From an uncultured bacterium (GTDB lineage Bacteria > Cyanobacteriota > Vampirovibrionia > Gastranaerophilales > Gastranaerophilaceae): a stretch of DNA of 42,913 nt. Numbering within the stretch: the stretch's first letter is position 1; every line of letters starts with the position of its first letter. The notes beneath the pieces were generated by a model, which saw only the letters and a program-made list of their open reading frames with translations, made no database searches and was not told the origin of the DNA. The stretch lies in the NCBI GenBank assembly GCA_902766105.1, contig CACXCI010000058.1, forward strand, positions 1-42,913, given 5' to 3'. Shown one piece after another: positions 1 to 42,913 of this stretch. Made by a program: the position numbers and the translations under genes.

Positions 1-234
1 AGGTTTTGCAGTAATCGGTTTATCCGGGAATATTTTTATCCAAACGTTACCGCCACGTTTGATTTCACGAGTCATTGCACGACGTGCAGCCTCGATTTGA
101 CGGCTGGTAATCCAACCAGGCTCTACAGCTTGCAGAGCGTATTGACCGAATTCAAGTTTTGTACCTCTGGTTTCAGTACCTTTCATTCTGCCTTTCATCA
201 TTTTGCGGTATTTTGTTTTTTTAGGCTGTAACAT
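1..234 (-). CDS. rplP: 50S ribosomal protein L16, 3' part cut by window edge
   Basis: The protein begins [19 protein letters not shown], the characteristic L16 N-terminus, and continues with [20 protein letters not shown] and [20 protein letters not shown]16 is a large-subunit protein near the A-site tRNA elbow and the central protuberance. Only the first 78 residues are inside the window; the rest lies beyond position 1. The gene follows rpsC by 36 bases, with AGGAGC ahead of the ATG, as expected in the S10 operon. Identification rests on the N-terminal sequence and on synteny. Confidence 0.97.
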
Positions 235-270
235 TATATTTTGCTCCTATTATTTTTATACCTTTGTCTG

Positions 271-999
271 TTATGCTTCTTGTGAAGCTCTTGCACGACG
301 TGGACGTCTTACGCCTTTGTCCGCACTGTCTTTATTGCTTTTATGTTTGATGTTTTGATCAGCCATTTCACCAGGCATTAAGTTGCCTTTGAATATCCAA
401 ACTTTAACACCAATTTTACCCATAATTGTATCAGCTTCAGTGAAACCATAATCAACGTCTGCTCTTAGAGTTTGAAGAGGAATTCTTCCTTCTTTTGCCC
501 ACTCAGAACGAGCGATTTCAGCACCACCCAAACGTCCTGATACCATAACTTTGATACCTTGAACGCCTGATCTCATGGTTCTTTGCATTGCTTGTTTCAT
601 TGCTCGTCTGAAAGCGATACGTTTTTCAAGCTGCTGCGCAATTGATTCTGCTACTAATTGAGCATCAGCATCAATTTTTGCAACCTCAACTACATTAATA
701 ATTACGGATTTGCCAATATGTTTTGTAACATCTTGACGAAGTTCATCAATACCTTGACCGCCTCTACCAACAACGATACCAGGTTTTGCTGTTACTACAG
801 TGATTGTGATATTTTGAGCTTTTCTAGCAATCAAAATTCTTGAAACACCTGCAGCATATAATTTTTTCTTTACGAATTTTCTGATTTTAGCATCTTCTGC
901 TACAAATTGAGCATAATCTTTAACCTTAGCAAACCATGTGCTTACCCAAGGTTGAATGATTCCTACTCTAAATCCGGTTGGATGTGTTTTTTGTCCCAT
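271..999 (-). CDS. rpsC: 30S ribosomal protein S3
   Basis: A 242-residue protein starting [14 protein letters not shown], the classic S3 start, followed by a KH domain with the GxxG-type loop ([14 protein letters not shown], about residues 75-88) and the C-terminal S3 domain ([19 protein letters not shown]). S3 binds the head of the small subunit and lines the mRNA entry channel. Length is in the usual range for the family. It lies 15 bases after rplV and 36 bases before rplP. The C-terminal tail from about residue 215 is basic and low in complexity, as is common in S3. Confidence 0.98.
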
Positions 1000-1014
1000 T
1001 TTATCTTACCTTTT

Positions 1015-1350
1015 CTATTTTACGTCGCTTACTACTAATGTAAGGTGTGATGTACGTTTCATTCTTGAGTACATACGACCTTGCGCTCTTGTTCTTGCAC
1101 GTTTATATGTAGTACTTTCATCTGCAAAGATTTGAGAAATCTTCAATGATTCAGCACTTACGCCATATTGCTCACGAGCGTTTGCAACTGCAGCCTTCAA
1201 GTTCTTTTCAACTACTCTTGCTGCAAAATAAGGCATAAAACGTAACATGTCTTGAGCTTCAATAACAGCTTTTCCTCTAACCTCGTTGATTACTCTGCGA
1301 AGTTTTCTTGCTGTCATTTTTATGTCTGTTTGTTTTGCTTTTGCTTCCAT
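1015..1350 (-). CDS. rplV: 50S ribosomal protein L22
   Basis: A 111-residue protein of standard L22 length. It contains the N-terminal helix motif TARKLRRVINEVRGK and the C-terminal hairpin that reaches the peptide exit tunnel (YKRARTRAQGRMYSRMKRTS, about residues 82-101). The basic loop RARGR-like segment near residue 85-92 is where macrolide-related changes occur in other bacteria. It sits between rpsS and rpsC in the S10 operon, 15 bases upstream of rpsC, with AAAGGA ahead of the start. Confidence 0.98.
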   Translation of the reverse strand: MEAKAKQTDIKMTARKLRRVINEVRGKAVIEAQDMLRFMPYFAARVVEKNLKAAVANAREQYGVSAESLKISQIFADESTTYKRARTRAQGRMYSRMKRTSHLTLVVSDVK

Positions 1351-1395
1351 TGTTTTTATCCTTTTATTTTAAGTATTTACTACTTTAAGGTTTTA

Positions 1396-1674
1396 TTAAC
1401 CTCTTTTTGCTTTATCTGCACCTGCGTGACCTTTGAAAAGTCTTGTTGGTGCAAATTCACCTAATTTATGTCCTACCATTTGTTCTGTTATATACACGGG
1501 AACGTGAGTTTTTCCGTTATGAACAGCAATTGTATGGTTTAACATATCAGGTACAATCATTGATGCTCTCGACCAAGTTTTGATAACTTTCTTTTCAGAA
1601 TTTGCATTCATTTTATCAATTTTCTTTTGTAGAGCTTCTTCTACGTATGCACCTTTTTTTAATGAACGTGCCAT
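1396..1674 (-). CDS. rpsS: 30S ribosomal protein S19
   Basis: A 92-residue protein of typical S19 length beginning [19 protein letters not shown] and containing the family signature [20 protein letters not shown] (about residues 53-72). S19 sits in the head of the small subunit and forms bridges with the 50S. A strong AAGGAG precedes the ATG. The gap to rplB upstream (101 bases, 1675-1775) is wide for this operon and contains a dispersed repeat. Confidence 0.98.
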
Positions 1675-1711
1675 TTATTTCTCCTTTTTGTTCTTTTTGT
1701 ATTTTATTTAG

Positions 1712-1740
1712 AGATCCTGAAACAAGTTCAGGATAAGACA
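1712..1740 (-). repeat. Dispersed palindromic repeat, family B, inside S10 operon
   Basis: On the minus strand this reads TGTCTTATCCTGAACTTG followed by TTTCAGGATCT, a short hairpin (CCTGAA/TTCAGG). Related sequences occur at 34423-34449 (TGTCATTCTGAATTTATTTC, then AGAATCT), 16330-16352, and as a half copy near 16663-16677. Here it lies between rplB and rpsS, where the transcript must pass through it. It lacks a T-tract, so it is unlikely to act as a terminator. Confidence 0.7.
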
Positions 1741-1775
1741 TCCGTACAGCACGCTAACGCTTGCTAACGGCTATC

Positions 1776-2603
1776 TTATTTTGTTCTTCTTCTAACGATT
1801 AATTTATTAGAAGCTTTGTTTTTCTTACGTGTCTTATAACCAAGAGCCGGTTTACCCCATGGTGTTTTCGGGTGTCCGCCCGGACCTGTTTTACCTTCAC
1901 CACCACCGTGTGGGTGATCGCATGGGTTCATTGTTACACCACGTACTGTTGGTCTGATACCCATATAACGTTTTCTTCCGGCTTTACCGATTGATAAGTT
2001 TTTGAATTCAGAATTACCTAAAGCACCAATTGTTGCCATACATTCTTTTCTTACCATTCTCATTTCGCCTGAAGGAAGCTTAACTGTTACATAGTTACCT
2101 TCTTTAGCCATTACCTGAGCTGAGTTACCTGCAGCTCTAACCATTACACCGCCACGTCCCGGAATCATTTCGATATTGTGAACGATAGATCCTAAAGGTA
2201 TCAATTCCAAAGGAATTGCATTACCTGTCTGAACAGGTGCTTCCGGTCCTGAAACGATTACATCACCTACGTTTAAACCTTCCGGTGTTAAGATATATCT
2301 TTTTTCACCATCCGCGTAAAAACATAATGAAATTCTTACGTTTCTGTTTGGATCGTACTCAATAGTCTTTACTGTTGCCGGTACGCCAAACTTATCTCTT
2401 TTAAAATCTATTATACGGTATGATTTTTTTACGCCGCCGCCTTTATGACGACATGTAATTCTACCGGTATTATTTCTTCCTGCTGTTTTTTTCAATTTTG
2501 ATAACAGTGATTTTTCAGGAGTTGATGTAGTGATTTCTTGATAATCACTTTTTGTCATGCCTCTTTGTCCCGGAGACGTCGGATTAATTTTTCTGATTGC
2601 CAT
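1776..2603 (-). CDS. rplB: 50S ribosomal protein L2
   Basis: A 275-residue protein, the usual L2 length. It starts [17 protein letters not shown] and carries the C-terminal signature [19 protein letters not shown] with the conserved histidine near the peptidyl transferase centre, and ends with the [15 protein letters not shown] tail. L2 is essential for subunit joining and peptidyl transferase activity. A clear AGGAGA precedes the start. It is followed by rpsS after 101 bases that include a repeat, and preceded by rplW after 154 bases that include another repeat. Confidence 0.98.
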
Positions 2604-2678
2604 TTTATTTTCTCCTACTTTGGCTTTTTTAGGACAAGTTGTCCATTATTTTCACTCTGTACTGAAAGTCCTTATTGA

Positions 2679-2750
2679 ACCCTCACCCGAATTTCAAAAT
2701 TTCGTCTAAACTTAATTTGAAATTCTACCCTCCCCCAAAGGTAGAGGGAG
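2679..2750 (+). repeat. Dispersed imperfect palindrome, family A, copy 1 (rplW-rplB gap)
   Basis: The element starts ACCCTCACCCGAATTTC and ends with CTACCCTCCCCCAAAGGTAG followed by AGGG. It holds an inverted repeat GAATTTC/GAAATTC and a second hairpin CTACC/GGTAG. It matches copy 2 at 3089-3158 almost base for base and resembles, in inverted orientation, sequences at 8359-8433, 16497-16531 and 26641-26710. Confidence 0.85.
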
Positions 2751-2757
2751 ATATTTA

Positions 2758-3051
2758 CTACACGCCAACAAATTCTATTGGTTCGCCTTCGATTGTTACG
2801 ATAGCTTTTTTAGAACTGTCGGTTCTGCCAAATTTATATCCCATTCTTTTTTCGTGAGATGGCATATAAACTGTTCTTACTTTTTTAACTTTTCTTCCGG
2901 GAAAAGCTAATTCTACAGCTTTAGCAATTTCGATTTTGTTAGCATCCTTTCTTACTTCAAAAGTATACTGAGCATTTTCGGTTGCTGTTACTGATTTTTC
3001 AGTAATTAATGATTTTTTAATCACATCATATAGTTTTTCTGTTTCACTCAT
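2758..3051 (-). CDS. rplW: 50S ribosomal protein L23
   Basis: A 97-residue protein when started at MSETEKLYDVIKKSLITEKS; this ATG has AAAGGA 9 bases upstream and gives the usual L23 length. An upstream ATG in the same frame at 3117 would add 22 residues that derive from a dispersed repeat, so it is rejected. The family pattern is visible in ITEKS near the N-terminus, ANKIEIAKAVELAF, and KKVRTVYMPSHEKRMGYK. L23 sits at the polypeptide exit and docks trigger factor and SRP. The gene is flanked on both sides by copies of repeat family A. Confidence 0.97.
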   Translation of the reverse strand: MSETEKLYDVIKKSLITEKSVTATENAQYTFEVRKDANKIEIAKAVELAFPGRKVKKVRTVYMPSHEKRMGYKFGRTDSSKKAIVTIEGEPIEFVGV

Positions 3052-3088
3052 TTTTAATTTCCTTTTATTTTGTAGGGAGTCGGTTTTT

Positions 3089-3158
3089 ACCCTCACCCGA
3101 ATTTCTAAATTTCGCATACGCTCGATTTGAAATTCTACCCTCTCCCAAAGGTAGAGGG
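3089..3158 (+). repeat. Dispersed imperfect palindrome, family A, copy 2 (rplD-rplW gap)
   Basis: The sequence starts ACCCTCACCCGAATTTCTAA and ends CTACCCTCTCCCAAAGGTAG followed by AGGG. It is in the same orientation as copy 1 on the other side of rplW and differs by only a few bases in the arms, with more differences in the central loop (CGCATACGCTCG versus CGTCTAAACTTAA). Confidence 0.85.
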
Positions 3159-3162
3159 GATA

Positions 3163-3789
3163 TTATGAAAGTCTTTCTGTGATTTCTTTTACAGAAGCTT
3201 CTGTCATAACAACAAAATCTGCTTCTAATAAATCTTTCACATTCAAGTTAGTTGGTAATAATAATTTTACGCTTGGAATATTTCTTGCAGAAAGCTCTAA
3301 GTTTTTATTTTCTTCAGCTTTTGTATCTGCAATAATTAAAACTTTTCCGCTAACGTTCAATGATTTCAATGCTGCAACCATCAATTTTGTTTTTGGTTGT
3401 TCTAATGTTGAAAAATCTTTAACGAAAACTAACTGAGATGCTCTTGCTGATAATGCTGATTTCAAAGCTAATTTTCTTGCTTTTTGAGGCATATTGAATG
3501 CGTAGCTTCTTGGTTTTGGTCCAAAAATTACGCCACCGCCTGCAAACAATGGAGAACGCAAAGATCCTGCTCTTGCACGACCTGTACCTTTTTGTTTCCA
3601 TGGTTTTCTTCCGCCGCCTGCAACTTCAGCTCTTGTTTTTGTACAAGCTGAACCTTGACGAGCGTTGTTTAATTGTCTTCTTAATGCTAAGTGCATTACG
3701 TGAATATTAGGTTCAACACCAAATACGTTTTTATCTAATGAGATTGTTCCTAATTTTTCACCGTTTGTATTTAATAATTCATTTGTCAT
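3163..3789 (-). CDS. rplD: 50S ribosomal protein L4
   Basis: A 208-residue protein of usual L4 length. The extended loop that enters the ribosome core is clear (TRAEVAGGGRKPWKQKGTGR then ARAGSLRSPLFAGGG, about residues 53-90). L4 lines the exit tunnel, and in E. coli it also represses its own operon through the S10 leader. The ATG has AAGGAAAAG upstream. The gap to rplC (3790-3965, 176 bases) is very wide for these two genes and is mostly a repeat element. Confidence 0.98.
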   Translation of the reverse strand: MTNELLNTNGEKLGTISLDKNVFGVEPNIHVMHLALRRQLNNARQGSACTKTRAEVAGGGRKPWKQKGTGRARAGSLRSPLFAGGGVIFGPKPRSYAFNMPQKARKLALKSALSARASQLVFVKDFSTLEQPKTKLMVAALKSLNVSGKVLIIADTKAEENKNLELSARNIPSVKLLLPTNLNVKDLLEADFVVMTEASVKEITERLS

Positions 3790-3848
3790 TTTTTCTTTTC
3801 CTTTTGCTTTCCGTCTACCCCTTTCTCATTTTGGAGTTTTATATGGTA

Positions 3849-3963
3849 GAAGCGGGTTATCTACTTGGAAGCTTGGAGGTCCGGATGTCAAGAGGTCAGG
3901 CTATTTACAAACTATTGAATTTTAACATACTTGCCTTCTTGTCTTCTGAACTCCTGCCTTCTG
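3849..3963 (-). repeat. Repeat family C, copy 1 (rplC-rplD gap)
   Basis: Read on the minus strand from 3961 it begins GAAGGCAGGAGTTCAGAAGA and later contains ATAGCCTGACCTCTTGACAT and CCGGACCTCC. The two ends are roughly complementary to each other, so the whole is an imperfect palindrome. The same sequence blocks, in the same order (GAAGGCAGGAG, GGCAAG, ATAGCCTGAC-TCTTGAC, GG-CCTC), recur at 5981-6060 inside the phosphohexomutase gene. Confidence 0.7.
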
Positions 3964-3965
3964 TA

Positions 3966-4601
3966 TTAGTTCCATTTAGTTCTTGTCGGAACGATTGTTA
4001 CCAATCTGCCTTCACATCCCGGTACTGAACCTTTTACCAATACCAAACCGTTATTAGCATCTACTTTAACTAATTTTAATTTAGTAATTGTAACTCTTTC
4101 GTTACCCATGTTACCTGCCATTCTTTTGCCTTTGATAACACGAGATGGAGTTGTACCTGCTCCGATTGAACCCGGTTCTCTGTGGTTTTTAGAACCGTGA
4201 GCCATTGGTCCTCTTCCAAAATTGTGTCTTTTTACTGTACCTTGGAAGCCTTTACCTATTGATTTACCGGTAACGTCAACTTTTTCTACGTTATCCAATA
4301 CTGAAAGTTCAACCTTATCTCCTACTTTGTAATCTTGAGGATTTTCTACACGAAATTCTTGTAGATGTCTGTAGTTAGATAAGCTGTTTTTCTTGAAATG
4401 ACCTATCTGAGCCTTTGTCAAGTGTTTTTCTTTTGCTGCTACAGTACCAACCTGGATAGCATTATATCCGTCAGTTTCAACAGTTTTAACTTGAGTAACA
4501 ACTGTTTCGTCAACTTTGATAACTGTTACAGGAATAGCCAAACCTTGTTCGTCAAAGATTTGAGTCATTCCGACTTTTTTTCCTATTACACCTAGTGTCA
4601 T
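3966..4601 (-). CDS. rplC: 50S ribosomal protein L3
   Basis: A 211-residue protein when started at MTLGVIGKKVGMTQIF, the family-typical N-terminus, with AGGAAAGG about 10 bases upstream; an in-frame ATG at 4655 would add 18 unconserved residues. Signature segments include TGKSIGKGFQGTVKRHNF, GPMAHGSKNHREPGSIG and GKRMAGNMGNERVTI. The central extension reaches the peptidyl transferase centre. L3 is one of the first proteins assembled on 23S rRNA. Gaps on both sides (206 bases to rpsJ, 176 to rplD) are wide and repeat-bearing. Confidence 0.98.
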   Translation of the reverse strand: MTLGVIGKKVGMTQIFDEQGLAIPVTVIKVDETVVTQVKTVETDGYNAIQVGTVAAKEKHLTKAQIGHFKKNSLSNYRHLQEFRVENPQDYKVGDKVELSVLDNVEKVDVTGKSIGKGFQGTVKRHNFGRGPMAHGSKNHREPGSIGAGTTPSRVIKGKRMAGNMGNERVTITKLKLVKVDANNGLVLVKGSVPGCEGRLVTIVPTRTKWN

Positions 4602-4807
4602 AATTTTTACCTTTCCTGCTCGTCCTACTTGATGCAGAATGCTTTTCTGCCTCATTTCGGAGTTGCATCTTTCTCTTGCGAGCGCTACTTTTACTAACTA
4701 ATTCTTTACCTTTGAAGGACTTTCACCTTCTCCCATATTATTATGGGTAGTAGATCACATTATATGCATAATGCTTATTCAATTTTCAATTACAGGAATC
4801 TTTGCAA

Positions 4808-5125
4808 CTATCTTGCTTCGATATCTACACCTGCAGGTAAATCTAATCTACGCAACTCTTCCATAGTGGCTTGAGTCGGTTCGTATATATCAATAATACG
4901 TTTGTGTGTCCTCATTTCAAAATGTTCACGAGATTTTTTATCTACGTGTGGTGAACGCAAAACGCAGTATATACGTCTTTTTGTAGGTAAAGGAATTGGT
5001 CCGGCTACTTTAGCGTCTGTTCTTTTTGCTGTTTCTACGATTTTTTCAGCAGATACATCAATTAGTTTGTGATCATAAGCTTTCAAACAAACTCTGATTC
5101 TGTTTTTCTTAGTGCTGGTTGCCAT
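4808..5125 (-). CDS. rpsJ: 30S ribosomal protein S10
   Basis: A 105-residue protein when started at [20 protein letters not shown], with AAGGAAAG 7 bases upstream; the in-frame ATG at 5164 is rejected because the extra 13 residues are unconserved. Family motifs are [35 protein letters not shown] and [17 protein letters not shown]10 is in the 30S head and also serves as NusE in antitermination. It is the first gene of the S10 operon here; no tuf gene precedes it, and the upstream region has its own strong promoter. Confidence 0.98.
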
Positions 5126-5161
5126 TTGCTTTCCTTTTTGTTGTCTATGTACTACACCGCA

Positions 5162-5231
5162 CAAAAGTCCCGAAAAACCTTCGTACTATACTCAAAATTG
5201 CTATTCTAATATTTCGGACAATACTTTTGAG
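5162..5231 (-). promoter_or_regulatory. S10 operon leader with two mutually exclusive hairpins
   Basis: The about 105-base untranslated leader contains CTCAAAA (5231-5225), which can pair with TTTTGAG (5197-5191). The same first arm and the following bases, CAAAAG..TCCGAAA (5229-5212), can instead pair with TTTCGGGACTTTTG (5175-5162). The two foldings exclude each other, which is the layout of an attenuation or translational-repression leader. Regulation by L4 is known for E. coli; applying it here is inference. Confidence 0.35.
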
Positions 5232-5238
5232 CATAACC

Positions 5239-5267
5239 ATATTACGATAAACAAAATCCACTGTCAA
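5239..5267 (-). promoter_or_regulatory. Promoter of S10 operon
   Basis: Minus-strand TTGACA (5267-5262), a 17-base spacer and TAATAT (5244-5239) give a near-consensus sigma-70-type promoter. Transcription would start near 5232, about 105 bases before rpsJ. Confidence 0.8.
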
Positions 5268-5309
5268 CAGGGAATTTGCATGATTGTAACTTTTTATTAA
5301 GAGATTTTG

Positions 5310-6764
5310 TCAAATAAATTTTTTGATAGCTTCTATTTTTTCAGAACTGTCAGACTCCATATATATTCTCAATAGCGGTTCTGTTCCTGAGGGACGCACT
5401 AATACCCAAGATTTTTCATCCTCCAGATATAATTTCACACCATCTTTATAATCTTTTCTGATAATTTTCATGCCTGCAATTTCATCAAGAGATGAAAATT
5501 TTTCAATTGTTGGCTTAATTTCTTCTATATTTTCTAATTTCTTATCAACTCTTGTATTGATAAAAGAACAGCCGACAAAATCTGCCAAATCCTTTCTTAA
5601 TTGAACCAGTGTTTTATTTTCATAAGCCATGGCTTCCAAAATTAAAAGATTTGCCAAAATACCGTCTTTTTCGGGAATATGTCCTTGAATACTCAATCCG
5701 CCTGACTCTTCTCCTGCAATTATCGGATTGTATTTTCTCATTGCTTCGCCGACATGCTTAAAACCAACAGGTGTTTCAACAACTTCAACACCTAATTTTT
5801 GAGCAACAATGTCAAGCATCAAACTTGCGCCGACAGTTTTTACCAAACAGCCTGAGTAATTTTTATTTTTCTTCAAATGTGTTAAAAGTATTGCTATAAT
5901 CTCATTTGGAGTAACATAATCTCCGTTTTCATCAATCACTCCAAACCTATCGGCATCCCCGTCATTTGCAAAAGCAACAAAGAAGGCAGGAGAAGCGGAG
6001 GGCAGGGGGGCAAGCTCATTACCTTTTATAGCCTGACGTCTTGACCTCTCGGCCTCTTGATTTCTTTGTATAACATAATCAATAGCTTCACCCATATATT
6101 GTGGCTTAGGTTCAGGCATACCGCCGCCAAAATTTGTATCGTGATACATGTGAATACAATCATATTTTATATTATTATCGCTGAGCAATTTGTCAAAAAA
6201 GCCTATGCTTGATGAATATAAACCGTCAAACAAAATGTGAAAATTATTTGCACTGTCTTTTATCTTTGAAAAATCAATAATTTCTTTTATTCTTCTGAAA
6301 TACGCATTTGAAAAATCTGTTATAATTATTTTTCCTTTAATATTTGAACTGATATCTTTTCCGAAATTTGAAACAATTTCATCAGTAATTTCAGATGTTG
6401 CAGGACCGGCATAATCGGGAATAAATTTTATACCAAGATACTCAGGCGGATTGTGAGACGCTGTGAACATAACAGCACAAGCATCTAAGAGCTTTGCATT
6501 ATAAGCTAAAACGGGTGTTGGCAAAACCTTATCGCTGTACAAAACTTTAAAACCTATATCTTGTAATATTTTTGCACACTGGGTAGAAAATTCTTTTGCC
6601 ATATTGCGAGGATCATACCCTACAATTATAGTTTTATAAATTCCATAGTTATCAAAAACATATTTTCCAATTGCACGAGATACAATTGAAACGTTTTCTT
6701 CATTAAAATCTTTTCCTACAACAGCTCTCCAACCGTCTGTTCCAAATTTAATTGAATTTGACAT
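5310..6764 (-). CDS. Phosphoglucomutase/phosphomannomutase family protein with in-frame repeat insertion
   Basis: A 484-residue alpha-D-phosphohexomutase, interconverting sugar 1- and 6-phosphates in the cytoplasm. It opens with IKFGTDGWRAVVGKDF. The phosphoserine loop is TASHNP (S103), the metal loop DGDADR (268-273), the sugar loop GEESGG, and the phosphate loop RPSGTEP near the C-terminus. All key loops are intact. Residues about 236-262 (QEAERSRRQ... to ...PSASPAFF) are extra relative to what I expect between the N-PEP and DGDADR motifs and are encoded by a copy of repeat C (5981-6060). AAGGAGG lies 11 bases before the start, and the gene overlaps the upstream secreted-protein gene by 17 bases, so the two are probably co-transcribed. 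Substrate (glucose, mannose or glucosamine) cannot be decided. Confidence 0.93.
   Translation of the reverse strand: MSNSIKFGTDGWRAVVGKDFNEENVSIVSRAIGKYVFDNYGIYKTIIVGYDPRNMAKEFSTQCAKILQDIGFKVLYSDKVLPTPVLAYNAKLLDACAVMFTASHNPPEYLGIKFIPDYAGPATSEITDEIVSNFGKDISSNIKGKIIITDFSNAYFRRIKEIIDFSKIKDSANNFHILFDGLYSSSIGFFDKLLSDNNIKYDCIHMYHDTNFGGGMPEPKPQYMGEAIDYVIQRNQEAERSRRQAIKGNELAPLPSASPAFFVAFANDGDADRFGVIDENGDYVTPNEIIAILLTHLKKNKNYSGCLVKTVGASLMLDIVAQKLGVEVVETPVGFKHVGEAMRKYNPIIAGEESGGLSIQGHIPEKDGILANLLILEAMAYENKTLVQLRKDLADFVGCSFINTRVDKKLENIEEIKPTIEKFSSLDEIAGMKIIRKDYKDGVKLYLEDEKSWVLVRPSGTEPLLRIYMESDSSEKIEAIKKFI
5981..6060 (+). repeat. Repeat family C, copy 2, inside the phosphohexomutase coding sequence
   Basis: This 80-base block begins AGAAGGCAGGAGAAGCGGAG and contains GGCAGGGGGGCAAG and ATAGCCTGACGTCTTGACCT then CTCGGCCTC. 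It is visibly richer in G+C than the surrounding gene. The same ordered blocks appear in the rplC-rplD gap. Read as codons it is open and adds about 27 residues to the enzyme without a frameshift or stop. Confidence 0.7.
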
Positions 6765-7347
6765 CCTTGCAATAACCTCCTTTTAAAGGGTAACAATTTG
6801 GCATTGATTCATCATAATACAAATATTTTTCGGGAATAGATGAATTTAATCCAAATGCTCTTATATAATTTATCAATTCAGGATATTTTTCTTTATCAGC
6901 ATTAAGACAAAAGTCCCTATATTTGGCACATAACGAGTGAACTTTTTCAATCGCTTTTGTTTCAGCCATATATTTTTCTCCAAAAGCAGTTATATATATG
7001 TCAGAAAAATACGGCAAAATATATTTTGGCAAATGATACTCATAATCTTTTTTCCAAGTTAAAGATAAATAATCTGCCTCATAAGAGCGAACTATACATC
7101 TATTTTCTTTATCCATACCAACAATTTTAACTTTTCCTTTTGTTTCAGGAATCAATCCCATCGCATACCAAGTTTTGGTATATTTGACAGGAGTTTCATA
7201 CTTCTGACATTGTGCCAATTTTTTAGCAAAAGTTAAATCAATAAAATGTTCATTAAAAAAATAACTTCTTAATTCCCCGGATGCACACACAACATCAATG
7301 CTCAAAAACAAAATAACCAATATCATTAATATTTTTTTCAAAATCAT
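6748..7347 (-). CDS. Secreted protein of unknown function
   Basis: A 199-residue protein that I do not recognise. Residues 1-22 (MILKKILMILVILFLSIDVV, then CA) form a clear signal peptide with likely cleavage after CASG, so the mature protein is exported. Six cysteines in the mature part, including pairs LCAKYRDFC and NCYPLKGGYC near the C-terminus, suggest disulfides in the periplasm. It overlaps the phosphohexomutase start by 17 bases and is divergent from pheA, sharing the 59-base region 7348-7406. No catalytic motif is visible. Confidence 0.75.
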   Translation of the reverse strand: MILKKILMILVILFLSIDVVCASGELRSYFFNEHFIDLTFAKKLAQCQKYETPVKYTKTWYAMGLIPETKGKVKIVGMDKENRCIVRSYEADYLSLTWKKDYEYHLPKYILPYFSDIYITAFGEKYMAETKAIEKVHSLCAKYRDFCLNADKEKYPELINYIRAFGLNSSIPEKYLYYDESMPNCYPLKGGYCKDVKFN

Positions 7348-7371
7348 AACCTTTCGTTTTTTATTTGAATT

Positions 7372-7380
7372 TGGTATAAT
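7372..7380 (+). promoter_or_regulatory. Extended -10 promoter of pheA
   Basis: TGGTATAAT (7372-7380) matches an extended -10 element (TGn TATAAT). No good -35 is present, which is typical for extended -10 promoters. The start of pheA is 26 bases downstream, with GGAG 8 bases before the ATG. Confidence 0.6.
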
Positions 7381-7406
7381 GTTAACAAGAAAATGGAGTT
7401 AAGTAA

Positions 7407-8261
7407 ATGTCAAATTTTGAAAACATTAAAAATATAGCTTATTTAGAGCCTTCAAATTCCTTTTCGGAAATGGCGATGGATGAATTTTGCAGGCAATACG
7501 AACTTAATTGCTTTACTACTCCAATGACCACTATCAGACAAATTGTCGATTATGTTACGGAAAATTCAATGGATACAATAGGGGTTTTGCCTGTTGAAAA
7601 CACAATAGACGGAACAATAAGAGAATCTTTAGACTCTATAATTTTAACAGAAAACCCAAATATCAGAATTATATCTGAAATAGTACTGCCGATTGAATAT
7701 TGTTTATTATCAAAAAATACCGAATTTTACAATATTACAGGTTTAATTGCACCACCAAGACTTTTGGGCAAATGTAACCAATTTATCTCTGAAGAAATGC
7801 CAAGAAACCTTAATATTATAGAAGTGCCTTCAACTCTTGAAGCAGCAAGAGAATTGAATAATTATAACCTTACATACGCATCTATAGGAAACAGAAAAAT
7901 TGCCCAAAACTGCATGCTAAATATTTTAAAAGAGAATATCCATAACGATAAAAATAATAAAACCAAATATATTTTGATTGGAGATATTGAAACAAAACCA
8001 ACCGGCAAAGATAAAACAACCGTAGCTTTTAAGGCTAATAACACTCCGGGGGCATTGTTGCAAATACTAAAAATATTTTTAGAGAATAGTATCAATTTAA
8101 CATACATTTCATCATACCCATCAAGAAACAATCCTAACGAATATATTGTTATAGTAACTTTTGACGGTCATATTCACAATAATAATTTGCTAAATGCAAT
8201 AAAGAATATAAAACCTAAAACATCATTTTTCAGATACTTAGGCTCATATAAAAGAGGCTAA
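7407..8261 (+). CDS. pheA: Prephenate dehydratase
   Basis: A 284-residue monofunctional enzyme that turns prephenate into phenylpyruvate in phenylalanine synthesis. The catalytic domain shows AYLEPSNSFSEMA (an altered form of the AYLGPEGTFSE motif), GVLPVENTIDGTI, PSTLEAAREL and a TKY version of the TRF motif near residue 185. An ACT domain follows from about residue 200, with GALLQILKIF (the GALxxxL effector motif) and NLTYISSYPSR, where most homologues have NLTKIESRPS. The changed ESRP motif could mean weakened phenylalanine feedback. No chorismate mutase domain is fused. The aro genes at 19279-20845 supply the same pathway. Confidence 0.92.
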   Translation: MSNFENIKNIAYLEPSNSFSEMAMDEFCRQYELNCFTTPMTTIRQIVDYVTENSMDTIGVLPVENTIDGTIRESLDSIILTENPNIRIISEIVLPIEYCLLSKNTEFYNITGLIAPPRLLGKCNQFISEEMPRNLNIIEVPSTLEAARELNNYNLTYASIGNRKIAQNCMLNILKENIHNDKNNKTKYILIGDIETKPTGKDKTTVAFKANNTPGALLQILKIFLENSINLTYISSYPSRNNPNEYIVIVTFDGHIHNNNLLNAIKNIKPKTSFFRYLGSYKRG

Positions 8262-8317
8262 TAACATATATTATGTTTTAAATTAATTTAGATTGCGGTT
8301 ACATAAATAATACAATT

Positions 8318-8337
8318 GTCGGAGTGGCAACGCCGAC
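8318..8337 (+). repeat. Hairpin repeat D, copy 1
   Basis: GTCGGAGTGGCAACGCCGAC can fold as a hairpin. It recurs at 32252-32271 as GTCGGTGTAGCAACGCTGAC. Most differences keep the pairing through G-T wobbles, and both copies lie just ahead of a family A-like GAGAGGG-rich stretch. Confidence 0.6.
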
Positions 8338-8343
8338 AAACTA

Positions 8344-8506
8344 CTGTCTATTATCCAACTCCCTCGCCCCAATGAGGGAGAGGGAAGAAAATCAAGTTGA
8401 GTTTACGAAACGTTGATTTTCGGGAGAGGGGGAAATGTTTTGGCGGTTACTGTTTACCCCCTCTCCCTAACCCTCCCCCTCGAAGTGGGGAGGGGATTAT
8501 AGACAG
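8344..8506. mobile_element. MITE-like 163-bp element
   Basis: The left end CTGTCTATTATCC (8344-8356) is nearly the reverse complement of the right end GGATTATAGACAG (8494-8506; one mismatch). Inside is an inverted pair GGGAGAGGGGG (8422-8432) and CCCCCTCTCCC (8457-8467), and the left arm holds a family A repeat. No coding capacity. No target duplication could be defined by eye. Confidence 0.5.
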
Positions 8507-8619
8507 ATATTGTATAATACATAGTCTAATGTGCCGCCTAATAATACGGTAATCATACCTCACCCAACCCTCTCCTATTCTTTAGGAGAGGAAAGTTGAT
8601 AACATAATATATGACATAT

Positions 8620-9945
8620 TCAGGCAATCTCACCATTTAAGTACCAGGTTTTGCATCCTGTAATTTTTACCTGAATAAATTCGCCGGTTATATCCTTATC
8701 ATAAGGAATATGAACAATCTTGTTATTACGGGTTCTGCCGGTAATAATATTTTTCCCCTTATGATTTTCAAAATTTTCCACCAAAACTTCCATTGTTCTG
8801 CCGACAAATTTCTTGTTTGATGCAAGACAACACTTGCGGTTTTGCTCATTAAGTCTTGCAAGACGTTCAAACTTTGTATCTTCATCAATAAATTTATCTA
8901 CCCATTTTGCTGCAACAGTTTTTTCTCTTGGAGAATACGCTGCGGTATTTGAATAATCAAGCCCTATTTCTTCCATAGCCGTTAAAGTTTCAACGAATTG
9001 TTCTTCTGTTTCTCCGGGGAAGCCTGCAATAAAATCACTTGTTATAGTAACATCAGGCACCATATCACGAATTTTCTGCGCAATCTTAAAGTACGTTTCT
9101 CTGTCATATCTTCGATTCATTTTTTTCAAAACTTCACTGCTGCCTGATTGCATTGGAATATGAAAATATTCACAAACCTTATCCAATTCAACAACAGTTT
9201 TGATTAGATCATCCGTAATATCTGTCGGATATGAGGTAACAAAACGAATTCTGAAATTACCATCTATTGAATTTACCTCTTTCAATAAATCTGCAAGGCG
9301 ATAATTTTTATCTGTGAAATCTTTACCGTAACTATCGACATTTTGACCCAACAGAGTAATTTCTTTGAAGCCTGAATTGAGGGCATCTTTAACCTCTTTT
9401 AAAATAGTTTCAGGTTGTCTTGAACGCTCTCTGCCTCGTGTATAAGGAACAATACAATATGTACAGAAATTGTTACACCCTTCTGTAATCGGTATCCACG
9501 CGTTTACTGATTTTACACGATTTATTTCAAATTTTACGGCTTTATCATCTTCTGTTACATTGGTTTCTTCACACTCGCATACCTTTTCACCATTATTTAT
9601 TGATTTTATAATTTCCGGCAGAGAATATATTTTATGAGTTCCCAAAACGAAATCAACATAATGCGCACGTTTAAAAATTTGCTCGGCTTTTTGCTGAGCA
9701 ACGCAACCGCAAAAACCTATTTTTAATTCAGGTTTTGATTTTTTCCACTTACCCCAAGTACCAATAAGGCTGTATGCTTTATCTTCACTAAGCTGCCTTA
9801 TTGAACAGGTATTAACCATTAACAAATCTGCCTCTTTTGGCTTGTCGGTTTCCTCGTAACCGAAATTAGAAAGCATACCAAACATCCGTTCAGTATCAGA
9901 TTTGTTCATTTGGCAACCCATTGTTTCTATATATACTTTTTTCAT
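8620..9945 (-). CDS. miaB: tRNA-2-methylthio-N6-dimethylallyladenosine synthase MiaB
   Basis: A 441-residue methylthiotransferase that adds a methylthio group to i6A37 of tRNAs. The N-terminal UPF0004 domain holds the auxiliary cluster cysteines C11 (ETMGCQMNKSD), C47 (NTCSIR) and C81 (GCVAQQ). The radical SAM cluster is C157-x3-C161-x2-C164 (GCNNFCTYCIVPYTRGRERS). A TRAM domain ends the protein (GRTMEVLVENF to QVKITGCKTWYL). Length and domain order match MiaB more than MtaB or RimO; YTRGRERSR supports this. It is divergent from the first UPF0489-like gene and convergent with pheA. Confidence 0.93.
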   Translation of the reverse strand: MKKVYIETMGCQMNKSDTERMFGMLSNFGYEETDKPKEADLLMVNTCSIRQLSEDKAYSLIGTWGKWKKSKPELKIGFCGCVAQQKAEQIFKRAHYVDFVLGTHKIYSLPEIIKSINNGEKVCECEETNVTEDDKAVKFEINRVKSVNAWIPITEGCNNFCTYCIVPYTRGRERSRQPETILKEVKDALNSGFKEITLLGQNVDSYGKDFTDKNYRLADLLKEVNSIDGNFRIRFVTSYPTDITDDLIKTVVELDKVCEYFHIPMQSGSSEVLKKMNRRYDRETYFKIAQKIRDMVPDVTITSDFIAGFPGETEEQFVETLTAMEEIGLDYSNTAAYSPREKTVAAKWVDKFIDEDTKFERLARLNEQNRKCCLASNKKFVGRTMEVLVENFENHKGKNIITGRTRNNKIVHIPYDKDITGEFIQVKITGCKTWYLNGEIA

Positions 9946-10016
9946 AATTAATCCTTTATATTTCCGCTATTATTTTAATCATATCTGAAAAATGCTTAAT
10001 GTAAAATAACAAATAT

Positions 10017-10043
10017 TTGACCTATCGTTTTTCACTCTATAAA
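10017..10043 (+). promoter_or_regulatory. Possible promoter of the UPF0489-like gene cluster
   Basis: TTGACC (10017-10022) and TATAAA (10038-10043) are separated by 15 bases. The predicted start lies only about 5 bases before the ATG at 10055, so the first gene may have a leaderless transcript, which would agree with its lack of a Shine-Dalgarno site. Confidence 0.4.
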
Positions 10044-10054
10044 ATAAAATTAAG

Positions 10055-11065
10055 ATGCTAATTACCGGAAAAAATTTTACAATTTTAAGTCTGATTTTAT
10101 CGATAGTTTTTATTATTATCGGTTCTTCATTAATAAAAAATTATAAAGAAAACAAAAGCTTTAAAGAAATTATCAAAACAGCAACCAAAGAAACAAAATT
10201 AATTGATGCAAATTTTGATCACAATCAGGCTTTGGATTTCAGCGATTACATAAAATCACAAAATCTTAAATTACCCAAAATTATAATAAATTTTGATACC
10301 CACAGCGATTTATATATAAATAAACCAATCACAATACCGAAAGAAGAAGGTATTGCAAGCTGGATAAATGCTTACTTGGCAAAATATCCGACTGTTGAAG
10401 AGTTATATTGGGTTATGCCTGACAAAGAAGCAACCACTCAGGAATTGCAGGTTATTTTTGCTCAAAATGATATTAATGAACTTTTTGATGGGGTTGAATT
10501 TTATGGCAATTCTCTTTACTTTGAACTGCCGCAAGATTATTTTATAAAAAATCCGTTAAATAAAATTTCTTACTCTCAAGATTTTATTATTGATAAAAGA
10601 AATGGCAGACTAAATGAATATATAGAAAAAAATAAATATTCACAGCAGTTAACTAATCAATATACGAATTTTGGCAAAAGAATTAAAATAACAACCTGCA
10701 CCATAGACACTCTGCCAGATTTTAAAGGGAGTAAAGTTTTCTTGAGTATTGATGCCGATTACATAAGCAATTCCGGATTTGATACTCTCAAAAATTTCAA
10801 GCTTATACGTAACAAAAAAGAAATTATGCAAGAATTTTTCGAAATTTTTGAAACGATAAATTCAAAAAATATTCAGCCGGAATATATTTCCCTATCTCTT
10901 TCGCCTCAATACTTACCCAAACAATATCACAAATTTACTTATAAAATTTTCCAAAAAATAATCAAATTTTCAAACAAAAAAGATGCACTAAACACATATA
11001 CCAGAGGTTATAACATAACACCTTCCGGTAGAAATCCGGAGGAAAAAATTGATTATACAAAATAA
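10055..11065 (+). CDS. Membrane-anchored UPF0489/arginase-fold-like protein, copy 1
   Basis: A 336-residue protein with an N-terminal membrane anchor (about residues 8-27) and a soluble domain likely outside the membrane. Motifs in order: DHNQAL (55-60), NFDTHSD (79-85), YWVMPD (118-123), FLSIDADY (229-236) and SLSPQYLP (281-288). DxHxD followed by SxDxD is the two-metal ligand layout of the arginase/deacetylase fold, and the DHNxAL plus DTHSD pairing resembles the UPF0489 (C5orf22-like) family. Family membership is from memory of motifs and not a search. It is the first of three tandem paralogues; its 3' end overlaps copy 2 by 17 bases. Substrate unknown. Confidence 0.8.
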   Translation: MLITGKNFTILSLILSIVFIIIGSSLIKNYKENKSFKEIIKTATKETKLIDANFDHNQALDFSDYIKSQNLKLPKIIINFDTHSDLYINKPITIPKEEGIASWINAYLAKYPTVEELYWVMPDKEATTQELQVIFAQNDINELFDGVEFYGNSLYFELPQDYFIKNPLNKISYSQDFIIDKRNGRLNEYIEKNKYSQQLTNQYTNFGKRIKITTCTIDTLPDFKGSKVFLSIDADYISNSGFDTLKNFKLIRNKKEIMQEFFEIFETINSKNIQPEYISLSLSPQYLPKQYHKFTYKIFQKIIKFSNKKDALNTYTRGYNITPSGRNPEEKIDYTK

Positions 11066-12029
11066 AATTATACCGACAATATCAATTTTTATAACAAGTA
11101 TTTTGATAGGTCTTGCCCTATATTTTTCCTATACGGAAAAATCAGAACAAATAACAAATAATCAAATAGAAACTCTCCTCCAAGAAATTACAAAAGATAC
11201 GCAATTGATTGATGCAAACTCTGATCATAACCAGGCATTAGATGTCATGGAATATGCAAAAGAAAACAGTATTAAAATTCCTAAAACAATCGTGAATTTT
11301 GACACTCATAGCGATATATATTTGAATGATTATCAAACCTTCCCCGATTCAGGGGTTGAAGATTGGTTGAACGAATATATTGCACAAAATCCTGAGGTCG
11401 ACACCCTATACTGGGTTGTACCTGACGAAGAAGCAAATAACATTCTAATGCAAATTCTTATGGCTGTGAAAATTTTTGATATTCCAAAAGAATTTTCACC
11501 CCTTATGGGAAATTCTATTGCCAAAATGAATCCATTTCATTTTGTTTTTAATCCGCTTAATAAAAAAAGTTTTACCCAAAATTTCTTAATTGATCCGCAA
11601 ACAAAAACAATGAACGAATATATCAAAGGTCATAAGCTTAATGAAAAATTATTCAAGAATAACATAAAATACAAAAATGTCAGAATTATAACCTGCACCA
11701 AAGATACTTTACCGAATTTTAAAGGAGAACAAGTATTTTTAAGTCTTGATTCTGATTATATGAGTAATTCCGGCTTTGACACAGCATTAAATTTCAAATT
11801 TATAAAATCCAACCAAGAAATTTTTAATACCTTTTACTCTGTATTTAAAACGACCAAAGATAAAAAAATGAAACCCGTTATTATTTCAATGTCGCTATCT
11901 CCCCAATATCTGCCAAAATCAAAACACAGTTACGTTGAAAAAATACTACAACTTGCAATAAAATATTCAAAAAAACAAGATATTATAAAAAATTACAAAC
12001 ATCATTATGACCCTAAAAGGTACGAATAG
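11049..12029 (+). CDS. Membrane-anchored UPF0489/arginase-fold-like protein, copy 2
   Basis: A 326-residue paralogue of its neighbours. It starts with TTG: GGAGG (11038-11042) sits 6 bases upstream and no nearby ATG exists. The N-terminal segment IIPTISIFITSILIGLALYF (about 7-26) is a membrane anchor. The motifs DHNQAL, NFDTHSD, YWVVPDEEA, FLSLDSDYMSNSGFDT and SLSPQYLP are all kept; the second metal motif reads DSD instead of DAD, which keeps both aspartates. The 17-base overlap with copy 1 suggests translational coupling in one transcript. Confidence 0.8.
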   Translation: MIIQNKIIPTISIFITSILIGLALYFSYTEKSEQITNNQIETLLQEITKDTQLIDANSDHNQALDVMEYAKENSIKIPKTIVNFDTHSDIYLNDYQTFPDSGVEDWLNEYIAQNPEVDTLYWVVPDEEANNILMQILMAVKIFDIPKEFSPLMGNSIAKMNPFHFVFNPLNKKSFTQNFLIDPQTKTMNEYIKGHKLNEKLFKNNIKYKNVRIITCTKDTLPNFKGEQVFLSLDSDYMSNSGFDTALNFKFIKSNQEIFNTFYSVFKTTKDKKMKPVIISMSLSPQYLPKSKHSYVEKILQLAIKYSKKQDIIKNYKHHYDPKRYE

Positions 12030-12038
12030 GAAATCTAC

Positions 12039-13049
12039 ATGAATAAACAAAAAATAATTCTACCAACAATAATAACTCTTACAGCGATATTGATAATATC
12101 AGCAATTTTCTTTTCTCTAAAAAAAGAAAATACAAATATCATAGATCTTATAAGACTAACTACTCAAAACACAAAACTTATTGATGCAAATACAGACCAT
12201 AATCAAGCCCTTGATGTGGCAGAATACGCAGTAAAATCGGGAATAAGCATCCCTTCAATACTTATAAATTTTGATACTCATTCAGATACTTACGTAAATT
12301 ATCCGGTTATAAAATACGGCACCGCAGGTGTTGAAAACTGGATAAATGAATTTCTTGCAAAATATCCTCAGGTTAATGAATTATACTGGGTAATGCCTGA
12401 TGAGGAAGCTAAATACATTCCGCTTCAAATATTTTTTGCAGAGGATAACTATGATTTAATTAAAATAGGAACTGATTTATACGGCAATTCCCTAAAAAAG
12501 GATATTAAATTGTATAAATTTGTTTTCACTCCGCTTACACAAAAAAAATATACCCAAAATTTTGTTATAAATACTAATACCGGCACACTTAACGAATACG
12601 TAAAAGGGTTGGAAATAAATAAAAATATTTTTCCAAAAGACCGCCCATATAAAACCATAAAAGTAACGACTTGCACAAAAAACACCCTGCCCGATTTTAA
12701 AGGGAAAAAAGTTTTTTTAAGTATTGATGCCGATTATATAAGTAACTCCGGATTTGATACCTATGAAGGTTTTAAGATAAGAAAGACACCGAAAGGAATT
12801 GAGCAAGGCTTTACCGATATTTTTAAAACAATCAAAGAAAAAAATATAACGCCGGAAATCCTTTCAATGACACTTTCCCCTCAATACCTGCCAAAAGAAC
12901 ATCACACACAGGTTGAACATATTTTTGAGTTTATTATTCACACCTCCGGCAAACAGGATGAAATTAAAACATACAAAAGACAGTACGATGTACCAAATCG
13001 CCTTATAGATATATATGATAAATTTGAAGAACTTGGTCTTATGAAATAG
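12039..13049 (+). CDS. Membrane-anchored UPF0489/arginase-fold-like protein, copy 3
   Basis: A 336-residue paralogue with ATG start and AGGAAA 7 bases upstream, beginning 9 bases after copy 2. The N-terminal anchor is IILPTIITLTAILIISAIFF. Motifs DHNQAL, NFDTHSD, YWVMPDEEA, FLSIDADYISNSGFDT and TLSPQYLP are present. Compared with the others it has an extra C-terminal tail (NRLIDIYDKFEELGLMK). It ends one base before the stop of the convergent helicase gene. Presence of all presumed metal ligands in all three copies argues that each is functional. Confidence 0.8.
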   Translation: MNKQKIILPTIITLTAILIISAIFFSLKKENTNIIDLIRLTTQNTKLIDANTDHNQALDVAEYAVKSGISIPSILINFDTHSDTYVNYPVIKYGTAGVENWINEFLAKYPQVNELYWVMPDEEAKYIPLQIFFAEDNYDLIKIGTDLYGNSLKKDIKLYKFVFTPLTQKKYTQNFVINTNTGTLNEYVKGLEINKNIFPKDRPYKTIKVTTCTKNTLPDFKGKKVFLSIDADYISNSGFDTYEGFKIRKTPKGIEQGFTDIFKTIKEKNITPEILSMTLSPQYLPKEHHTQVEHIFEFIIHTSGKQDEIKTYKRQYDVPNRLIDIYDKFEELGLMK

Positions 13050-13050
13050 G

Positions 13051-16000
13051 TTATATATCCGTTGTCAAAATTCTATCTAAACAAGCTTTAGCACTATATT
13101 GCCACTCACGATAAGTAATACGTTTGACCTTATACCCGCAACGTTCTAATATTGCTTGTTTTTTCATATTTGACATGTGGTGGAGTTTTTTATTATCCTC
13201 AACCCCATCAACTTCAACAATAAACTTATCATCAACAACCAAATCAGCACTCAAACCGGCAATATCAACACCTGCCTGAACAACATGATCAAGTTTTCTT
13301 ATTTCTTCTGCTATTTCACGCTCTAATGAATTTTTATAAATATTTTCATCTATACCCTCATTTAGAATTGTTGCTTTTCTGTCTTTATATTGCTTCAGAT
13401 AAGAAACATAATGTCTAAAATGTCCGTCAGGCATAGTTTCCAAATCATGTGATACAAAATTTATACATTTGCTTCTTGCACGTGTAATCGCTACATTAAA
13501 CAAATTCGGTTTTTGCAAGAAGGTTATACTTTGCGGATATGAATTATTCGCAAATGCCCACGACATCAAAATTATATCTCTTTCATCACCTTGGAAAGTG
13601 TGAGCAGTACCAATTTCTATCTGGTGTTTTTTAATCATATAATCAGATAAAACTTTTGGAACAGAAATTTTCAATTGCTCAACCTGCGCTCTGAATGGGG
13701 AAATAATACCGATAGAAACCGGTTTGTCGGGATTTTTACGCTCATCTTCAATAATTATTTCATGTAATGTTTTAACAAGAGCCTCTATTTCCGGCAAATT
13801 ACGAGTTGCATCGGAATCAACTTTACCATCTGGAACCATTACAATATCTATTGCATCATTTTCAATCGTGTCTTTTTTCATAACTCTAATTCTGTCATTA
13901 TAAAATTCGTGGTTAGAGAAATTAATAATTGGCGGCAAACTTCTGAAATGTTCATCTAACATAACTGAATTCATAGAATAATAATCAGCCAAATCAAACA
14001 TAGAATTTGTCCTAAACCGCCACATTAATTGATATTTATCAGGAATACCGTATTGGCTCAGGAAGGATTGTTCTTTTGCCTTTTCTAAGAATGATAAGTG
14101 AGGTAATTGTTTGTCATCTCCAACGACTACCGTACGTTTTGCACGATACATTATAGGAAAACAGCTTGCAATATCACACTGCGAGGCTTCATCAATAACT
14201 GCAACATCAAACATACCCGGTTTCAACGGCAAAGAATCCGATACAGCATAAGTTGTTACACACCAGCAAGGAAAAGCATCCAACAATGGTCTGAAATCCT
14301 CTGCTTCCATAATACTGTCAGTCGTTTTCTTTTTACGGCTTACCAAAGCTTTTGCATGAACTTTTATTCTTCTGACCTTTTTAGCATCATGCAATAAAAC
14401 TTTCAAAGCTTCTCTTCTTGTACTTTTTAAAATATTTATTGCCAATGAGCCTTGTTTTTTCTTCATTTGACGAATTTGCTCAATCATGACATGAAGATTA
14501 CCAATTTTTTGAATATCGGCTTCTATTTTTCGCAAACTCCATTTTTGAGTAACAAAATCCAGCTCAACTTTTAATCTGTCTAAAGTTTCAGGTTCAACAT
14601 CAAAATGCTTTATATCAAGAATTTTCTTTAATTGTCTCAAACTGTTCATATTGGCAAGACCGGCAAAAAATCCTGATTTTTCCATATTATCGTTTAGCGT
14701 TTTTATAATATCGTTTACACTATCAATTTCAGACTTTTTCAAAGGTCTTTTTATATATTCCAAAGCACCGACAATTGCTGTTTGCTGTTTGATTTCATCT
14801 TTTAAATCATGCCAGTCTTTTTCAAGTTTTATAATTTTTTCACATTTAGCTTCTGTTTCACGTAAGATATCCAAATGTTGACGCATATCTTTCACATCCG
14901 CAAAAATAAAATCATCAATATCATCATCTAACCCAATTTTACCTGATGTCAAATCTGACAATTGCTCGCTTAATTGTCTTTGATAATTCATTCTGCCTGC
15001 TCTTAACGCCAAAAATGGAGCGCCTAAATTATTCAATCTGTCTGCTACAACATCGACAGCCTTATCCATACGAGAAGCAACAAGAACGGTCTTTCCGTTT
15101 GCAATTAAATGCGCAACAAGGTTAACAATGGTTTGAGATTTACCTGTTCCCGGAGGTCCTTGGACTGCAATTAATTTGCTGTTTTCCACATTTTTTATGA
15201 CTCTTTCCTGCGAATCACTTAATGCCAATGGAGTTATAGGATAAAATTCACCTTCCCCATCTTTTAGCGGAAAATTCTTCTCAACAGATTGAGTATATTC
15301 ATCATTTATAATACCTAGTGTGGTTTCTCTAAATACTCCGCTTGGTTTATCTGCGATTTGTAACAATTCGTGCAACACACCTGCTGTTACTGCCGGTCTT
15401 TTAGTTAATATAATTGCACTTTGATATGTTACACTGAGCTTTTTAATTTCTCCAACAGCAGCTTTTTGCTTTTGCTCTTGAATTTCATCATCTATAATTT
15501 CATCATAATTTTCACCGGTTATTTGTACATCTGACAAATCCGAAGAAATTTCATCTTTAGCAACATTATCCTCCTGCTCATCCATAGAGGAATCCTCTGC
15601 TATTTCAATATCAGGAATCAATGATTTTAATGTTGTCAGGAAAATATCCATTTTTTCTTTTGTAATCGGAAGGTCAGGCACAACATCCAATATCCCCTCC
15701 AAAAACATATCAACCTCATCATCATCATCACTTTTTTTCATTAAAGCAGCTAAAGCACCTGTATTTAAAGACAAGACATCATCTTGCAAAATACAATTGA
15801 TACTGACACCATTACGTTCAAGGCGACAAGGAACATATAAAAGCGGAGTCAAAAATTCATTACCTTTTCTGGATTTACCGCTTTTACCGACCAAAAACAT
15901 ATAACCGTATATCAAATACTTATCTCTTGCACTTGATACACCCTGAAGCATAAGTTCCGTCAAATTTGGATTTGAACCGTCAAGTTTCAGATAATCAAGT

Positions 16001-16185
16001 CCTTGGGTTAACAAAGTTTCCTGCTCTTTTAAGAAAATCCATTTGTTATCTTTATCACCCTTTAAATTACGAAAAGTTGAGCTTTTAACCTCTTCTCTTA
16101 CACAGTCGTGTAAATACTGACTTAATTTTTTTATAAAACTGTTATTAAATGCCGAATTTAATGCTTTAGTTGCTTCTTGTAACAT
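13051..16185 (-). CDS. Superfamily 1 (UPF1-like) helicase with C-terminal nuclease-like domain
   Basis: A 1044-residue protein. Helicase motifs: Walker A QGPPGTGKS (342-350), motif Ia VLVASRMDKAVD, motif II VIDEASQCD (663-671), motif III VVVGDDKQLPHL, EHFRSLPPI (745-753), SPFRAQVEQL, AHTFQGDERD (861-870), and VAITRARSK (898-906). An acidic linker precedes the helicase (about 150-245) and a long charged insertion lies between motifs Ia and II. The last about 90 residues (from 955) contain GLSADLVVDDKFIVEVDG, with D981, E991 and D993, and resemble the restriction-endonuclease-like domain (DUF559/MTES_1575 type) found at the end of such helicases. A role in DNA or RNA repair or in defence is possible; nothing beside it decides this. 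Confidence 0.88.
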   Translation of the reverse strand: MLQEATKALNSAFNNSFIKKLSQYLHDCVREEVKSSTFRNLKGDKDNKWIFLKEQETLLTQGLDYLKLDGSNPNLTELMLQGVSSARDKYLIYGYMFLVGKSGKSRKGNEFLTPLLYVPCRLERNGVSINCILQDDVLSLNTGALAALMKKSDDDDEVDMFLEGILDVVPDLPITKEKMDIFLTTLKSLIPDIEIAEDSSMDEQEDNVAKDEISSDLSDVQITGENYDEIIDDEIQEQKQKAAVGEIKKLSVTYQSAIILTKRPAVTAGVLHELLQIADKPSGVFRETTLGIINDEYTQSVEKNFPLKDGEGEFYPITPLALSDSQERVIKNVENSKLIAVQGPPGTGKSQTIVNLVAHLIANGKTVLVASRMDKAVDVVADRLNNLGAPFLALRAGRMNYQRQLSEQLSDLTSGKIGLDDDIDDFIFADVKDMRQHLDILRETEAKCEKIIKLEKDWHDLKDEIKQQTAIVGALEYIKRPLKKSEIDSVNDIIKTLNDNMEKSGFFAGLANMNSLRQLKKILDIKHFDVEPETLDRLKVELDFVTQKWSLRKIEADIQKIGNLHVMIEQIRQMKKKQGSLAINILKSTRREALKVLLHDAKKVRRIKVHAKALVSRKKKTTDSIMEAEDFRPLLDAFPCWCVTTYAVSDSLPLKPGMFDVAVIDEASQCDIASCFPIMYRAKRTVVVGDDKQLPHLSFLEKAKEQSFLSQYGIPDKYQLMWRFRTNSMFDLADYYSMNSVMLDEHFRSLPPIINFSNHEFYNDRIRVMKKDTIENDAIDIVMVPDGKVDSDATRNLPEIEALVKTLHEIIIEDERKNPDKPVSIGIISPFRAQVEQLKISVPKVLSDYMIKKHQIEIGTAHTFQGDERDIILMSWAFANNSYPQSITFLQKPNLFNVAITRARSKCINFVSHDLETMPDGHFRHYVSYLKQYKDRKATILNEGIDENIYKNSLEREIAEEIRKLDHVVQAGVDIAGLSADLVVDDKFIVEVDGVEDNKKLHHMSNMKKQAILERCGYKVKRITYREWQYSAKACLDRILTTDI

Positions 16186-16425
16186 TTTTTCCCCTTTTAA
16201 AACTGCAATTAACTTTATTTTATAATATTTTATGCCAAAATCAAGAGCTAAACATCATCAATTTAAAGTATATAAATAAATGGTAATTATTTAGCAGTTG
16301 CCACAAGAGTAAACCAAACGACAATCATAATGTCATTCCGAGCTTGTTTCCATAACTGTTCAAGATTAATTTTCTTGATAATAGTAGGTCGATGTTGCGG
16401 ATTTTGACAAGTGCCGTGTAAGCTA

Positions 16426-16488
16426 ATAGGTCGGGTTTTAACCCGACGAAAATAAATAAAATATGTGTCGGGCTAAAGCCCGACCTAT
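16426..16488. repeat. Cruciform-forming block with two nested hairpins
   Basis: ATAGGTCGGG (16426-16435) is complementary to CCCGACCTAT (16479-16488). Within it lie two perfect hairpins, GTCGGGTTTTAACCCGAC (16430-16447) and GTCGGGCTAAAGCCCGAC (16467-16484). These resemble dispersed 'GTCGGGCTNNAGCCCGAC' elements of intergenic regions. Confidence 0.7.
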
Positions 16489-16736
16489 AAACTACGAAAC
16501 TTTGATTTTCGGGAGAGGGGGTAATAACTTGACGAAAATTGTTAAAGCTGGATTGCTTCGTCGAGCAAATCTTAGCCCTCCTCGTAATGACAGGCTCTTT
16601 TTGTTTCAAGATGCTGAAACACCGAGTAGGAACAAAAAATTACGCTTGCACTATTTTCTAGTCAATTCAGCATGACAGTTTTGACGATTTTTAATGAAAA
16701 CATATATATAGTTACAAAATAAATTTTACCTTACTC

Positions 16737-16764
16737 TTGAAAAAACAAAAAAATAGTTTATAAT
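16737..16764 (+). promoter_or_regulatory. Promoter reading into the 3' end of the small hydrophobic ORF
   Basis: TTGAAA (16737-16742), 16-base spacer, TATAAT (16759-16764). Transcription would start near 16771 and run antisense to the small ORF at 16811-16885. Confidence 0.55.
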
Positions 16765-16770
16765 ATAAAT

Positions 16771-16810
16771 AAGGGCGAAGCAGGTTGCAGCCTGCCTCTT
16801 TAAAAGCCCT
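16771..16810 (-). terminator. Hairpin terminator of the small hydrophobic ORF
   Basis: Minus-strand AGGGC (16810-16806) pairs with GCCCT, and an inner stem GCAGG-CTGCAA-CCTGC lies between; TTATTTATATT follows. On the plus strand the same hairpin would form the very 5' end of the opposing transcript. Confidence 0.5.
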
Positions 16811-16885
16811 CTATTTTGTGGATTTGAGCGTTATAATTATTAGCAATAATAAGAATAACGCTCTTTCAGTTATGCTCATTTCCAC
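16811..16885 (-). CDS. Candidate type I toxin: 24-residue hydrophobic peptide
   Basis: A GTG start at 16885 has AAAGGAGG 8 bases upstream (complement of 16894-16901), one of the strongest ribosome sites in the window. The peptide opens MEMSITERA, has a hydrophobic core LFLLLLIIITL, and ends KSTK before TAG, the profile of small membrane toxins. An ATG two codons in is an alternative start. Another ATG with ideal spacing gives only MWK and stops. A terminator hairpin follows the stop directly, and a good promoter faces it from the other side. Gene status is a prediction from layout only; no family match is claimed. Confidence 0.45.
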   Translation of the reverse strand: MEMSITERALFLLLLIIITLKSTK

Positions 16886-17043
16886 ATATACCACCTCCTT
16901 TCATCATTCGATTGTTCACGATTTAGAGTCGTTCCGATGAGATTGGAAATGTTTATCAGGGCTTACCCTTGTAACTATAATAGTTTAATCTTTTAGGTAT
17001 TACATCCTTCAAAATGTGGAAATATTATTAACTTGTTTTAATT

Positions 17044-17049
17044 TATAAT
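17044..17049 (+). promoter_or_regulatory. -10 element ahead of the nucleotidyltransferase gene
   Basis: TATAAT lies 20 bases before the ATG, giving a leader of about 13 bases with no Shine-Dalgarno. No convincing -35 was found. Confidence 0.4.
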
Positions 17050-17068
17050 TTAGGCTAAAATAACTCTT

Positions 17069-18184
17069 ATGAATCTTCGGGATAAAAACTTATATTATGT
17101 TGGCGGAATTGTTCGAGATGAACTTCTGAACAAGCAAAGTTTTGACATAGATTTAACTTATGTCGGAAATGCCATTGATTTTGCGAGAAATATAAAAGAT
17201 GCAAAGATTTTACAAATTAATGAGCCTTTTGGGACTGTAAAAATTGAACTAGACGGAGAAGAAATTGATATAGCGTCAACCAGAGATGAAACCTACCCTC
17301 AAAAAGGACACTTGCCACAGATTAAAAATATCGGTTGTCCTTTAAAAGAAGATGTTTTAAGACGAGATTTTACAATTAACGCAATGGCAAAGTCTACTCA
17401 AACCGGTGAAATTATTGATTACGCAGGCGGACTTAAAGATATAAAGACAAAAACCCTCAGAGTTCTGCATGATAACAGTTTTATTGATGATCCGACAAGA
17501 ATTGTCAGATGCTTAAAATTTGCCATACGTTTTGGATTTGAACCGGATGAACATACAAAACAACTACAAGAAGAATACCTGAATAATGTTAATTATGATA
17601 TGTCATATAAACGGTTGCAAAAAGAATTAAAAGAAACATTCAGCCTTAATTCACAAATTGCTTTCAACAAGTTTGTAAAAAACAACATATATAAGCTTCT
17701 AACCCCAAAAACTTTTAACTTACCTGATATCAATTTTGAAGAATTGATAAATAAATATAAACCTCACAATATTTGGATAATTTACGCCGGACAAATTCCG
17801 GAAATAGAAAAGCTTCCGCTTACAAAAGACGAAAAACAAATTGTTGAAGATTATCATAATTTACAACAAAAAAAATATAATTCAGATTATGAGATTTATA
17901 AAAATTTTGATGGAGTAAAACTTGAATCGATAATTATGTATGCAGGCATAAATTATTCGGTAGTTATAAATTATCTTGAAAATCTGAAAAAAATAAAACT
18001 ACAAATAACCGGAAAAGACATACAAAATCTTGGGATAAACCCTTCATCAAAATATCAAGAGTGCTTTGATTTTATATTAAGGAAGAAAATAACAAATACA
18101 AAACTTACCAAACAAGATGAACTAAATCTTGCAAAAGATTTCTTTAAAAAATCTCAATCAAATGGAGTATGTAAAAACAAGTAA
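17069..18184 (+). CDS. cca: CCA-adding-type tRNA nucleotidyltransferase
   Basis: A 371-residue class II nucleotidyltransferase of the polyA polymerase/CCA enzyme family, which builds or repairs the 3' CCA end of tRNA. It shows YVGGIVRDELL (10-20), the catalytic DIDLTY (26-31, D26 and D28), DIASTRDETY (67-76), EDVLRRDFTINAMA (94-107) and the neck motif DPTRIVRCLKFAIRFGF (141-157). The C-terminal body is lysine-rich and has no HD domain. In Cyanobacteria and relatives the CC-adding and A-adding activities can be split between two such proteins; the sequence alone does not tell which this is, so the symbol is provisional. Confidence 0.85.
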   Translation: MNLRDKNLYYVGGIVRDELLNKQSFDIDLTYVGNAIDFARNIKDAKILQINEPFGTVKIELDGEEIDIASTRDETYPQKGHLPQIKNIGCPLKEDVLRRDFTINAMAKSTQTGEIIDYAGGLKDIKTKTLRVLHDNSFIDDPTRIVRCLKFAIRFGFEPDEHTKQLQEEYLNNVNYDMSYKRLQKELKETFSLNSQIAFNKFVKNNIYKLLTPKTFNLPDINFEELINKYKPHNIWIIYAGQIPEIEKLPLTKDEKQIVEDYHNLQQKKYNSDYEIYKNFDGVKLESIIMYAGINYSVVINYLENLKKIKLQITGKDIQNLGINPSSKYQECFDFILRKKITNTKLTKQDELNLAKDFFKKSQSNGVCKNK

Positions 18185-18226
18185 TAACATTTATACTTAC
18201 AAATATGGGAGAGAGGATAAGTATCT

Positions 18227-18541
18227 ATGTTAGCAAAAACAGTCAGAAAAAATTTAACAGACATTAATAATCTGAAAATGAGAACCAGAGCAACAAAATA
18301 CAGCAATATGTTCTCATCTGAACCGACGGCACATCACATGCCAATAACGGATAATGACTATAACAATTTAGATTTTGAAGAAATTTCAGAAAATAAAAAT
18401 GTTACTTTAGATGAAATAACTGATTACATAGTAGAAAATCCGCAAGAAGTAATAGTTGAGTTTCCATTAAAATCAACAGTGGAAATGAGTGAAAAATTAC
18501 CATTTTTTAAATCTATAAGTTACAAACTGGCAAACGCATAA
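18227..18541 (+). CDS. Small protein of unknown function, 104 residues
   Basis: Not recognised. The N-terminal third is basic (TVRKNLTDINNLKMRTRATK), the middle acidic (NLDFEEISENKNV), and the C-terminus reads TVEMSEKLPFFKSISYKLA. No signal peptide or membrane segment. It follows the nucleotidyltransferase by 42 bases, with GAGAGG some 12 bases before the ATG, and is followed at once by a good terminator, which supports it as the last gene of that transcript. Confidence 0.6.
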   Translation: MLAKTVRKNLTDINNLKMRTRATKYSNMFSSEPTAHHMPITDNDYNNLDFEEISENKNVTLDEITDYIVENPQEVIVEFPLKSTVEMSEKLPFFKSISYKLANA

Positions 18542-18564
18542 AATTTCAAATTTTTATAAACGAA

Positions 18565-18597
18565 AAAGAAAACTCACAAAAGAGTTTTCTTTTTTAT
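18565..18597 (+). terminator. Rho-independent terminator
   Basis: AGAAAACTC (18567-18575) pairs with GAGTTTTCT (18582-18590), loop ACAAAA, followed by a T-run. Confidence 0.85.
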
Positions 18598-18636
18598 TTA
18601 TATTTTGTGCTAACATATAAGAAAAGGAGATAAATT

Positions 18637-18846
18637 ATGTTTCAAGTTTACACATCGACCGACAAATCAGAATTATCAAAAAATTTAATCGGGGAATTCA
18701 AAGACTGGGATGACGCAATGGATTGCGCAGAACAAGCAATAGAAGGTAAAAAAGGTATTCGCTACATTGTTGAAGAAACAAACGGAACTGTAAACAGCTA
18801 CGGTGAACTGATAGCTTCGGTTGTTGCTGAGAGCGATTTCAACTAG
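18637..18846 (+). CDS. Small protein of unknown function, 69 residues
   Basis: A small acidic protein (FQVYTSTDKSELSKNLIGEF and DDAMDCAEQAIEGKKGIRY) that I cannot assign. AAAAGGAG sits 8 bases before the ATG, and the codon use resembles its neighbours, so it is likely real. A strand-helix-strand fold is plausible. It ends 9 bases before the stop of the convergent HxlR gene, with no terminator in between. Confidence 0.65.
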   Translation: MFQVYTSTDKSELSKNLIGEFKDWDDAMDCAEQAIEGKKGIRYIVEETNGTVNSYGELIASVVAESDFN

Positions 18847-18855
18847 ATATAAAAG

Positions 18856-19197
18856 TTATTTAGAACTTTCCAATAGCTTTGTATATTTTTTAAAATCTTT
18901 GCCCCACGATTTCATTGAATCTATAACAGGAGCAAGGGTATAACCGACATCAGTTAAAGAATATTCAACTTTAGGCGGGTTTTGAGGATATATTTTTCTT
19001 TCCAACAAACCCAAATCTTCCATTTGGCGCAATTTTGCCGTCAAAACTTTTTGCGTAATTCCTTTAACAGACTTTTTCAGCTCATTAAAGCGTTTAGTAC
19101 CGGTTAAAAGCTCTCTTATAATAAGAATTCGCCACTTGCAGCCAAGCATCATGGTAGTCGTTTCAATCGGACATTTAGGTAAATCTTTTAAATTCAT
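18856..19197 (-). CDS. HxlR-family winged-helix transcriptional regulator
   Basis: A 113-residue protein of typical HxlR length. Family features: KCPIETTTMMLGCKWRILII (8-27), with cysteines at 9 and 20; ELLTGTKRFNELKKSVKGIT; the recognition region QKVLTAKLRQMEDLGLLERK; and the wing PPKVEYSLTDVGYTL. HxlR proteins act as dimers, and many sense oxidants or electrophiles through the N-terminal cysteine. Its target is not evident: the next gene upstream is aroB on the same strand, ending 81 bases away. A direct repeat GGTATC...GGTACT lies within 35 bases upstream (19209-19225) and could be its own operator. Confidence 0.9.
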   Translation of the reverse strand: MNLKDLPKCPIETTTMMLGCKWRILIIRELLTGTKRFNELKKSVKGITQKVLTAKLRQMEDLGLLERKIYPQNPPKVEYSLTDVGYTLAPVIDSMKSWGKDFKKYTKLLESSK

Positions 19198-19278
19198 ATT
19201 TCCCCCGTCGGTATCTTTTAGGTACTTTAAGATGATAACAAATAACTTTTATACATGCAAAATGTTAAGTATGTAATT

Positions 19279-20358
19279 TTATAAATATATCAATTCACCC
19301 AACTCACTTGGAGTAAAATCATATTCACCAACAGTTGCATAATCGTTTGGCAGAATAAATTTTATATATTCATTCGTAGCTTTTTTATCCGAAAGCATCA
19401 CTGAAATAATTTTATTTTTATCAAATTTCAATAAGGGTTGATAACCAAATTTTTTAATCAAATCTTCACACAAAAATTTGTATTCTTTATCAATCAAATT
19501 ACGAGAAAGCGCTAATTTTAAAGCAAATAAAATTCCATCTACAACGCACTGTCCGTGAGTATATTTTTTATAATGCGTAAGATTTTCTATTGCATGGCCA
19601 TAGGTATGACCATAGTTCAAGATTTTCCTTAGTCCGCCTTCTTTTTCGTCACGTTCCACAACTGCAATCTTTAAACTTATACACATTTTTATCAATTCAC
19701 GAAGCTTTAAAACATCTCTTGAAAGTATCTGCTCATAATTTTCCGTTAGAAAGTTTATCAAATGTGCATCCTCTTGCATATTACAGCTTTTTTCAATAAA
19801 TCCGTATTTTATAACCTCTCCAAGCCCGCTTTTATACTGCTTTTCATCAAGAGTTTTCAAAAAATTAATATTAACAAAAACGGCTTTTGGCTGATAAAAA
19901 GCTCCCACCAAATTTTTGCCGTATTTTGTATTTATTGCAACTTTTCCGCCTACAGAACTATCCGTTGCCGCAAGCAGGGTTGTCGGAACCTGTACAAAAT
20001 TTATTCCCCTCATATAAGTCGATGCAGCAAATCCGGCAATATCTCCAACTACACCACCACCTATAGCAATTATCGCATCTTCTCTTTTTAATTTTCTTTT
20101 CAACATAAAATCAAGAATTTTTAAATAGTTCTTTTGATTTTTTTCTATTTCACCATCTTTCAGAACAAATAATGCTTTTTTTGGAAAATCCAAAGCTTTT
20201 CCGTACAGCTTATAAACTTTTTCACTTATAACAACCACATAATTTTTATCGCAAATTTCAGATATAATTTTACTTTTCAAATCACATATATCTTCATTTG
20301 AGATATAAATAGGATATTGAATATTTTTTGAATTAATATTGACCGATAAATTAATCAT
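19279..20358 (-). CDS. aroB: 3-Dehydroquinate synthase
   Basis: A 359-residue enzyme that closes the ring of DAHP to 3-dehydroquinate, the second step of the shikimate pathway, using NAD and a divalent metal. Seen motifs: GGGVVGDIAGFAASTYMRG (100-118, nucleotide binding), PTTLLAATDSSVGGKVAIN (125-143), NLVGAFYQP, and the metal ligands in LNYGHTYGHAIE (near 247-258). Length is normal. It overlaps the upstream aroK by 8 bases, so the pair forms an operon; together with pheA it shows aromatic amino acid synthesis. Confidence 0.96.
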   Translation of the reverse strand: MINLSVNINSKNIQYPIYISNEDICDLKSKIISEICDKNYVVVISEKVYKLYGKALDFPKKALFVLKDGEIEKNQKNYLKILDFMLKRKLKREDAIIAIGGGVVGDIAGFAASTYMRGINFVQVPTTLLAATDSSVGGKVAINTKYGKNLVGAFYQPKAVFVNINFLKTLDEKQYKSGLGEVIKYGFIEKSCNMQEDAHLINFLTENYEQILSRDVLKLRELIKMCISLKIAVVERDEKEGGLRKILNYGHTYGHAIENLTHYKKYTHGQCVVDGILFALKLALSRNLIDKEYKFLCEDLIKKFGYQPLLKFDKNKIISVMLSDKKATNEYIKFILPNDYATVGEYDFTPSELGELIYL

Positions 20359-20845
20359 TACTTAACTCCGCTACAATCTCTTTTGGAGATTTATTATCTG
20401 TATCAATAATTTTATTTGCACTCAGATAATTATTCTCCCGTTTTTTTATAATTTCTGCAATTCTTTCTACAGACATATTACCACAAAGCAAGGGCCTTGA
20501 TTTATCATTTTTTAATCTTTCATATATAATTTTGGCAGATGTTTGCAGATATATTACATCAGAATTATTTAGCAGAAAATTTCTCGTATCCTCATCTTCA
20601 AAAGCCCCGCCTCCAAGAGATATAACCATATTTTCGGGTTGAAAAGCATTTTTTATGGCGTCTTTTTCAACCTGCCTGAAATATGCTTCTCCTTTTTGTT
20701 TAAAAATTTCAGAAATTTCCATACCCTCGTTTTCAACAATAAGAGAATCCGTATCAACAACTTTTATCCCTGAGCTTTTAGACAACAGTTTGGCTATTGT
20801 CGTTTTTCCGCTACCCATCATTCCTGTTAAACAAATTGTTTTCAT
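20351..20845 (-). CDS. aroK: Shikimate kinase
   Basis: A 164-residue P-loop kinase that phosphorylates shikimate. Walker A GMMGSGKTT (8-16), DTD shikimate/Mg motif (31-33), FRQVE (56-60) with the substrate arginine, GGG (78-80), and the lid motif RPLL (117-120). The ATG at 20845 puts the P-loop at the usual distance from the start; a TTG at 20860 would add MYYIF and has AGGA too close. Overlaps aroB by 8 bases. Confidence 0.94.
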   Translation of the reverse strand: MKTICLTGMMGSGKTTIAKLLSKSSGIKVVDTDSLIVENEGMEISEIFKQKGEAYFRQVEKDAIKNAFQPENMVISLGGGAFEDEDTRNFLLNNSDVIYLQTSAKIIYERLKNDKSRPLLCGNMSVERIAEIIKKRENNYLSANKIIDTDNKSPKEIVAELSND

Positions 20846-20886
20846 AAAGATATAATACAATATTCCTGATAAAAAATAAATAATCT

Positions 20887-20914
20887 TTGACTTAAAAACT
20901 TCATACGGTATTAT
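20887..20914 (+). promoter_or_regulatory. Promoter of the solute-binding protein gene
   Basis: TTGACT (20887-20892), 16-base spacer, TATTAT (20909-20914); AGGA follows 8 bases before the ATG at 20936. Confidence 0.65.
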
Positions 20915-20935
20915 AGAAAAAAAGCGAGGAATTAT

Positions 20936-21721
20936 ATGTATAAAAAACTGCTGTCAATAATAATGGTTATAATGCTTGTTTGCTGCGGATGCGGAAAACA
21001 AAAAGAAGAAGTGGTTGCAAATGACCTTGATAACATTGTAAAAAAAGATGTTTTAACTGTTGGGGTGAGAACAGATGCTTATCCTTTCGGATTTAAGGAT
21101 AAAAACGGACATTACACAGGCTTTGATCCTGCCCTTGCAAGACTTATAGCCAGAGGAATTTTAGGCTCTGATAAAAAAATAAAATTTGTCCCGGTAACAG
21201 CATCAGACAGAATGATGAAACTGTATTCTGGTGATGTTGATATGATTATAGCCACAATGACAGTAACCCCAAAACGTCGACAAATTCTTGATTTTTCAAA
21301 CCCCTATTATACGGCAGGACAGGCACTATTGGTAAAAAAAGGCAGTAAAATTCAATCCTTACAAGATTTGAATAAAAAACAGGCAATAATAGTATTTGGC
21401 TCAACAAGTGAAAACAGTTTACGAACAGCCATGCCAAGTATGGGAATTATTGGCTACAAGACATATCATGCGGCATTCAAAGCCTTAAAACAAGGAAAAG
21501 CTGAAGCTATTGTAGCAGATGATACAATTTTACTCGGATATGCCCTAAAAGATAAAAGCGTTGAATTACTCCCCAAAAGATACACAAAAGAACCTTATGC
21601 TATTGCCTTTAGAAAAGGTCCTGAGTCTACAGACGTAATTCGGGCAGTAAATTTTGTAATAGAAACGGAAACTCGAAACGGAAATCTTAAAAAAATTCAA
21701 AAAAGCTTTGGTATAAAATAA
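20936..21721 (+). CDS. Family 3 extracellular solute-binding lipoprotein (amino-acid type)
   Basis: A 261-residue periplasmic-binding-type protein. The N-terminus MYKKLLSIIMVIMLVCCGCG is a lipoprotein signal, with the lipidated cysteine in the CCGC cluster. The mature part has the SBP_bac_3 pattern: VLTVGVRTDAYPFGFKDKNG, GFDPALARLIA, VPVTASDRMMKLYSGDVDMI, IATMTVTPKRRQILDFSNPY and the strand ending in YAIAFRKG. Such proteins deliver amino acids to an ABC importer. No permease or ATPase gene is next to it, so it is an orphan here. A terminator follows at 21745. Confidence 0.9.
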   Translation: MYKKLLSIIMVIMLVCCGCGKQKEEVVANDLDNIVKKDVLTVGVRTDAYPFGFKDKNGHYTGFDPALARLIARGILGSDKKIKFVPVTASDRMMKLYSGDVDMIIATMTVTPKRRQILDFSNPYYTAGQALLVKKGSKIQSLQDLNKKQAIIVFGSTSENSLRTAMPSMGIIGYKTYHAAFKALKQGKAEAIVADDTILLGYALKDKSVELLPKRYTKEPYAIAFRKGPESTDVIRAVNFVIETETRNGNLKKIQKSFGIK

Positions 21722-21744
21722 GCAAAAGCGTTTAATATCAACAA

Positions 21745-21782
21745 AAAAGCCTATATTATATTCATATATAATGTAGGCTTTT
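21745..21782 (+). terminator. Rho-independent terminator
   Basis: AAAAGCCTATATTATAT pairs with the later ATATAATGTAGGCTTTT, with a T-rich tail; long AT-rich stem with a GCC/GGC core. Confidence 0.75.
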
Positions 21783-21906
21783 GTTACGTTTTGTAAACAA
21801 AAATATATACGGCAAATATAACATTTGAAATTCCAAAACAAAAAAAACTTTATAAAAGCATAGGGGAAAATTACCCAAAAGAAAGTAGAAAACGGAGGAT
21901 ATTATT

Positions 21907-22686
21907 ATGGTTACATCTGTAAACGCAGTTGATAGCGTTGCAAACAATTATGCAGCTCAAATTACTGAAATTGAAGAAACAAAAAAGAAAAAAGTTACAC
22001 AACCAATTGATTTTAAATCACAAAATGATTCTACAAAAACTGAAGCCGCAGCTTCTCAAAAAGAAGTAGAAGAAGTAGAAAAAGCAGAAAAAGAATATCA
22101 GGAAGATAAGAAAAATATCTTGCAAAAATTTGCGGATAAAATGAAAAAAATCTTCGGCAGCAAAGAAGATATTGCAAAAGGCGCAGGCATTGGAGCATTA
22201 GGCGGCGGTCTTATCGGAGGTTTATTGGGAATGCTGCTAAAAGGTGGCTTTAAAGGCTTGTTAAAAGGCGGCGCAGCCGGAGCAATATTAGGACTGATTG
22301 GAATCGGAGCATTAACATTGATTGGTAAACTATTTGGAAAAGATGATAAAGTCGAACCGGAACAACCGGAACAACCTGCGAAACCTGAACCAAGAGTTTA
22401 TGAGGTTAAGAAAGGTGATAATGTTTGGAATATTGCTAAGGCTGATTTAATCGAAAAACATAAAGATGATCCAAATTATAAAGTAACTAATAAAGAAATC
22501 CTAGAACGCACTAATGAAATTATGGAAATAAACAAAAAAGTCAGCGAAGAAGACAAGAAAAACGGTTTTGTCGAATTAAAATGGGAAAAAGACCATTATC
22601 ACGTAATGATAAGACCGGGCGATAAAATCAAATTAGACCCTGAAGAAGTCGAAGAAGAAAAAGTTAAAGAATTGGCTGTAGCATAA
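21907..22686 (+). CDS. LysM-domain protein with glycine-zipper segment
   Basis: A 259-residue protein with no signal peptide. Residues 20-90 are charged and coiled-coil-like. Residues 91-140 are a glycine-zipper stretch (GAGIGALGGGLIGGLLGMLL ... AAGAILGLIGIGALTLIG) that could form two membrane hairpins. A proline-glutamate hinge (148-162) leads to a C-terminal LysM domain (VYEVKKGDNVWNIAKADLIE to YHVMIRPGDKIKL), which normally binds peptidoglycan. CGGAGGA lies 8 bases before the ATG. The lack of a classical signal raises the question of how the LysM domain gets outside. A strong terminator follows. Confidence 0.8.
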   Translation: MVTSVNAVDSVANNYAAQITEIEETKKKKVTQPIDFKSQNDSTKTEAAASQKEVEEVEKAEKEYQEDKKNILQKFADKMKKIFGSKEDIAKGAGIGALGGGLIGGLLGMLLKGGFKGLLKGGAAGAILGLIGIGALTLIGKLFGKDDKVEPEQPEQPAKPEPRVYEVKKGDNVWNIAKADLIEKHKDDPNYKVTNKEILERTNEIMEINKKVSEEDKKNGFVELKWEKDHYHVMIRPGDKIKLDPEEVEEEKVKELAVA

Positions 22687-22703
22687 ATACAAGCACATAA
22701 ATA

Positions 22704-22743
22704 AAAACGGGGAAGTAACAAGTTGTTATTTCCCCGTTTTTTC
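22704..22743 (+). terminator. Rho-independent terminator
   Basis: AAAACGGGGAAGTAACAA (22704-22721) pairs with TTGTTATTTCCCCGTTTT (22723-22740) and runs into TTTT; 18-base stem with one mismatch. Confidence 0.92.
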
Positions 22744-22755
22744 ATGTAATTATAC

Positions 22756-22784
22756 TTGACAAAGTGTTAGGTTTACCTTACAAT
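22756..22784 (+). promoter_or_regulatory. Promoter with embedded DtxR/MntR-type palindrome
   Basis: TTGACA (22756-22761), 17-base spacer, TACAAT (22779-22784). The spacer and -10 contain GTTAGGTTTACCTTAC (22766-22781), an imperfect palindrome with the TTAGG/ACCTTA arms seen in DtxR-family operators. Binding there would block RNA polymerase, so the following regulator probably controls itself. Confidence 0.65.
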
Positions 22785-22800
22785 CATGTCGAGAGGATTT

Positions 22801-23220
22801 ATGGAGAAAAAAATTCAAAATCTTACATCGGGACTTGAGGACTACATAGAAGCAATCTATGTAGCTCACTTGAACGATACTCCGTTAAAAGGAGCAGAGC
22901 TTGCGAGAAAATTAAACATATCAAGAGCATCTGTGTCAGAAGCTTTGTCCAAACTCGTATCAAAAGAACTGATAAAATATAACAGTTACGAAACAATCAC
23001 ACTAACTCAAAAGGGGCTGAAAGAAGCCAAAACAGTATATGAAAAACACCATATTTTAAAAGATTTTTTTGAAACAGTATTATCAATTTCACCTGAAGAA
23101 GCAGGAGAAAATGCTTGTAAAATAGAGCATATAATCTCTCAAAACATTTTAGATAAAATGACACAACTTACAAAAAAAATAAAAAACAACAAAGAGATAG
23201 CAGACATACTAAGGAAATAA
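22801..23220 (+). CDS. DtxR/MntR-family metal-dependent regulator
   Basis: A 139-residue protein. The N-terminal winged helix shows SGLEDYIEAIYVAHLNDTPL, GAELARKLNISRASVSEALS and a wing ending in ETITLTQKGLKEA; the dimer/metal domain follows (EKHHILKDFFETVL, ENACKIEHIIS). These match DtxR/MntR including the histidines and glutamates of the metal sites. The start at 22801 is chosen because GAGAGG lies 4 bases upstream and the ATG at 22786 lies ahead of the predicted transcription start. Length is that of MntR-type proteins without an SH3 domain. It is followed after 4 bases by a membrane protein gene in the same operon. Confidence 0.88.
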   Translation: MEKKIQNLTSGLEDYIEAIYVAHLNDTPLKGAELARKLNISRASVSEALSKLVSKELIKYNSYETITLTQKGLKEAKTVYEKHHILKDFFETVLSISPEEAGENACKIEHIISQNILDKMTQLTKKIKNNKEIADILRK

Positions 23221-23224
23221 CAAA

Positions 23225-24241
23225 ATGCCCCAAATAAGATCAATAGGAAAATATTTAGACCAGCCGATATTAACAGCAAAAATAAATAAAAACATACCGA
23301 CAATACTTGCCATAGGAGGAGGTGCGGTACTTTTAAAACAAATAAAAGATTCACCCAAAGAACAAAAAATAAAAAACAGTATACAAACGAGTTTAATTCT
23401 TGGAGCTACAACTTTGGCAGCAATAAACGCACCACGAATTGCATCATTTTTAACAGGAAGAAAAGCTACAAAAAGTTTAAAACAAATTCAGAATGAAAAT
23501 ACTAAAATTATAAACGACTTTATAGAAAACAATCCATTAACCGAAAAAAGTACAAAACTTCTTGAAAAAGCAAAAACAAAACTTTTGTCATTGAAAGAAG
23601 TTCACACACTATTTACATCAAAAGAACTTAAACCAATAGCAAATCAACTGATACCGCCACCTGATAATATCAAAGCAAAAGACATATTTAAAGAAATTGG
23701 CTGGCTGTCAATATATGGAGCTGTACCTGTTGTCGGTGGTATTGCAGGCGGAATAGCCGCAGACAAACTAACCGAAAAGAATTGGAAACAAAAAGTTCCT
23801 AATAAAATTAATGAGGGAATATATCAATACCTTGCCAATATATTCATGTGCAATATTGGTGCAGGCGCAGCCCTCGGCATTTTAGAAAAAATGAACATAA
23901 AATCAAAAACTGCAAGGTGTATTGGAATGATTGGCGGAATACTTTTAACAGGTGTTATTGGAGGAAGCGTAATTGCAAATTATATTTCAAAAAAAATAAT
24001 TAATCCTGTCATGAAAAAAGATTACAAGTCTGATTACAGAACACCTGAGTTATTGGATTTGAGTCTGCACACAGATGATATAGCAACAGTATCATTATTA
24101 TCAGGACTAAAATGGATAGAACCGTCACTGCCTGTACTATACTCTATATCAGGATATCGTGCCGGAATAGGTTATCGAAATCACAAAAAATTGAATGTCG
24201 ATAACAATAGACAAGCTCATTTTTTACGACAAAAGTGTTAG
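23225..24241 (+). CDS. Membrane protein of unknown function, operon partner of the metalloregulator
   Basis: A 338-residue protein without a recognised family. Hydrophobic glycine-rich segments occur near 23-37 (NIPTILAIGGGAVLL), 52-66, 158-176 (YGAVPVVGGIAGGIAAD), 200-215 and 230-250 (IGMIGGILLTGVIGGSVIAN). A charged helical region lies at about 75-150, and the C-terminus is soluble. AAGGA precedes the ATG, which follows the regulator by 4 bases. The operon layout suggests a role tied to Mn or Fe status, but no metal-binding transporter motif is visible. Confidence 0.7.
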   Translation: MPQIRSIGKYLDQPILTAKINKNIPTILAIGGGAVLLKQIKDSPKEQKIKNSIQTSLILGATTLAAINAPRIASFLTGRKATKSLKQIQNENTKIINDFIENNPLTEKSTKLLEKAKTKLLSLKEVHTLFTSKELKPIANQLIPPPDNIKAKDIFKEIGWLSIYGAVPVVGGIAGGIAADKLTEKNWKQKVPNKINEGIYQYLANIFMCNIGAGAALGILEKMNIKSKTARCIGMIGGILLTGVIGGSVIANYISKKIINPVMKKDYKSDYRTPELLDLSLHTDDIATVSLLSGLKWIEPSLPVLYSISGYRAGIGYRNHKKLNVDNNRQAHFLRQKC

Positions 24242-24254
24242 GTAAAACTAACAC
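24235..24254 (+). promoter_or_regulatory. Palindrome at the end of the metalloregulator operon
   Basis: GTGTTAG-GTAAAA-CTAACAC is a perfect 7-base inverted repeat overlapping the stop codon. It shares GTGTTAGGT with the operator-like palindrome in the operon promoter. It could be a second binding site, a weak terminator (no T-run follows), or chance. Confidence 0.4.
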
Positions 24255-24278
24255 CACCTTATTTTACTGACCAAAAAA

Positions 24279-24351
24279 ATTGGTAGCAACATTTACCCCA
24301 CAAAATGACGGTCGTTGAATCAACACATTGATTGGTAGCAACATTTACCCC
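24279..24351. repeat. Two direct 21-base repeats
   Basis: ATTGGTAGCAACATTTACCC plus C occurs at 24279-24299 and again, identically, at 24331-24351, separated by 31 bases. No third copy follows. Function unknown; see findings. Confidence 0.8.
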
Positions 24352-24370
24352 CCCACAACTGTACAAGAAA

Positions 24371-24413
24371 AGAGGCGAGAAATTTACGAAATCCACCTCT
24401 TTTTTATTATACC
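24371..24413. terminator. Terminator between convergent genes
   Basis: AAAAGAGG and CCTCTTTTTT arms enclose a partly paired AAATT/AAAT centre, followed by TTATTATA; it can serve both the membrane protein gene and, in reverse, the GNAT-like gene. Confidence 0.65.
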
Positions 24414-24426
24414 CGTTTTATTAATA

Positions 24427-24993
24427 CTATTTTCCAATGATTTCAACAATTTCACTGCATTGAGGCTTTAAACCCACCTTTGAAAGAAATTTTTCTTCTC
24501 CGGGTTCAGCAAAAGAAACTATCGGTTCAACTCCTGATTTTCTCGCTTTTTTGGCAAACGCATCTATTAATGCGGTTGCTATATGCTTTAATTCCCGGCT
24601 TTTTTTATTTTGTTCATAAGCATATTTTGGATTCACACCTATTTTATACACCTCAACAGTAGGCTCACCTTTTTTAATTTTTCCGGTAGTCATTACACCC
24701 AAAATTTTTGAGGGTTCAATCTTATCGAGTTTTCTCTCCTGAGAGGTAATAGCGTAAACATTTGAAGCTCCCCCACAAATTCTTGCTTCTTCCGCAATAG
24801 AAGCTGACAAATTTTTCCCGCTCCATAAATATTTTAAAGCCTCAATACAATTTAACTCTTTTCCCAAGTTTGTTTCAAATTTTATCACATTAACATCTAC
24901 ATCACGCCATCTGTGTTTTATTTTAGCTTTTACACTTGCAGGACCAATATACCTTGTACCAAATTGTGTTCTGTCATTTAAAATATTTAACAT
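24427..24993 (-). CDS. GNAT-like acetyltransferase, divergent
   Basis: A 188-residue protein. The C-terminal part reads VEVYKIGVNPKYAYEQN, then RELKHIATALIDAFAKKARK, and EEKFLSKVGLKPQ, which fits GNAT motifs A (helix after the acetyl-CoA loop) and B (FxxKxGF-like end). The N-terminal half is unfamiliar. Proteins of this look are common as orphans in gut bacteria. It follows the 503-residue gene by 10 bases on the same strand, so the two are probably co-transcribed. Assignment to GNAT is tentative. Confidence 0.55.
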   Translation of the reverse strand: MLNILNDRTQFGTRYIGPASVKAKIKHRWRDVDVNVIKFETNLGKELNCIEALKYLWSGKNLSASIAEEARICGGASNVYAITSQERKLDKIEPSKILGVMTTGKIKKGEPTVEVYKIGVNPKYAYEQNKKSRELKHIATALIDAFAKKARKSGVEPIVSFAEPGEEKFLSKVGLKPQCSEIVEIIGK

Positions 24994-25003
24994 TTTAAAC
25001 TCC

Positions 25004-26515
25004 TTATCTGTGAATAATTATTCTTGATTTATCACCATCTACAACACGTTCAATATCTGCACCGAATTTTTGGTATTGTTCTGCGCTGCATGATACTCTG
25101 CCTGTAACTTTTTCCAAATTTTGCGGGAAATATGTTATTCTTGAATTAAATACCGAATGTTTTGAATCCAGCACCAAATTGCCACTTATCACTTTTACTC
25201 CTTGCAAAAGTTCATCTTCATTTATGCCAAACATTGAATAAGGAACAGTTAGTCCGCTATTTTTATCAATTACATACGAAGGTTTGTAGCCGGAAATTTC
25301 AAACATTCCATCTTCAAGACGTTTTACTTTTATATCCAAAAATTTGAATACTGACAGATAATCATTTTCTTTAATTGCCTTAGCAAATGAATATGGGGGT
25401 TTTGTTTCAGGAAAAGCTTCATTTAATTTTTTACTGATCAAAATTGCTTGTCTTGCTTTTGGACCTTCATCAACAATTCCCGAATGGCATTTCAAATTAT
25501 GACTTTTGATAAAATTTTCAACCTCATCAACCAAATTCAGGGTTACAATGTTATTATTTTCAGCACCTTGTATTTGGTCAATTTTGCCGTGTGCCGTTGT
25601 CATACCAATTAATGGCTCCCACAATTCCGATTTGCCGCGTTTCAAATAAATATAAAAATCTCCATCTTCTAACGCAGCCTCTGCTTTATCTATACTTGAA
25701 CGAGTACACCAGTTACGACAACTCAAAATCTCAAGATTAGCAATATTTGTTTCTTTATTTTTCGGATCATGGGCAATCGATGGTATTTTTATCCAGACAG
25801 GTTTATCTCCTGATTTACCCATTTTCATCAATAAATTATCTCTTAGCCGGTGAGTATAAATTTCCAAAAATGACGGAGATGAACAACGCACTTTTCTATC
25901 CTTCGGCGCAATATGTTCAAAACCTTTTATAGTATCTAATAATGCTTTTTCATCAAACGGAACAGGTATATGCCTGTTATTTACTTTAATTTCACTTGTT
26001 ATTGAATGCCATATAATAAACCTCAAAGAAGGATTTTCATTAATTTTTTTTACAAGCTCAGAATTATAGCTTCCTCTATCTGACAAAGCATTTTCCGGAT
26101 TTTCTAAAAAACCTCGCCACTCTGCCATACGAACAGCTCTTGCCTCGTTAATCTTATCTATAGAGTTCACACGCACATCTTGAGGAATATAGCTTTTCCA
26201 CTTAATCTTTTCAACAATACTTTGTTTATGCGGAAAATACGCCCTGCCCTTATCAAATAAATCTTGAACTGCTATCCTTATCTTGTTGGCATTTAACTGA
26301 CCGCCATCAATGTGAAATATTTTATTAGCATCAAATATTTCTGCCGCCATATAATCAAACACAGATTTATATAATTCGCACGGGGATTTTCCCGTAAATG
26401 TCAGAGTATCAGACTGTAATTGAGGTTTGATGTATGGTCTTGGCTCATATGTACTCTGCTGATGGGTTAAATTGTATCTATTTACAAAAGCAGTATTGTT
26501 TATTGCGGTAAGCAT
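25004..26515 (-). CDS. Orphan 503-residue protein with a PcfJ-like WCT segment
   Basis: Not recognised with confidence. Residues 1-40 are a disordered leader ending in SDTLTFTGKSP. A central segment SCRNWCTRSSIDKAEAALED, GDFYIYLKRG, and HGKIDQIQGAENNNIV resembles the WCT...Y-L-RG...G-I-QI-G--N pattern of PcfJ-like proteins. The C-terminal part has short repeats of the GYKPSYVIDKNSGLTVPYS kind that may form a beta-helix-like or pseudo-repeat region, with LQGVKVISGNLVLDSKHSV resembling solenoid turns. No signal peptide. It precedes the GNAT-like gene by 10 bases. Possibly a lineage-specific effector or phage-related protein; inference only. Confidence 0.6.
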   Translation of the reverse strand: MLTAINNTAFVNRYNLTHQQSTYEPRPYIKPQLQSDTLTFTGKSPCELYKSVFDYMAAEIFDANKIFHIDGGQLNANKIRIAVQDLFDKGRAYFPHKQSIVEKIKWKSYIPQDVRVNSIDKINEARAVRMAEWRGFLENPENALSDRGSYNSELVKKINENPSLRFIIWHSITSEIKVNNRHIPVPFDEKALLDTIKGFEHIAPKDRKVRCSSPSFLEIYTHRLRDNLLMKMGKSGDKPVWIKIPSIAHDPKNKETNIANLEILSCRNWCTRSSIDKAEAALEDGDFYIYLKRGKSELWEPLIGMTTAHGKIDQIQGAENNNIVTLNLVDEVENFIKSHNLKCHSGIVDEGPKARQAILISKKLNEAFPETKPPYSFAKAIKENDYLSVFKFLDIKVKRLEDGMFEISGYKPSYVIDKNSGLTVPYSMFGINEDELLQGVKVISGNLVLDSKHSVFNSRITYFPQNLEKVTGRVSCSAEQYQKFGADIERVVDGDKSRIIIHR

Positions 26516-26640
26516 ATATTTTCCTATTTTGTAACTTTAACCCGAATAAACCATGTGAATATTATTTTTTGCGAAAAATATTATTTCTTTTAATAAAAAT
26601 TAATAAAATATGGAATTTATATACAATGCTACAATAAAAT

Positions 26641-26710
26641 CTCTCCAATGGAGAGAAAAGAATTTCAAGACGAAACGTAGTTGAGTTTTAGAAATTCAAG
26701 AAAGGGTAAA
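26641..26710 (-). repeat. Dispersed imperfect palindrome, family A-like
   Basis: CTCTCCAATGGAGAG hairpin (26641-26655), then GAATTTC...GAAATTC inverted arms (26660-26697) and an AAAGGGTAAA end. Read on the minus strand, block order and arms match copies 1 and 2 in the S10 operon, with GAGG blocks diverged. Confidence 0.6.
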
Positions 26711-26792
26711 TGTTTTTCCCTAACTAGATAACACCCTTTCCTGAAAATCTAAGTAGGTTTGCATTGCCATATCGAAAACAGAGAAAAAAATG

Positions 26793-26820
26793 GGACTTGC
26801 TAAAAAGACAAGTCCGATTT
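26793..26820 (-). terminator. Terminator of nrdG
   Basis: GGACTTG (26793-26799) pairs with CAAGTCC (26809-26815); on the minus strand the stem is followed by CATTTTTTT. Confidence 0.85.
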
Positions 26821-26848
26821 TTCTTTTTATGGCTCAAACGTAAATAAA

Positions 26849-27352
26849 TTAAACCTGAGCGATAGATTTATGTATAACAACATTACCTGTTTTTAACGAT
26901 TCAGGCACATTGATTACACGCTGATTAGTACTTCCAACCCACTCAATTGTATTATCATTCAGCTCTTTGACAAATTTACCGTCACACAATACATCAATGT
27001 ATTTCATACCCTCTTCATCTTTCACATCTTCCCACAAAAAGCCTGTATATGACCATACTGATTTTTCGGGAAAAAGCTCTTTGCTTTTTTTTGCAAGTCT
27101 GAAAACTTCTGCTCGATTAAACGGATGCAAAGGATCACCGCCGCTAAAGGTTATACCTGAACAATGAGATTTTGCCAAAGCTTCAAATAATTCTTCTTCA
27201 GCAGCTTCATCAAAAGGTAAGCCACCGCCCAAATCCCAAGTAATCGGGTTTTGACAGCCTTCACAATGATGAGTACATCCGGAAACCCAAAGAACTACTC
27301 TCAAACCGTCACCGTTTAACATATCATCTTTTGTTATATTGTGATAATTCAT
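26849..27352 (-). CDS. nrdG: Anaerobic ribonucleotide reductase-activating protein
   Basis: A 167-residue radical SAM enzyme that puts the glycyl radical on NrdD. The cluster motif is C26-x3-C30-x2-C33 (SGCTHHCEGCQNP), preceded by the usual GDGLRVVLWVSG. The SAM-binding stretch FSGGDPLHPFNR and the segment VWSYTGFLWEDV follow. Length fits the family. It lies 163 bases downstream of nrdD on the same strand. Presence of this pair implies growth without oxygen. Confidence 0.96.
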   Translation of the reverse strand: MNYHNITKDDMLNGDGLRVVLWVSGCTHHCEGCQNPITWDLGGGLPFDEAAEEELFEALAKSHCSGITFSGGDPLHPFNRAEVFRLAKKSKELFPEKSVWSYTGFLWEDVKDEEGMKYIDVLCDGKFVKELNDNTIEWVGSTNQRVINVPESLKTGNVVIHKSIAQV

Positions 27353-27387
27353 TATTTACTCCATGATTTAAGTTATTAAGACTATAA

Positions 27388-27416
27388 GACGATAAGTCGT
27401 CAAGTTCTTTATCGTC
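27388..27416. repeat. Inverted repeat between nrdD and nrdG
   Basis: GACGATAA (27388-27395) and TTATCGTC (27409-27416) form a hairpin with an internal GTCGTC loop. A related ACGACTTAACAACTTATTGA stretch with the same words in inverted form lies at 27479-27498, just before the nrdD stop. Confidence 0.55.
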
Positions 27417-27515
27417 TATTAAGTGTTACATTTATTGCTTGATTTCAATATTAGCTTATTACACCTTATTGAACTTAACGACTTAACAACTTATTGACTT
27501 ATCATCTTAAAATTT

Positions 27516-29780
27516 CTACATACTAACCCTATCGGCAATTTCTTCCATTTTTGCTTCGTTCAAACGAGTATCGCCGTTTACACGAGAGTATGAAAGATAA
27601 CCGTTCATACGATCAATTTTTGTTAAGTTACGGCTTCCGCATTTTGGACAAACATCCATAGCTAATTCCTGGTGTCCGCAATCATCACAATATGCTAATG
27701 ATAAGTTTACACCTTCATAGAAACCTTTATCCATTGCTCGTTTCAATAATGTTTTTATAGCCTCTTTGTTATATGACAAAGGATATTTTACATATTGAAT
27801 TTTACCGCCGTTAAACAAGTTCCAAAAACGATTTTCCAAATCTTGTTTTTGAATTGGTGAAATATCTTCTGTAACATGACAGTGGAATGAATTTGAAACA
27901 TAACCTCTGTCAGATACTTTGTCTTTTATACCATATTTTTTACGGAATTGTTTTACCTGTAAACCGCAAAGATTTTCTGCCGGAGTTCCGTATATAGCAT
28001 AAAGATTACCGTCTTCTTCCTTGAATTGGTTTACTTTTTTGTTAATGTATTCCATAACTTCTACAGCAAATTCACCATCTTCAACCAAAGATTTTCCGTT
28101 ATAAAGCTCTTGCAATTCATTTAATGCGGTGATACCGAAAGATGCTGTTGCAGCTTTCAATAACGGTTTAATTTTTTCATGTGGTTTTAAGTGTCCGCCG
28201 TAAAATCCTCCTTCGCAATACGCAAGAGGGTTAACTGATGCTCTCATTTCTCCAAGATATTCATAAGTTCTGATATGAATTTTTCTAATCATTTCCATAT
28301 AGTAATCAAGAACTTCATAGAAATCTTTGCTTTCCTGTCTTGCTTTTGCCAAAATCATAGGCAAGTGCAAGCTGACAGCACCAATGTTAAATCTTCCGAC
28401 AAATACAGGAACATCATTTTCATCAGCAGGTTTCATTCCGCCTCTTTCATACCATGGTGATAAGAAAGCTCTGCAGCCCATTGGAGAAATAACCTTCTTG
28501 TATTTTTTGTACATACTTGCAATATAGCCTTCACCGGTTAAAGATAACCAGTCAGGATACATTGTTTTTCTTGAACATTCAACACCTGCTTCAAACAAGT
28601 CGTGAGATACTCCGCCTTCACCGTGTAATTCTTCATCATACAAGAATACAATTTTAGGGAACAATACAGGTTTTTTATTTTCTTTCTTACCTTGACCTTT
28701 TGCGTGAATTTGCAACATAGTCATAGATGCCATTTTTTCAAATTCACCTGTACCCAAACCGATTGTCATTGTGATAAACGGATAATCACCACGAGATGAT
28801 GCAACTGTATTGAACTTGTATTCCCATCCTTGGAAACCTTGTTCAAAATCATTCTTAACATCTTTTAAAGCTTCTTCTCTTGCTTTTTCAAAGGATAAAC
28901 CCATGCATAAATATCTGTCATATTGTTTTTTATATGATTTTTCAGCATAAGGAGCTAAGATTTTATCAACTTCAGGAACGGTAAATCCGCCATATTGTTG
29001 ACTTGCTGCTGCCATAACAATATCACCGATAACATCAAACGCCACATCTAATGTTTTCGGTTCATTGTACCACAAGTTACCCATCTCAAAACCGCCTTTT
29101 AACACTTCTGCGACATTGAATAAGCAGCAGTTCATAGTATCTCTACGTGCTGACATATCATGAATATAAATGTAACCTTCTCTGATTGCCTGTAAATCTT
29201 CAACAGTCAAGAAGAATTTTTTATACAATTCTTTATTTAATTGGTTGAAAATTAAAGAACGTTTTGTTGATACAAGAGCTGAATCGGAATTTGAATTTTC
29301 TTTATCTCCGATATACATAATCTTTTGACTCTCTTGATATACTTTATCAAGCATAGCAACAAAATCTGTTTTATAATTTCTGTAATTTCTGTAGCTTTTA
29401 GCAACTACAGGATTAATACTTTCCAAAGCACTTTCAACAATATTATGAATTTCCCAAATAGAAATTTCATCTTTGTTCATATCGCTGACATTTTTGTTAA
29501 CGAAATCGCAAATTCTTTTTAAATCTTCATCACTAAATGTAATCAGCATACGAGTTGCAGATTTTTTAACGGCATTAACAACTTTTTGAACATTATATTG
29601 TTCTTTTGTACCGTCCTTTTTTACAATACATACATGCTCCGATAAACGAGAAGCATTTTCGGCTACTTGTTTTGCAAACATCGCATTTGAATCATGCACT
29701 CTTTTTATGGCATCTGACACATTAGCTGATGTCATTCCTACTACATTTTCATTTCCATTTTGATTAACCGCATTCTGCAT
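27516..29780 (-). CDS. nrdD: Anaerobic (class III) ribonucleoside-triphosphate reductase
   Basis: A 754-residue enzyme making dNTPs from NTPs. An N-terminal ATP-cone (about 50-145, VCIVKKDGTKEQYNVQKVVN) gives allosteric control. The barrel includes the HDMSARRDTMNCCLFN segment. The C-terminal zinc site is C698-x2-C701...C711-x2-C714 (CDDCGHQELAMDVCPKCG) and the glycyl radical site is RMNGYLS with G727. Length is normal. AGGAGA lies 9 bases before the ATG. It has a roughly 400-base upstream region that ends at a MITE-like element. Confidence 0.96.
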   Translation of the reverse strand: MQNAVNQNGNENVVGMTSANVSDAIKRVHDSNAMFAKQVAENASRLSEHVCIVKKDGTKEQYNVQKVVNAVKKSATRMLITFSDEDLKRICDFVNKNVSDMNKDEISIWEIHNIVESALESINPVVAKSYRNYRNYKTDFVAMLDKVYQESQKIMYIGDKENSNSDSALVSTKRSLIFNQLNKELYKKFFLTVEDLQAIREGYIYIHDMSARRDTMNCCLFNVAEVLKGGFEMGNLWYNEPKTLDVAFDVIGDIVMAAASQQYGGFTVPEVDKILAPYAEKSYKKQYDRYLCMGLSFEKAREEALKDVKNDFEQGFQGWEYKFNTVASSRGDYPFITMTIGLGTGEFEKMASMTMLQIHAKGQGKKENKKPVLFPKIVFLYDEELHGEGGVSHDLFEAGVECSRKTMYPDWLSLTGEGYIASMYKKYKKVISPMGCRAFLSPWYERGGMKPADENDVPVFVGRFNIGAVSLHLPMILAKARQESKDFYEVLDYYMEMIRKIHIRTYEYLGEMRASVNPLAYCEGGFYGGHLKPHEKIKPLLKAATASFGITALNELQELYNGKSLVEDGEFAVEVMEYINKKVNQFKEEDGNLYAIYGTPAENLCGLQVKQFRKKYGIKDKVSDRGYVSNSFHCHVTEDISPIQKQDLENRFWNLFNGGKIQYVKYPLSYNKEAIKTLLKRAMDKGFYEGVNLSLAYCDDCGHQELAMDVCPKCGSRNLTKIDRMNGYLSYSRVNGDTRLNEAKMEEIADRVSM

Positions 29781-30174
29781 AATAATCTCCTCAAATCCCC
29801 TTTAAGCATGCCGCTCACAAACTACCAAATTCAGCACTGCTTACGTCTTTTTGGGGGACTTTTTAACTTTGTTACCCATAATCTCTTTATTAAATTATCA
29901 TATCATAAATCAATTAAAAAATTAATAACAATTATAAAAAAATCCATCTTTTGGTGGGCATTTTTTGTAACTTAAATTAACATTTTATCCGCAAGTCAAA
30001 TAAATCAAAGGTCATGCAATTTGCAAGAAATTTTATATAATATTAAATCATGATAAGAAGAATTAACATTTGTAAAATTTACACTTTTTTGATTATAAAT
30101 TGTATATACTATGTGACAAAATATTAAAATTTTGGCATGCAAAAATTATAAGATGTTAAGTAAAACTATGATTC

Positions 30175-30644
30175 CATAAGATATATTATCGGAATGAATT
30201 TAATTTATTTTAAAATACATAGACCACTTTCTTTGACCGCAAAGAAAGTGGTCAGAAAGAAACTCTCGACCAGCACTACGTTCGCTAATAAATCGTAATA
30301 CTCAACCGGAAAGCAAACAACTCGCTTACGCTCAAACAAGTTTGCTTTTTGTCATTGTTTCGTATAACGTTTATTGCTCACTACGTGGAGGTCGAACCCA
30401 TTAACAAATTGCGACCTTAATGTAGCGAACAATCAATGTTGCCAAAACAGATGACAAAGAAAATTTTGTCTGAGCGATAGCGAGTTAATTTTCTTGGGTT
30501 TTGGCTTACAGTTGATTAGTGAGCGCAGTTCAGGTCGCTGGTTTTGGGGAGCTTTTGCCACCAAAAGCTCCTCCGTCTGAAAGACCCGTCGGAGACGGAA
30601 CTTTTGAAAGACAAATTAAATCCATTCCTATAATATATCTTATG
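30175..30644. mobile_element. 470-bp MITE-like element with about 33-bp terminal inverted repeats
   Basis: The left end CATAAGATATATTATCGGAA (30175-30194, continuing TGAATTTAATTT) matches the reverse complement of the right end, CATAAGATATATTATAGGAA (30644-30625, continuing TGGATTTAATTT), with two mismatches in 32. Inside are several hairpins: ACCACTTTCTTTG/CAAAGAAAGTGGT (30222-30252 region), GCCAAAAC...GTTTTGGC enclosing GAAAATT/AATTTTC, GCAAAC...GTTTGC, GGAGCTTTTG/CAAAAGCTCC and CCGTC/GACGG. No transposase is encoded. A target duplication could not be defined by eye. Confidence 0.75.
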
Positions 30645-30662
30645 ATGAATTATTTATAAAAA

Positions 30663-30699
30663 ACTCCATAACTAATAAAGCTATGGAGTCTTTTTTATT
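30663..30699. terminator. Bidirectional terminator next to pgi
   Basis: ACTCCATA (30663-30670) pairs with TATGGAGT (30682-30689). A T-run follows on the plus strand and an AAAA stretch precedes it, giving T's on the minus strand, where it would end pgi. Confidence 0.8.
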
Positions 30700-30714
30700 T
30701 ATTTCTGCGTTATT

Positions 30715-32013
30715 TTATTTTGAAATTCTGCCCGGAACGACAACTCCGCCTTTTAAATTCTTCTTATAAAATTCAACATGCGGTTGAAGAACGCTGTCAA
30801 GAACCTCAGGTAATTGTTTACCTGTCATTATTGCAGTTACGATTTCTTGATAAACTGTTGCAAACGCTCTTAATTGAGTCATAGCACCTGCTGCTGAAGG
30901 TGTTAAACCTAATTTAGATGTTTCAACCTCTTCTTTAAAGAATGCACCGGTTATTGTATATGATTTTGTTAATGCTTCAATATAGCTTTCAGCATTTTCA
31001 CGGCAAATACCGTTATCAACAGGAACAGTCAAAGCAAACACCAATTTATTTGCAGGGTTGAAATGAGCTTCTGCAGAGTGGTGCATAGCATCAGGAACCT
31101 TTGCAACTTGTTTTAGCGTATCTTTTACTGATTCATTTTGCATTTGAGCATGCCAGTAAACAGTGTTTTCAAACATTGAACCCATATATTGATGAACTGA
31201 AGCATCAATTCCGTTTAATTTTGCATCAGCCCAGAAGATACCTTCTTTTAAAGCATCATTTATATCTAAATCTTCTGACAAAGATTGAGCAGAAATTTCT
31301 TGAGCGGAATTCAACATAGAAATCATATCTGATTTTGATAAACCTGCCCAGATCAATGTAAACAATGCGTGATCATCAAATGCTGAAAATCTTCCGCCAA
31401 CATCATCATGTATAAACAAATCGCCTAACCAACCTTGTTCTATAGATGTTCTGCGAAGTTCTGATTTTTCGGGATTTCCGTCAGTTACGGCGATAAAATG
31501 TTTTGCTGCTGATTTTTTAGCTTCAATTTCTGATTGACCTTTAGAAATATAAGCATCAACTAACATTTGTTGAATTCTCAAAAATCCGTCTTTTGTTTCA
31601 AAAGTTGAACCAGATTTTGAAGCAATCATATAATTTGATGTTGTTACATCTCCGATTTTTGACATGAATCTTGCCCAGCTGATTGAATCAACATCTGAAT
31701 AAAAAGCAACACTATTACCGCTTATATTCAAACCGTTGATTGCAAGCATGTGTTCTACCGTATGTTTTGAACCGCCGATACCCATAACGGAAAGTCTTGA
31801 AACTCCTGTTTGAGCTCTAAAATTATCAACCATTGAGTATAATTCATCTACTCTTTTTAATTGTTCTTGAGGCAAATTAACCCAATTCAAAAAATATCCC
31901 GGTTTATTAGCACGAGATGAAAATTCTCTTACAAAATCAGATGTTTTTGCTGCGTATTTGCTAAAGTCAACACCTGAAAAACTTGTTTTTACTGCTGAAT
32001 TTTTAGTCAACAT
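30715..32013 (-). CDS. pgi: Glucose-6-phosphate isomerase
   Basis: A 432-residue enzyme with the SIS-type isomerase fold, interconverting glucose- and fructose-6-phosphate. Motifs: VMGIGGSKHTVEHML, the phosphate loop SKSGSTFET (the SKTFTT/SKSGTT equivalent), DDVGGRFSAFDDHALF (the GGRFS signature), and QPHVEFYKKNL at the C-terminus where the catalytic lysine of the family lies. The start at MLTKNSAVKTSFSG is chosen because AAGGAG lies 6 bases upstream; an ATG 30 bases earlier has no such site. It is shorter than the 550-residue E. coli type and fits the short bacterial type. Confidence 0.9.
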   Translation of the reverse strand: MLTKNSAVKTSFSGVDFSKYAAKTSDFVREFSSRANKPGYFLNWVNLPQEQLKRVDELYSMVDNFRAQTGVSRLSVMGIGGSKHTVEHMLAINGLNISGNSVAFYSDVDSISWARFMSKIGDVTTSNYMIASKSGSTFETKDGFLRIQQMLVDAYISKGQSEIEAKKSAAKHFIAVTDGNPEKSELRRTSIEQGWLGDLFIHDDVGGRFSAFDDHALFTLIWAGLSKSDMISMLNSAQEISAQSLSEDLDINDALKEGIFWADAKLNGIDASVHQYMGSMFENTVYWHAQMQNESVKDTLKQVAKVPDAMHHSAEAHFNPANKLVFALTVPVDNGICRENAESYIEALTKSYTITGAFFKEEVETSKLGLTPSAAGAMTQLRAFATVYQEIVTAIMTGKQLPEVLDSVLQPHVEFYKKNLKGGVVVPGRISK

Positions 32014-32560
32014 TACATTCTCCTTATTAATATATAGCGACATTTCGCCCTACCGTTTGTGTATATTGTAATACAAAAACAACAAAGCACAACGAAAATA
32101 ATTTTGAAAACAATTCATCTGCTGCTATACAAATAATTCTTGACAAATACCACGATTAATAACATAAATTATTCAAACAAATATTGACAAATTTGTTATG
32201 CAATAGAATTAGAGCCGTAGGGTAACTTCAGTCTACCATTTAATTTCCATTGTCGGTGTAGCAACGCTGACCTACTTTAGGAGAGGGTTAGGGTGAAGTA
32301 TGATTTTATTAAAATAAGATTCCTCCCAGATAAGGGAGGGTTGGTGGAGAGCGCTCTATAAATCATAAGATAGCACCCCTCTTTATCTCCCCCTTAGGGG
32401 AGATAATTGTTGGGTTTCACACGACTTTGCAATTCTTCTGGGTAAATATCATAATTATTTTGGCTGACACTCATAAAAAAGAATATTAGTTTTTTTATAT
32501 GTTTTATGATAGTATTTTTGTACTATGAGAATGAAAGGCTAGTCCTCAGAAAAGACTTTT
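32014..32560. other. 547-base gap with repeats
   Basis: Contains the pgi upstream region (32014-32210), hairpin repeat D copy 2 (32252-32271), and GAGAGGG/CTCCCCC-rich repeat material to about 32415. The end (32480-32560) is the promoter and leader of the glycosyltransferase gene. No RNA gene was seen. Confidence 0.6.
32252..32271 (+). repeat. Hairpin repeat D, copy 2
   Basis: GTCGGTGTAGCAACGCTGAC differs at 3 of 20 bases from copy 1 at 8318-8337, and most differences keep the hairpin pairing. It is again followed by family A-type GAGAGGG sequence. Confidence 0.6.
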
Positions 32561-33454
32561 TTGGTATTTAACACAGCCTGTTTTGGGGATGTTTTAGTTT
32601 GTAATACTTTAATTCAGAATATAAAGCTTGAATATCCTTTATCGAAAGTTATATTTATATGCGATAAAGCCTATGTAGATATCGCAAAATACCAAAAAGA
32701 TGTTGATGATGTTGTGGTTTTTGACAAAAATGGTGTAAATAAAGGTATTCTGGGGTTAATAAAATTTGTCATAGATTTCCCATACAAAAAACCATTTACC
32801 TCTTTTGTTACATATTCAAACATGAGAAATGTTATTTTGTCTTATCTTCTCGGGGCAAAACATGTATATGAAGGCAAAAAACCTCATGAAATCATGTCAA
32901 TGCCTTGTCGTATTGCAAGAATGTTGACAAAAATAACTCACAAACAGATTGTAAATTTACCTATAAAATATACTACGGACTCAGAAATCCCTGAACAATT
33001 CAAAACTATTTTTAATGATTCAAAAAATTGTTTAGTATTTGTCCCTATCTCAAAAAATCCGGAAAAAGATATGCCTCTTGAGGTTGCAACAGATGTAATT
33101 AAAAAATTGTCTGACAAATTTAAGGTTATTTACACAGGTGCAGGTGATAAATCAGTAAATTTTGCAAATAAATTAAAAGAAAATGGTGCAGATTTTGTAG
33201 ATTTAACAAATAAAACTTCTTTTCAAGATTTGGCAAGAATTATAAAAAAATGTTCAGTTGTTTTAAGTGTTGATACCGGAACTATGCATTTGGCATACGC
33301 ACTTGAGGTGCCTACGGTATGCGTGTTCTATAGAAAAACTACCGTAAAATATTGGGCGCCGGATCCAAATGTCTATAAAAACGTAGTAATCATTGATAAT
33401 GAATACACTCCGGATAACATGTATTCTGCGGTAATGAAAATCAAAAAGCACTAA
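32561..33454 (+). CDS. Family 9 glycosyltransferase (heptosyltransferase-like)
   Basis: A 297-residue ADP-heptose:LPS heptosyltransferase-type protein. The N-terminal fold starts directly with VFNTACFGDVLVCNTLIQNI (the GDVL motif) and the C-terminal nucleotide-sugar half shows VFVPISKNPEKDMPLEVA, VIYTGAGDK and VLSVDTGTMHLAYALEVPTV. Family 9 enzymes add sugars to the lipopolysaccharide core, which supports a diderm envelope. The only in-frame start is TTG at 32561 with weak AGAAAAG upstream. An in-frame ATG at 32525 is followed by a TAG after five codons (see findings), so the start is uncertain. It stands alone, not in an LPS gene cluster. Confidence 0.85.
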   Translation: MVFNTACFGDVLVCNTLIQNIKLEYPLSKVIFICDKAYVDIAKYQKDVDDVVVFDKNGVNKGILGLIKFVIDFPYKKPFTSFVTYSNMRNVILSYLLGAKHVYEGKKPHEIMSMPCRIARMLTKITHKQIVNLPIKYTTDSEIPEQFKTIFNDSKNCLVFVPISKNPEKDMPLEVATDVIKKLSDKFKVIYTGAGDKSVNFANKLKENGADFVDLTNKTSFQDLARIIKKCSVVLSVDTGTMHLAYALEVPTVCVFYRKTTVKYWAPDPNVYKNVVIIDNEYTPDNMYSAVMKIKKH

Positions 33455-33542
33455 GACTATAAAATTTATTAATATAATACCAGCAAGTACCAGATTTAAT
33501 TATACACCGAAGAGGTTTCTACAACTGTTCTTATAGTTTTAC

Positions 33543-33571
33543 TTGAATATTGTATCTGCATACCGTATAAT
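33543..33571 (+). promoter_or_regulatory. Promoter of the HD-domain gene
   Basis: TTGAAT (33543-33548), 17-base spacer, TATAAT (33566-33571); the ATG is 31 bases further on. Confidence 0.75.
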
Positions 33572-33602
33572 ATTAATAATCAGAGATAATTAGGAAAATA
33601 TT

Positions 33603-34409
33603 ATGAAATCAGTAAAAGAAATTGCTACAGAGTCAAAAATTCAAGATAAGCTAAAAAACAATCCACTTTGTCTTGAGCTTGTAAAATTTTTATTTGCAGA
33701 CGAAGAATTACAAGAAATGCAGGAATATGCCAACAATGTTTCTATAAGACGCTTAGGCTACAATGACCACGGACCTGTTCACATGAGGCAAGTCGTAACA
33801 AATGCGATAAAAATGCTTAACATATTGCACGATTGCTGTATCCCGACTTCATTAGAACAAGAAGAAATGGGTTCATTCGAAGACAGTATGTGCGGGGTTA
33901 TTATGGCAGGTATGATGCACGATTTGGGCATGGCAATAGGCAGACAAGAACATGAAAGAATGTCTGCTCTTTTAGCTCAACCAATTATAGACAGAGCTTT
34001 AAAACATATTTATCCTGACAACTTGCACAAAAGAGTAATAATAAAATCAATTACAACAGAAGCAATCGTAGGCCACATGTCCTCAAGAAAAATTCACTCT
34101 ATTGAGGCTGGGATTATCTTAATTGCAGATGGCTGCGATATGACAAAAGGCAGAGCAAGAATCCCTATGGCAATAAATACAACTCCGAAAGTCGGAGATA
34201 TTCATAAATATTCCGCAAACGCAATAAATAAAATATCAATCCAGACTGGAAACAGAAAACCTATAAAAATTGATGTAGAAATGTCAGGCGATGTAGGATT
34301 TTTCCAGATTGAAGAAGTTTTACTAGAAAAAATTAACGCAAGTCCCGCAAAAAAATATGTTGAATTGTATGCAGGAGTGACCGGTCAAGAACGCAAGTGC
34401 TATTTATAA
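33603..34409 (+). CDS. HD-domain phosphohydrolase
   Basis: A 268-residue protein of the HD superfamily of metal-dependent phosphohydrolases. Ligands in order: H56 or H60 (NDHGPVHMRQV), HD at 106-107 (GMMHDLGMAIGRQEHE), H158 (IVGHMSSRKIHS) and D176/D179 (ILIADGCDMTKGRARIP). The C-terminal domain (from about 200) is an added beta-rich region. Substrate, possibly a nucleotide or cyclic nucleotide, cannot be told. The start has AGGAAAA 6 bases upstream. It has its own promoter and is followed, after a repeat, by a TPR gene. Confidence 0.85.
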   Translation: MKSVKEIATESKIQDKLKNNPLCLELVKFLFADEELQEMQEYANNVSIRRLGYNDHGPVHMRQVVTNAIKMLNILHDCCIPTSLEQEEMGSFEDSMCGVIMAGMMHDLGMAIGRQEHERMSALLAQPIIDRALKHIYPDNLHKRVIIKSITTEAIVGHMSSRKIHSIEAGIILIADGCDMTKGRARIPMAINTTPKVGDIHKYSANAINKISIQTGNRKPIKIDVEMSGDVGFFQIEEVLLEKINASPAKKYVELYAGVTGQERKCYL

Positions 34410-34422
34410 AACTACAAAATTT

Positions 34423-34449
34423 TGTCATTCTGAATTTATTTCAGAATCT
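34423..34449 (+). repeat. Dispersed palindromic repeat, family B
   Basis: TGTCATTCTGAATTTATTTC then AGAATCT, with TTCTGAA/TTCAGAA arms. It lies between the HD and TPR genes; relatives are at 1712-1740 and 16330-16352. Confidence 0.7.
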
Positions 34450-34475
34450 TAAAATTTTGTCTAATATGAGGTTAA

Positions 34476-34958
34476 ATGAACGATTTTAAATATTATTTAG
34501 ATAACGGTATATTTGATATTCAAGATGGGAAATTCAAAGAAGCAATTGAAAAAATTGACAAATCTATTGATTTAAAAAATGATTTTGAGATTTCTTATTT
34601 TTATCGAGCTGTCGCAAACCAAGCATTGAAAAATTATGATGATGCCATGCTTGACTATACAAAAGCCCTAAAAATTAACGACAAAATGACAGATGCCTAT
34701 TACAATATGGCAGAAATCATTTTAACCAGAAAAGATATTATAAATCCAAATATTTTAAAAGCTGTAGAATATCTTGAAAAAGCACTGGAATTGGATGATA
34801 AATTTATTGATGCGCTGTTTGCAATGGCTGCGGCTTATAAAAAACTTGGTAAATACCACCAAGCTTTGGAATATTTAGAAAAACTTTTACAAATTGAACC
34901 CCAAGCAGTCAACGCACGAGCTTTGAAAAAATTAATTTTGCAAAAATACATTATTTAA
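34476..34958 (+). CDS. Tetratricopeptide repeat protein
   Basis: A 160-residue all-helical protein with about four TPR units (residues 4-37, 38-71, 72-113 with an insertion, 114-147). Typical words are ISYFYRAVANQALKNYDDAM, DYTKALKIN, AVEYLEKALELDDKFIDALF and YKKLGKYHQALEYLEKLL. TPRs mediate protein contacts; no other domain or signal peptide is present. GAGG lies 4 bases before the ATG. Its partner is unknown. Confidence 0.85.
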   Translation: MNDFKYYLDNGIFDIQDGKFKEAIEKIDKSIDLKNDFEISYFYRAVANQALKNYDDAMLDYTKALKINDKMTDAYYNMAEIILTRKDIINPNILKAVEYLEKALELDDKFIDALFAMAAAYKKLGKYHQALEYLEKLLQIEPQAVNARALKKLILQKYII

Positions 34959-34976
34959 TAATAAGTTTTTATTATA

Positions 34977-35654
34977 CTATTTAACTATTAATAAAAATAA
35001 CATCAAAAATATTGCTACTACTGAGAAAAATCCGACAACATACCAATATGGAGATATCTTTGGCGGTTTTGGAGAAGATTTCATCTCAGACTGCTGCGGT
35101 TTTTTGTATTTTGCTTGTTTTGATTTTTTTAAAGAGTTTTTGGTATTGAAATCATCTTCTCCTGAATACTTGCCCTTTGCTTTTTGGTACTCTTTGGCAA
35201 GCTTTCTGTTCTTCTTACCGGTTGCTAATAAGTCAATGTCAAAATGTAAATCAAAATTATCTTTGGGTGCTTTTTTTATATATACAGAATAATTTATCGC
35301 AATTTCAAATGCTCGTTGCAAACATTCCAAAGCCGTTATCCCGCTTTTACTAACTTTTGAAGAATGTACACTTTCGTTTCCGCATTTTTTTAAGAAATAC
35401 AAATCATCAATAAATTCTTTCTCTTCCGCAGAGCCGTTTGAATTATCCTTCAGCGTTGCCAACATTTGATCAAATGTTTCTTCTGTTGTTCTTAATGAGC
35501 CAAGGGTATTTTTGCAGACGTTTTCGGCAAATTTTCTTGTCTGGCTTATACATTGGTCATAATATTCATCCCGATACAAAAGTTCGGCATCAGAAATTAT
35601 TTCATATAAATTTTTATCGGCATTTCGTAAAAAATCAAAATTCGTAACCACCAA
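34977..35654 (-). CDS. DUF4145-like protein with C-terminal membrane anchor
   Basis: A 225-residue protein. Residues 20-125 (DEYYDQCISQTRKFAENVCK, TFDQMLATLKDN, and FLKKCGNESVHSSKVSKSG) match the helical DUF4145 pattern, found at the start of some restriction subunits and as a free domain. A basic linker (150-195) leads to a single C-terminal membrane segment (YVVGFFSVVAIFLMLFLLIV), so the domain is cytoplasmic and tail-anchored. Convergent with the TPR gene. Function unknown. Confidence 0.7.
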   Translation of the reverse strand: MVVTNFDFLRNADKNLYEIISDAELLYRDEYYDQCISQTRKFAENVCKNTLGSLRTTEETFDQMLATLKDNSNGSAEEKEFIDDLYFLKKCGNESVHSSKVSKSGITALECLQRAFEIAINYSVYIKKAPKDNFDLHFDIDLLATGKKNRKLAKEYQKAKGKYSGEDDFNTKNSLKKSKQAKYKKPQQSEMKSSPKPPKISPYWYVVGFFSVVAIFLMLFLLIVK

Positions 35655-35674
35655 ACTATCCTTCCTTATAATAA

Positions 35675-36613
35675 TTATAAGCTGTATCTTGTTTTAAAAT
35701 ATTCAATTGTCTTAACAAGACCGTCCTGAACCTTAATTTCAGGCTGCCAATTTAATTTTTCTTTAGCAAGAGTTATGTCAGGTTTTCTTCTTGTCGGATC
35801 ATCAGAAGGTAAAGGCTTATAAACAATTTTAGAAGAAGAACCCGTCAATTCAATAATCATCTTTGCAAGCTCTGAAATTGTATATTCTCCGGGGTTACCT
35901 ATATTTACCGGACCGATAAAATTATCTTTATTATTCATCATTCTCATAATACATTCAACCGTATCATCTACATAACAAAAAGATCTTGTTTGAGAACCGT
36001 CGCCATATATTGTAATATCTTCTCCGCTTAGTGCCTGAACAATAAAGTTTGATACAACTCTACCATCATTTTTCTCCATATTAACACCATAGGTGTTAAA
36101 TATTCTGATAATTCTAATATCCACATTGTATTGCTTGTTATAACATATAGCCAAAGTTTCAGCACATCGCTTGCCTTCATCATAACAGCTTCTGACCCCG
36201 ATTGGATTAACATTCCCCCAATAGGATTCAACCTGAGGATGAACCAAAGGATCTCCATACACCTCAGATGTTGAAGCCTGCAAAATTGTGGCATTGTATT
36301 TTTGCGCTAATTTTAAAGCATTAGTAATTCCAAGGACAGATGTTTCCACGGTTTTTACAGGGTCATACTGATAATTTGGCGGACTTGCAGGACATGCTAA
36401 ATTATATATTTGATCAACCTCAAAATCATAAGGATAAATTACATCATTTTCAACAAATCTGAATTTCGGATTTCCGACAAAATCCTTGATATTTTCATAA
36501 CGACCTGTAAATAAATTATCCAAACATATTACATAATTATCCTGTTCAAGTAATCTCGCACACAAATTACTGCCAATAAATCCGGCTCCACCCGTTACTA
36601 AAATCTTTTTCAA
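35675..36613 (-). CDS. UDP-glucuronate decarboxylase-like NAD-dependent sugar epimerase
   Basis: A 312-residue extended short-chain dehydrogenase. NAD motif GGAGFIG (8-14), catalytic Y144-x3-K148 (SCYDEGKRC), and the hallmark words of UDP-xylose synthases: [20 protein letters not shown] (73-92), [19 protein letters not shown] (125-143) and [14 protein letters not shown]. It probably converts UDP-glucuronate to UDP-xylose for surface polysaccharide. No glycosyltransferase or Wzx/Wzy genes are adjacent. The start has GAGG about 12 bases upstream. Confidence 0.88.
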
Positions 36614-36683
36614 TTCCTCAACTTCCTACTTATAAAATCACTAAATCATTATCACATTAATTATAATTGTTATCAAGCATATT

Positions 36684-37244
36684 TTATAAATGTCTGAATA
36701 AGTTTTTTGTTTTGTGCCACAATGCACTAAATATATTTTTATATTTTGCACATTCAGGATCTAACAAATACAAATGTCCGTCTTTTGAAATTCCTATTTG
36801 ATGAACATCAAAACTATCTAAATCAGAGGGTTTATAGCCTTTTGATTTTATTATATCCATAATTTCCAAAACAAAACCATCAGAAAGACCATGTTGATAT
36901 AATTTTTCTTCAATATAATACCTTACACCCCCAACTTTTCCCATTTTATATATCGGGACATCAAATTCTTCAATCGGACGCTTTAATGGGAAATGACTCC
37001 CTTCTGTCAATTTTAAAATATTACCGTCAGGTGTTTCAAAAACAACTGCTGAAGAACCTTTTGCGACATATTTTTTAACCGGCATTGATGCAAGTTCTTT
37101 ATCCTTTTTGATTTCTTTTTCAAAATAATCAAATTTTTCATCAGGGACAATAAAGCGATGCTCATAATTTTTACGCTCATTCAAGGCTTGAAGTAATGTT
37201 ATAGGGGTTTTATATTCTATTTCTGATGAAAATACAGGATTCAT
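36684..37244 (-). CDS. Small kinase-fold-like protein
   Basis: About 186 residues from ATG at 37244; a TTG at 37271 would add nine residues, and neither start has a good ribosome site. Kinase-like features, numbered from the longer form: a glycine/serine loop AKGSSAVVFETPDGNILKLT (70-89) with K87, a YIEEKL hinge, and a catalytic region FDVHQIGISKDGHLYLLDPE (154-173), where DxH and the later DPE match the HRD-like and DFG-like positions of minimal kinases. The lobes are very short. It is divergent from another kinase-like gene 95 bases away. Activity unproven. Confidence 0.6.
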   Translation of the reverse strand: MNPVFSSEIEYKTPITLLQALNERKNYEHRFIVPDEKFDYFEKEIKKDKELASMPVKKYVAKGSSAVVFETPDGNILKLTEGSHFPLKRPIEEFDVPIYKMGKVGGVRYYIEEKLYQHGLSDGFVLEIMDIIKSKGYKPSDLDSFDVHQIGISKDGHLYLLDPECAKYKNIFSALWHKTKNLFRHL

Positions 37245-37339
37245 ATTCGTTATAAAACTCGTAAAAATCAAAAATTGCCATTATTAGCAAAAAAAATTTT
37301 TATACACGTTATACATAATAAATTAAAAGAAATTTCAAA

Positions 37340-38443
37340 ATGAATATTACAAGACTTACAATCACAAGCAATAACCAAATTATAAATAACCCCACCCAAA
37401 AACGGCTTTTAAACCGAGAAACGGGTGCTACACAAAATAGTATTATACATACCCAAAAGCCAATTATATATCAAAACCAATATATAACAGATACGTTTTC
37501 TTTCACCTCACAAACAAATTATGTGGAAAAACTCATTACACATATTGATAAATTACTGAAAAACCCACATCAATTGACAGAAAAAGAAGATTACGCAATT
37601 CGTGGGATTATACAATCTGCACTTGATACGATAAAACAGAAAGAAAATATTATCGGTGCAGGTTTTCATGAAACCGTATACAGATTAAATGATAAATATG
37701 TGGCAAAATTACCGCCTTCAAAAAATGCTTATCAACTAAAAATATTTTGTCCAAAAGGAGAAATTCTAATACCGCAAAATCAATACAGCGATTTAACCAC
37801 ATACAAGGGAAATATATTATTACAAGTAGGAGATTTTAAAATTTTGGAAAATCTTGGCAGCCATACACCAGCAGGACTTCCAAGATCGGTAAAACCAACA
37901 GATTGCCACAAGTATTATGTCCATGAATATTTACCAAAATTTGCACAAGTTTCACAGGAAAACTATAATGCTCTGCTGGAAGATTGCGGAAGGCTTAATG
38001 ACAGATACTATACCAGCGGAAGCTATCATCTGTTTGATAGTGTAAATCCAAATAATATTGTTCTGAAAGATGGCAAATTATATTGGGTTGATGTAATAAA
38101 CACTTCGCAAAATAATTGGAATTCAATGACAGATATACTTGATATAATGCTTGATACATATTCTGTCGGAAGAACAGTACATTATGGGTATGGAGAATCT
38201 CTTATTCACGCAAAAACTATTTTTAAAAAAATCATTGTTGCAGGAATGAATGCAGACATACCCGTTTGTGGAACATCATATTTTACCAATGAAATTTGGC
38301 GGGAATTAGTCAAAAATCTGAAAATTAAAGTCCCCGCAAAGGATGTAGTCAATAATCTGCAAGAAATATACAAAACAGACAGCCGAGAATTAAGAGTTGA
38401 AAAAACAGTTGAATACATTGATTCACTCTTTAAACAAAACTAA
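37340..38443 (+). CDS. Kinase-fold-like protein with disordered N-terminal leader
   Basis: A 367-residue protein. Residues 1-57 are a polar leader ending ITDTFSFTSQ. A kinase-like domain follows: glycine loop IGAGFHETVYRLNDKYVAKL (105-124) with K123, hinge YYVHEYLP (192-199), catalytic loop HLFDSVNPNNIVLKDGKLYW (230-249) with D233 and N238, and metal aspartate D251 in WVDV. These match the HxDxxPxN...D pattern of aminoglycoside/protein kinase-like folds. The C-terminal 100 residues are helical. Target unknown; possibly an effector or a small-molecule kinase. Confidence 0.65.
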   Translation: MNITRLTITSNNQIINNPTQKRLLNRETGATQNSIIHTQKPIIYQNQYITDTFSFTSQTNYVEKLITHIDKLLKNPHQLTEKEDYAIRGIIQSALDTIKQKENIIGAGFHETVYRLNDKYVAKLPPSKNAYQLKIFCPKGEILIPQNQYSDLTTYKGNILLQVGDFKILENLGSHTPAGLPRSVKPTDCHKYYVHEYLPKFAQVSQENYNALLEDCGRLNDRYYTSGSYHLFDSVNPNNIVLKDGKLYWVDVINTSQNNWNSMTDILDIMLDTYSVGRTVHYGYGESLIHAKTIFKKIIVAGMNADIPVCGTSYFTNEIWRELVKNLKIKVPAKDVVNNLQEIYKTDSRELRVEKTVEYIDSLFKQN

Positions 38444-38449
38444 ATTCTA

Positions 38450-40252
38450 TTATTTTTTCGTTTTATAAGGAATATTGTATTTACATTTTAATGCTACTTG
38501 ATAATCATAATCCGATTTCCCGAAAGCATTAAATTTTGTACATCCTGCCTCTAGTCCCAAATCAACATTTTTCATACTGTAATTTACGCTTGTTTCAGCA
38601 TAAGCCAAATTCATGGCATTTGTTCTTACTAAGCCTGCATTAACACCGGCAGAAAACTTGATTTTCGGATTTACATATCCGCCATTAAATACTACATATT
38701 GGGTATCCTTAGGCTTATGACCATTTGCAACAACCCTATTATTAACTGCATACAATGATGCATTTACTGATTGACCGTCACTCCAATTCTTTTCGAATTT
38801 TGACGCAACCCCTAATATTCCTTCAAGAGATTCAGTACTCTCGTCTGTAGGAGGGTTATAGTCATACACCCCAAGCACAGGTGCTATAACAAAATTTGTA
38901 TCTTGATCATCTTTTTTTGTTAGACCAAACCCGTATTCACTAATAAATCCGCATTTTGTATTATCATATTCAAAATCAAGATCAAATCCTCTGCCGTTTT
39001 TACCAACAGTTTTTTGCCCAAGTTCATCTGCCTGCGCCATTACTGATTTTCTCAATTCATTTTCTTCACCCGAATCCATCGCTGAATTTACTGTAATATT
39101 ACTGTTATATGTAGCTTGAGAAATATTACTGTCATTTCTGTCAAATAAGCTTAATTTCAATTTCATTCTACTTTTCACAGTGCTTTCACCTGTTTCGGAA
39201 TTTTTTGAGACCACGGTACGACGCATTAAATTACCTGAAATTCCTGTCGGTAAATTTTTTGCTGTTATATACTGATCATGAACTTGAGTATTATCTTCCG
39301 TTACAACAGAGTTAACTCCGGCGCCATATATAAACTCTTTTGTTTTTAAACGGGCATCAACAACAACGCTGCCTGTTTTTACTGTTTTTGAACCAAAGTC
39401 TGATTTTGCAGGAACTTCATTATTTGAAGGCTCCTGTTCGGTAAAATTAATATCAAATTTTTCCTCTCCGGTTGAATGAGTATTCTGGTAGCCAAATGAA
39501 GCTCCGGCTACTATACCAAAAGTTTTTCCTTTATTTTGCCAAGAGTTTACGACATCGGCTTGGTATGTTTGAGATTTTTCGCCATGTCCTCTTTCAAGAT
39601 AAACACTTGCAGAACCGGAAATCATACCGGATTCGGGAAGCTCAGTTGTCAAAAAATCAATGTGCTTTTGTCCGGCAGCATCAATATCTTCCATTACCTC
39701 AACGAAATCACTTGCTTCTGCAACCCGTTCTGTTTGCGGCTCACTCATTGGCAACCCTTTTGACGATGCGTTACCTAAGCTAAGCAATTTTGTATATGAC
39801 CCGCTAACCGTTGATTTTGGGTTTGTAAAACCTTTCTTGGTCTTTGTTGATTTTTTATCTCCGGCATGCTTTGATGCAGCCTGCGCATCAGCAGGCTTTT
39901 GGGTGTCTTTTTCGTCATCTGTTTTATCTTCTTGAGGTGAATTTTCAACTTGAACATTTTCAGATACTGAAGTTTCAGGCTCAACTTCTGCTTGTGCATC
40001 ATAGTTTTGAGCAGCACCATTTGTCGTTGTCCCCTCGGTATTTACATCAGATTGAGCCGTATCGGTAGTTGTGGTACGCTCTAAATCAAACCCTTTTATA
40101 GGTGCTTCGGCATCAACTTTTTTATCAGGAACAACAGGAACAGGTGTTACTGCCTTTTTGGTTGTTTTTTGATTACACTCGCTGTTTTTTTCCTCATATT
40201 GCGCATAATCGTTTGCCTGTGCAAACGATACACTTAAATTATTATTAGCCAT
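38450..40252 (-). CDS. 600-residue protein: disordered N-terminus, beta-rich possible barrel C-terminus
   Basis: Not recognised. Residues 1-160 are low-complexity (threonine, glutamate, alanine; TTTTDTAQ, EPETSVSENVQ, KKSTKTKKG). From about 210 on, alternating polar/hydrophobic strands with short turns appear (SGSASVYLERGHG, GIVAGASFGYQNTH, SVNASLYAVNNRVV, FSAGVNAGLVRTN, DLGLEAGCTKF), and the end YQVALKCKYNIPY resembles a terminal barrel strand. Yet the N-terminus MANNNLSVSFAQANDYA is not a signal peptide. GGGGAAAAATG is the ribosome site, directly after a perfect 13-base palindrome. Confidence 0.6.
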   Translation of the reverse strand: MANNNLSVSFAQANDYAQYEEKNSECNQKTTKKAVTPVPVVPDKKVDAEAPIKGFDLERTTTTDTAQSDVNTEGTTTNGAAQNYDAQAEVEPETSVSENVQVENSPQEDKTDDEKDTQKPADAQAASKHAGDKKSTKTKKGFTNPKSTVSGSYTKLLSLGNASSKGLPMSEPQTERVAEASDFVEVMEDIDAAGQKHIDFLTTELPESGMISGSASVYLERGHGEKSQTYQADVVNSWQNKGKTFGIVAGASFGYQNTHSTGEEKFDINFTEQEPSNNEVPAKSDFGSKTVKTGSVVVDARLKTKEFIYGAGVNSVVTEDNTQVHDQYITAKNLPTGISGNLMRRTVVSKNSETGESTVKSRMKLKLSLFDRNDSNISQATYNSNITVNSAMDSGEENELRKSVMAQADELGQKTVGKNGRGFDLDFEYDNTKCGFISEYGFGLTKKDDQDTNFVIAPVLGVYDYNPPTDESTESLEGILGVASKFEKNWSDGQSVNASLYAVNNRVVANGHKPKDTQYVVFNGGYVNPKIKFSAGVNAGLVRTNAMNLAYAETSVNYSMKNVDLGLEAGCTKFNAFGKSDYDYQVALKCKYNIPYKTKK

Positions 40253-40260
40253 TTTTCCCC

Positions 40261-40291
40261 GTGTTTTATATATCTTTTATATATAAAACAC
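40261..40291. promoter_or_regulatory. Perfect 13-base palindrome in the leader of the 600-residue gene
   Basis: GTGTTTTATATAT-CTTTT-ATATATAAAACAC lies 8-39 bases upstream of the ATG, ending next to the GGGG ribosome site. It could be an operator or an RNA hairpin affecting translation. No T-run follows on the minus strand, so it is not a terminator for upstream genes. Confidence 0.55.
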
Positions 40292-40353
40292 TAGCGGGTT
40301 TTAAAATTGCGTAATTTTTACAATTTGTTATATTTTTAAACCATATAAAAACA

Positions 40354-40390
40354 AAAATAGGACAATATCAATAAATTGTCCTATTTTAAG
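40354..40390 (-). terminator. Terminator of the DUF378-like gene
   Basis: AAAATAGGACAAT (40354-40366) pairs with ATTGTCCTATTTT (40375-40387); on the minus strand it ends CTATTTTTG. Confidence 0.88.
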
Positions 40391-40400
40391 CTTTAACTTT

Positions 40401-40607
40401 CTATATATCTGTATTTAAAAATATATCCCTATTGACAAACAAAAGAATCAATGCGCTGACCCCAACAAGAGCGTATACAATCCTTGATAACAGGCTCATT
40501 TCACCAAATATTGAAGCTACTAAGTCATATCCGAAAAATCCGACCAAACCCCAATTGATTGCACCTATAATAACCAAAATGTAACTGATAATTCTTAAAA
40601 TATACAT
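40401..40607 (-). CDS. DUF378-family small membrane protein
   Basis: A 68-residue protein with two membrane segments (ILRIISYILVIIGAINWGLV and SRIVYALVGVSALILLFV). The motif GAINWGLVGFFGYDLVASIF is typical of the DUF378 family (Bacillus YuzA type), whose function is unknown. The start at 40607 is chosen for GGAGG 4 bases upstream; an ATG at 40658 would add 17 polar residues. It is alone between two terminators or promoters. Confidence 0.85.
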   Translation of the reverse strand: MYILRIISYILVIIGAINWGLVGFFGYDLVASIFGEMSLLSRIVYALVGVSALILLFVNRDIFLNTDI

Positions 40608-40782
40608 AAAACCTCCGTTTCTTACTGCTATATTATTCTCCGGAAAATACCACCGCACATTCCCCAGCCGAGCAATATCCGACGAATGTAAATAATTATA
40701 AATAAATTATCCTCATATAAATATTTATGCTAATATGTAAGCATAACTTAGGGGTACACTTATAGAAAAGGAGAGAAAAAAC

Positions 40783-41232
40783 ATGGCAGAATACCTAATT
40801 TTAGCAGAAAATATTATTTTTAAAAATGACAGATTAACTTGTATAAACATTTATGACAGATTTAGAACAGTTGCAATGCCTGCTGAATTCAGATTTGATT
40901 TGGCTATCATTTGTGGTCCAAATTGGTCTGTTGGCGAACACAAATTAAAAGTTAAAGCAAAAGGAAGCAACGGTAAAGAAGTTGAAATTGGTGAATTAAC
41001 AGTAAATATTCCTAATGAAGATTTTATCTACAATGCTTATGCAAATGATCTTAAAATCATCATGGACTACAGTGTTGAAGATTTAACAATCATTGTTTCT
41101 GACAATGATAAAGAAATCATTTCAAGAAAATACCCTGTAACACCAATGTTAGTTCCACAAAAACAAGAAGCTGCTCCGGAAGAAGAAAACAAAACGGAAG
41201 AAAACAAAGAAGAACAACCGGTAGAAGCGTAG
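40783..41232 (+). CDS. Conserved small protein, DUF6941-like
   Basis: A 149-residue protein. The start MAEYLILAENIIFKNDRLTC followed by INIYDRF, MPAEFRFDLAIICG and a beta-sandwich-like middle (KLKVKAKGSNGKEVEIGEL) is like DUF6941 proteins as I remember them; the function is unknown. The last 30 residues are an acidic tail (EEENKTEENKEEQ). AAAAGGAG lies 8 bases before the ATG and the codon use is smooth, suggesting good expression. A terminator follows. Confidence 0.7.
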   Translation: MAEYLILAENIIFKNDRLTCINIYDRFRTVAMPAEFRFDLAIICGPNWSVGEHKLKVKAKGSNGKEVEIGELTVNIPNEDFIYNAYANDLKIIMDYSVEDLTIIVSDNDKEIISRKYPVTPMLVPQKQEAAPEEENKTEENKEEQPVEA

Positions 41233-41253
41233 CAAAAGTATAACAAATTTGTA

Positions 41254-41288
41254 AAAAAGGTCGCAGACATTATGTTTGCGACCTTTTT
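41254..41288. terminator. Bidirectional terminator
   Basis: AAAAAGGTCGCA (41254-41265) pairs with TGCGACCTTTTT (41277-41288). It serves the plus-strand small protein and the convergent ferritin-like gene. Confidence 0.92.
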
Positions 41289-41300
41289 GCTCAATAAATT

Positions 41301-42629
41301 TTATATGATTTCATCTTTAATATCTTTTCGTTTTTCGTGTTTTTCTATCATCTTTTTTAGTTTGTCCGGTGTAACTGTATTGTGTGCAACACCAACTTTC
41401 TGTAAGCCTTTTTCAAGTAATAAAACCTCTTTATCTTTTAGGTCTTGGTCTGCTTCAACAACATCCCTGTCATGGTAAAACTCAACAAGATTGATACAAT
41501 TTTCTGATGGAGCTGAAATTTCTGCAACTCGTTTTTGGACAGGATAGCTTGCCCAATCTTTCGGAATTTCATCAATTGATTTATAATATTCACCTTCAGG
41601 TGCAAGACGCTTATCAACTTCATTTTCAAGAACTTTTTGTACATAAGTTTTTTGACTTTTAAATCGGCATGGAATTACTATTTCAGAACCGATAACCTCT
41701 TCAGGGTCACGTTTTTCATATTTTTTAAACATCTGGACAACAAGTTGAAGATGGCCGATTTCCATATCTAAAAATATCTCCCAATATTTTTTAATATCCT
41801 CATCAACCTCATCTTCTAAACAGGTATAATAATTACAAACTTCAGTAAATTCGTGTAACAATGCTTTTTCAAACATGGATTCAGAAGGATCAATTAGAGA
41901 TTCATACATGGTAACGTGTTCTTCTTCAACATCTTTTATCTCGGCATAAGTTTCTCTTAAAACATGATCTCCGTACATAAATCCATGTTCTGCATAAAAA
42001 TTATGAGTTTGCTGTTCTCCCGACAAAACTGTCAGAATATTAACTTTAGTTTGCGGGGAGGCTGTTGTTTTGTCATAATGTTTTCTTAACCTTAAACCAT
42101 TACAGTTATGATGATGCTGAGTTGGGCGGCCTACTATAACATCAGTTTGACCTTTTACTATATCATTTGGCTCTACGCCTTCTGTCATATAGGCAAATTG
42201 TGCATATCTGTATAAATGGTCAAAATCTTCTAATAAACCGAAATCAAATGTTTCCTTAACATATTTATCCGGTTCATTTTGAGCAAGCCAAGCTGTTAAA
42301 TCAACAGCTACCTGTTCATAGCCTAATGTTGTTTCCAAGACAGATTGATCAGCGGGACACAACCAATTACAAGTCATTTGCTGTTGATTTTCAATTCTGC
42401 CCAAACGTGATATATTTGCCCTGTCATCAAAATCGATATCTGACATAAACCTGCCAAATTGATGCTTAAAACCCCAAGCCTCAACTTCTATACCATTCAT
42501 CAAAATTTGGCGAGTTCTTGTATAACAATCTGTTTCTTGTTTTTTATATGGTTTTGCAACAACCTGATGCCAATTTCTCAATTGTTTTTCCAATGGCATA
42601 CCTTTTTCTTTTAACGGGTTAAATGACAT
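41301..42629 (-). CDS. Ferritin-like (di-iron four-helix) protein
   Basis: A 442-residue protein with a four-helix di-iron pattern spread over the chain: LETTLGYEQVAVDLTAWLAQ, LLEDFDHLYRYAQFAYMTE (ExxxH type), EIKDVEEEHVTMYESLI (ExxH), and EIFLDMEIGHLQLVVQMFKK (ExxH). The region between helices 2 and 3 contains a histidine-rich loop (GRPTQHHHNCNGLRLRKHYD). Such proteins are often oxygen- or peroxide-related in anaerobes, but the exact activity cannot be told. AGGAG precedes the ATG. It lies 22 bases downstream of another gene on the same strand, so both are likely one operon. Confidence 0.8.
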   Translation of the reverse strand: MSFNPLKEKGMPLEKQLRNWHQVVAKPYKKQETDCYTRTRQILMNGIEVEAWGFKHQFGRFMSDIDFDDRANISRLGRIENQQQMTCNWLCPADQSVLETTLGYEQVAVDLTAWLAQNEPDKYVKETFDFGLLEDFDHLYRYAQFAYMTEGVEPNDIVKGQTDVIVGRPTQHHHNCNGLRLRKHYDKTTASPQTKVNILTVLSGEQQTHNFYAEHGFMYGDHVLRETYAEIKDVEEEHVTMYESLIDPSESMFEKALLHEFTEVCNYYTCLEDEVDEDIKKYWEIFLDMEIGHLQLVVQMFKKYEKRDPEEVIGSEIVIPCRFKSQKTYVQKVLENEVDKRLAPEGEYYKSIDEIPKDWASYPVQKRVAEISAPSENCINLVEFYHDRDVVEADQDLKDKEVLLLEKGLQKVGVAHNTVTPDKLKKMIEKHEKRKDIKDEII

Positions 42630-42651
42630 ATTTATCTCCTTTCTTATAAAC

Positions 42652-42913
42652 TTATAAATTCAAACAGTGCGCAAATAATTCTGCGACTTTTCTGTTATAT
42701 TCCCTGCCGTCATCTTTTGCAAACAAGTTTTCCCAATGACTTTCACAAGTTCCATCTGTTGAGTAAGAAGGATTTGACATCATTAAATGGTGAGTATTGG
42801 TGTCATAGCACAGGGGAAACAAATCCTCCATCTGCATAAAACTTGCAAGTTTATCACTTGGAAATTCATAAGCAAATAATGAATTATTTATCCTGTGCAA
42901 ACGTTGTTCATAA
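42652..42913 (-). CDS. Protein of unknown function, 5' part cut by window edge
   Basis: The frame stays open to the window edge (YEQRLHRINNSLFAYEFPSD at the visible start), so this is the C-terminal 86 residues of a larger protein and not a complete gene with TTG start. The visible part contains FPLCYDTNTHHLMMSNPSYS and ESHWENLFAKDDGREYNRKV. No family recognised. It precedes the ferritin-like gene by 22 bases and probably works with it. Confidence 0.6.
   Translation of the reverse strand, partial: YEQRLHRINNSLFAYEFPSDKLASFMQMEDLFPLCYDTNTHHLMMSNPSYSTDGTCESHWENLFAKDDGREYNRKVAELFAHCLNL

Follow-up and report, generated by a model that had tools for sequence, protein, structure and literature searches.

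The analyzed window, a stretch of 42,913 nucleotides, belongs to a 1.89 Mb genome in 110 contigs (G000) and carries, besides the ribosomal protein genes rplC and rplD, a phosphohexomutase gene hosting an insert within its reading frame. This insert is a copy of an octamer-phased dispersed palindromic repeat family, which we named R1. A second copy occupies the rplC-rplD spacer, and repeats of other sequence are also present (Table 1).

Table 1. Genes and repeats of the window (window coordinates).
Feature	Position	Strand	Basis and remarks
Phosphohexomutase, phosphoglucomutase/phosphomannomutase type, 484 aa, host of the insert	5310-6764	-	Pfam PGM_PMM domains I-IV; AlphaFold2 pLDDT 88.6, matches PDB 1tuo
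R1 copy inside the mutase gene, in frame, antisense; residues about 233-262	5980-6067	+	Intergenic-only model 49.6 bits, E 2.3e-9; absent from nine genus orthologues
Intergenic R1 copy, rplC-rplD spacer, in sense orientation relative to the operon, starting 2 nt after the stop codon of rplC	3865-3963	-	R1 family member by model
rplC, upstream of the intergenic R1 copy	3966-4655	-	ORF; named by comparison with relatives
rplD, downstream of the intergenic R1 copy	3163-3789	-	ORF; comparison with relatives
Family 2 dispersed repeat, rplW-rplB spacer	2679-2748		89% identical to 3089-3158; related sequence in the mutase loop of a sister species
Family 2 repeat, second copy, rplD-rplW spacer	3089-3158		89% identical to 2679-2748
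Palindrome of the same 8-bp phased design with another octamer (TAAGACG/GACTTAT type), between two ORFs	27367-27509		Architecture-only scan

An in-frame repeat in the mutase gene

The original prediction had placed about 27 extra residues (236-262), encoded by positions 5979-6060, in front of the DGDADR metal loop. Alignment with orthologues retained the in-frame insert at this place and corrected its extent to the one given in Table 1, with a net gain of 25 residues. The frame is open across the insert and the complete set of four Pfam family domains was found, in line with the predicted lack of stop codons and frameshifts. Neither nine mutases of the genus nor unrelated solved homologues, 1tuo among them, possess residues corresponding to the insert. 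According to an AlphaFold2 model based on 32 aligned mutases (pLDDT 88.6), the insert prolongs helix 220-248, which is followed by a low-confidence stretch and a strand (261-269); the insert block has a pLDDT of about 51 and residues 253-257 fall below 50. Mapped in this way, it lengthens the helix and then enters a loop modelled at low confidence, which fits a flexible loop. The added residues would be placed after the final helix of domain II and before the strand that runs into the metal loop, most likely leaving the enzyme functional. The insert region also contains the peptide SRRQAIKGNELAPLPSASPAFF.

The block shares ordered sequence parts with the rplC-rplD spacer. GAAGGCAGGAG is found at 5982-5992 (+) and 3951-3961 (-), and TAGCCTGAC[CG]TCTTGAC at 6029-6045 (+) and 3887-3903 (-). 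With up to three mismatches allowed, the latter pattern gave 0.13 matches in dinucleotide-preserving shuffles of the window, and two matches occurred in none of 100 shuffles. Genome-wide, the pattern TAGCCTGACNTCTTGAC (≤2 mismatches) was matched 17 times as opposed to zero times in the reversed control. A first covariance model yielded 53 matches, which correspond to about 27 distinct places after merging the strands of each palindrome; this count comes from scoring 150 of 1,720 first-look candidates, so that copies may have been missed. Since the training set of this model included the mutase and leuS copies, a second model was built from 12 intergenic copies only. It matched the copies in the mutase (49.6 bits, E 2.3e-9), leuS (69.3 bits) and pflA (47.7 bits) as well as the mutase copy of a second genome of the genus, G015 (46.3 bits), and had no match in the ribosomal regions (~100 kb) of G008, G002, G016, G013, and G018. 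The mutase block is therefore confirmed as a member of a dispersed palindromic repeat inserted in frame, as originally proposed. Neither of the two outcomes named at the outset as refuting it, identical residues in unrelated homologues or a lack of other genomic copies, occurred. That the block is instead a variable loop native to the enzyme, resembling the repeat by chance, would be conceivable from the varying loop length among relatives, but is highly improbable considering the match to the intergenic-only model, the shuffling result and the presence of the same family in two other genes.

Three copies in G000 lie wholly inside reading frames, namely those of the mutase (484 aa), leucyl-tRNA synthetase (leuS, 851 aa) and pyruvate formate-lyase activating enzyme (pflA, 295 aa). 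The remaining ones are mostly intergenic, often right behind a stop codon, and many are located in ribosomal-protein operons. At one locus (L149; C32:69772-70104), four copies are arranged head to tail with a spacing of 75-83 nt.

The shared blocks had initially been assigned to the entire gap at 3849-3963. Positions 3849-3864 turned out to be part of a separate conserved motif just upstream of rplD (3801-3864; CCCGCTTCTACCATATAAAAC...GAAAGGGGTAGACGG), present in varied but alike versions in all compared relatives; it is a candidate ribosomal-protein leader with no Rfam match at the gathering score. Positions 4656-4807 belong to an rpsJ-rplC spacer region of about 200 nt conserved across the genus (GTAGCGCTCGCAAG...GATGCAA), whose length and conservation suggest a structured RNA. 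The window as a whole had no Rfam match at the gathering score, with weak matches at a relaxed threshold only. Two of these, to whalefall-1 RNA (24.4 and 21 bits at the relaxed threshold; gathering score 37), appear to coincide with the family 2 repeats. No similarity to phage or plasmid records was detected at E 0.1.

Architecture, placement and distribution of R1

R1 copies are 79-124 bp long, and both arms consist of 8-bp phased units with the profile A[AG]GANGNC (ARGANGNC). At lag 8, the base identity reaches 0.65 and 0.64 in the two arms, whereas all remaining lags between 1 and 15 give 0.19-0.37. Over 45 copies, the mean folding z was -2.5 for the modelled strand and -3.3 for the other strand (60 shuffles each). 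The ends often read TAGAAGG...CTTCTAA, yet they are variable and a target duplication is not consistent among copies; with ends this variable, a miniature element with TA target (MITE) is not favoured. An architecture-only scan using no R1 sequence revealed one further palindrome in the window (Table 1), while ten Markov-resampled controls gave no hit. The scan was run with thresholds fixed a single time and overlooks many R1 copies, including the two in the window.

Within co-directional spacers, the distance from the stop codon of the preceding gene to the start of R1 is usually no more than 4 nt; the first three letters of several copies are the TAG stop itself. Compared with uniform placement in 23 spacers, this proximity gave Fisher p values of 6e-8 and 7e-6 for two genomes, which are rough and not to be leaned on: the gaps were entered by hand with overlaps set to zero, several distances to the next gene were estimated, and sites common to both genomes are not independent. 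The rpsQ-rplN pair of G015, the copies upstream of rpsB and rplJ, one rpmJ copy and others without a clear upstream gene or start were omitted, and these omissions favour the effect because most of the omitted copies are not 0-4 nt from a stop codon. An excess of sense orientation (21 of 24 copies, p 3e-4) is a hand count subject to the same limits. In G015, an R1-like copy (L231:14175-14275; C12:57674-57774) overlaps the 3' end of an upstream gene, whose stop codon and C-terminal residues it may provide.

A first survey of 18 other genus members detected R1 in G015, besides one weak match in G017. Extension to 286 genomes of the order, performed with the first model and thus with coding copies in the training set, found R1 in 26 genomes from seven genera, the majority belonging to one neighbouring genus with copies in the same ribosomal spacers. 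Four intergenic copies shared by G000 and G015 are 94-97% identical, while the measured coding flanks reach 81-89% (rplN 88.8% and rplX 81.2%, both beside one of the four); the other shared R1 sites are more diverged. G008, the sister of G000, lacks R1 copies. The higher identity of the four copies relative to the measured flanks looks like selection or exchange and not like neutral drift; recombination or selection could account for it.

Part of these data would suit R1 being a functional mRNA element of the operons, e.g., a post-stop hairpin for stability, processing or coupling, that is maintained by selection and whose in-frame copies are by-products of its spread. The tendency to start 0-4 nt behind stop codons with the rough Fisher values above, the prevailing sense orientation, the negative folding z on both strands, the recurrence at the same ribosomal spacers in another genus and the high identity of the four orthologous intergenic copies all speak in its favour. 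Nevertheless, R1 is absent from most species of the genus, the same spacers are elsewhere filled by other repeats or by none, and RNA folding predicts, on average, a more stable hairpin for the antisense strand, so that we regard such a role as possible, albeit rather unlikely.

G194, a genome close to G015, provided a view on the turnover of these elements. In G015, R1-type elements fill both the rpsD-rpoA and the rpoA-rplQ spacers; G194 has another octamer palindrome there, although the intervening rpoA is 100% identical over its first and 98% over its last 100 nt. The rplN-rplX elements differ as well; here the S10 operons (L266 and L291) consist of blocks with 97.6, 99.1, and 88.6% identity, and these unequal blocks mean that an imported segment suffices as explanation. 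The identity blocks are suggestive of recombination within the ribosomal-protein operon region. Because the elements around rpoA switch octamer family next to near-identical gene ends, octamer-phased palindromes might also form a distinct class of elements at fixed sites (post-stop spacers and enzyme loops) that are exchanged as units. We consider this doubtful; if true, elements would be replaced by a hitherto undescribed process that is either site-specific or element-bounded.

Occupants of the same enzyme loops in related genomes

Among named genome records, 80 mutase loci were retrieved, and the titles of many of them read Melainabacteria or Gastranaerophilales. Within the genus, the mutase site is empty in 9 of 17 genomes and likewise in the incomplete sequence of G005. 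G015 carries R1 at the insert site, and the mutases of G008, G002, G004, G016, G017, and G012 contain other inserts starting with HN[SNT]P-x-x-LG. The DNA of the G008 insert resembles the CCCTCTACCTTTGGGAGAGGG repeat that is present twice in the window (family 2, Table 1). Four genus members (L172, L173, L175, L176) have inserts of the SLAPSGRGSEGEG or NNISPCPLGE type at a second mutase insertion site, which follows EAMAY.

An in-frame R1 copy at the mutase site in front of the DGDADR loop is also found in the assembly of G194, 92% identical to that of G015 within a block of 97.6% identity; a greater drift of the copy than of its surroundings is as expected for weak constraint. An artefact of assembly or binning might be considered for a metagenome-assembled genome of 110 contigs, but has next to no probability in view of the corresponding copies in these two other assemblies and the open frame.

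In leucyl-tRNA synthetase, the loop after KVVI has at least four unlike occupants in the genus and is empty in some orthologues, the non-R1 inserts being CHCEEERSDD, PLPQGAR, and NDEILKQVQND. The solved homologue 1h3n has no residues corresponding to the insert; this loop was assessed by alignment with the solved homologue only (pLDDT of the structure model 40). An insert near residue 730 of the G015 enzyme is itself a dispersed repeat, with 89% identity over 64 nt to two other places in that genome; a second close copy of the CHCEEERSDD sequence was found neither in G008 nor in G016. The PflA loop is occupied by R1 in G000 and by a different insert in G015; G005 has the G015-type insert twice in tandem, and eight other genomes have none (alternative inserts: SLVGEGAVVCEG); the G015 insert has no second close copy in its own genome. 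The same sites are hence empty in some relatives and filled with unlike sequences, some of them other repeats, in others, which points to permissive landing sites.

Several independent insertions have to be weighed against a single ancient insertion into the mutase loop that diverged into the present inserts. The alike HN[SNT]P-x-x-LG starts mean that the inserts of these six genus members can share one origin, and a similar debate exists for the Rickettsia elements RPE-4/6/7 (PMC3767692). However, the R1-bearing G000 and G015 do not group together, as a tree of leucyl-tRNA synthetase and mutase places G000 as sister to G008 (support 0.993), the holder of the other insert. Furthermore, the two R1 mutase copies are 69% identical, which is no more than paralogues, and the LeuRS loop alone has at least four unlike occupants. 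A single insertion is thus unlikely.

Probable spread of R1 and comparison with known elements

As a whole, the data are very likely best explained by a small octamer-array palindrome that has spread in the genome and is tolerated in spacers and enzyme loops. The pattern would be fitted best by a non-autonomous palindrome that spreads and is afterwards purged by selection from positions where it is harmful. Copies would reach new places by means of a putative mobiliser and persist where they do little harm, i.e., right behind stop codons in operon spacers or, given a suitable length and frame, in the flexible loops of conserved enzymes. We infer that R1 is mobile and nearly neutral. A Y1 (RAYT-type) transposase was rejected as mobiliser: three are encoded in G000 and none in the R1-bearing G015, G194, G132, G055, and G253.

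Rickettsia palindromic elements (RPEs; Ogata et al. 2000) are dispersed palindromes of about 100-150 bp, some of which are inserted into conserved enzymes, in frame and at exposed places (PMC3767692, PMC10969869, PMC2229807). Some groups include different types located at, or close to, one and the same site; where different RPE groups share a site, the R. japonica genome paper considered both hot spots and a single insertion that diverged (PMC3767692). An RPE-bearing guanylate kinase is active with altered substrate affinity (PMC2229807). R1 is likewise a multi-copy palindrome (about 27 copies), slightly shorter than typical RPEs, and is found in frame in the conserved mutase, leuS and pflA, in the mutase at a loop that was modelled with low confidence and may be exposed. 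It differs in its Gastranaerophilales/Melainabacteria-type host and in the 8-bp phased arrays of its arms. The resemblance drawn at the outset is accordingly supported as a likeness of behaviour (palindromic, dispersed, in frame in conserved enzymes). The accompanying statement that such repeats are poorly known outside Rickettsia and Wolbachia was too strong, given that in-frame fusions have been reported for ERIC and Correia elements (PMC2229807, PMC10969869).

With the MITEs of the ERIC and Correia/NEMIS types (PMC2229807), R1 has in common the small size, the mostly intergenic location and the in-frame fusions. R1 resides in other hosts and has neither a consistent terminal TA duplication nor, in a search for the Y1 family, a recognised transposase. 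REP elements with RAYT transposases (PMC3733652) are intergenic palindromes too, but are 20-40 bp long compared with about 90 bp for R1, which shows no consistent GTAG or CGTC at the listed ends. The lack of the Y1 transposase in several R1-bearing genomes further separates R1 from the REP/RAYT system. Very small mobile repeated elements of cyanobacteria, reportedly described by Elhai et al. in 2008 (cited in PMC3733652), are also small dispersed repeats, in the wider cyanobacterial lineage. A full-text search of open-licence papers returned nothing on point for such repeats in Melainabacteria or Gastranaerophilales.

In-frame repeats outside Rickettsiales having already been reported for ERIC and Correia, the novelty is the host group, the 8-bp architecture and the finding that different repeats occupy identical loops and spacers. 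R1 in frame in several essential enzyme genes, together with unlike inserts in the same loops of relatives, indicates that protein-inserting repeats of the Rickettsia type also exist well outside Rickettsia. A gut lineage of the cyanobacterial phylum, of which many relatives have been sequenced, is thereby added to the hosts of protein-inserting palindromic repeats. As empty, R1-filled, and otherwise filled versions of the loops coexist in one genus, the question raised in Rickettsia, whether such sites are hot spots or reflect one diverged insertion and whether the inserts are neutral or useful, becomes directly testable in three enzymes.

What the first reader, a model, noticed from the sequence alone, without database searches (positions are those of the whole stretch)
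10055..13049. Tandem triplication of membrane-anchored arginase-fold-like proteins
Three adjacent paralogues of about 330 residues each carry an N-terminal anchor and the strictly kept motifs DHNQAL, NFDTHSD, FLS-D-DY-SNSGFDT and LSPQYLP. DxHxD plus SxDxD fit the two-metal centre of the arginase/deacetylase fold and the UPF0489 type. UPF0489 proteins have no known function, and a surface or periplasmic triplet is unusual. The copies have diverged strongly elsewhere, so each may act on a different substrate, perhaps a cell-wall or amidated sugar or peptide. This is the most likely undescribed enzyme system in the window.
Basis: partly seen in the sequence, partly recalled or inferred. Interest (0 to 1): 0.7.

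Follow-up and report, generated by a model that had tools for sequence, protein, structure and literature searches.

The report
Membrane-anchored cousins of peptide arginases
Three neighbouring genes in a gut bacterium encode membrane-tethered relatives of enzymes that turn arginine into ornithine inside peptides; the fold and metal site look clear, but what they act on is unknown.

Summary
Three intact tandem + strand genes (10055-11065, 11049-12029, 12039-13049) encode 336, 326 and 336 aa paralogues, 45-49% identical, each with an N-terminal anchor and all six ligands of an arginase-type two-metal site. The predicted structure of copy 3 (pLDDT 88.8) matches OspR, the peptide arginase 8BRP, far above anything else: Z 17.8 over 215 residues, next agmatinase 9.2. 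An independent model of a soluble relative gives the same ranking. These proteins are a divergent sister branch: below Pfam's cut-off, without OspR's dimerisation domain, and without RiPP genes nearby. The anchored form was found only in one Gastranaerophilales genus, at one fixed site (miaB-helicase). It is usually single; of the genomes searched only this one has three, with copies 1 and 2 on long branches. Most likely it is an envelope-tethered, probably Mn-dependent hydrolase acting on arginine-like side chains of exported peptides. Fold and metal site are well supported; substrate and outward topology are inferred. New variant of a known kind.

The parts
10055..11065 (+). copy 1, 336 aa; anchor about 10079-10135, DHNQAL 10217-10234, NFDTHSD 10289-10309, FLSIDADYISNSGFDT 10739-10786, LSPQYLP 10898-10918
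   Evidence: the only place in the whole genome that the UPF0489 Pfam model touches at E <= 10 (E 0.09, 12.8 bits, below the cut-off of 27)
11049..12029 (+). copy 2, 326 aa, TTG start behind GGAGG; anchor about 11067-11123, DHNQAL 11223-11240
12039..13049 (+). copy 3, 336 aa, the copy on the shortest branch; anchor about 12054-12110; predicted ligands H54 (12198-12200), D79, H81, D83 (12273-12287), D230, D232 (12726-12734); S280 (12876-12878) at the place of OspR Ser264
   Evidence: AlphaFold2 model pLDDT 88.8; VIA Z 17.8 to OspR 8BRP; alignment with OspR; tree
8620..9945 (-). miaB-like tRNA methylthiotransferase gene, fixed left neighbour (named from its sequence by recall, not by a family search)
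   Evidence: same family beside the gene in 19 of 19 genus loci
13051..16185 (-). superfamily 1 helicase with C-terminal MTES_1575/DUF559 nuclease-like domain, fixed right neighbour
   Evidence: Pfam; same family in 19 of 19 genus loci

Best explanation
The three proteins are membrane-tethered hydrolases of the ureohydrolase fold and form a divergent branch next to the UPF0489/peptide-arginase family. SHOWN by computation: the fold (predicted model), the kept metal ligands and the anchor helix. INFERRED: two metal ions, probably Mn, held by H54, D79, H81, D83, D230 and D232, activate a water that attacks the guanidinium carbon of an arginine-like side chain, releasing urea and leaving an ornithine-like amine. 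INFERRED: the catalytic domain faces outward, so the likely substrates are peptides or proteins being exported or held at the envelope. The three copies are an expansion of a gene that is single in most relatives.
For: Foldseek's top three PDB hits are all OspR (E 8e-8 to 7e-7). VIA Z is 17.8 (3.4 A, 215 residues, 19% identity) against 9.2 for the next entry. A separately aligned soluble relative gives OspR Z 15.6 against 8.3. L050 was identified as OspR by identity to 8BRP. A joint alignment with OspR and two relatives keeps H54, D79, H81, S82, D83, W117, D230, D232, Y233 and S280 in 13 of 13 rows; these include all six OspR Mn ligands and Ser264, which replaces arginase Glu277 (PMC10028609 section 8). 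Like OspR (Ile73), the family has a hydrophobic residue where arginase has its proton-shuttle His. Profile-profile E is 1.7e-7 global against 0.43 for the reversed profile; in local mode it is 2.1e-6 against 0.01 reversed and 0.057 or worse in 10 of 10 column shuffles. Ligand motifs are kept in 33 of 33 relatives tested. The anchor is present in 22 of 22 genus members and in 0 of 8 and 0 of 3 of the two soluble sister groups. The residue before the ligand His, the proposed guanidine-stabilising Glu11 in OspR, is acidic (Asp) in 20 of 22 anchored members.
Against: No member passes the PF12640 cut-off; the best seen is 21.8 bits against 27. Sequence profiles do not find each other in whole genomes, nor does ours find OspR in the PDB. 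Foldseek TM-scores are only 0.45-0.52 with high rmsd. OspR's dimerisation domain (residues 170-234), thought to make the peptide cleft, is absent here. The Glu11 position is Asn in 2 of 22 anchored members and in 8 of 8 of one sister group, and Tyr in 3 of 3 of the other, so a guanidine substrate is not assured across the whole family. No RiPP maturase or precursor was seen beside the gene in 19 of 19 loci, as far as the flanks were read. The gene is absent from 22 of 37 genus genomes, so it is not essential to the genus.
Confidence: 0.45

Rival explanations
1. An envelope ureohydrolase for a small molecule (free arginine, agmatine, guanidine, a formimino or other amidine) that feeds nitrogen or polyamine metabolism.
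For: After OspR the structural list is agmatinases, guanidinopropionase, arginases and similar. The peptide-cleft dimer domain of OspR is missing.
Against: The clear gap Z 17.8 against 9.2 favours the peptide arginase branch. The genome already has a PF00491 arginase-family gene elsewhere (G000:C56). OspR does not process free arginine (PMC10028609 section 8), and the family shares its Ser at the Glu277 position and its lack of the His shuttle.
Confidence: 0.22
2. A metal amidohydrolase of the same fold acting on a non-guanidino bond, such as an acylated amine (a deacetylase-like role).
For: The guanidine-stabilising acid proposed for OspR is not conserved across the wider family: Asn in 8 of 8 and Tyr in 3 of 3 of the sister groups.
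Against: No deacetylase appears among the 50 entries listed for copy 3; for the soluble relative HDAC8 scores only Z 4.7. Asp is kept in 20 of 22 anchored members.
Confidence: 0.12
3. The catalytic domain faces the cytoplasm and the anchor only recruits it to the membrane; the substrate is then a cytoplasmic or nascent protein.
For: The sister-group homologues tested are soluble (0 of 11 anchored). The N side is not more positive than the C side of the helix in 4 of 22.
Against: Net charge before the helix is positive in 22 of 22 and exceeds that after it in 18 of 22, as in ordinary N-in/C-out signal anchors.
Confidence: 0.2
4. A RiPP maturase proper, with its precursor and other maturases elsewhere in the genome.
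For: Closest solved relative OspR is a RiPP maturase. Three SPASM-domain genes exist in the genome.
Against: No such genes adjoin it in 19 of 19 loci; the neighbours are housekeeping genes in fixed order. SPASM genes are common, matching in 9 of 14 control genomes.
Confidence: 0.08

Closest known systems
Peptide arginases of UPF0489 / pfam12640 (OspR 8BRP; BipC; FlmR/OhkR)
   Same: Fold, order of the three ligand motifs, six metal ligands, Ser at the Glu277 position, no His proton shuttle (PMC10028609)
   Different: N-terminal anchor, no dimerisation domain, about 40 extra residues between the YWVMP and SIDADY motifs, Asp/Asn instead of Glu11, no RiPP cluster, below Pfam cut-off
Conventional ureohydrolases (agmatinase, arginase, formiminoglutamase; PF00491)
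   Same: Three-layer fold and two-metal site residues
   Different: GGDHS and SxDxDxxDP motifs absent; much weaker structural match (Z 9.2 or less)
C5orf22, the human UPF0489 protein (as cited in PMC10028609 section 4)
   Same: Same pfam12640 family as OspR according to the paper
   Different: Not compared here

Membership tests
UPF0489 / peptide arginase (pfam12640) | Score above Pfam's gathering cut-off (27 bits) | tested here: not met
   12.8 bits for copy 1 in a whole-genome search; best relative 21.8 bits; 9 of 28 members show a sub-threshold match
UPF0489 / peptide arginase (pfam12640) | Three-layer fold of OspR | tested here: met
   Z 17.8 and, for a soluble relative, 15.6, each about twice the next entry; on predicted models
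UPF0489 / peptide arginase (pfam12640) | Six metal ligands (His12, Asp39, His41, Asp43, Asp165, Asp167 of OspR) | tested here: met
   13 of 13 aligned rows; motifs in 33 of 33 relatives; geometry not measured
[quoted passage not shown]
   DHNQAL and LSIDADYISN instead
UPF0489 / peptide arginase (pfam12640) | DXHXD motif | tested here: met
   NFDTHSD in all three copies
UPF0489 / peptide arginase (pfam12640) | Dimerisation domain (OspR Ser170-Ser234) | tested here: not met
   gap of about 50 columns in 10 of 10 family rows; sequence alignment only
UPF0489 / peptide arginase (pfam12640) | Placed in a RiPP gene cluster (bacterial peptide arginases) | tested here: not met
   19 of 19 genus loci lie between miaB and a helicase among housekeeping genes
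UPF0489 / peptide arginase (pfam12640) | Hydrolysis of peptidyl arginine to ornithine and urea | not testable with these tools
   needs protein
Arginase family PF00491 | PF00491 cut-off and GGDHS / SxDxDxxDP motifs | tested here: not met
   whole-genome PF00491 search finds only a different gene; 4 of 28 members sub-threshold; motifs absent
Histone deacetylase-like | Closest fold match to deacetylases | tested here: inconclusive
   not among the listed entries for copy 3; Z 4.7 for the soluble relative

The most novel reading that the evidence does not exclude
A gut-bacterial genus carries a fixed-site, envelope-anchored enzyme that edits arginine to ornithine in exported proteins or peptides: peptide-arginase chemistry taken out of RiPP biosynthesis and put on the membrane, locally expanded to three copies.
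Probability: 0.25. Interest if true: 0.65.

Novelty: new variant of a known kind. Interest (0 to 1): 0.42.

Why it matters
Peptide arginases are a small, recently recognised enzyme family, described in the papers read here as RiPP maturases. A membrane-tethered sister branch outside RiPP clusters would mean that arginine-to-ornithine conversion, or a related hydrolysis, happens at the envelope of uncultured gut bacteria. It also gives a peptide-arginase-like scaffold lacking the dimerisation domain, which would test whether that domain is what gives peptide specificity.

Tried and rejected
Direct family searches of the three proteins: nothing above cut-off in Pfam or NCBIfam, nothing convincing in PHROGs, nothing in PADLOC; sub-threshold names such as EspA, DUF3447 and class B beta-lactamase differ between copies and were rejected as noise. 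Copy 2 had sub-threshold agmatinase matches (E 0.03 and 0.05), which in hindsight point the right way. phmmer of copy 3 against the PDB gave only tubulin at E 0.55. The family profile against the PDB gave formate oxidase at E 0.03 and not OspR; rejected as chance because it aligns a variable stretch. Whole-genome searches with the OspR-type profile in the own genome and with our profile in three OspR-type genomes found nothing; these count against a close relationship. Viral contigs: 55 pattern hits, 0 relatives. Viral predicted structures: no hit with E 0.001 or better. Cell-wall or sugar substrates: no evidence found in the neighbourhood.

Rows dropped before counts: L018 (G053; one ligand apparently replaced) and the weak matches in G149, G330 and G336 (E 8e-5 to 0.009) were left out of the ligand and anchor counts. 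G336's match lies in a gene that reads as an electron-transfer flavoprotein (recalled from its sequence) and is probably chance. The soluble group was counted from the eight loci, not from all 12 genomes. L080 was left out of A3 because its frame was first set wrongly and used later in A5. Promoter scan: 27 found against 19.6 expected, no terminators; not informative.

'Not in print' rests on searches in an open-licence PMC library only. Papers seen: PMC10028609 (outline with abstract, passages, section 4, section 8 part 1), PMC12707348 (passages), PMC12703449 (passages, section 4); all others as search listings only.

Full report
Observation. Three + strand frames of 336, 326 and 336 aa lie head to tail at 10055-11065, 11049-12029 and 12039-13049; copy 2 begins at a TTG behind GGAGG and overlaps copy 1 by 17 bases. 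All have a strongly hydrophobic stretch near the N terminus, a helix of residues 3-28 in the model of copy 3.

Distribution. The family profile finds only these three copies in the own genome and finds the family in 15 of 37 same-genus genomes, own included: 13 single, one double, this one triple. In a 383-genome sample of the order, 36 had a match at E 0.01 or better: 17 of the same genus, 15 of two other genera of the same family (soluble; 24-29% identical to copy 3 where measured), and four weaker ones of which at least one looks like chance. A pattern-based scan of a collection of one genome for each of 84,980 species returned 26 loci. Most are titled Gastranaerophilales, Melainabacteria or plain 'bacterium'. 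The scan needs short conserved peptides, so more distant relatives elsewhere would be missed.

Place. In 19 of 19 genus loci the gene lies between miaB and a superfamily 1 helicase; two small extra frames intervene in one (L069). Of 17 same-genus genomes without the gene that I examined, three (G003, G006, G030) have the helicase and miaB directly adjacent with about 110-130 bases between; in the other 14 no miaB was found in the 1.5 kb (less at contig ends) read behind the helicase. The gene is thus an optional occupant of a fixed site, and no precursor peptide or maturase was seen beside it.

Selection and history. Five comparable pairs of relatives give dN/dS of about 0.11-0.19; the other four of nine pairs tested are saturated or nearly so (dS 1.7 or more), including all pairs of window copies. 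In the tree copy 3 groups with the gene of a roe-deer gut genome (support 100/99), while copies 1 and 2 have end branches of 1.09 and 1.02 against a median of 0.35. The place of copies 1 and 2 is not resolved, so whether the triplication arose in one lineage or was older and lost elsewhere stays open.

Fold. AlphaFold2 on 28 sequences gave pLDDT 88.8 and pTM 0.85. Foldseek ranks three OspR chains first (E 8e-8 to 7e-7) with modest TM-scores of 0.45-0.52. VIA-align gives OspR Z 17.8, 3.4 A over 215 residues; the next entry is an agmatinase at 9.2. A separate model of a soluble relative from 8 sequences (pLDDT 82.3) gives OspR Z 15.6 and the next entry 8.3. The predicted ligands follow strands 47-51, 74-78 and 224-230, as in the arginase fold; distances were not measured.

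Sequence link to OspR. L050, found by the Pfam model, is OspR itself, identical to 8BRP over residues 2-308. Aligned with it and two relatives, ten positions are invariant in 13 of 13 rows, among them all six ligands and the Ser that replaces arginase Glu277 (roles from PMC10028609 section 8). Profile-profile comparison gives E 2.1e-6 local and 1.7e-7 global, against 0.01 and 0.43 for the reversed profile and 0.057 or worse for 10 of 10 shuffles (local). The link is remote: no member tested passes the Pfam cut-off and plain profile searches fail.

What differs from known peptide arginases. OspR's dimerisation domain is absent, and the family has about 40 extra residues between YWVMP and SIDADY. 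The proposed guanidine-stabilising Glu11 is Asp in 20 of 22 anchored members, Asn in the other 2, Asn in 8 of 8 and Tyr in 3 of 3 soluble ones. The anchor is in 22 of 22 genus members and in none of 11 soluble ones; charge is positive before the helix in 22 of 22 and larger than behind it in 18 of 22, which favours but does not prove an outward domain.

Mechanism and verdict. I am about 90% sure of the ureohydrolase-type metal fold (inference from the above), and about 45% sure of the fuller statement that it acts on arginine-like side chains of peptides at the envelope. I rate it a new variant of a known kind: not found in the searched literature, interesting because it takes peptide-arginase-like chemistry out of the RiPP setting, but with the substrate unknown.

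Noticed in passing
window 13051-16185 (-): Superfamily 1 helicase with a C-terminal MTES_1575/DUF559 nuclease-like domain; partial matches to antiphage helicases ProA and Hhe well below their cut-offs. Present in all 20 same-genus genomes searched.
   Followed up: partly
L111 11764-12342 (same gene as L018): Distant homologue in another family of the order reads LDICGDYF where the ligand motif is expected and stops soon after: one bridging ligand seems lost, possibly a decayed gene.
   Followed up: no
L075 771-2388, and the same pair in other soluble-group loci: The soluble sister homologues sit beside a conserved pair of related genes, in 7 of 8 loci; the pair of L075 has no Pfam or NCBIfam match above cut-off.
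   Followed up: partly
L108 8613-9662, L109 5043-6089, L110 8343-9419: A second soluble sister group carries about 80 extra C-terminal residues and Tyr before the ligand His.
   Followed up: no
   Followed up: partly
BFVD C7BUW9 (Synechococcus phage S-RSM4), not in the window: Uncharacterised phage protein is a weak structural match to copy 3 (Foldseek E 0.009, probability 1.00); perhaps a viral UPF0489-like protein.
   Followed up: no
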